Positions 1 to 32,457 of a DNA stretch of 32,457 nt are shown one piece after another. The DNA is from Melioribacteraceae bacterium. Lineage in GTDB: Bacteria > Bacteroidota > Ignavibacteria > Ignavibacteriales > Melioribacteraceae. The stretch is from the NCBI GenBank assembly GCA_028282005.1, contig JANQIV010000052.1:1-32457 (forward strand). The letters are read 5' to 3'. The notes under the pieces are model-generated. The model was not told where the DNA came from. It searched no databases and saw only the letters and a list, made by a program, of their open reading frames with translations. The translations under genes were made by a program, and so were the position numbers. Within the stretch, counting starts at the first letter, position 1. Every line of letters starts with the position of its first letter.

Positions 1-103
1 ATTTGAGGTCGACATTGTAATCCCGGCAAAGTCGGAAGTAGCATTCTGGATATTGAGATCGCTTGCCGGGGACAGGCTGTCGTTCTTCCTCCCGATGACA
101 ATC
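1..103. other. Unassigned edge segment, GC-richer than its surroundings
   Basis: This stretch lies downstream of the FMN-binding gene and reaches the window edge. It is clearly richer in G and C than the adjacent genes. Short open frames run through it on both strands, and I recognise none of them. It could be the end of a neighbouring gene cut by the window, a decayed gene or an intergenic repeat. No feature can be supported. Confidence 0.2.
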
Positions 104-652
104 TTAAATTTCTTCCTTTATTTTATCCAATAGAAGTGTAAGTTTTTTTATACCCTTTGTAACAGATTTTACTGAAATAGTTGCCCCGCTAATTCCGTCA
201 ATATCTGTTTTGTATTTCATTTCCGAATTAACATTCTTACCAACAAACTGGGCCTGCCAGCTTTCAGAGGAAACCCCACCGCCGTAGGGTTCCCTATATT
301 TTATAATTGAGCTGGTTTGAATCATACCTTCAGTATCATAAATTACCAGAAAAGTAATCGGCAAAGATTTTCCCAAAACATTATCCAAAATTCCGTAGCC
401 AATCAGTTGATCATTCATTTTTATTTTATACAGATAAACCAAATCTTTATAGAATCGCTGTTTAACTTGTTTTTCAACTGATGATTTAATCTGCTGAGGA
501 ATTTTATATTTAATCATTTCAATTGAAACTTCAGCATCAAAATAATCTTTAATTGTCTGCTCAGTTCTTTCACTTATCTCGCCCGATAGTAGCGAGATAT
601 GAGATACTAGATATAAGACAACTACAAGATATATTTTCGATTCTATTTTCAT
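104..652 (-). CDS. Periplasmic FMN-binding domain protein
   Basis: A 182-residue protein. A hydrophobic N-terminal segment (about residues 7-24) looks like a signal peptide or membrane anchor. The C-terminal half has the FMN-binding domain signature of the RnfG/NqrC/PceA-like family: a GG-rich turn (YGGGVSSESW) about 45 residues before DGISGATISVKSV. In this family the Thr of S-G-A-T carries FMN through a phosphoester bond added by ApbE, and the flavin passes electrons outside the cytoplasmic membrane. The gene starts 38 bases after the beta-barrel gene 691-1767 on the same strand, so the two are probably co-transcribed. A GGAAG lies about 10 bases before the ATG. No ApbE or Rnf/Nqr genes are in view, so the redox partner is unknown. 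The domain call is firm; the role is not. Confidence 0.8.
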   Translation of the reverse strand: MKIESKIYLVVVLYLVSHISLLSGEISERTEQTIKDYFDAEVSIEMIKYKIPQQIKSSVEKQVKQRFYKDLVYLYKIKMNDQLIGYGILDNVLGKSLPITFLVIYDTEGMIQTSSIIKYREPYGGGVSSESWQAQFVGKNVNSEMKYKTDIDGISGATISVKSVTKGIKKLTLLLDKIKEEI

Positions 653-690
653 TCTTGATGAGCTTCCAACTTTATAAACTTTTAACTAAA

Positions 691-1767
691 CTAAAACATA
701 TATCCGACACCGAGATTAAACAGCTTTGTTGTTTCATCGTTCAAATCAACAGTGTTTTCACTATAATCAGCTTTGAAAACGACTTCATCAATTGGGTTAA
801 AGAATAATCCAATCATCCATTTTGAGATATCGTATTGCTTTTCGGAATCACCACCGGATTTGGTTGACGCGGCAGTATTATAATTTGAGAACCTTACGAA
901 AGGTACAATTTCAGATTCTATTTTCAATAAACTTCCAATGTTGTAACCAAAATCAACATAGTAACCCATTGAATTTTCAACTTCACCTTCGTCATAAGAA
1001 ATGTTGCCATATTCAAAATCGGCGTAAATATTATTTGCACGGTATTGCGCATGAACTTCGATTAGGTTTATCGGAATGTCAAGAGAATCGCCCATTGCTT
1101 CATTATAGGTAAATGATGCACCTATTTTTAAGCCCGGCTGCCCAACATAGTCTAACCTAGCATTGTATAAAAGGTTTTCAGCATTTGCTTTGTAACCCTT
1201 TTGCCTTCCCCCTCTTATTCCACCTGACGCTGAGAATTTATCAGCATTAAACCCTTCCATTACAACAAATTTGTAATCAAATCCTTTGTGGTAGCCGTAA
1301 ATAGCAGCACCATTTCCAAACCAAGTTGTTGGTATAATTTTATTGTTGTACTCAGGCCTTTCAACACCTAAAAATAATGGTGGCTCATGAAATTCATTTA
1401 TTAACCCTGCGCTTGGTAAAATTACACCTGCTTGCACTCCAAGCCATTCAGCATGACGGTAATCCACATAAGCTTGTTCAAGTTCAAGTTCACCTTGTCC
1501 ATCTTTTACAAAATTGTGCTCCAATTCTATTTCAGCTTTTAATGACCATTTTTCTGACCAGCTGTGCGAAATAAATGTAACAAATCTGTGAAAATCTAAA
1601 GTTTTTGTTGCTTCGTTGTCTTCTACTTTTTTGTAATTGTAATGTAATTCTCCATATCCTCCGATTGTAGTTTTAGGTTCAAAAAAGTCATCATTTTGAG
1701 AAAAAGTTAAATTTGAGATTAAAAAAAGAGTTATGAACAATGATAAAATGTAATGTTGTACTTTCAT
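691..1767 (-). CDS. Outer-membrane beta-barrel (porin-like) protein
   Basis: A 358-residue protein. The N-terminal signal peptide (about residues 1-23) has a long hydrophobic core and is followed by SQND. The remainder alternates polar and aromatic residues and ends in GYMF. A terminal aromatic residue preceded by alternating hydrophobics is the usual barrel-assembly signal. The pattern GGYGELHYNY near residue 37, followed by FHRFVTFISHSW, is typical of Bacteroidota proteins annotated as porins or phosphate-selective porin-like barrels. The substrate cannot be read from the sequence. A GGAAG lies about 6 bases before the ATG. The FMN-binding protein gene follows after 38 bases, which suggests a paired outer-membrane/periplasm function, possibly related to electron or metal handling; that is inference. 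Confidence 0.8.
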   Translation of the reverse strand: MKVQHYILSLFITLFLISNLTFSQNDDFFEPKTTIGGYGELHYNYKKVEDNEATKTLDFHRFVTFISHSWSEKWSLKAEIELEHNFVKDGQGELELEQAYVDYRHAEWLGVQAGVILPSAGLINEFHEPPLFLGVERPEYNNKIIPTTWFGNGAAIYGYHKGFDYKFVVMEGFNADKFSASGGIRGGRQKGYKANAENLLYNARLDYVGQPGLKIGASFTYNEAMGDSLDIPINLIEVHAQYRANNIYADFEYGNISYDEGEVENSMGYYVDFGYNIGSLLKIESEIVPFVRFSNYNTAASTKSGGDSEKQYDISKWMIGLFFNPIDEVVFKADYSENTVDLNDETTKLFNLGVGYMF

Positions 1768-1913
1768 TATACTTCCAGATATTTTGTGAAAAAATTAGCA
1801 ATTATTATTTTTATTTAGACCAAATATAAATAAGAACACACAAGTTTACAAGTATAAAATATCTTTTTATTCTTTTTTTTGATAGTTGTTTCGAAATATG
1901 TTTTTTTGGCAAG

Positions 1914-1949
1914 AAAATCCACAAAACCCTGAAGACCTTTGTGGATTTT
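1914..1949 (-). terminator. Intrinsic terminator after the flavoprotein gene
   Basis: A perfect 12-bp inverted repeat (1914-1925 with 1938-1949, AAAATCCACAAA / TTTGTGGATTTT) encloses a 12-base loop. On the minus strand it lies about 20 bases past the stop of 1971-3632 and ends in TTTTCTT. The plus strand also has a T-run, so it may work in both directions. It separates the kinase/flavoprotein operon from the porin gene. Confidence 0.65.
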
Positions 1950-1970
1950 TTAGTAATTCATAATTGAAAC

Positions 1971-3632
1971 TTAGTTTTCGGCTAAGTACTGATGGACAAA
2001 TTTAATGGACATAGCACCCTCTCCCACTGCAGATGCAACTCTGTTCATCGCTCCGGCTCGTACATCACCAGCCGCAAAAATACCAGGCACACATGTTTCA
2101 AGTAAATAAGGCTGTCTTTCCAACTTCCAACTGCTTGAAAAGTTTTGGTATTTATTGAGGTCTCTTCCGGTTTCCAGATAACCTTTTTCATTTTTCAGCA
2201 AATCCAATTTAAGCCAGTCAGTAACAGGCTTTGCACCGATAAAAATGAAAACTGATCCGGCCTCTTTTTCTTCCGCTTCTTCTGTTTCATTATTTTTCAA
2301 TACAACTTTTTCAAGGTGTGTATTTCCGCATGCTTGAACTAATTCCGTCTGAGCAAGCAATTGAATATTTTCTGTGCCGTCAATCTGATCGATCAAATAT
2401 TGGGACATTGAATAAGAAAGTGAATCTCGGCGAATCAAAATAAAGACGTTTCTTGCAAACTTTGCTAAATACATCGCTGCCTGTCCGGCAGAGTTGCCGC
2501 CACCGATTATAAATACATCTTTATTCACACATGCATTTGCTTCAGTAGTTGCAGCGCCATAATAGACTCCCGCGCCTGTAAATTGTTCAATTCCTTCGGC
2601 TTCAAGTTTTCTGTAATAGACTCCGGTAGTGATCACAACACATTTTGCTTTTACTTCGCTGCCATCTGCTAATGATAAAATCTTGTATTGATCTTTAACT
2701 TTCATATCTGTTACTTCTTGCGGAGAAAGAAACTCCACCCCAAAACGAGTCGCTTGAGTAATTGCTCTGCGGGATAAATCAGCACCACTCAAGCCGGATG
2801 GAAATCCGAGGTAATTTTCTATCCGCGAGCTTGTACCGGCTTGCCCGCCGGGAGCCCTTTTTTCAATTAATAATGTTTTCAATCCCTCGGAGCCACCGTA
2901 AACTGCTGCAGCCAATCCCGCCGGGCCCGCACCCACAATAATTACATCGTAAAGATTTTCAGATGCAGTCGGCTTCATCCCTATTTTTTCAGCTATATTT
3001 TTAATTGTAGGATTTTTAAAGATGGAATTATCTTCAAAAATTACAGTTGGTAAATCTTTTTCATCAAAAACAAATTCATTTGTAAGTTCAGCAATATTTG
3101 TATCAGTTTCAAAATCGTACCATTTATACGGAATTAAGTTGCCCGAAAGAAAATCCTTAATCTCATGGGAAATTGGTGAAAACTGATAACCTATTATTTT
3201 TATTCCTTTAAATTCCGGAACGAAATCAGCTTGCCAGTCATCAAGCAAGTCATTTAACACAGGATACAATTTTTCTTCAGGCGGGTCCCACGGTTTAAGC
3301 AGATAAAAATCGAGTCTTACATCATTTATTGCTTTTATAGCCGCATCAATATCCGAGTATGCAGTTAACAATACTCTTTTCGCATTTGGGAAATCAGCCA
3401 ATGTTTGCTGAAGAAAATCTACTCCAAGCATTTCCGGCATTCGTTGGTCGGAAACAAACAAAGCAACCGCTTCTTTTTTCTTTTTCAATTCTTTCAGAAC
3501 ATCGAGAGCTTCATTAGCTGAATGAGTGCTCATAATTCTGTAATCTGATCCGAACTGTTTTCTTAAATCTCTTTTTATAGCTCTTAAAACTTGCTGATCA
3601 TCATCAATTAAAAATATGATAGGTTTTTCCAT
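1971..3632 (-). CDS. Response-regulator receiver fused to a thioredoxin-reductase-like flavoprotein
   Basis: A 553-residue protein with three parts. Residues 1-125 are a receiver domain: acidic pocket D10-D12, predicted phospho-acceptor D62, switch T90 and K113 in KPW. Residues about 143-222 resemble a glutaredoxin-like fold (IKIIGYQFSPIS), but the usual CPxC position reads SPIS and has no cysteine. Residues about 228-550 are a pyridine-nucleotide-disulphide oxidoreductase of thioredoxin-reductase type: FAD motif GAGPAGL (234-240), NAD(P)H motif GGGNSAG (377-383) and FAD-ribose motif FAAGDVR (519-525). The position of the redox CxxC reads GAATTEANAC, so thioredoxin-reductase activity is unlikely. 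The gene starts 14 bases after the histidine kinase 3647-5044, its obvious phospho-donor. This fused architecture is known and often annotated as fused response regulator/thioredoxin-disulfide reductase. The oxidised or reduced substrate is unknown. Confidence 0.88.
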   Translation of the reverse strand: MEKPIIFLIDDDQQVLRAIKRDLRKQFGSDYRIMSTHSANEALDVLKELKKKKEAVALFVSDQRMPEMLGVDFLQQTLADFPNAKRVLLTAYSDIDAAIKAINDVRLDFYLLKPWDPPEEKLYPVLNDLLDDWQADFVPEFKGIKIIGYQFSPISHEIKDFLSGNLIPYKWYDFETDTNIAELTNEFVFDEKDLPTVIFEDNSIFKNPTIKNIAEKIGMKPTASENLYDVIIVGAGPAGLAAAVYGGSEGLKTLLIEKRAPGGQAGTSSRIENYLGFPSGLSGADLSRRAITQATRFGVEFLSPQEVTDMKVKDQYKILSLADGSEVKAKCVVITTGVYYRKLEAEGIEQFTGAGVYYGAATTEANACVNKDVFIIGGGNSAGQAAMYLAKFARNVFILIRRDSLSYSMSQYLIDQIDGTENIQLLAQTELVQACGNTHLEKVVLKNNETEEAEEKEAGSVFIFIGAKPVTDWLKLDLLKNEKGYLETGRDLNKYQNFSSSWKLERQPYLLETCVPGIFAAGDVRAGAMNRVASAVGEGAMSIKFVHQYLAEN

Positions 3633-3646
3633 TTTGCTTTTCTCAA

Positions 3647-5044
3647 TTAGTTGTCAATAGGTATACAGATAGCAAATTTTGTGTTGCCTCGTTCCGAATC
3701 AACCTTAATAATACCGTTATGATTATTTATAATTCTTAAAACAATGTCCAATCCCAATCCGGTTCCTTTTCCAATGTCTTTTGTTGTAAAGAAGGGATCA
3801 AATATTTTATTCTTTATTTCTTCGGGGATACCGACTCCGGTGTCACTGATATCAATTCTTGCAAACTCACGGTCTTTGTAGGTTTTTATTTTTATAGTTC
3901 CTTCATTTTCGATTGCATCGATCGCGTTATCCAAAATATTTGTCCAGACTTGATTCAATTCGTTTACATGGCAATTCACTAAAGGCAACTCTGAGTCGTA
4001 ATCTTTAATTACTTCTATTTTTTTATACTTCATTTTGTGGGCTAAAATTGTAAGTGTATTATCAATACCTTCATGAATATCTGCCGGAGATTTTTCCGGC
4101 GCTTTGTCCATGTGTGTGTAAGCCTTTACCGACTTAACAAGATTCGAAATTCTTTCCGCAGATTTTTCAATTTCATCAACAAATCTGTCTGTGGTTAAAA
4201 CATTATTCAGCCATTGGATCACGGGTTCTAAATATTCTTGCGAGACTTGTTCTTTTACAAATTGCAAATCCTCTTCAGTAAAGTTGAAATCAACCAAATT
4301 TTCAGCAAAACAATCAGCATCATCAATATCATTTTCTTCAAGGAAATCAATTATTGCATCTTCTCTTTCATTCCTTTCCATAAGTGATAAATTCTTCACA
4401 GCACCTTTTCTTGCCTTTTCAAAAAGAAGGTCATTTACCTTATCAACTTGTTCATCTGTTAGTTTAATTGAAATCACCTTTTTGAAGCTCTCAGGAGTGT
4501 TAGCAAGGTGTTTTTTTAACTCAACAGCACTTCTTGCAGCAGCAGAAGCAGGATTATTTAATTCATGGGCTAACCCCGCAGAGAGTTTTCCGAGTGCGAC
4601 CATTTTTTCATTCTGCAACTGCATTGATGTAAATTCTCTTACCCGCGAACTCATATGGTGCACAAGTCTTTCCGTAAACTCGTAATGCCCTTTCACCAAT
4701 TCCCTGAATCTATTTCTGTGGAGGGATAAAGCTTCAAATTCGCCTACAATATGCCCCTCTGAATTAACTTCTTTAAGCCTTGAAAAAGGAAGTACGCCGG
4801 AGATATTCCCTTCGTCAACCTCGCCAAAAGTTTTGTATTGACCATTTTGTTCCGCACGGAATACCAATTTTCCCTTAAGGATTATTTGCATATAATCTAT
4901 CGGATCACCCGGAAGGAAAGCTTTATCTCCGTCTTCAAAATGGAATACTTCAGCATTTTCAATAAGCCAGTCAATACTTTCGGATGGAATATCCTTAAAA
5001 AACTCAAAACTTAATAATTTACTTTTTATTTCATTTTTGTTCAT
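3647..5044 (-). CDS. Cyclic-nucleotide-binding-domain histidine kinase
   Basis: A 465-residue soluble kinase with no membrane segments. Residues about 12-130 form a cNMP-binding (CRP-like) sensor with the glycine-rich turns FLPGDPIDYMQIILKG. The DHp helix carries the phospho-accepting H160 in AGLAHELNNP. The ATPase domain shows the N box (LDNAIDA, N373), G1 (DTGVGIPEE, 401-409) and G2 (GKGTGLGL, 425-432). Between H160 and the second DHp helix (about 295-312) lies an acidic insertion of more than 100 residues, much longer than in ordinary HisKA kinases. It is first in a two-gene operon with the receiver-flavoprotein 1971-3632. The signal could be a cyclic nucleotide or, as in some CRP-like domains, another small ligand; the sequence does not decide. 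Confidence 0.88.
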   Translation of the reverse strand: MNKNEIKSKLLSFEFFKDIPSESIDWLIENAEVFHFEDGDKAFLPGDPIDYMQIILKGKLVFRAEQNGQYKTFGEVDEGNISGVLPFSRLKEVNSEGHIVGEFEALSLHRNRFRELVKGHYEFTERLVHHMSSRVREFTSMQLQNEKMVALGKLSAGLAHELNNPASAAARSAVELKKHLANTPESFKKVISIKLTDEQVDKVNDLLFEKARKGAVKNLSLMERNEREDAIIDFLEENDIDDADCFAENLVDFNFTEEDLQFVKEQVSQEYLEPVIQWLNNVLTTDRFVDEIEKSAERISNLVKSVKAYTHMDKAPEKSPADIHEGIDNTLTILAHKMKYKKIEVIKDYDSELPLVNCHVNELNQVWTNILDNAIDAIENEGTIKIKTYKDREFARIDISDTGVGIPEEIKNKIFDPFFTTKDIGKGTGLGLDIVLRIINNHNGIIKVDSERGNTKFAICIPIDN

Positions 5045-5086
5045 AACTAATCTTTCATGGTATGCAAAATTTGAAACAGAATTTAT

Positions 5087-5122
5087 AAAAAAAATTCCCC
5101 CCCGACAAACGTCGGGAGGAAA
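5087..5122 (-). terminator. Intrinsic terminator of the FtsX/DoxX operon
   Basis: CCCGAC (5101-5106) and GTCGGG (5111-5116) form a hairpin with a 4-base loop. The stem can extend into flanking C/G-rich bases. On the minus strand it is followed by a run of eight T (complement of 5087-5094). It lies about 35 bases past the stop of 5156-7558 and before the kinase gene. Confidence 0.7.
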
Positions 5123-5155
5123 GGGTATTTGGGCTAACGGGAAGTAAGGGAAATT

Positions 5156-7558
5156 TTATTCGTGTTTAAGGGTTTTAACCGGGTCTGTTAAGGCAGCCTT
5201 TAATGATTGATTAATGACTGTAGCAAATGTGATTAACAAAATAGTCAACGCAGAAAAAAGATATACTGTTACACCGATATCAACTTTGTAAGCAAAGTTT
5301 TGCAGCCAATTATTTAGCAGAAAATATGAAATCGGTGTGGCAATCATAAACGCAATTCCAATCAATTTTAGGTAACTTTTTGAAAGCATAAAAATAACGT
5401 CACTTACTGATGCACCAAGTGTTTTACGAATTCCAATCTCTTTTGTTTTCTGCTCAGCAGTAAATGACGATAGGCCGAATAACCCTAAGCAGGCAACACA
5501 AATTGCAAGTACCGAAAAATATAAAAATAATCTTCCTGTCTGCGTTTCAGCTTTATAAAGTTTATTAAACTCATCATCTAAAAAGAAATATTCAAATGGG
5601 CGATTGGGACTAAATTCTCTCCAATTTTCTTTTATTGAACTCAATGTTGATGAAATATTATTTCCGGCAATTTTAACCGAAATAAAATCAATGTAGTAAT
5701 AATGACTTGCGTAGTGCAGCACTACGGGATTAATCGATTCATGTAAAGAGTTATAGTGGAAATCTTTAACTAATCCAACTACTTTGCCCTTTTTTATTTC
5801 TTTGGTATTGGTGTACCATTCCAATGACATTTCTTGTCCAACTGGATTTTCCCAACCTAATAGTTTTGCAGCACTCTCATTAACTACAAATGCTTCATTT
5901 TTGTCAGTCGAAAATTCTTCAGAGAAATCTCGTCCATCGAGCAATTCCATGCTAAATGTTTCAACAAAACTATTATCAACTGATAGCACATAAATAGAAA
6001 GACTGTCACGCGATGAATTTTTAGGGCGTATTAAAAAATCATAAATACCGCTTTTGCCGGGCACACCCGATGACGCACTTACATTTATTACATCATTATT
6101 CTGCATCAAAATATTTCTGAGAGTTTCATAATTCTGCGAATCTTTATGTTCCCTTAACGGCAGAACAACTACATGGTCTTTTGAAAAACCAAGTTTCTTG
6201 TTTTGAATAAAACTAAGCTGATTATAAAAAATAATAGTACCGATTATCAAAATACTTGAAACAATAAATTGAAAAACGACTAAGCCTTTTCTTAAAAATA
6301 ATGCACTAAAGCTGAAATTAATATTTAATCCTTTTAAAACTTTCACCGGTTGAAACGATGACAAATAAAACGCGGGATAACTTCCGGAAATAAGCCCGAC
6401 AATGATTATTAGTCCCAGTAAAATTACTGGAATGTGAAAACTTGAAAAGAAAGGTACGCTTAAATTTTTGCCGACTACAGAATTAAAAAATGGAGTAAAT
6501 AATTCAACTAGTCCGGTAGCAACAACTACGGAAATAAAAGTAATCAATAATGATTCTGCTAAGAATTGACGAATTAGTTGAGCACGATGCACACCCAGTA
6601 CTTTTCGCATTCCAACTTCTTTTGCTCTTCCGTGTGATTTTGCAGTCGACAGATTTATAAAATTAACACATGCAATACCAAGTATAAAAACCGCAATAGA
6701 ACCGAAAACATAAATATAAAGTATATCACTGTTTGCCTCTATTTCGTTTTCTTTATGTGAATACAAATGGATATCTTTTAGATTTGTTAAAACGTAATCC
6801 CGTTTTTCAACCTCGTGGCCAGGTAAATGATTTTTCTTAAATTCATTGAAACCCACAGAAATCTCTTGTGCTGAATTTGCATCATCCAATAACAGATAAG
6901 TATAAAACGGAGGCCAGTACCAGCTATTTATGTGGTCCTCCATTTTTTCAAAACCTACCATCGAACCGACAATATCAAATTTGAAATGTGAGTTTTGCGG
7001 TACATCTTCAACAATTCCGGCTACGATAAAATCTTGAGTATTTTCATATTTTAGAACTTTACCGATAGGATTAGCATTGCCAAAATATTTTTTTGCGCTA
7101 GTTTCACTAAGTACCAATGAGAAAGGATCTTCCAAAACCTTAGCCGAATTACCTTTAATCAACTTAAAAGAAAATACTTCAAAAAAGGTAGGATCAGCGA
7201 AGATAAAATTATCTTCCTGAAATTTTAAATTATCATCCGCAGTTAATAAAACATTTGCCGGATGAATTCTTACAATACTTTTAATTTGCGGATATTCTGC
7301 TTTTAATGCTGGAGTCAATCGATAATTAGTAGTAGCAGTACTAACCCACTCGCCCAAATCGGTAATTTCGTTTTTTTCAATTCTGAAAACCTTGTCTGAA
7401 TTCTCATGAAATTTGTCATAGCTTAATTCATCAAGTATGAATTGATAAATCAACAAACAGCAGGCGATACCTACTGCCAAGCCGAAAACGTTTATCAAAG
7501 AAAATGTTTTGTGTTTAAGAATACTCCTAACCGCAATTTTAAAGTAATTTGTAAACAT
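5156..7558 (-). CDS. FtsX/MacB-family ABC permease (paralogue 1)
   Basis: An 800-residue double permease. A cytoplasmic start and TM1 (FSLINVFGLAVGIACCLLIY, about residues 19-38) are followed by a large MacB-type periplasmic domain. Three membrane segments come next, then a second copy of the TM-periplasmic-TM arrangement. Both copies contain the FtsX signature after a membrane helix: near residue 310 GRAKEVGMRKVLG, and near residue 710 KTKEIGIRKTLGAS. This is the common Bacteroidota two-repeat FtsX-like permease, part of a type VII/MacB-like mechanotransmission ABC system. Such proteins need a separate ATPase, and none is encoded in this window. It is the last gene of a five-gene minus-strand operon, starting 3 bases after the 100-residue gene. 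The family call is firm. The substrate is unknown. Confidence 0.9.
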   Translation of the reverse strand: MFTNYFKIAVRSILKHKTFSLINVFGLAVGIACCLLIYQFILDELSYDKFHENSDKVFRIEKNEITDLGEWVSTATTNYRLTPALKAEYPQIKSIVRIHPANVLLTADDNLKFQEDNFIFADPTFFEVFSFKLIKGNSAKVLEDPFSLVLSETSAKKYFGNANPIGKVLKYENTQDFIVAGIVEDVPQNSHFKFDIVGSMVGFEKMEDHINSWYWPPFYTYLLLDDANSAQEISVGFNEFKKNHLPGHEVEKRDYVLTNLKDIHLYSHKENEIEANSDILYIYVFGSIAVFILGIACVNFINLSTAKSHGRAKEVGMRKVLGVHRAQLIRQFLAESLLITFISVVVATGLVELFTPFFNSVVGKNLSVPFFSSFHIPVILLGLIIIVGLISGSYPAFYLSSFQPVKVLKGLNINFSFSALFLRKGLVVFQFIVSSILIIGTIIFYNQLSFIQNKKLGFSKDHVVVLPLREHKDSQNYETLRNILMQNNDVINVSASSGVPGKSGIYDFLIRPKNSSRDSLSIYVLSVDNSFVETFSMELLDGRDFSEEFSTDKNEAFVVNESAAKLLGWENPVGQEMSLEWYTNTKEIKKGKVVGLVKDFHYNSLHESINPVVLHYASHYYYIDFISVKIAGNNISSTLSSIKENWREFSPNRPFEYFFLDDEFNKLYKAETQTGRLFLYFSVLAICVACLGLFGLSSFTAEQKTKEIGIRKTLGASVSDVIFMLSKSYLKLIGIAFMIATPISYFLLNNWLQNFAYKVDIGVTVYLFSALTILLITFATVINQSLKAALTDPVKTLKHE

Positions 7559-7561
7559 AGC

Positions 7562-7864
7562 TTAATTTTGATGTTGGTGTCTTTGTCTGAATAAAACTTG
7601 AATATATTCTGCTTGCTCACGAGGGGTAAATATTTGAACTATTTCCCAACCGTGGTTGTACTCTTCAAGCATATTCCTTAGGTTATCAATTTTTAATTGA
7701 GTTTCGCTGATTTGCTCTTCCATGTCTCCGGCAGGCACTGTCACTTTCCATGGAAATGATTCAACACGGTAGTTGTACTTTTTCTTTTTACCGTTTACTG
7801 TTACTTCAACTTCTGCTATTTGGTTTTCGCCAAAATGTGGAATAGGAATACTAATTTCATTCAT
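7562..7864 (-). CDS. Small conserved-looking protein of unknown function
   Basis: A 100-residue soluble protein that I do not recognise. The first half is beta-rich and positively charged around residues 24-30 (VNGKKKKYNY). The second half is predicted helical (about residues 49-70) and ends in a His/Gln-rich tail (RQRHQHQN). There is no signal peptide and no Cys. A strong GGGGGAAAG Shine-Dalgarno lies just before the ATG, inside the end of the DoxX gene, so it is very likely translated. It sits 1 base after DoxX and 3 bases before an FtsX permease, which implies co-regulation. It might be an accessory factor of either neighbour; that is a guess from position. Confidence 0.75.
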   Translation of the reverse strand: MNEISIPIPHFGENQIAEVEVTVNGKKKKYNYRVESFPWKVTVPAGDMEEQISETQLKIDNLRNMLEEYNHGWEIVQIFTPREQAEYIQVLFRQRHQHQN

Positions 7865-7865
7865 G

Positions 7866-8324
7866 TTACTTTCCCCCGTTTATTTTGCTGGATATTAATT
7901 TATCTGCCGACCATTTGCCGCCGCCGGCAATTATAAGTACTGCACAAATTGCTAAAATTAAAAGATGGAACTCAAAACCTTCGCCCCTTTGTTCCGAATA
8001 CCAATTCATGTAAAAGCCCCAACGACCATGCACAAAAATTATTGCACCAATCATTACCATGCTAATTGATGCCGCCATAAACCTTGTAAACAAGCCCAAC
8101 ATTAAAAAAAATGCGCCAAACGAATCTGCAAGAATTACGAGAACAGTAATGAATGACGGAAATCCGAACCACTGCCCAAAAGCTTCAATAGTTGATGATA
8201 CCCCATGCCCGCCAAACCAACCAAATAGTTTTTGAACACCGTGTGCTAAAACAACAAAACCAACTGTAATCCGCAGAATAAAAAGCTTTATGTCATCTTC
8301 AGTTTGTATTAATCTTTTTAGCAT
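7866..8324 (-). CDS. DoxX-family membrane protein
   Basis: A 152-residue protein with four predicted membrane helices. It has the DoxX family features: an N-terminal RLIQTEDDIKLFILRITVG, then HGVQKLFGWFGG, and a second half containing ADSFGAFFLMLGLFTRFMA. DoxX-type proteins are quinone-linked or redox-associated membrane proteins whose biochemical role is mostly unsettled. I start it at the ATG at 8324, because relatives begin MLKRL and GTGGAA sits just upstream. A GTG at 8333, overlapping the upstream stop codon by one base, would add three residues. It is embedded in an operon of FtsX permeases, an unusual partner set. Confidence 0.88.
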   Translation of the reverse strand: MLKRLIQTEDDIKLFILRITVGFVVLAHGVQKLFGWFGGHGVSSTIEAFGQWFGFPSFITVLVILADSFGAFFLMLGLFTRFMAASISMVMIGAIIFVHGRWGFYMNWYSEQRGEGFEFHLLILAICAVLIIAGGGKWSADKLISSKINGGK

Positions 8325-8332
8325 TAATTCCA

Positions 8333-10738
8333 CTACTCATATTTAATTGAATTTATTGGATTTGATAAGGCTGATTTAATTGCATGATAAGCAACAGTAC
8401 CTAAAGTAATAATTAATGTTACGCCAAGAGATAAAACAAATGTCGAAATACCTATATCAGTTCTATAAGCAAAATCTTCCAGCCATTTCGTCATCAAGTA
8501 ATAAGCTACAGGCCATGCTATAATATTTGATATCAAAACTAATTTTATAAATTCAGACGAAACTAAGTTTACTAAAGACCCTACGCTCGCTCCTAGAACT
8601 TTTCTTATTCCAATTTCCTTTGTTCTTTGCTCTGAAGAAAAGGAAACTAAACCGAGCAAACCAAGGCAAGCAACAACTATAGCCAATGTAGAGAATATTC
8701 CCACTACATTTCCAAACTGTTCTTCGGATTTATATTGTTTGTTCAACTCTTCATTCATAAAAGAGAATTCAAAAGGTTTACCGTTGATGGTGCTATTCCA
8801 ATTTTCTTCAATAAATGCAAGTGTATTTTGAACATCATTCATATTAATTTTAACTGCTACAAACCGATTAAAGAAATTATTTTCTTTGATAGGCACAATA
8901 AAGAAAGGGCGAACAACTTCATGAAGCGAAGCAAAATTAAAATCTTTCACGACTCCAGTAACTCTTCTTTCATTATTAGCGTTTGTACCATACGTAACCT
9001 TTTTACCTATTGCTTCTTCTGGGCTATCAATGCCCATAAATCTCATCATTGCTTCGTTTATAAGTATAGCCGATTCGCTATCCGATGGGAATTTTTTTGT
9101 ATACGATCTTCCGGTCAAAAGCTCAAGGTCAAATGTTTCAACAAAATCAGTCCTTACAGATATCCGGGAAAATGATTCCGCTTTTGGAAAACCTTCAATC
9201 AGGAAAGTACCTGTGTTCGTTCCAGTACCCATAATGGTTTCAATAACTGTCACGCCTTTAACATTTGCGTTTTGCAGAATGCGGTCTTTAAATCCTTCAT
9301 ACTTCTGCACCATCTCAGTTCTGTAAATAGGAAGCAGCAAAACCTCATCCTGGTTAAACCCTAAATTTCTGTCTCTCATAAACCTTAATTGATCAAAGGC
9401 TATTACAGTGCTTACAATCATAATTGTTGCAACAGTAAATTGCCCAATCACAAGCATTTGTCTTAATCCGAATTTTGCTCTTTTGTTAAAAGTATTTCCT
9501 TTGAGAACTTTGACAGGTTTGAACGAAGAAAGGAAGAATGCCGGATAAATTCCAGCTACAAAACCAACCGAAATAATCAGCAGAGTAATTCCTAAAATCA
9601 GCAAGCTATTATTGAATAAGTCCAAGGTCAGTTTTACACCGGCAAAACTATTGAAATAAGGTATAATAAAATCAACTGCTATAATTGATAAGACAACTGC
9701 CAGAATACTAATTAATACCGATTCACCAATAAATTGATATACTAGCTGATTTTTCACAGCACCCAGTACTTTTCGCATTCCAACTTCTCTAGATCGCTTT
9801 GAGGCTCTTGCGGTTGAGAGGTTTACAAAATTGAATGAAGCGATTAGCAATACTAAAAAAGCAACTAGTGAAAGAATATAAATCAAATTTATATCGCTTG
9901 TAACAAAGGGATCAAAAGTAAAATCAGAATAAAGGTGAACATCAAGCAAAGGTTGGTAGGTTAACTCCACAGTTTCTTTTATCGACTCAGGGAAGTACTT
10001 ATCTACAAAAGCAGGCATTTCAGCTTGAAGCGTATTTACCGATGTATTCTCATCTAGCAATACGTATGTTATACAGGGATTCCAATACCATGTTGCCGGA
10101 ACACCATTTGGATATACTTGTGTCAGGGTATTTAACGAAATTAAACCGTCAAACTTTATATGCGAATTGGACGGCACTTCTTTTACAACACCTGTTACCA
10201 TTAAATCCAACTGACCTTCGTACTGCATTACTTTGCCGATCGGGTCATCATCGCCAAAATATTTTTTTGCCATCGATTCATTAATCACTATCGAATTTGG
10301 ATTACTCAGCACATCATCAGAATTGCCGATTGCCAGGTCAAACGAAAATATCTTAAAGAAAGTAGAATCAGCGAAGAAAAGTTTTTTCTCATTGAAACTG
10401 TTTTCACCATACTTCAAACTCAATGAAGGAGCAAAAAAGTTAAACATTCTTGTTGTTGCCTTTACATACTGGGGGTAATCAACAGGCAAAGTAGTAGCTA
10501 CAGGGAAAGGTGTTATAGGGAGTATCTCAACAGCATCTCCTAATTCATACTTTTCAATTATACGGTAAACATTCTCACTGTTTTCGTGAAATTTATCGTA
10601 ACTTAATTCATGCTGAATATAAAGAAGCATTAATATACAGCAAATCATACCGACAGATAACCCGAAAATATTTATAAAACTGTGAGCCTTATATTTTGAA
10701 AGGTTTCTATAAGCTATTTTCAGATAATTTAAAAACAT
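8333..10738 (-). CDS. FtsX/MacB-family ABC permease (paralogue 2)
   Basis: An 801-residue protein with the same two-repeat architecture as the permeases on either side: TM1 near residues 19-41, a MacB-type periplasmic domain, three membrane segments with SREVGMRKVLGAV between, then a second periplasmic domain and C-terminal helices with TKEIGIRKVLGAS. It shares closely similar N-terminal wording with 5156-7558 (YDKFHENSENVYRI against YDKFHENSDKVFRI), so the two look like tandem duplicates. GCGGGG lies before the ATG. The stop codon touches the start of the DoxX gene. No ATPase partner is in the window. Confidence 0.9.
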   Translation of the reverse strand: MFLNYLKIAYRNLSKYKAHSFINIFGLSVGMICCILMLLYIQHELSYDKFHENSENVYRIIEKYELGDAVEILPITPFPVATTLPVDYPQYVKATTRMFNFFAPSLSLKYGENSFNEKKLFFADSTFFKIFSFDLAIGNSDDVLSNPNSIVINESMAKKYFGDDDPIGKVMQYEGQLDLMVTGVVKEVPSNSHIKFDGLISLNTLTQVYPNGVPATWYWNPCITYVLLDENTSVNTLQAEMPAFVDKYFPESIKETVELTYQPLLDVHLYSDFTFDPFVTSDINLIYILSLVAFLVLLIASFNFVNLSTARASKRSREVGMRKVLGAVKNQLVYQFIGESVLISILAVVLSIIAVDFIIPYFNSFAGVKLTLDLFNNSLLILGITLLIISVGFVAGIYPAFFLSSFKPVKVLKGNTFNKRAKFGLRQMLVIGQFTVATIMIVSTVIAFDQLRFMRDRNLGFNQDEVLLLPIYRTEMVQKYEGFKDRILQNANVKGVTVIETIMGTGTNTGTFLIEGFPKAESFSRISVRTDFVETFDLELLTGRSYTKKFPSDSESAILINEAMMRFMGIDSPEEAIGKKVTYGTNANNERRVTGVVKDFNFASLHEVVRPFFIVPIKENNFFNRFVAVKINMNDVQNTLAFIEENWNSTINGKPFEFSFMNEELNKQYKSEEQFGNVVGIFSTLAIVVACLGLLGLVSFSSEQRTKEIGIRKVLGASVGSLVNLVSSEFIKLVLISNIIAWPVAYYLMTKWLEDFAYRTDIGISTFVLSLGVTLIITLGTVAYHAIKSALSNPINSIKYE

Positions 10739-10770
10739 TTTACCCCGCTTAAAATTTATTATTCCAATTA

Positions 10771-13137
10771 TTACTCATATTTGATTGAGTTAATCGGATT
10801 TTCGTGTGCTGCCTTAAGAGTTTTAAAATAGATCGTCCCGAAAGCAATAACTAACGCAAACAAACTACCGATTACAAAATGCAGAGGATTGATTCCGGCT
10901 TTATAAGCGAACTCTTCCATCCACTTGTTTATTAAATAATATGTAACCGGTATCGATAGAACAACGGACACAATTACGAGTCTTATAAACTCTTTTGATA
11001 CGGCAACAATTATATCGTTTGAACTTGCACCCAATACTCTTCGTACTCCTATTTCCTTTTTTCTTCTGACGATTGTAAATGAAGTAAGTGCGAACAAACC
11101 TAAGCATGCAATTATAATTCCCACAAATGCAAAATACGCTACAACATTTGCAACTCTGTCTTGATTAGCATAAAGCCTTTGGTAATTCTCGTCAACAAAA
11201 TTAAAGTTAAACTCTCTGTTGGGATCTAATTCATACAGCTTACTTCTTATAAAATCTATTGAAGAACTTATGTCTGCCGTGTTCAGCTTTATTGTCAAAT
11301 AGTTGTGGCTTCTATTATCCGGAGGACGGTAAACATGAAATATCGGTTCAACCTTGTTTACCAGTGATTCGAAATGGTAATCTTTAACAACACCGACAAG
11401 ATGCAGTTTATTTTCTCCTCTTCTGAAAAACTTGTTTTCTATATCAGTCCAGCCGATTGCCTTTAAAGCCGCTTCATTAAGAATTACACCTTCTTTGTCT
11501 GTTTCAAATTCTTTTGAGAATGTTCTTCCCATTTGAGTATTAATTCCGTAAGTGGAAAAATATTCATTATCAACTATGGCGTATCTCATTCTCAATCTTT
11601 CAGTGTCTTCCCTATCATCGGGGTAAACAAAAGTGAACCAATCATTCCAGGCACCGGGAACGTGTGAAGAGCTGGTTACAGAGTAAATATTTGAATTTGA
11701 TAAAAGACTGTTTTTGAAAGTTTCTATTTTTGAATAAGCAGTTTCACGGTTTTCAAAGTCGGACTGCTCAACAGGCACAACTAGCAACTGGTCTTTATCC
11801 AATTTTAAGTCGGCGTTTTTCATAAAATCAATTTGCTTCAGCATAATCATCGTTCCGACAATCAGCACAATAGAAATTGTGAACTGAGCAACTATAAGCC
11901 CGTGGCTTAATTTGAATTTACGTGTCTGAGTTTTATTCTCCCCTTTTAAGGATTCAGCAGGTTTTAGTTTCGACAAATAAAGTGCAGGATACAAACCGGA
12001 AACAACGCCGATGCCGATGCCGAATAATGCAAGCAATACAACCGTGTTTATATTCTCTAAATAATCAAGATGTAAACTCACATCAAACATAGTGTTAAAT
12101 TTCGGCAGAAGCAGTTCTGCAATTACAACTCCGGTGACAAGAGCTATCATACTCATAATTACTGCTTCGCTTAAAAACTGTTTTATCAACTGAACTTTCA
12201 CAGCGCCGAGAACTTTTCTCAAACCGATCTCTTTTGCGCGTTCAATTGAGCGGGCAGTTGCAAGATTCATAAAGTTAATCGATGCTATTAAAATAATACT
12301 TGCTGCTATGACCAATAAAATATATGCTGTTTGGTTTGCGTTGGTTTCTTCATCATATAAAGCAAGCAGCGGAGTGAGTTTCAATTTCATGCTTTCGCGG
12401 ATTTCGGAATCCCATGTTTTTTCAACAAAATCCGGGAAAAGGTTTTCCAGTTCATATTCGGAAGCGTTTTGATTAAGCACAATAAAAGTATTAAGCCATG
12501 AACTCCCCCAAAAGGTTCTCAGCCTTTCAACATTTTGAATACTTTCGGACGAGATCAAAATATTCAATTGAAAAGTTGAGTTTTGCTGTATGTCTTTAAC
12601 TATGGCTTTTACTGTGTAGCTTTCCAGGTAATCAATTCTAAATGTTTTTCCGACAGCGTTTTCAGTGCCGAATAATTTTAACGCCGCACTTTTTGATAAC
12701 ACTGCAGAATTCACATCATCAAAAACAGTATTCGGATTTCCGTGTAAAAACTCAGCCGAGAAAACTTCAAAAATTTCATTGCTGGCAACTGTAATTTCTT
12801 CGTCAAATTTTTTCTCGTCAACTTCCACCCAGCCTTCGTCAATCCAGAAATGGGCGGATTTATTGATTTGCGGATACTCATTTTTTAAGGCGTTAGCCAT
12901 CGGGAACCACGTATCGCGGGTTATTTGGGTTCCCGTCGGCGTTATCCTTTCTTTGTAAACTTGGAATGTGCTCTCTGCATTTTCATTATTTTTATTGTAG
13001 TTAAGTTCATTTTGTGCGTAAAGAAAAATAATAATGCTTGATGCGATTCCTACTGCGAGTCCGAATATATTTATTATTGAAGTGGATTTATATTTAATTA
13101 TGTTTCTGAAAGCAATTTTGATAAAATTCTTCAGCAT
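10771..13137 (-). CDS. FtsX/MacB-family ABC permease (paralogue 3), first gene of the operon
   Basis: A 788-residue two-repeat permease. TM1 is at about residues 20-41; the first FtsX motif reads AKEIGLRKVLGAV and the second KKEIGVRRVLGAS. The periplasmic domains are more diverged than those of the other two paralogues (YNKNNENAESTFQVY in place of YDKFHEN). A strong GGGGGAG Shine-Dalgarno lies 4 bases before the ATG. It is the first gene of the run 13137 to 5156, whose gaps are 32, 8, 1 and 3 bases. A perfect 11-bp palindrome lies 31-63 bases upstream of the start and may act in the leader. The substrate is unknown. Confidence 0.9.
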   Translation of the reverse strand: MLKNFIKIAFRNIIKYKSTSIINIFGLAVGIASSIIIFLYAQNELNYNKNNENAESTFQVYKERITPTGTQITRDTWFPMANALKNEYPQINKSAHFWIDEGWVEVDEKKFDEEITVASNEIFEVFSAEFLHGNPNTVFDDVNSAVLSKSAALKLFGTENAVGKTFRIDYLESYTVKAIVKDIQQNSTFQLNILISSESIQNVERLRTFWGSSWLNTFIVLNQNASEYELENLFPDFVEKTWDSEIRESMKLKLTPLLALYDEETNANQTAYILLVIAASIILIASINFMNLATARSIERAKEIGLRKVLGAVKVQLIKQFLSEAVIMSMIALVTGVVIAELLLPKFNTMFDVSLHLDYLENINTVVLLALFGIGIGVVSGLYPALYLSKLKPAESLKGENKTQTRKFKLSHGLIVAQFTISIVLIVGTMIMLKQIDFMKNADLKLDKDQLLVVPVEQSDFENRETAYSKIETFKNSLLSNSNIYSVTSSSHVPGAWNDWFTFVYPDDREDTERLRMRYAIVDNEYFSTYGINTQMGRTFSKEFETDKEGVILNEAALKAIGWTDIENKFFRRGENKLHLVGVVKDYHFESLVNKVEPIFHVYRPPDNRSHNYLTIKLNTADISSSIDFIRSKLYELDPNREFNFNFVDENYQRLYANQDRVANVVAYFAFVGIIIACLGLFALTSFTIVRRKKEIGVRRVLGASSNDIIVAVSKEFIRLVIVSVVLSIPVTYYLINKWMEEFAYKAGINPLHFVIGSLFALVIAFGTIYFKTLKAAHENPINSIKYE

Positions 13138-13168
13138 TAGCTCCCCCTAACTTTTACAGCAAATTGAT

Positions 13169-13200
13169 AATTCTTAATTTTTAGTTCTCAATTAAGAATT
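13169..13200 (-). promoter_or_regulatory. Palindrome upstream of the FtsX operon
   Basis: AATTCTTAATT (13169-13179) and AATTAAGAATT (13190-13200) form a perfect 11-bp inverted repeat with a 10-base loop, just upstream of the start of paralogue 3. It could be an operator or a leader hairpin. It is very AT-rich, so a chance or repeat-derived origin is also possible. Confidence 0.3.
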
Positions 13201-13359
13201 CATAATTCATCATTCAAAATTTTATTACGACAACGAGTCAATTTCTGTGCCTCAAAAAAATGCTAAAAGTGTTCTGTTTTGAATTAAAAACGGACAGATC
13301 AAATGAAATGATGTTCGAATTTATTACAATAACGTGCGGATACGGACGGTGTGGAGAAT

Positions 13360-13483
13360 TTTGGAAAGAAATTTTTAAGTTAACGGCCTTGCCGCTAAGC
13401 TGCCGCCCAGATTTACCCGCCATCTTTGTGGCGGGGCGACAATGCTTAACTTCCTACTATCATTATTAGCCGGACTTTCCAAA
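13360..13483. repeat. Nested inverted-repeat module between the FtsX operon and the HupE gene
   Basis: Three inverted repeats are nested on one centre region: an outer 9-bp pair TTTGGAAAG / CTTTCCAAA (13360-13368, 13475-13483), a middle pair AAGTTAA / TTAACTT (13377-13383, 13446-13452) and an inner hairpin CCCGCCA / TGGCGGG with a 6-base loop (13416-13435). The segment is more GC-rich than the flanking intergenic DNA and lies 8 bases past the HupE stop. It could be a terminator complex, a miniature element or a recombination site. The short frames crossing it on both strands have no coding support. The remaining intergenic DNA back to 13138 holds only the palindrome at 13169-13200. Confidence 0.45.
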
Positions 13484-13491
13484 TTTCTCTA

Positions 13492-14238
13492 TTAAAGTAC
13501 CCTTTCAAAAAACCAAAATAAACCAACCAGGGCAATCATCAGCGACGCCGGAATCTGTACTCGCTGGCGATACCAGCTTTTGTTTCGAATAAGCCACACT
13601 AATAAAGCCGCAGTCAATAACACCATCAACTGGCCAAGTTCTACACCGATATTAAACGCCAATAATGAAGGCACTAAGTTGCCTTTTGGTAATCCATACT
13701 CAGTTAACACAGCTGCAAAACCTAAGCCGTGTAGTAAACCGAATCCAAATACGATGAATGGTCGCCATTTGTTCGTTTGTTTGAATACACAATTCTCAAC
13801 TGCTATCCAGACGATAGAAAGAGCAATTAGGGGTTCAACTATTGCTCCCGGTACCTTTGCGATTCCTAATGCAGCAATTGCTAGTGTAATTGTGTGAGCA
13901 AATGTAAAAGCAGTAACCTGCCAAAGTAACGATCCTAAAATTAAACTCGAGAAAAATAGCCCTAATACAAAGAGAATATGATCTAAGCCTTTGGGCACAA
14001 TATGCTCAATACCTGCTCTTATGAATAAAAGAAATTTTTCTTGCCAAGGCATGGCCGCCAGTAGGCGCATCCGCAGTCGTTTTAAGGCTGCTTCATATTC
14101 GGCTCTCATTTGCTGATCTTGTATGTTAATTTCCCCCTGTTCAATATCCAAAATCACAAGTTCGTCTTCAGGGTGAGCGAGAACTACAAAACTTGGACAT
14201 AAGAAAATGCAGAAAGTAAAAACTTTAAGAAGTCTCAT
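13492..14238 (-). CDS. HupE/UreJ-like membrane protein
   Basis: A 248-residue protein. The signal peptide (about residues 1-21, ending VVLAHPEDE) is followed by a charged stretch of about 50 residues and then six or so membrane helices. Family motifs are GIEHIVPKGLDHILF (H79, D86, H87), FTFAHTITLA (H115), VENC (E148) and GLLHGLGFA (H170). HupE/UreJ_2 proteins are thought to be metal (Ni/Co) permeases or membrane chaperones, with the His residues as likely ligands; the role here is inferred. The longest frame starts at 14295, but that extension overlaps the perfect terminator of the upstream gene (14263-14292). I therefore start at the ATG at 14238, where the signal peptide begins. No hydrogenase or urease genes are nearby. 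Confidence 0.8.
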   Translation of the reverse strand: MRLLKVFTFCIFLCPSFVVLAHPEDELVILDIEQGEINIQDQQMRAEYEAALKRLRMRLLAAMPWQEKFLLFIRAGIEHIVPKGLDHILFVLGLFFSSLILGSLLWQVTAFTFAHTITLAIAALGIAKVPGAIVEPLIALSIVWIAVENCVFKQTNKWRPFIVFGFGLLHGLGFAAVLTEYGLPKGNLVPSLLAFNIGVELGQLMVLLTAALLVWLIRNKSWYRQRVQIPASLMIALVGLFWFFERVL

Positions 14239-14262
14239 AAGCGTAACAGATATATTATAAAA

Positions 14263-14292
14263 AAAAGCGGCTCGGATTTCCTTGCCGCTTTT
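14263..14292 (-). terminator. Intrinsic terminator of the M3 peptidase gene
   Basis: AAAAGCGGC (14263-14271) pairs perfectly with GCCGCTTTT (14284-14292) around a 12-base loop. On the minus strand the stem is followed by a T-run, about 20 bases past the peptidase stop. It implies that the HupE gene is transcribed mainly from its own promoter; AT-rich TATAAT-like sequence lies at about 14249-14260. Confidence 0.75.
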
Positions 14293-14309
14293 CAATAGCT
14301 TTAGCCGAG

Positions 14310-16457
14310 TTAGTCAGTTGAACCGTCTAACCCTCTTACTTTAAGCAGGGCTTCTATTTTAGGCTGACGTCCGCGGAAATTTTTATAAAGTTCCATTGCT
14401 TCTTCAGTTGAGCCTTTTTCGTAAACATGCGTTCTCAACTTTGCAGCAAGTTCTGAATCAAATACATCTCCAGCTTCCTTAAAGGCTTCAAAACCGTCTG
14501 AGTCAAGTACAGCTGAGTAAATATAACTATAATATCCGGCAGCGTAACCGCCCGCAAAGATATGTGCAAAGTAGGTGCTACGATAGCGAGGTGCTATTTC
14601 GTTAATTAATCCAATTTTTGCTAGTGAGGCTTCTTCAAAAGCATCTGTATCTTTAACACCTTCTTCAGCCTTGATAGTGTGCCAATCCATATCCAACAAA
14701 GATGCCGCCAGATATTCTGTGTTCGCAAAACCTTGATTGAACTTAGAGGCCTTCAATAATTTGTTGATTAATTCGTCAGGGATAACTTCACCGGTTTGAT
14801 AGTGAGTTGCGAACGACTTCAGGATTTCAGGTTCGCTTGCCCAGTGTTCCAGAATTTGTGCCGGGAACTCGGTAAAATCACGTGGGCCGGATGTACCCGC
14901 CATGCTAGGGTAGGTAACATCGGTTAAAATACCGTGCATGGCGTGACCAAATTCATGAAATAAGGTAATAACGTTTTCAAAACTGAGTAGTGACGGAGCA
15001 TCACCGACCGGGGCCGGGAAATTACACACGTTCACAACAACGGGGCGTTCTCTGCCATCAAGATTTGATTGCCCCTTAAAACTACTCATCCACGCACCAC
15101 CTCGTTTGTTTGAACGGGTGAAGTAATCGCCGATGAAAATTCCCAGGTGACTGCCGTCTTTGTCTTTTACTTCCCAAACACGCGCATCCGGATGATAAAC
15201 ATTAATATCGAATAGCTCGGTAAAGCTTAAGCCCCATAATTTGGTCGTAGTTTCAAATACGCCGTTAAGTACGTTATCAAGTGATAAGTACGGCTTAAGC
15301 GCAGCTTCATCTAAATCATATTTAGCCTTACGAACTTTCTCTGAATACTGCCACCAGTCCCAAGCTGCTATTTTGAAATCATGACCTTCTTTATCAACAA
15401 CTGCCTGCATATCGGCAACTTCTACTTTGGCTCTTTCCAGTGCTGGTTTCCATAACTGATTTAATAAATCATAAACTTCTGCAGGGGTTTTTAACATGCG
15501 CTCTTCCAGCATGAAGTGTGCATGAGTTTCGTAACCCATTAACTGTGCACGCTCCGCACGCAGTTTTGCTATTTTCGCAGCGATCTCTTTATTATCTGTT
15601 TCGTTATCGTTATCACCACGTTGTACGTACGATTTATACAGCTGCTCGCGTAAGTCACGGCGGTTAGATTGAGTTAAGAATGGGTACATGCTGGTACGAT
15701 GTGGTGTAAATACATATTTATCTTTATACTTTGCTTTTTCTTCGTCAGTTTCAGCATTCTCCATTTTTTGGGCCGCTGTTTCAGCTGCAGCAGCGATAAT
15801 ACCTTCGGATAGACCGTCTAAGTCATCTTCATCTAAAATAAGTTCAAAGCCATTGGTTTCGGCTAATAGATTCTGACCGAATTCGGTTGTTAGCCCGGAA
15901 ATCTTAGAATTGATTTCTGTAATTTGAGCTTTTTGTTCTTTATTCAGCAGTGCGCCGCTACGAACAAAAAACTTACGTGTATCTTCTAAAAGTTTGCGTT
16001 GTTCGTTGCTAAGGTCAAGGTTTTCACGTGCTTGCCAAATTGTTTCCACACGATTAAATAGCCCTTCATTCAGACTTATTTTATCATTGTGAGCAGATAC
16101 CATCGGACTTAATTCACGTTGTAGTTCTTGTAATTTAGGGTTGGTATTTGAGCTTGCTAAGTTATAAAAAACGAGCTGCACCTTGGTAAGTAACTTTCCA
16201 GCTCTTTCCAATTCTTCGAGAGTGTTTGCAAACGTAGGCGCTTCAGGGTTATTCACGATTGCATCAATTTCAACAAGGTTTTCTTCCATGCCTTTTTTAA
16301 ACGCAGGCATGTAATGCTCATCCTTAATTTCATTAAAAGGCGGCACTCCAAAAGGTGTATCCCATTCTTGATCAAATGGGTTGCCTGATGTTTGATCTGT
16401 TGAAGTTTGACAAGCGCTAAAAAGCATTATTACAACAATTAAAAGGAGTATTTTCAT
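14310..16457 (-). CDS. dcp: M3-family metallopeptidase, Dcp-like, lipoprotein
   Basis: A 715-residue zinc peptidase. A lipoprotein signal with lipobox FSAC (C16) is followed by NPFDQEWDTPFGVPPF, typical of peptidyl-dipeptidase Dcp/M3 proteins. The catalytic site is HEFGH at residues 501-505 (zinc ligands H501 and H505, catalytic E502), and the third zinc ligand is probably E530 in DFTEFPAQ. Dcp removes C-terminal dipeptides from oligopeptides. The lipid anchor predicts a periplasm-facing position. Length and motifs are complete. The codon and base composition is richer in GC than the flanking genes, which fits transfer from another lineage. The gene name is by family resemblance only. Confidence 0.9.
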   Translation of the reverse strand: MKILLLIVVIMLFSACQTSTDQTSGNPFDQEWDTPFGVPPFNEIKDEHYMPAFKKGMEENLVEIDAIVNNPEAPTFANTLEELERAGKLLTKVQLVFYNLASSNTNPKLQELQRELSPMVSAHNDKISLNEGLFNRVETIWQARENLDLSNEQRKLLEDTRKFFVRSGALLNKEQKAQITEINSKISGLTTEFGQNLLAETNGFELILDEDDLDGLSEGIIAAAAETAAQKMENAETDEEKAKYKDKYVFTPHRTSMYPFLTQSNRRDLREQLYKSYVQRGDNDNETDNKEIAAKIAKLRAERAQLMGYETHAHFMLEERMLKTPAEVYDLLNQLWKPALERAKVEVADMQAVVDKEGHDFKIAAWDWWQYSEKVRKAKYDLDEAALKPYLSLDNVLNGVFETTTKLWGLSFTELFDINVYHPDARVWEVKDKDGSHLGIFIGDYFTRSNKRGGAWMSSFKGQSNLDGRERPVVVNVCNFPAPVGDAPSLLSFENVITLFHEFGHAMHGILTDVTYPSMAGTSGPRDFTEFPAQILEHWASEPEILKSFATHYQTGEVIPDELINKLLKASKFNQGFANTEYLAASLLDMDWHTIKAEEGVKDTDAFEEASLAKIGLINEIAPRYRSTYFAHIFAGGYAAGYYSYIYSAVLDSDGFEAFKEAGDVFDSELAAKLRTHVYEKGSTEEAMELYKNFRGRQPKIEALLKVRGLDGSTD

Positions 16458-16608
16458 TTTATTGAACCTTATTCTTAGTTAAATAATTGTTTTTATAGGT
16501 AAAGGAAGATTACGATCATTTTTTTAAAAATTCTACGCTAATTTTTTTACTTTTTTCGATTTTACATGTATTTTGAGTGAATAGCACCAATCAGCAAATA
16601 TTTACCCA

Positions 16609-16879
16609 TTACATAGATCAGTTGTGTAAAATGGCTCTGACAAAAAACATGAAAAGGTAAAGAATTTGTATCGTATTGCCATATCGACGAATCGTTTTTG
16701 ATGAGGAGATATCTTTTTTATCGCGTGAGTTCAAATCCACTTCTAAGACTTAGCTTCGCTGAGCTCACAAGCTCGGTTCTCACTCCCCAAAAAAACGTTG
16801 TGAGTTCGAAATGACAGTCCAGAATTTCACAAAATATTAAGTATTTACAAAATCTCTATTTCACACAACTGGTTACATA
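16609..16879. mobile_element. MITE-like non-coding element with inverted ends and a possible target duplication
   Basis: A 14-bp inverted repeat with one mismatch (CAGTTGTGTAAAAT at 16619-16632; ATTTCACACAACTG at 16858-16871) bounds 253 bases with no credible gene. A direct repeat TTACATA lies just outside each end (16609-16615 and 16873-16879), as a target-site duplication would. Inside are a GAGCT/AGCTC hairpin (16761-16774) and two copies of GTGAGTTC. No transposase is in the window. The rest of the intergenic interval 16458-16983 is AT-rich, with T-runs and TTATAAC at 16887 and 16925, and nothing else that I can support. Confidence 0.4.
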
Positions 16880-16983
16880 ATTTTTTTTATAACCACATAA
16901 AACTGACATATCGTCTAGTTTTATTTATAACATTATGAAGATAGTTGTTTTAGGTATTCGAAACAAAGAAATTTTAAAAGTTG

Positions 16984-17211
16984 GCTTTAAAACTTTCTTA
17001 TTTAGCAGTTTTTATTTTTCTTATACCCCAAATTGGAGGGCTAATTTTTATTTGCAACAACAATTTGCTGGTCACTTTGGTACGTCCGATAATTCGAGAA
17101 CGTTTTACTTATTACTTAAACACAATTTATATTAAAATCTTCTTCCTTACTTTTTACAAACTTCTGACCATGAACAACGACGTTCGGGTTGAGTAGCTGG
17201 TTATAAAGCTT
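16984..17211 (-). repeat. attC-like site A, decayed at its distal end
   Basis: On the minus strand this follows the stop of 17212-18507 and starts AAGCTTTATAAC (complement of 17200-17211), then CAGCTACTCAACCCGAACG. The segment 17044-17209 is a long, clearly homologous direct repeat of 18606-18764 in site B, with the same order of blocks. The expected opposite arm (AACCCG-ACGTC) is missing. The best match to the distal core is GCTTTAAAAC at 16984-16993, one base off GCTTTATAAC. Short plus-strand frames through here (from 16935 and 16981) look spurious. Confidence 0.5.
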
Positions 17212-18507
17212 TTATTCTGGATACTCCTTTTCACTATATGGAGTAGTAGTAATATTTTGAAACCAATTTATTTTTTTACAATCTTCTTGCACTTGCCTCA
17301 ATTTCTCATCAGAAAACGGAATGATTTCTTTGTACATAAATTTAAATTGACTCATATTATGTCTCACAGCCAAACAAAATATATTTTTCATTTTGTATTT
17401 AGTCCAATGTGCAAAACCATCAATTGCTAATTCCATTGCAAACTCGTTAATTTCATCTGAAATGTCCTCAGCATAAATAAAACAGACAAGACCCCAATCT
17501 TTAACTTCTGTGTATCTTTTTGCCATGAAATAATCTCTTGACGCTTTGGGATTAAACTTCTCATAAAAATTATAAAAGGTTTTAGCAATCATTCTTCGTT
17601 CAAACCTATTAAAGCTAAACAATATTTTGGCAAAAATATGACCATTTTCTAAAGATAAAATTTCACGTTTTACCAAGTTGTCAATAAAGTAACTAATTCT
17701 GTCTTCTTCTTTTTTTGCTGCTACCTTTTTATTCGAAAAATAATTATCCCATTCACCTTCAATGTCTAACCACAACCCTGTATACTCGTCCGATTTTACA
17801 ATTGAACTAAAATCTCTTTTAAATAAAAAATAATGAGCAAGTAAATCTTTTTCTGTTCCAGTTATTGTAATAGATTTGCGATTTCTAAAATCCCTTTTAG
17901 TAGAATATTCTAAAAATTCAATATTTGCTTCATCAGTATAGTCTTCATCTGGACCAGAAAGCATGATTACATCTTTGGTCTTAAATAATTCTTCTCTTTT
18001 TTCTAAATACTCAATAAAATCAGAAATTGTATCAAGCTCATTTGTTAAAACTAAAAAAGCTTCTTTATTAAAAATATTTATAAATTCTTTTTTCTGTTCG
18101 TCTGATCCTATTAAATAGAAAAGCTCACCTTCGCCCAAATTGATAATTACGCGAAATATTTTAGTGTAATCATCTGGGTCAAAATTATAAACTCCTCTTT
18201 CAGGATGAATAAAAGTTATTTTATGAGATGAATTGAAGAGTTTTCTTTCAGCTCCATAAATTTGCCTAATTGCCTTGTCAATAGTATTCTTGAAATATCT
18301 CTTGTGATCACCTTTAAAAGTGTAATTTTTCACTGAAATAATAATGCAAATATTTTCAAATAGAATTAAGAGATCAGATATTTCTTTTTTATCACCATTT
18401 TCATCTTTGGGATTTGGGAAACACCAATATTTCACAAATGAATTAAATGCTAATTCATTTACAAAATCTTCTCCTAAATCACCCTTTTCTTTATGATTCT
18501 CTGACAT
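17212..18507 (-). CDS. Orphan protein with N-terminal PD-(D/E)xK-like motif (cassette gene 2)
   Basis: A 431-residue soluble protein of no recognised family. The N-terminus matches the spacing of a PD-(D/E)xK nuclease core of Mrr/NERD type: GE (E13) on a first helix, SD (D45) on a strand, then IISVKNY (S58-x-K60), with Ser in place of the usual acidic residue. The remaining 330 residues are charged and mostly helical, with Phe/Tyr-rich segments (FSFNRFERRMIAKTFYNFYEKF) and no membrane helix. The DNA is markedly AT-rich. The stop codon lies beside GTTATAAAGCTT and the start 8 bases inside its exact inverse AAGCTTTATAAC, so the gene fills a unit with matched ends. A DNA- or RNA-targeting defence role is plausible; it is inference from motif and context. 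Confidence 0.75.
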   Translation of the reverse strand: MSENHKEKGDLGEDFVNELAFNSFVKYWCFPNPKDENGDKKEISDLLILFENICIIISVKNYTFKGDHKRYFKNTIDKAIRQIYGAERKLFNSSHKITFIHPERGVYNFDPDDYTKIFRVIINLGEGELFYLIGSDEQKKEFINIFNKEAFLVLTNELDTISDFIEYLEKREELFKTKDVIMLSGPDEDYTDEANIEFLEYSTKRDFRNRKSITITGTEKDLLAHYFLFKRDFSSIVKSDEYTGLWLDIEGEWDNYFSNKKVAAKKEEDRISYFIDNLVKREILSLENGHIFAKILFSFNRFERRMIAKTFYNFYEKFNPKASRDYFMAKRYTEVKDWGLVCFIYAEDISDEINEFAMELAIDGFAHWTKYKMKNIFCLAVRHNMSQFKFMYKEIIPFSDEKLRQVQEDCKKINWFQNITTTPYSEKEYPE

Positions 18508-18516
18508 TTTTTCTAA

Positions 18517-18766
18517 GCTTTATAACGGCGTTGCTGATAACCCGACGCCCAAAGCAACAATGATTAGGTCAAAACGAACAACCCAATTTTTATGCAAACG
18601 TTGTTATTTTTATTTGCAACAACGATTTGCTGGTCACTTTGCTACGTCCAATTAGTCGAGAACGCTTTACTTAAACACAATTTATATTAAAAACTTCTTA
18701 CTAACTTTTTACAACTTCACGACAACCAACAACGGCGTTCGGGTTGAGCAGCTGGTTATAAGCCAA
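18517..18766 (-). repeat. attC-like site B between the two cassette genes
   Basis: The ends fold back on each other. TTATAAC (18520-18526) pairs with GTTATAA (18755-18761), and AACCCGACGCC (18539-18549) pairs with GGCGTTCGGGTT (18734-18745) with one unpaired base. A poorly paired spacer lies between the two stems, and the intervening terminal loop region is about 185 bases. Outer stem, spacer, inner stem with an extrahelical base, and a variable terminal structure are the parts of an integron attC. The core GTTATAA departs from consensus GTTRRRY, and the total length is greater than usual. It is homologous to site A. Confidence 0.6.
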
Positions 18767-18804
18767 GATTTATTTTCTGTTGTATTTAATTCTAGACAAT
18801 ATTA

Positions 18805-20292
18805 TTAATTCTTCAGTTGCTCAAGTATTTTTGGAACTTCTGGATGTTCCTCATACCAAATAACATTTAACCCAATTTCTTTAAAAGTATCTTCCTGTAT
18901 TTTATGATGTAATTTAGAGAACTCTTGAAATTTTTGAGATTTGCTTGATAAGGAAGATTTAAATTGTCTTTCTAAAATTATGTAATGTTTACACCCAGAA
19001 AATTTTTCAGAGTGTATACTAAATAATCTGCGCAAATTTGGGTCAACACCTGAAAGCCCAATAAGAACACATGTTTTTTCACGAAGAGCTTTCATTTGTA
19101 CAATATTTGACCAGGAATACGGATCAGTTTGCATTTGATGATACCCATCTTCACTGAAAACTAAAATTGAATCATCTAAGTTTTTATAGTCTGAAATACT
19201 CTTGGGAATAAATCCGTGTACATGATATACGGAAAGTTTTGTAGGAATTTCAAAATCGCCTTCAGTATAAATACTTTTGTATTCTACCCCATTTCTCTTG
19301 AGATGATTTTCCAGTAAATCGTCAAAATTATATGTAATAACAGCCTCTATTCCAACTTGTCTACGTCTCGGTATAGATAATTTTGCGATTGTTTCTAATA
19401 GCAATTGCTCTTTGATTGGTTTAACGTTCCTATATAAAGACTTTCTAATTTCATTAACAAATTCTTCACCTAATGCGTTTCTAATATAAGAAGCACTAAC
19501 TAATGGAGCACCATTTTGCATATTAACTAATTCTTCAGCAAATTCATTTTTTTCTGAATTAGTAAGCTTCGTCGATATATTCTGATTAATAATTGATAAA
19601 TTTAACTCCTTTAGTAATTCATTCCAATTAGGGACACCAGCATCTTTCGATGTCCCCGCACCAATCATTAATACAATTTCATCTTTTTGATATGCACTTT
19701 TCAAGGAATTTAATTGACGTTCTCTATCATCTTTCCAATTATCTTCAGATTTTTTTGCTTGCTCAATGGTTGAATTAAAGATTTCATTTCCGATATTCTT
19801 AATAAGTTTTGAACTGACTTCATTGTATTTCTTCGAAAGAGCAACAATATTATTATAGTCCCAAACCTCAACAACCATCTTTAGCTTGCGAAGTTTAATT
19901 TTCCGATTAATGTAATCCCGATCTATATCATTAAGTTCACTACCAAATATTATTAAACAAGAATTAAACTCATTTCCCAAATATTTAAGTTGACTTAGAA
20001 ATTTTGTAATCACTTTGGGATTAAAAACAGCTTTAATTTCGATAAGAGTAATTCCCTGAAGATTTGAGATTCCATCATGTGATAATGCATCAAATTGATT
20101 AACCCTAATTGAATCCTCTTCTCCTGAGATTTTAATTTCTGGGAATTTACGTAGTTCAGATTTACCTTCACTTTTTAACAGATTATTTAGTAATCCAAGA
20201 CAAAAGACCTCGAATTCACGACTAAATGTCCTTAAATTATTGCTCTTGGAAAACTTTAAATTTCTATCCCAATAAGTATTCTCAATTTCCAT
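18805..20292 (-). CDS. PD-(D/E)xK-like nuclease / SIR2 fusion protein, candidate defence gene (cassette gene 1)
   Basis: A 495-residue protein in two parts. Residues about 20-150 carry a restriction-endonuclease-like core: E26 on a helix, D68 in NQFDALS and E85-x-K87 in LIEIKA. Residues about 200-440 are a SIR2-type NAD-binding domain: GAGTSKDAGVPNW (211-223), TYNFDD (320-325), catalytic-type histidine H359 in YHVHG and GLSGVDPNL (412-420). SIR2 domains in phage-defence proteins (Thoeris ThsA, DSR, SIR2-Argonaute systems) deplete NAD on sensing infection. The N-terminal domain could sense or cut nucleic acid. GGGAG precedes the ATG. The gene is AT-rich and is bounded by the 12-bp inverse pair GTTATAAGCCAA / TTGGCTTATAAC. 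The domain calls are good; the defence role is inference. Confidence 0.85.
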   Translation of the reverse strand: MEIENTYWDRNLKFSKSNNLRTFSREFEVFCLGLLNNLLKSEGKSELRKFPEIKISGEEDSIRVNQFDALSHDGISNLQGITLIEIKAVFNPKVITKFLSQLKYLGNEFNSCLIIFGSELNDIDRDYINRKIKLRKLKMVVEVWDYNNIVALSKKYNEVSSKLIKNIGNEIFNSTIEQAKKSEDNWKDDRERQLNSLKSAYQKDEIVLMIGAGTSKDAGVPNWNELLKELNLSIINQNISTKLTNSEKNEFAEELVNMQNGAPLVSASYIRNALGEEFVNEIRKSLYRNVKPIKEQLLLETIAKLSIPRRRQVGIEAVITYNFDDLLENHLKRNGVEYKSIYTEGDFEIPTKLSVYHVHGFIPKSISDYKNLDDSILVFSEDGYHQMQTDPYSWSNIVQMKALREKTCVLIGLSGVDPNLRRLFSIHSEKFSGCKHYIILERQFKSSLSSKSQKFQEFSKLHHKIQEDTFKEIGLNVIWYEEHPEVPKILEQLKN

Positions 20293-20327
20293 AACTGAAC
20301 TCCCAATTCAATATTTTTTTTTGCCCA

Positions 20328-20386
20328 TTGGCTTATAACATATACTTATGCGGAAGCAATCTGTGATACCAAATGCATGTTATACC
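20328..20386 (-). repeat. attC-like site C, upstream of the SIR2 cassette
   Basis: TATAACAT (20334-20341) and ATGTTATA (20377-20384) form an 8-bp inverted repeat around 35 bases containing CATATACTTATG. The inner end GCTTATAAC continues into TTGGCTTATAAC, which matches the complement of the other end of the SIR2 cassette (18755-18766) over 12 bases. It is short enough for an ordinary attC. It could belong to a lost upstream cassette, or act as an attI-like junction. Confidence 0.45.
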
Positions 20387-20778
20387 GAAAGATTTTCCAC
20401 ATAACAATTATTTATATTGTTGTTTATAAAGAATACTTTTGCTGATTTTATTCTGTTTTCAAACTTTTCTTTCTTCATAACAGTTTATCAGAATTTTGTT
20501 TATATGGAAATAATTTCCACATAACATCAAAAATTGGAAGAGAAGTATAACAATTTACAACTTAAGTAAATGTTTATCAGAATACAAATTAATTGAACTT
20601 AACTAAAATAAAGACGGATTGTCCGAGCAAAACGGACACCGTAAGCGGCAATTTAATATATTGCAATGCTTTAGATATACACCTTGAATCCGCTCGGGGT
20701 AACGGGTGACATACATCAGACTTTGGATTAAATACTGAAGGCTGAAAACCGACAGCTGAGGGCTTATAACAAAAACAG
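20387..20778. other. Non-coding interval between the cassette region and the YfcC gene
   Basis: No gene is supported. It contains TTCCACATAAC twice (about 20395 and 20515). The second copy is part of a 23-base near-palindrome (20501-20523, TATATGGAAAT / ATTTCCACATA). A hairpin TGTCCG / CGGACA lies at 20620-20638, with a 7-base loop. A further GCTTATAAC at about 20762-20770 repeats the cassette core motif, so this could be degraded cassette DNA. Confidence 0.35.
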
Positions 20779-22212
20779 CTAATACCCTAATAAAACAGCC
20801 GCGGCAATAAATGCTGCGCCTACAATTACATTTATAATGAATAAAGGCAGAACCAGTTTAAACCATTTTTCAAATGGAATTTTAGCCAGCCCCAGCATTG
20901 CCATTAAAACTCCGTTTGTAGGAATAATTAGGTTTGAGAGCCCGTCCCCTAAAATAAAAGCAAGCACGGCTGTTTGGCGTGATATCCCGAGCAAATCCGC
21001 CATTGGAGTCATAAGCGGCATTGAGACCAATGCTTGTCCCGAGGCAGATGGAATAAAGAAATTTAGTGTTGATTGAAATACGAGCATGCCTTCTGCAGCT
21101 ACAACCTTCGGCAATGACATTAGCACTACACTCGCATGGTGAATCATAGTGTCTATAATCATACCTTCCTGAAGTACAACTGAAATACCGCGTGCAACGC
21201 CCACCACTAAAGCCGGGATGATCATTATTCCCAGTCCTTTGGTAAAAGCCGCCATTGATTCGTCGCCCGTCATGCGTGCAATTTTGGTAACAATTATAGT
21301 TATCCCGATAAAACCCGCGCTCATTTCAATTAATCCCCATCCGATGTTTTGTACGGCATATAATATTGAACCATATGAAAGCACAAAAAATACAAGAATA
21401 ATTATATGTTTCTTTTGTAGTTTAACCTCTTCAAACGACCCGAATTCTTCCAGATCAAATTTATCATCTTTCATTAAACTTAGTGAAGGATCTTTTTTAA
21501 CTCTGTTTCCATAGCGCATGAGGTAATGGAATCCGGTAGCAGCCAAAGCAGCGAATAGAAGAATACGTAATCCCATACCGGAGCCAATTGGTAATTCAGC
21601 TATAATTTGGGCAATCTGAACGGTAAACGGATTAGATATGCCGGAGGTCCAACCCAATAAAATCGGTATGTTCAGCAATCCCAGTCCGAATAATCTATCA
21701 TAGCCTAATTGTTTTGAAAGGAACAGAAATACCGGAATTAAGGCAATAGTTTCGGGGCCAATTCCCATAATTGAGGAGCCTGAAAAAAGAGTCATGTAAA
21801 TTAAAAAAAACAACAGTTTCGGCTTCTCACGGAATTTCGAAATTAAACCGAACAGAAATGCGTTGAAAGTACCCGTATGCTGAATAAGCATTATTACGGC
21901 TCCGATAATAAATACATAAAACACAAGTACAGCCGAATCAGCCAAACCTTTTGGTATCGCAGTCAACACGCCCAATAAAGAAACCGGAGTAGATTTCCCC
22001 TCTACTTCTTCACCAACAATTACCCCCTTTAATGAAAAATGCTTTGGCAGCTCTTCATAACTATTCGGAATTACTACGGTTTGAGTTAATTCTCCGTAGC
22101 TCCTAGTAGTACGTTCATAGGAACCGCTTGGTACAAAATAAGTAAGTATTGAACAGATTATTATAATCCAGAAAAGAAATATAAAAACGTGAGGAATTTT
22201 AAAGTTTCGCAT
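20779..22212 (-). CDS. YfcC-family transporter
   Basis: A 477-residue protein with about 12 membrane helices. The N-terminus MRNFKIPHVFIFLFW leading to YFVPSGSYER is characteristic of the YfcC family (DcuC/AbgT-like ion transporters, annotated as basic amino-acid or C4-dicarboxylate carriers). Later motifs are SGSSIMGIGPETIALIP, GISNPFTVQIAQ, FIPSASGQALVSMPLM and GDGLSNLIIPTNGVLMA, the two re-entrant substrate/ion-binding hairpins. I start at the ATG at 22212 because relatives begin at this point; the longer frame would use a TTG at 22242. GGA lies 6 bases upstream. The substrate is unknown. The next gene on this strand ends at 22394; the gap holds a GGTGGG/CCCACC hairpin (22346-22360) and a degenerate duplication of CGCCAATGCTTC. 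Confidence 0.85.
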   Translation of the reverse strand: MRNFKIPHVFIFLFWIIIICSILTYFVPSGSYERTTRSYGELTQTVVIPNSYEELPKHFSLKGVIVGEEVEGKSTPVSLLGVLTAIPKGLADSAVLVFYVFIIGAVIMLIQHTGTFNAFLFGLISKFREKPKLLFFLIYMTLFSGSSIMGIGPETIALIPVFLFLSKQLGYDRLFGLGLLNIPILLGWTSGISNPFTVQIAQIIAELPIGSGMGLRILLFAALAATGFHYLMRYGNRVKKDPSLSLMKDDKFDLEEFGSFEEVKLQKKHIIILVFFVLSYGSILYAVQNIGWGLIEMSAGFIGITIIVTKIARMTGDESMAAFTKGLGIMIIPALVVGVARGISVVLQEGMIIDTMIHHASVVLMSLPKVVAAEGMLVFQSTLNFFIPSASGQALVSMPLMTPMADLLGISRQTAVLAFILGDGLSNLIIPTNGVLMAMLGLAKIPFEKWFKLVLPLFIINVIVGAAFIAAAVLLGY

Positions 22213-22393
22213 ATTATCCAGTGTTCTTTTGGTATGAATCAATTATAAACATGTCTGCAGACTAAAGAGTTTCAAAATGAGCGAAAAACGGAAACCCCGT
22301 CTTTGCTATGGTTTCATTTTTCGCCAATGCTTCTAATGGTAAACCGGTGGGCAGCCCACCTTCGCCAGTGCTTCGGTGGACAAGGGAAATTAA

Positions 22394-22717
22394 TCAGCTA
22401 TCTAATTTTGTTGGTCGGTTCAATTTATTTTCATTGATCTCGTTATACATATTTGTGAGGTAATCCAAATCTTGTTTCTTCAGGTTTTCTATTAAGTGTG
22501 TATTTATCATTTCAAGATTACCCAATTTTTCAACTACTCTTGCCAGAATTATTACTGAAATATATGCTGGGTTACCCTTTACTCTTGGGTCTTTAAGCGG
22601 TAATATTTCATCCTCTGCAGTAGCTGCTCTCATTACCCCTTTTCTATTTGTGTTCCCTTTTTCATCAACATAACCAACGGGTAATTCAAATTCGTATTCT
22701 TTCTGTGCCGGTTTCAT
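22394..22717 (-). CDS. Phage-tail/contractile-injection assembly-like protein (orphan)
   Basis: A 107-residue protein. The wording ELPVGYVDEKGN, then VMRAATAEDEILPLKDPRV and NPAYISVIILARVVEKLG, resembles the small tail-assembly proteins found in contractile injection (phage-tail-like) loci, which probably act as a chaperone of tail-tube or tape-measure assembly. It has no signal peptide or membrane segment. An AGGA Shine-Dalgarno overlaps the stop codon of the GNAT gene, only 9 bases upstream, so the two are co-transcribed. No sheath, tube or baseplate genes are in the window. It is an orphan, either a remnant or recruited to another function. The match is from memory of the family, so moderate confidence. 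Confidence 0.6.
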   Translation of the reverse strand: MKPAQKEYEFELPVGYVDEKGNTNRKGVMRAATAEDEILPLKDPRVKGNPAYISVIILARVVEKLGNLEMINTHLIENLKKQDLDYLTNMYNEINENKLNRPTKLDS

Positions 22718-22726
22718 TTATATTCC

Positions 22727-23188
22727 TCACTTTACTGATTGATTGGTTTTATTCAAATGTAGTTCCATTTTATACAAGTCAAGCCTTTCGCCCCAATAGT
22801 CTTTTTCCTTTAGAACAGTTTTGAATTTATATTTTTCAAAGAATTTATACGCTAACTGGGATGTGGTTGTAATAATTTTTTCTAAATATGGCTTCTTTTC
22901 AGCAATATCAAAACAATGCTTTATTGATGTATTACCCAATCCAATACCTTGGTATTCCGGATGGAAAAAAATCCAAGTGATTTTTCCGGTTTTGCAATTG
23001 TCGTTAATTTCAAACCCCACTCCACCGGCAATTTTATTTCTATGCTCAAGAATATAGTAATCATCTGAATTTGTTTCTAAATATTTCCGGAAATCTGCGA
23101 TTTCACTTGGATCGAAATAATCAGGCGTATTCAATTTGAAAATATCTAATATCTTATCTTTATCTGATGTTGTGTATTTTCTTATCAT
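22727..23188 (-). CDS. GNAT-family N-acetyltransferase
   Basis: A 153-residue protein with the GNAT fold pattern: N-terminal IRKYTTSDKDKILDIF, a central strand ITWIFFHPEYQGIGLG carrying the acetyl-CoA motif Q-G-I-G-L-G, and C-terminal AYKFFEKYKFKTVLKEKDYW. It would transfer an acetyl group from acetyl-CoA to an amine; the substrate is not predictable. A frame open from 23263 adds 25 residues. I prefer the ATG at 23188, because GNAT proteins typically begin MIRKY. The gene is divergent from katG (23455), and the stop overlaps the ribosome site of the tail-assembly-like gene. Confidence 0.82.
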   Translation of the reverse strand: MIRKYTTSDKDKILDIFKLNTPDYFDPSEIADFRKYLETNSDDYYILEHRNKIAGGVGFEINDNCKTGKITWIFFHPEYQGIGLGNTSIKHCFDIAEKKPYLEKIITTTSQLAYKFFEKYKFKTVLKEKDYWGERLDLYKMELHLNKTNQSVK

Positions 23189-23451
23189 TTTAATGGCTAA
23201 TTTATTACCAAATTTAGTTGAGTAAAATAGTTTTATTTTATTACATAATGCAAATACCAGCATTAGCTTTTCATGCTAAGCGACTCATCCATAGATATTT
23301 TCTATCGTATTATAAAAACAATCTATTGTTCCTATCTTGCTAAACAGATATTAATTTTATTAAATTGAAACTAAATCTAAAGTACTAAATCAATTCTTTT
23401 GTTTATAATCTTATTACTGCTTAAAATTTCACATAATAAAAATTAGGATGA

Positions 23452-25674
<2,223 letters not shown>

Positions 25675-25685
25675 TTATTATCTTA

Positions 25686-25710
25686 GCAGTCATGGTCGCA
25701 CCATGACTGC
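25686..25710. terminator. Intrinsic terminator shared by convergent katG and the nuclease gene
   Basis: A perfect 11-bp stem, GCAGTCATGGT (25686-25696) and ACCATGACTGC (25700-25710), with a 3-base loop. It lies 12 bases past katG and about 90 bases past the stop of the convergent gene 25799-26749. The flanking AT-rich sequence allows termination in either direction. Confidence 0.8.
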
Positions 25711-25798
25711 ATTTAATTCTTCAGAAAATACACCTCAACAAACTCAGCGTGACGAAGGTCTGTTATAATGCACAATTATTTATTCGTGACAAATCTGT

Positions 25799-26749
25799 TT
25801 AACGCAAATTAAGCTTAACAATTACCGGGTTGTGGTCTGAAATTTTTTCATCACCGGTTATCAAAATACTAGTTTTAATTCCATCCTTTTTCGTCAATCC
25901 CGGAGATACGAGAATATGGTCAATTTGCTCCGGCTGGCCACGGAAATTGTATGTCCAGCGCACATCGTAATTTTCAAAATAGTTACTCAGTCCGGTTTGG
26001 ATAAGCTCTTCAAACACGTCGTCAAAGCCTCTTATTCTATAAAGAGATTCGCTCCTTTTCTCGGAGTTCAAATCGCCTGTAACAATCACTTCCCTTCCCA
26101 TACTTAATTGTTTAATTACTGCTCTTCTGGCAATGTTCGCCTGGGCAAGTCTTTTTGCGTCACTTTCAAATCCTTTTCGTTCACTAATTAGGTGTAAAAC
26201 AAAAACGTCGATATCTTTTCCATTCACAGTCGCAGTAACTTTTAATCCCTTGCTTATACCGGTTTCAGCTTCCTTATCTCCATCTAATTCTTCCAGATAA
26301 ATTGATCTTCCCGGAATTTGAGGCCAAACCTCTTTAAGCGGGAATTTAGAGAAAACAGCAACATTTTGTCCCGTCCATTTATCTGTGCAGTCACATACCT
26401 CCCAATGGCTGTAATTAACGCCGATTTGATTTAATTCTCCGAGTAGAACTTCTAAATCTTCCTTTCCACCAACTTCGGTAAGTGTTAAAATATCAGCATC
26501 AATGCGCTTAATCATTTGAGCAACATTTGCCGATGCCTCTTTCAATTTGGCTGTGCGATTGGCATCATCATTCCAAAATGTTTGCACACTTTCCGGTTCA
26601 CGGCTAAGGTCAAATGATTTTCCAAATTTCATATGGACCTTAGATTTATTAAGAAATTCAGCGTTGAATGTTGCTACCGTTATCTCTTGTGAACTTATGG
26701 GTAAATAATTACATAAAGCTAGTAAGGTTATTAATAAGATTCGTTTCAT
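25799..26749 (-). CDS. Secreted endonuclease/exonuclease/phosphatase-family protein
   Basis: A 316-residue protein. A signal peptide (about residues 1-20, ending PISSQ) is followed by the EEP fold: ATFNAEFL (N29 and E31), LTLTEVGG (metal-ligand Glu), VLHLISERKG, VTGDLNSEKRS (Asp/Asn pair) and ISDHNPVIV (Asp-His). All catalytic motifs of the DNase I/exonuclease III/inositol-phosphatase superfamily are present, so it is probably active on nucleic acid or a phosphodiester outside the cytoplasm. It is monocistronic. The ribosome site before the ATG is weak (GAGAA). It resembles the common Bacteroidota secreted nucleases that begin FNAEFL. The substrate is unresolved. Confidence 0.88.
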   Translation of the reverse strand: MKRILLITLLALCNYLPISSQEITVATFNAEFLNKSKVHMKFGKSFDLSREPESVQTFWNDDANRTAKLKEASANVAQMIKRIDADILTLTEVGGKEDLEVLLGELNQIGVNYSHWEVCDCTDKWTGQNVAVFSKFPLKEVWPQIPGRSIYLEELDGDKEAETGISKGLKVTATVNGKDIDVFVLHLISERKGFESDAKRLAQANIARRAVIKQLSMGREVIVTGDLNSEKRSESLYRIRGFDDVFEELIQTGLSNYFENYDVRWTYNFRGQPEQIDHILVSPGLTKKDGIKTSILITGDEKISDHNPVIVKLNLR

Positions 26750-26902
26750 ATTCTCAGAATTATTGTTTTAGGATTGTTCTTGTTTAATCGAAATATACGT
26801 AAAAGAATAATTGTTTTTATTTTAAATTTTGTAGTGTGGCTGTTAAGCTATATCCCTCAGAGTAATGATAGGCAATATCAATCAGACTTTCACAGTAAAT
26901 AA

Positions 26903-27895
26903 TCAAGCAAATGCCATTTCCCTATTATATTTTTTGCGATACTCTTTGGGCGATAATCCCGAATATTTTCTGAAGATTGTTCTGAATGCTTTCTCATCAT
27001 TATAACCGATACTATACATTATTTCATGAATAGCATCTGCAGTTGATTCCAATTTCTTTTTTGCGGCTTCAATTTTAACCCTTTGAATATATTCAAGCGG
27101 AGTATTGGAAGTTGCTTTCTTAAAGCGTCTCAAAAAACTGCGCTGATTTAAATGAACTATGCCTGCAATCTGATCAATATTCAGTTTATTTTCATAATTG
27201 CTTTCAATATAGTTCTGCGCTTTTTTTATCTGCTCATCCGAATGATCTTTTTGTCCGCTGAAAATTATAAATTCACTCTGGCTTACGCGGTCAAATTCAA
27301 TTTCTGATACTTTTGAACAATAAATTGCAGTTTCCCTTCCTAAATATCTTTCGATTAAATAAAGCGTGAAATTGAGAATAGAATAAGCTCCTCCACTGGA
27401 ATAAATTCCGTTATCTTCGCAGATAATCTTTTCAGGAATTAGATTCACATCAGGATATTTTTGTTTGAACTGCTCATGTGAAGTCCAATGAGTAGCGCAA
27501 GATTTGCCGTTTAATAGACCGGTTTCCGCGAGCAGAAAAGCACCTTTGCACAGACTGGCAATTTCTGTGTCATTTTCAATACGCTGTTTTCTTATCCAAT
27601 TAACAAATTTAATATTTTTATTTACCGCTTCTTCAAGATCACCGCTCAGAGGAGAAACAATTATTAAATCGGTTTTAGTAATTTCGTTTATTGAAACTGT
27701 CGGCTGAATGCTGAACAAGTTCTGATAAATAATTGGTTCTTTAGTTATACCAACTAAATCAATTTTAAACGGAAAATCAGATAGGCTGTTCATTTTTTTG
27801 TAGTAAGAATTAGCCATACTTAATAAATTAAATGGGCCAATAATTACATCGGCTATACTGTTCCCTTCCGGAATAATTATGCTTATATGCTTCAT
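26903..27895 (-). CDS. GlxA-type AraC-family regulator (DJ-1/PfpI + HTH)
   Basis: A 330-residue protein. Residues 1-190 are a DJ-1/PfpI-like domain (KHISIIIPEGNSIADVIIG; C116 in ASLCKGAFLLA at the nucleophile-elbow position). Residues about 225-325 are an AraC double HTH (LNIDQIAGIVHLNQRSFLRRFKKA and YSIGYNDEKAFRTIFRKYSGLSPKEYRKK). Proteins of this GlxA type regulate an adjacent gene in response to a small molecule. The divergent ABM-domain gene 28020-28397 is the obvious target. I start at the ATG at 27895, the family start; a TTG at 27931 would add 12 residues. No strong ribosome site precedes the ATG. Confidence 0.88.
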   Translation of the reverse strand: MKHISIIIPEGNSIADVIIGPFNLLSMANSYYKKMNSLSDFPFKIDLVGITKEPIIYQNLFSIQPTVSINEITKTDLIIVSPLSGDLEEAVNKNIKFVNWIRKQRIENDTEIASLCKGAFLLAETGLLNGKSCATHWTSHEQFKQKYPDVNLIPEKIICEDNGIYSSGGAYSILNFTLYLIERYLGRETAIYCSKVSEIEFDRVSQSEFIIFSGQKDHSDEQIKKAQNYIESNYENKLNIDQIAGIVHLNQRSFLRRFKKATSNTPLEYIQRVKIEAAKKKLESTADAIHEIMYSIGYNDEKAFRTIFRKYSGLSPKEYRKKYNREMAFA

Positions 27896-27941
27896 GGGTT
27901 CAAATATAATTTTTGATATTGTCTTAATCAACCCCTAGTAT

Positions 27942-27987
27942 TGTCATTTTAGACATGTATCAATGGCGCATTTTTGACATAAATTTG
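27942..27987 (+). promoter_or_regulatory. Promoter/operator region for the ABM gene
   Basis: TGTCATTTTAGACA (27942-27955) is a short TGTC/GACA dyad. GACAT recurs 24 bases later (27952 and 27976), a spacing suited to an AraC-type dimer. TAAATTTG (27980-27987) matches the Bacteroidota -7 pattern TAnnTTTG. This lies between the divergent regulator and ABM genes. It is pattern-based only. Confidence 0.3.
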
Positions 27988-28019
27988 TATTAAACAATTT
28001 CAAACAAAGGAGAGTTATA

Positions 28020-28397
28020 ATGAATTCACAAGAAATAACAGTAGTGTATAAATGGACAGCAAAAGAAGGAAAAGCCGAAGAATTAAAATCAATTTATGAA
28101 GAAGTGGAAAAACAAATGAAAGAAACAGAACCTGGCGCTCTTAAAGTTGACTGTTATTTTAATGAAAATACAGGGGAACTTCTTGTTTCTGATTTATTTA
28201 AAGATGCTGCTGCTTTAGGTCAGCATTTGGGTACCACTGCAGCGGGGCACTTCCCTAATTTACTTAAAATTGCTGATCCCGGACCATTTCTGTTTTGCGG
28301 TAATGTTCCGGAAGAAATACAAAAAGCAGCTCTTGGAATGGGATTAAACGCAACCTTTGCACCACTCTCTTTTGGGTTTGATAGAAATTCTGCATAA
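28020..28397 (+). CDS. ABM-domain (antibiotic biosynthesis monooxygenase-like) protein
   Basis: A 125-residue soluble protein. Residues about 6-95 fit the dimeric alpha-beta barrel ABM fold: VVYKWTAKEGKAEELKSIYEEV, then EPGALKVDCYFNENTGELLVSDLF, and a GQHLGTTAAGHFPNLL helix. The C-terminus adds about 30 Gly/Phe-rich residues. ABM proteins include quinol monooxygenases and haem-degrading enzymes; the substrate here is unknown. AAAGGAGAG is a very strong ribosome site. The gene is divergent from the GlxA-type regulator, which suggests a small-molecule-induced detoxification gene; that is inference. Confidence 0.8.
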   Translation: MNSQEITVVYKWTAKEGKAEELKSIYEEVEKQMKETEPGALKVDCYFNENTGELLVSDLFKDAAALGQHLGTTAAGHFPNLLKIADPGPFLFCGNVPEEIQKAALGMGLNATFAPLSFGFDRNSA

Positions 28398-28670
28398 GTA
28401 AAAATTATCCCAAAATGTCAGACTGAGCTTGTCCCGCACAGCGGGACGAGTGCAAAGTCGTAATTAAGCTTTACTTCCGATTCGACTCCTCTCGCCGTGA
28501 CTTAACGTCTTTAAGAGCTACTGATTCTTGTATTAATATATACCCGATCCTTTATTCAGATTAACTTGAGGCTGCTTAATCTTTTTAATAGTTGTTTGAA
28601 TAAAATCGGCCATTAGTTAATCATTGAATTGATTTTATTAATATATTTATTAATATTTTTAATATATTTC
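28398..28670. other. Non-coding interval with a GC hairpin and AT-rich direct repeats
   Basis: A perfect GTCCCGC / GCGGGAC hairpin with a 3-base loop (28431-28447, extendable to 28428-28450) is part of a sequence reading GTCAGACTGAGCTTGTCC, like dispersed short palindromic repeats. It could also end the ABM transcript. Bases of about 28632-28670 repeat TTAATATATTT-like units next to the following promoter, possibly a regulator-binding region. No gene seen. Confidence 0.4.
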
Positions 28671-28701
28671 TTGACTTGTCTTAATTTTTATTATATATTT
28701 G
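28671..28701 (+). promoter_or_regulatory. Promoter of the DUF2089-SHOCT operon
   Basis: TTGACT (28671-28676), a 17-base spacer and TATATT (28694-28699) match a sigma-70 promoter. The same -10 reads TATATTTG, also fitting the Bacteroidota TAnnTTTG pattern. It lies about 28 bases before the ATG at 28729. Confidence 0.55.
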
Positions 28702-28728
28702 TCATAAAAATAAACTGAGGCTTATAAA

Positions 28729-29091
28729 ATGTATGAATTGACCAATTGTCCGTACTGTGAAGGAGATTTCGTGATTAAAGAAATTGAGTGTCAAAGTTGT
28801 AAAACCCAGATAAGGGGAAATTTTAAGGTTAACCGTTTCCATATGTTCAAACCTGAGGATCTCTATTTCATAGAAATATTTCTAAAAAATGAAGGCAATA
28901 TCAAATTAATGGAAAAAGATTTGGGAATTTCATACCCAACAGTTAAAAGCCGCTTAAAAAATATAATTAATACTCTGGGTTACAAGTCAAAGACCGGTGA
29001 ATCGGAAGAACGTGTAAAAATTCTAAATGCTCTCTCAGAAGGTCAAATTGATGTAAAAGAAGCAATTAAAAATTTGGGAGACATTAAATAA
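28729..29091 (+). CDS. DUF2089-family zinc-ribbon/HTH regulator
   Basis: A 120-residue protein. Two CxxC pairs (C7/C10 and C21/C24) form a zinc ribbon. A helix-turn-helix follows (about residues 42-80: LKNEGNIKLMEKDLGISYPTVKSRL). A C-terminal helix pair reads LNALSEGQIDVKEAIKNLG. The length and order match DUF2089, a family of probable DNA-binding regulators that commonly sits before a SHOCT-like gene. The final helix pair resembles the first 30 residues of the next protein (LEMLKEGKISVEEAEQLL), so the two may interact through a shared fold. It is probably autoregulated from the adjacent promoter and AT-rich repeats; that is inference. Confidence 0.85.
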   Translation: MYELTNCPYCEGDFVIKEIECQSCKTQIRGNFKVNRFHMFKPEDLYFIEIFLKNEGNIKLMEKDLGISYPTVKSRLKNIINTLGYKSKTGESEERVKILNALSEGQIDVKEAIKNLGDIK

Positions 29092-29142
29092 GTTTTCTGA
29101 CAATTATGAAAAACAATTAGTAATAATTTTAGGAGAAAAAAG

Positions 29143-29523
29143 ATGAGTGAAGAAAAAAGATTAATCTTGGAAATGTTGAAAGAAGGTAAAATCTCAGTTG
29201 AAGAAGCTGAACAGCTTTTAGAAAAAGCAAATCCGGGTGAATCAATTGATGATAAACCCAAAACAAAAAAGCCTAATAACAAAAAATTCCTTCGTGTACG
29301 TGTTACTGAAGAAGATGAAGTAAAAGCTAATGTAAATATTCCAATAGCATTGGCAGGCGTAGGACTTAATCTTATCCCGAAAGAAAGCTTGATGGTTGAT
29401 GGAGTAAAGATTGACATTGACCACATTCTGAAATTGATTGAGGAAGGAACTGAAGGTGAACTTGTAAATATCGATGCTGAAGATGAAGGGAAAAACTATA
29501 AAGTAAATATTTATATCGATTGA
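29143..29523 (+). CDS. SHOCT-like domain protein, partner of the DUF2089 regulator
   Basis: A 126-residue protein. Residues 1-30 form a two-helix SHOCT/YvlB-like domain (RLILEMLKEGKISVEEAEQLLEKA). A Lys/Pro-rich linker follows (about 36-48), then a beta-rich domain with LRVRVTEEDEVKANVNIPIALAGVGLNLIP. It is soluble, with no Cys. AGGAGAAAAAAG is a strong ribosome site; the gap to the DUF2089 gene is 51 bases. Related genes encode small regulators of envelope-stress responses in other bacteria, but the function here is not known. The terminator at 29575-29607 ends the operon. Confidence 0.75.
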   Translation: MSEEKRLILEMLKEGKISVEEAEQLLEKANPGESIDDKPKTKKPNNKKFLRVRVTEEDEVKANVNIPIALAGVGLNLIPKESLMVDGVKIDIDHILKLIEEGTEGELVNIDAEDEGKNYKVNIYID

Positions 29524-29574
29524 TTTAATGTTGGCTTCGAGAACCTCAGCCAACGTATAATATTTTAAACTCTA

Positions 29575-29607
29575 AAACGGTCTCTGCGGTTCTTGAAGAG
29601 ACCGTTT
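29575..29607. terminator. Bidirectional terminator between convergent genes
   Basis: AAACGGTCTCT (29575-29585) pairs with AGAGACCGTTT (29597-29607) around an 11-base loop. It lies between the SHOCT-like gene (plus) and the MFS gene (minus), with TTT on the plus side and TTTT on the minus side. A weaker TTGGCT/AGCCAA hairpin precedes it (29531-29553). Confidence 0.75.
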
Positions 29608-29673
29608 CTCATTGTCCCGAATGGTTGACAGCAACAAATTTCCTCTAAATAACAGTAATGATTTTAAGAATTA

Positions 29674-30984
29674 TTAATTCTGCAATACTGGTTTACTTTT
29701 ATCAAAATTTACAAATCTTAGCGACATTATAAATATTATCAGTATCAGAATTGATGATAAAATAAAAATATTACTTCCCAACACGTTAAATAAGATTCCT
29801 CCAACAACCAATCCGATTATACTTGCGATACTTCCTGCACTGCCCGCAAAACCTTGAATTGTGCCTTGATATTTCTCCCCTGCTGTTCTCGATAGAAGAG
29901 AAAGAATTGAAGGCCACATTATTCCATTCCCGATCGACAATAATACTGCTGATATATAAATGAAAATAATTCCTTGATTCAATAAGAATAAAAAACTAAT
30001 TCCAAGTATCAGGCTGCCCCACAAAATTAGCGTCGTATCTTTATAAAGTTTTGACACTTTTTTAAGGACCGGCCCCTGCACAGTTGCCATCGCTATTCCG
30101 AGAATTGCAAAATAAATTCCGGTATCTGTTAGCTCCCATTTCAGAACTTCAACGGCGTAAACAGGAAACGCTATATAAAAAAGATTGAATCCGAGAAATG
30201 TTAAAAAGTAAATCAACAAAATATTTGGGATGCCTTTTAGTTGTAGAATTTTTGAGAAACTGATCTTTTCACTGTTAACTTGATCAAAACAATCTTTGTG
30301 CTCCTGCCCGAAAACTTTTCTAACACTGGTTTTATTGAAAACATTTATTGAACAAGGATTCGATTCGGGTAAATTAAATTGAATAAGCAACAAGGCAACA
30401 GTTGAAATTATTATAGCAACAATTACGGAAAGAGTCTCCCCATTTTCGTACGAACCAAGTAAGCCGGCAATAGCCGGACCCAAAATAAAACCGAGGTTTG
30501 CTGCGACAGACATCTTCCCAAAATTTTCGTTTCTATTTTCATCTGTAGAAATATCAGACAGATAAGCATTTGCTACAGAAACATTTCCACCTGTAATTCC
30601 GTCAATTGCACGGGCTAGAAATAAAACCAACAATGGAATAGTTAATGTAAATTGTCCAAGTAATTCGGAATCAACTTCAAACATACTTGTAAGCGGTAAA
30701 TAAAGTGCAGTCATAAAAATGAACCACGAAAAGAGTGTCCCCGCCTGGCTCAATAATAGTATTTTTCTTCTTCCGAATTTATCCGACCATCGTCCTAAAA
30801 TAGGAGCACCGATTAGTTGAAACACTGAATAAGTAGCTCCCATTATTCCGTAGATAAGCGCATTACCGCCCAAGCGCAAAACGAGAAAAATCAGAAAAGG
30901 TAAAACAATACTGAATCCAAGAGTACCGACGAAGTTCACTCCAAGAATGGGATAGACTGAAATCTTTTTTGAAGGATTTGACAA
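29674..30984 (-). CDS. MFS transporter, drug/metabolite exporter-like
   Basis: A 436-residue protein with about 12 membrane helices. The MFS motif A appears between TM2 and TM3 (GRWSDKFGRRK, residues 64-74). ARAIDGITGGNVSVANAYLSD in TM4 is typical of the TetA-like (DHA1) group, as is the central loop of about 45 residues (about 205-250, cytoplasmic). Such carriers are proton-driven exporters; the substrate is unknown. The start is a TTG at 30984 giving MSNPSKKISVYPILGVNF; no ATG lies near the natural N-terminus. The gene is divergent from the ECF sigma gene. Confidence 0.87.
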   Translation of the reverse strand: MSNPSKKISVYPILGVNFVGTLGFSIVLPFLIFLVLRLGGNALIYGIMGATYSVFQLIGAPILGRWSDKFGRRKILLLSQAGTLFSWFIFMTALYLPLTSMFEVDSELLGQFTLTIPLLVLFLARAIDGITGGNVSVANAYLSDISTDENRNENFGKMSVAANLGFILGPAIAGLLGSYENGETLSVIVAIIISTVALLLIQFNLPESNPCSINVFNKTSVRKVFGQEHKDCFDQVNSEKISFSKILQLKGIPNILLIYFLTFLGFNLFYIAFPVYAVEVLKWELTDTGIYFAILGIAMATVQGPVLKKVSKLYKDTTLILWGSLILGISFLFLLNQGIIFIYISAVLLSIGNGIMWPSILSLLSRTAGEKYQGTIQGFAGSAGSIASIIGLVVGGILFNVLGSNIFILSSILILIIFIMSLRFVNFDKSKPVLQN

Positions 30985-30990
30985 TTTACT

Positions 30991-31020
30991 TTGACAACCT
31001 ACTTGTTATCTTAATATAAC
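30991..31020 (+). promoter_or_regulatory. Promoter of the ECF sigma gene
   Basis: TTGACA (30991-30996), an 18-base spacer and TATAAC (31015-31020) fit a housekeeping sigma-70 promoter, about 72 bases before the ATG at 31093. Confidence 0.45.
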
Positions 31021-31092
31021 AGAAAAAATCACCAAGACGAAATACACCAAACTATTTTTGATTATCTTTACGTGAATTATTTATGAAATCAA

Positions 31093-31659
31093 ATGTCTGA
31101 AGACAAATTCTACGACCTTCGAATTCAAAAAATCATTAATGGTGATTCGGATTCATTTAGAGGTTTGTTTTTCGAATACGCAAAATCACTAATTTATTTT
31201 TCAAATAGAATTGTAAACGATTTTGATGAAGCAGAAAACATTGTGCAAGAAGTTTTTGTTTCAATTTGGCAAAACCGTGAAAATCTTGATCCCTCTCAAA
31301 AAATAAAGACTTACCTTTTTGTTGCAGTAAAAAACAGATCGCTTAAATTCATTCGGCATGAAAATGTAAAACATGATAGTTTTGAAACATTGCAAGAAAT
31401 TTATCAAACTTACAATAATGCAGATTCCGAAACAAACTACAATGAATTAAAATCAGCAATTGATATCGCAATTAATAAACTCCCTGAGAAATGCAGAATA
31501 ATTTTTGAAATGAACCGTTACGACAAATTAAGCTACAAAGAAATCGCAAAAGTTTTAGATATTTCTGTAAAAACAGTAGAAACACAAATGGGACGTGCAC
31601 TAAAAAGCTTGAGACAACAACTCACAAATTTTATATCAATTTTGATTTTCTTTTTATAA
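31093..31659 (+). CDS. ECF-family RNA polymerase sigma factor
   Basis: A 188-residue protein with sigma region 2 (about residues 20-90, including DEAENIVQEVFVSIWQNRENL, the -10 recognition and core-binding helix) and region 4 (about 128-178: LPEKCRIIFEMNRYDKLSYKEIAKVLDISVKTVETQMGRALKSLR). This is the Bacteroidota FecI-like ECF type, normally controlled by a membrane FecR anti-sigma factor and a SusC/TonB-dependent receptor. The following gene (31925) encodes a FecR, although 265 bases separate them and a palindromic repeat lies in the gap. The target operon is beyond the window. The C-terminal tail (LTNFISILIFFL) is unusually hydrophobic. Confidence 0.9.
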   Translation: MSEDKFYDLRIQKIINGDSDSFRGLFFEYAKSLIYFSNRIVNDFDEAENIVQEVFVSIWQNRENLDPSQKIKTYLFVAVKNRSLKFIRHENVKHDSFETLQEIYQTYNNADSETNYNELKSAIDIAINKLPEKCRIIFEMNRYDKLSYKEIAKVLDISVKTVETQMGRALKSLRQQLTNFISILIFFL

Positions 31660-31756
31660 TGCTAATCTCAAAAGTTACAATCTTATTCTATAAAATAGTC
31701 TTCGACATATCCTGCAAACGGGACAAGAGGGAATGACAACTGAAAACCTGTTATAC

Positions 31757-31832
31757 GTCATTTCGAAGGAGTTAAACGACAGAGAAATCCATTCATACTG
31801 AAACAAAGATTTCTCACTCTGTTCGAAATGAC
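31757..31832. repeat. Short palindromic repeat of the GTCATTTCGA type
   Basis: The outer arms GTCATTTCGAA (31757-31767) and TTCGAAATGAC (31822-31832) pair perfectly; the inner arms are GAGAAATC (31782-31789) and GATTTCTC (31808-31815). This 76-base imperfect palindrome resembles dispersed REP-like repeats of Bacteroidota genomes. A related fragment (GTTCGAAATGAC-like) occurs near 16804. The remainder of 31660-31924 holds nothing I can support. Confidence 0.6.
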
Positions 31833-31924
31833 ATTTACTTAGATGTTATTATTTTTTTCGTAAACCTTGTAAGGGTATTCCCAAATTCACGGGTACTTAC
31901 TGTATAACGTCATCGGAGGGCGTA

Positions 31925-32457
31925 ATGAATGAATTAAATAACTGGGAATTAATAGCTAAATATTTATCAAATGAATGCAATGCAAACGAAAAAATCGAAG
32001 TTGAAAACTGGATTGCCAAAAATGAAGAAAACAGAAAATCGTTTGAACTTCTAAAAGATGTTTGGCAGAAAGAACAAGAAGAAAAAGAAATCGATTTGGA
32101 AAAACTTTGGAACAAGGTTGAATTGGAAACGGGAATCAAAAATATTGAACCAACTGAAGAAAAATTATTCTTCAGCCAAGTACCAAACTTCATGAAATAC
32201 GCGGCTGCAATCGTGATAATAATTTCGAGTGCATATTTGGTAACGAGTAATTTCTTCACAGAAGAAGCTCCGCAAATACAATTAATTACTCACACCGTTC
32301 CCAACGGAGAAAAGTCAGAATTACTGCTCAGTGACGGCTCAAAAATATTTTTGGATTCCGGCAGCGAGTTGGTTTATCCTGAGTCATTTGAAAAAGACAG
32401 AAGAGAATTGCAATTATCCGGAGAAGCATATTTTGATGTAGCCAAAAATAAGAAGGC
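31925..32457 (+). CDS. FecR-family anti-sigma factor (partial, cut by window end)
   Basis: An open frame from the ATG at 31925 to the window edge, 177 codons visible. The cytoplasmic N-terminus (about residues 1-88, NELNNWELIAKYLSNECNANEKIEVENWIAKN) matches the anti-sigma zone of FecR proteins. One membrane helix follows (about residues 91-106, MKYAAAIVIIISSAYLV). The periplasmic FecR domain begins THTVPNGEKSELLLSDGS, then LDSGSELVYP and LSGEAYFDVAKN, the family hallmark. GGAGGG lies just before the ATG. It is expected to hold the upstream ECF sigma factor and release it on a signal from a TonB-dependent receptor. Confidence 0.92.
   Translation, partial: MNELNNWELIAKYLSNECNANEKIEVENWIAKNEENRKSFELLKDVWQKEQEEKEIDLEKLWNKVELETGIKNIEPTEEKLFFSQVPNFMKYAAAIVIIISSAYLVTSNFFTEEAPQIQLITHTVPNGEKSELLLSDGSKIFLDSGSELVYPESFEKDRRELQLSGEAYFDVAKNKK

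Follow-up and report, generated by a model that had tools for sequence, protein, structure and literature searches.

Two AT-rich genes in a Melioribacteraceae genome very probably form an integron cassette array, with an integrase on another contig

Two AT-rich minus-strand genes, set between chromosomal genes of an ordinary kind (one for an M3 peptidase, the other for a DcuC-type carrier), are almost certainly integron gene cassettes, forming a two-cassette array that lacks an integrase of its own in a genome where an integron integrase (IntI) is encoded elsewhere, on contig C221. This reading is supported by the presence of IntI in the same genome, by homologous attC sites behind it, by cassette boundaries shared with a relative, and by covariation in the attC arms; the likely integrase of the locus lies outside it. 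The window, that is, the whole stretch of DNA analysed, is the 32.5-kb contig C180 of the genome (G000), a draft of 4.09 Mb in 271 contigs.

Read along the minus strand, the array is made of the core GTTATAAGCC, ORF2, site B, ORF1 and a truncated site A. Each unit is a gene followed by its own attC, both units have the same orientation, and each cassette is bounded at G^TT, its start completing its own attC. The first cassette begins with the core G^TTATAAGCCAA (20328..20339, minus strand), which equals the R'' end of the same cassette and has no attC hairpin ahead of it; it carries ORF2 (18805..20292, minus strand; 495 aa), which has a SIR2-like domain at residues 317-444, and site B, a complete attC of 242 nt (18520..18761, minus strand; R'' at 18755-18761, in-situ R' at 18520-18526). 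The second carries ORF1 (17212..18507, minus strand; 431 aa) and site A (17044..17206, minus strand), which consists of R'' and the 5' half, the L'-R' half being missing. Outside the array, a lone attC 3' half, apparently a decayed attC, lies at 13381..13408 (minus strand) behind a HupE/UreJ gene. The region of the M3 peptidase and HupE has a G+C content above that of its neighbours; a short intergenic stretch between site A and the M3 peptidase is enclosed by an inverted repeat, imperfect and about 25 nt long (ACACAACTG..., 16610-16890), which may be a small repeat element.

The original prediction started from the matched ends of the two units, and these are exact: a perfect 12-bp inverse pair, GTTATAAAGCTT, lies at 17200 and 18515 in the ORF1 unit and another, GTTATAAGCCAA, at 18755 and 20328 in the ORF2 unit, identical inside each unit and different from one unit to the other. 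Ends of this kind arise because each unit is a cassette, i.e. a gene with its attC, bounded at G^TT. While 12-bp inverse pairs of any kind are not rare in the AT-rich stretch (5 seen versus 2.2 expected), those beginning with GTT are 2 against an expected 0.03 (300 dinucleotide shuffles). Matched ends are also a habit of the order, where they span about 10 bp: in 88 cassettes, picked on the inner (L) stem alone and not on matched ends, the match between the start of a cassette and its own R'' end averages 9.3 nt, compared with 4.9 nt in controls that pair starts with other cassettes.

Perfect inverse ends on each gene would also be borne by small transposon-like elements, each with its own terminal inverted repeats and each mobilised by some unrelated enzyme, a recombinase or a transposase, instead of an integron integrase. 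Such an origin is highly improbable, for the ends differ between units and match within them, as expected for circular cassettes and as seen across the 88 cassettes; moreover, the adjoining attC is homologous to sites behind IntI, and neither unit has a transposase-like ORF. Another possibility is that ordinary intergenic hairpins, either terminators or REP-like, follow the genes and that the ends match by chance. The other 12-bp inverse pairs which AT-rich DNA yields by chance speak for it, as does the fold of site B, not significant when taken alone (see below); yet a second genome has ORF1 between the same ends, and the matched ends found throughout the order, together with covariation, exclude it, leaving it a negligible probability.

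As to the structure of the sites, the parts that had been foreseen in site B are present: its plus strand, which is the bottom strand for the minus-strand genes, folds into an outer stem, an asymmetric spacer, an inner stem, an extrahelical base and a long loop. That fold alone, however, is no better than those of shuffles (z -1.33), and single-strand folding of each site separately gave no significant result; covariation was therefore used as structural support. The features by which attC sites are recognised were found, namely R'' and R' boxes with paired AAC/GTT triplets and the G^TT crossover position, and an imperfect hairpin composed of an R stem, an unpaired asymmetric spacer, an L stem, extrahelical bases on the L'' arm and a variable terminal loop. 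The AAC/GTT triplets of site B are invariant in 32 aligned attC. These 32 sites, which are diverse, give a covariation score of 0.523, versus 0.150 in shuffled and at most 0.126 in slid alignments, the outer pairs weighing less as they were partly selected for and the shuffles leaving relatedness in; 13 of the 16 inner pairs have changed on both sides. Strong covariation of the inner-stem columns is likewise seen in 140 cassettes picked on matched ends alone, whose layout is the canonical one (PMC2727003): R stem, asymmetric spacer, L stem, extrahelical base, further stem and extrahelical base. An extra stem within the spacer was considered as a new feature and rejected; it proved to be the usual L box, situated below the conserved extrahelical base. 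An Rfam scan of the window matched no family.

Site A had been proposed to be an attC homologous to site B, and the homology is borne out by 85% identity over about 160 nt, but for the 5' half only. The stretch 20328-20386, put forward as a further attC, is not one: a scan with the 3'-half pattern found no attC 3' half in it, no attC features were seen, and the fold of 20324-20386 is not better than those of shuffles. It is a bare core-like boundary, of the kind that a worn site, or the left edge of an inserted cassette, would show.

Two departures from the consensus, the core GTTATAA and the great length of the attC, are real and yet ordinary for the order, rather than peculiar to this locus. 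In 23 genomes, the core is GTTATR in 56% of 268 attC 3' halves and fits GTTRRRY in 25%, GTTATAA falling outside GTTRRRY along with 75% of the order's sites. The median attC length in the 140 cassettes is 183 nt, most being 158-233 nt long, whereas the size range cited in the literature is 57-141 bp (PMC12901181); size-limited searches may miss such sites. Integrons and scattered cassettes are common in the order: IntI scores above the cut-off in 24 of 58 relatives, and an attC 3'-half match (at most 2 mismatches) occurs in 127 of 164 genomes, where a lone match can be due to chance, given that reversed-pattern controls also match. A large cassette array was noticed at G140:C1:481571-505926, where about 20 attC 3' halves, all pointing the same way, lie close to the end of a contig. 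Host-specific attC types as a general rule were rejected, as attC types recur across genomes.

Precise ends at GTT, for which a comparison of strains had been suggested, were tested by gene instead. A protein 75% identical to ORF1 is encoded in an array of G041, a genome from a different family within the order; the G041 copy has lost one base near its start. The DNA alignment of the two cassettes starts at CCG|TTATAAAGCTT, spans the gene and stops at AAGCTTTATAACCAGC, beyond which there is just the weak similarity that is general to attC sites; the homology is therefore bounded exactly by the cassette ends. Recurrence of the hairpin next to unrelated genes, as expected of a cassette site, is confirmed by site-B-type attC adjoining unrelated genes in G002 and G004. 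An empty site was not found in the DcuC neighbourhood of three relatives (DcuC at 83-85% identity), where gene order is not conserved.

The same comparison points to a possible exchange of attC bodies. The G041 copy of the ORF1 cassette has a different attC body and yet identical 12-bp ends, and unrelated genes of G000 have attC sites with 85-89% identity to site A. Another case concerns a HigA-like antitoxin cassette gene, 86-94% identical at the DNA level among G056, G055, G053, G066 and G015 (loci L258, L189, L261, L260 and L263): in the five genomes the R'' box behind it is nearly the same and the arms that come next differ, the switch point lying at or just after R''. In G055 the arms of the site do not pair, which suggests a mosaic. 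It is conceivable, if rather unlikely, that attC bodies and cassette genes are shuffled separately, through integrase recombination at R'' (and not only at R') or through gene conversion; with altered attC sites, a shift of recombination to R'' is on record (PMC2727003). The same gene with different attC bodies may also reflect plain, faster divergence of the attC. When gene pairs alike at the 3' end but differing in attC body were sought under stricter conditions, only within-array duplicates that had kept their attC came up, so that the case for exchange rests on individual examples. Were it true, the swapping of attC bodies would explain why attC sites are alike within a host while the genes come from elsewhere; with one gene occurring in several genomes beside an almost unchanged R'' but different attC bodies, the origin of attC uniformity becomes testable.

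No intI was found on the 32-kb contig C180, and an integrase adjoining the array, as in a complete integron, is absent from the window locus. The array is integrase-less, as predicted, but only locally, for a search for an integron integrase was successful elsewhere in the genome: on C221 the integron-integrase model scores 410 bits against a cut-off of 265 bits. Over its length the match aligns with the IntI structure of Vibrio cholerae (PDB 2a3v, 3e-76), and it has the GLR, HxxR, LGH and Y motifs of tyrosine recombinases; the sole stop counted inside it is the gene's own end, and the integrase is apparently intact. Behind it the attC 3'-half pattern has 5 matches in one orientation, as compared with 2 in the window and 1 in the reversed-pattern control, and one of the C221 attC sites is 88% identical to site B. 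The complete integron (C221, L010:9620-16734) comprises intI, five attC and cassette genes, the latter encoding TPR, transglutaminase-like, DUF6973 and DnaJ proteins, with a ParE/Phd toxin-antitoxin cassette in reversed orientation. Since the cassettes are interior in both contigs (C180, 32.5 kb; C221, 43.6 kb), these are most likely two loci rather than one array split by the assembly.

The cassettes may have reached the locus through off-target insertion by the C221 integrase, or a rearrangement may have placed the array there. Handling in trans may still be possible for the ORF2 cassette, while that of ORF1 would be locked in because site A is truncated. Whether anything moves at present is a separate matter from the cassette-array explanation, with which the following alternative is compatible: a decayed relic, in which the cassettes arrived through an integron and none is now excisable, has a substantial chance of being true, somewhat short of even. 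The loss of the 3' half of site A, the further decayed attC at 13381, and the boundary at 20328-20386 not being an attC, which leaves only one complete attC in the array, all agree with decay; on the other hand, nothing is missing from site B, whose arms pair like those of the other sites, each ORF is uninterrupted, neither pair of 12-bp ends has been damaged, and the genome has an apparently intact IntI.

With regard to the cargo of the putative array, both genes probably act in phage defence. The SIR2-like domain of ORF2 is nearest to the ThsA defence proteins (ThsA-like in PADLOC); ORF1 has a weak similarity to NERD (nuclease-related) domains, below threshold. Full-length relatives of ORF1, about 42% identical, occur on plasmids of the Bacteroidota Hymenobacter and Tenacibaculum, where the annotated neighbours include either a HipA-type toxin or, in one case, nuclease and restriction genes; none was found in viral contigs. 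Structures of both proteins predicted with no alignment had a mean pLDDT of 36-38, too poor for use. The cargo fits the idea of cassettes carrying phage defence.

Among known systems, the locus shares with attG insertion, the off-target insertion of cassettes reported by Loot et al. 2024 as cited in PMC12901181, an array sited on the chromosome at a distance from the integron and a bare core at its left edge. The likeness is incomplete, the right edge of the window's array being truncated and the empty site not having been found in three relatives. The cluster of attC sites lacking integron-integrase (CALIN) is similar in having attC cassettes without an adjoining intI, and its known origins include off-target insertion by an IntI located elsewhere in the genome (PMC8618304). 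The criterion for a CALIN is at least 2 attC within 4 kb with no intI nearby; with a complete attC about 1.3 kb from a truncated one, the array would be classed as a CALIN-type element, counting the truncated site. It differs in this very composition, and in that the genome also has a full integron with homologous attC. Complete integrons were previously known in Ignavibacteriae (PMC9024848), and the layout of C221 is that of the sedentary chromosomal integrons of Bacteroidota, Chlorobi and Ignavibacteriae, with intI, an attC array, mixed cassettes and a reversed toxin-antitoxin cassette; what sets the sites described here apart from these is the greater length of the attC (median 183 nt versus 57-141 bp, PMC12901181) and a core that is mostly GTTATR, not GTTRRRY.
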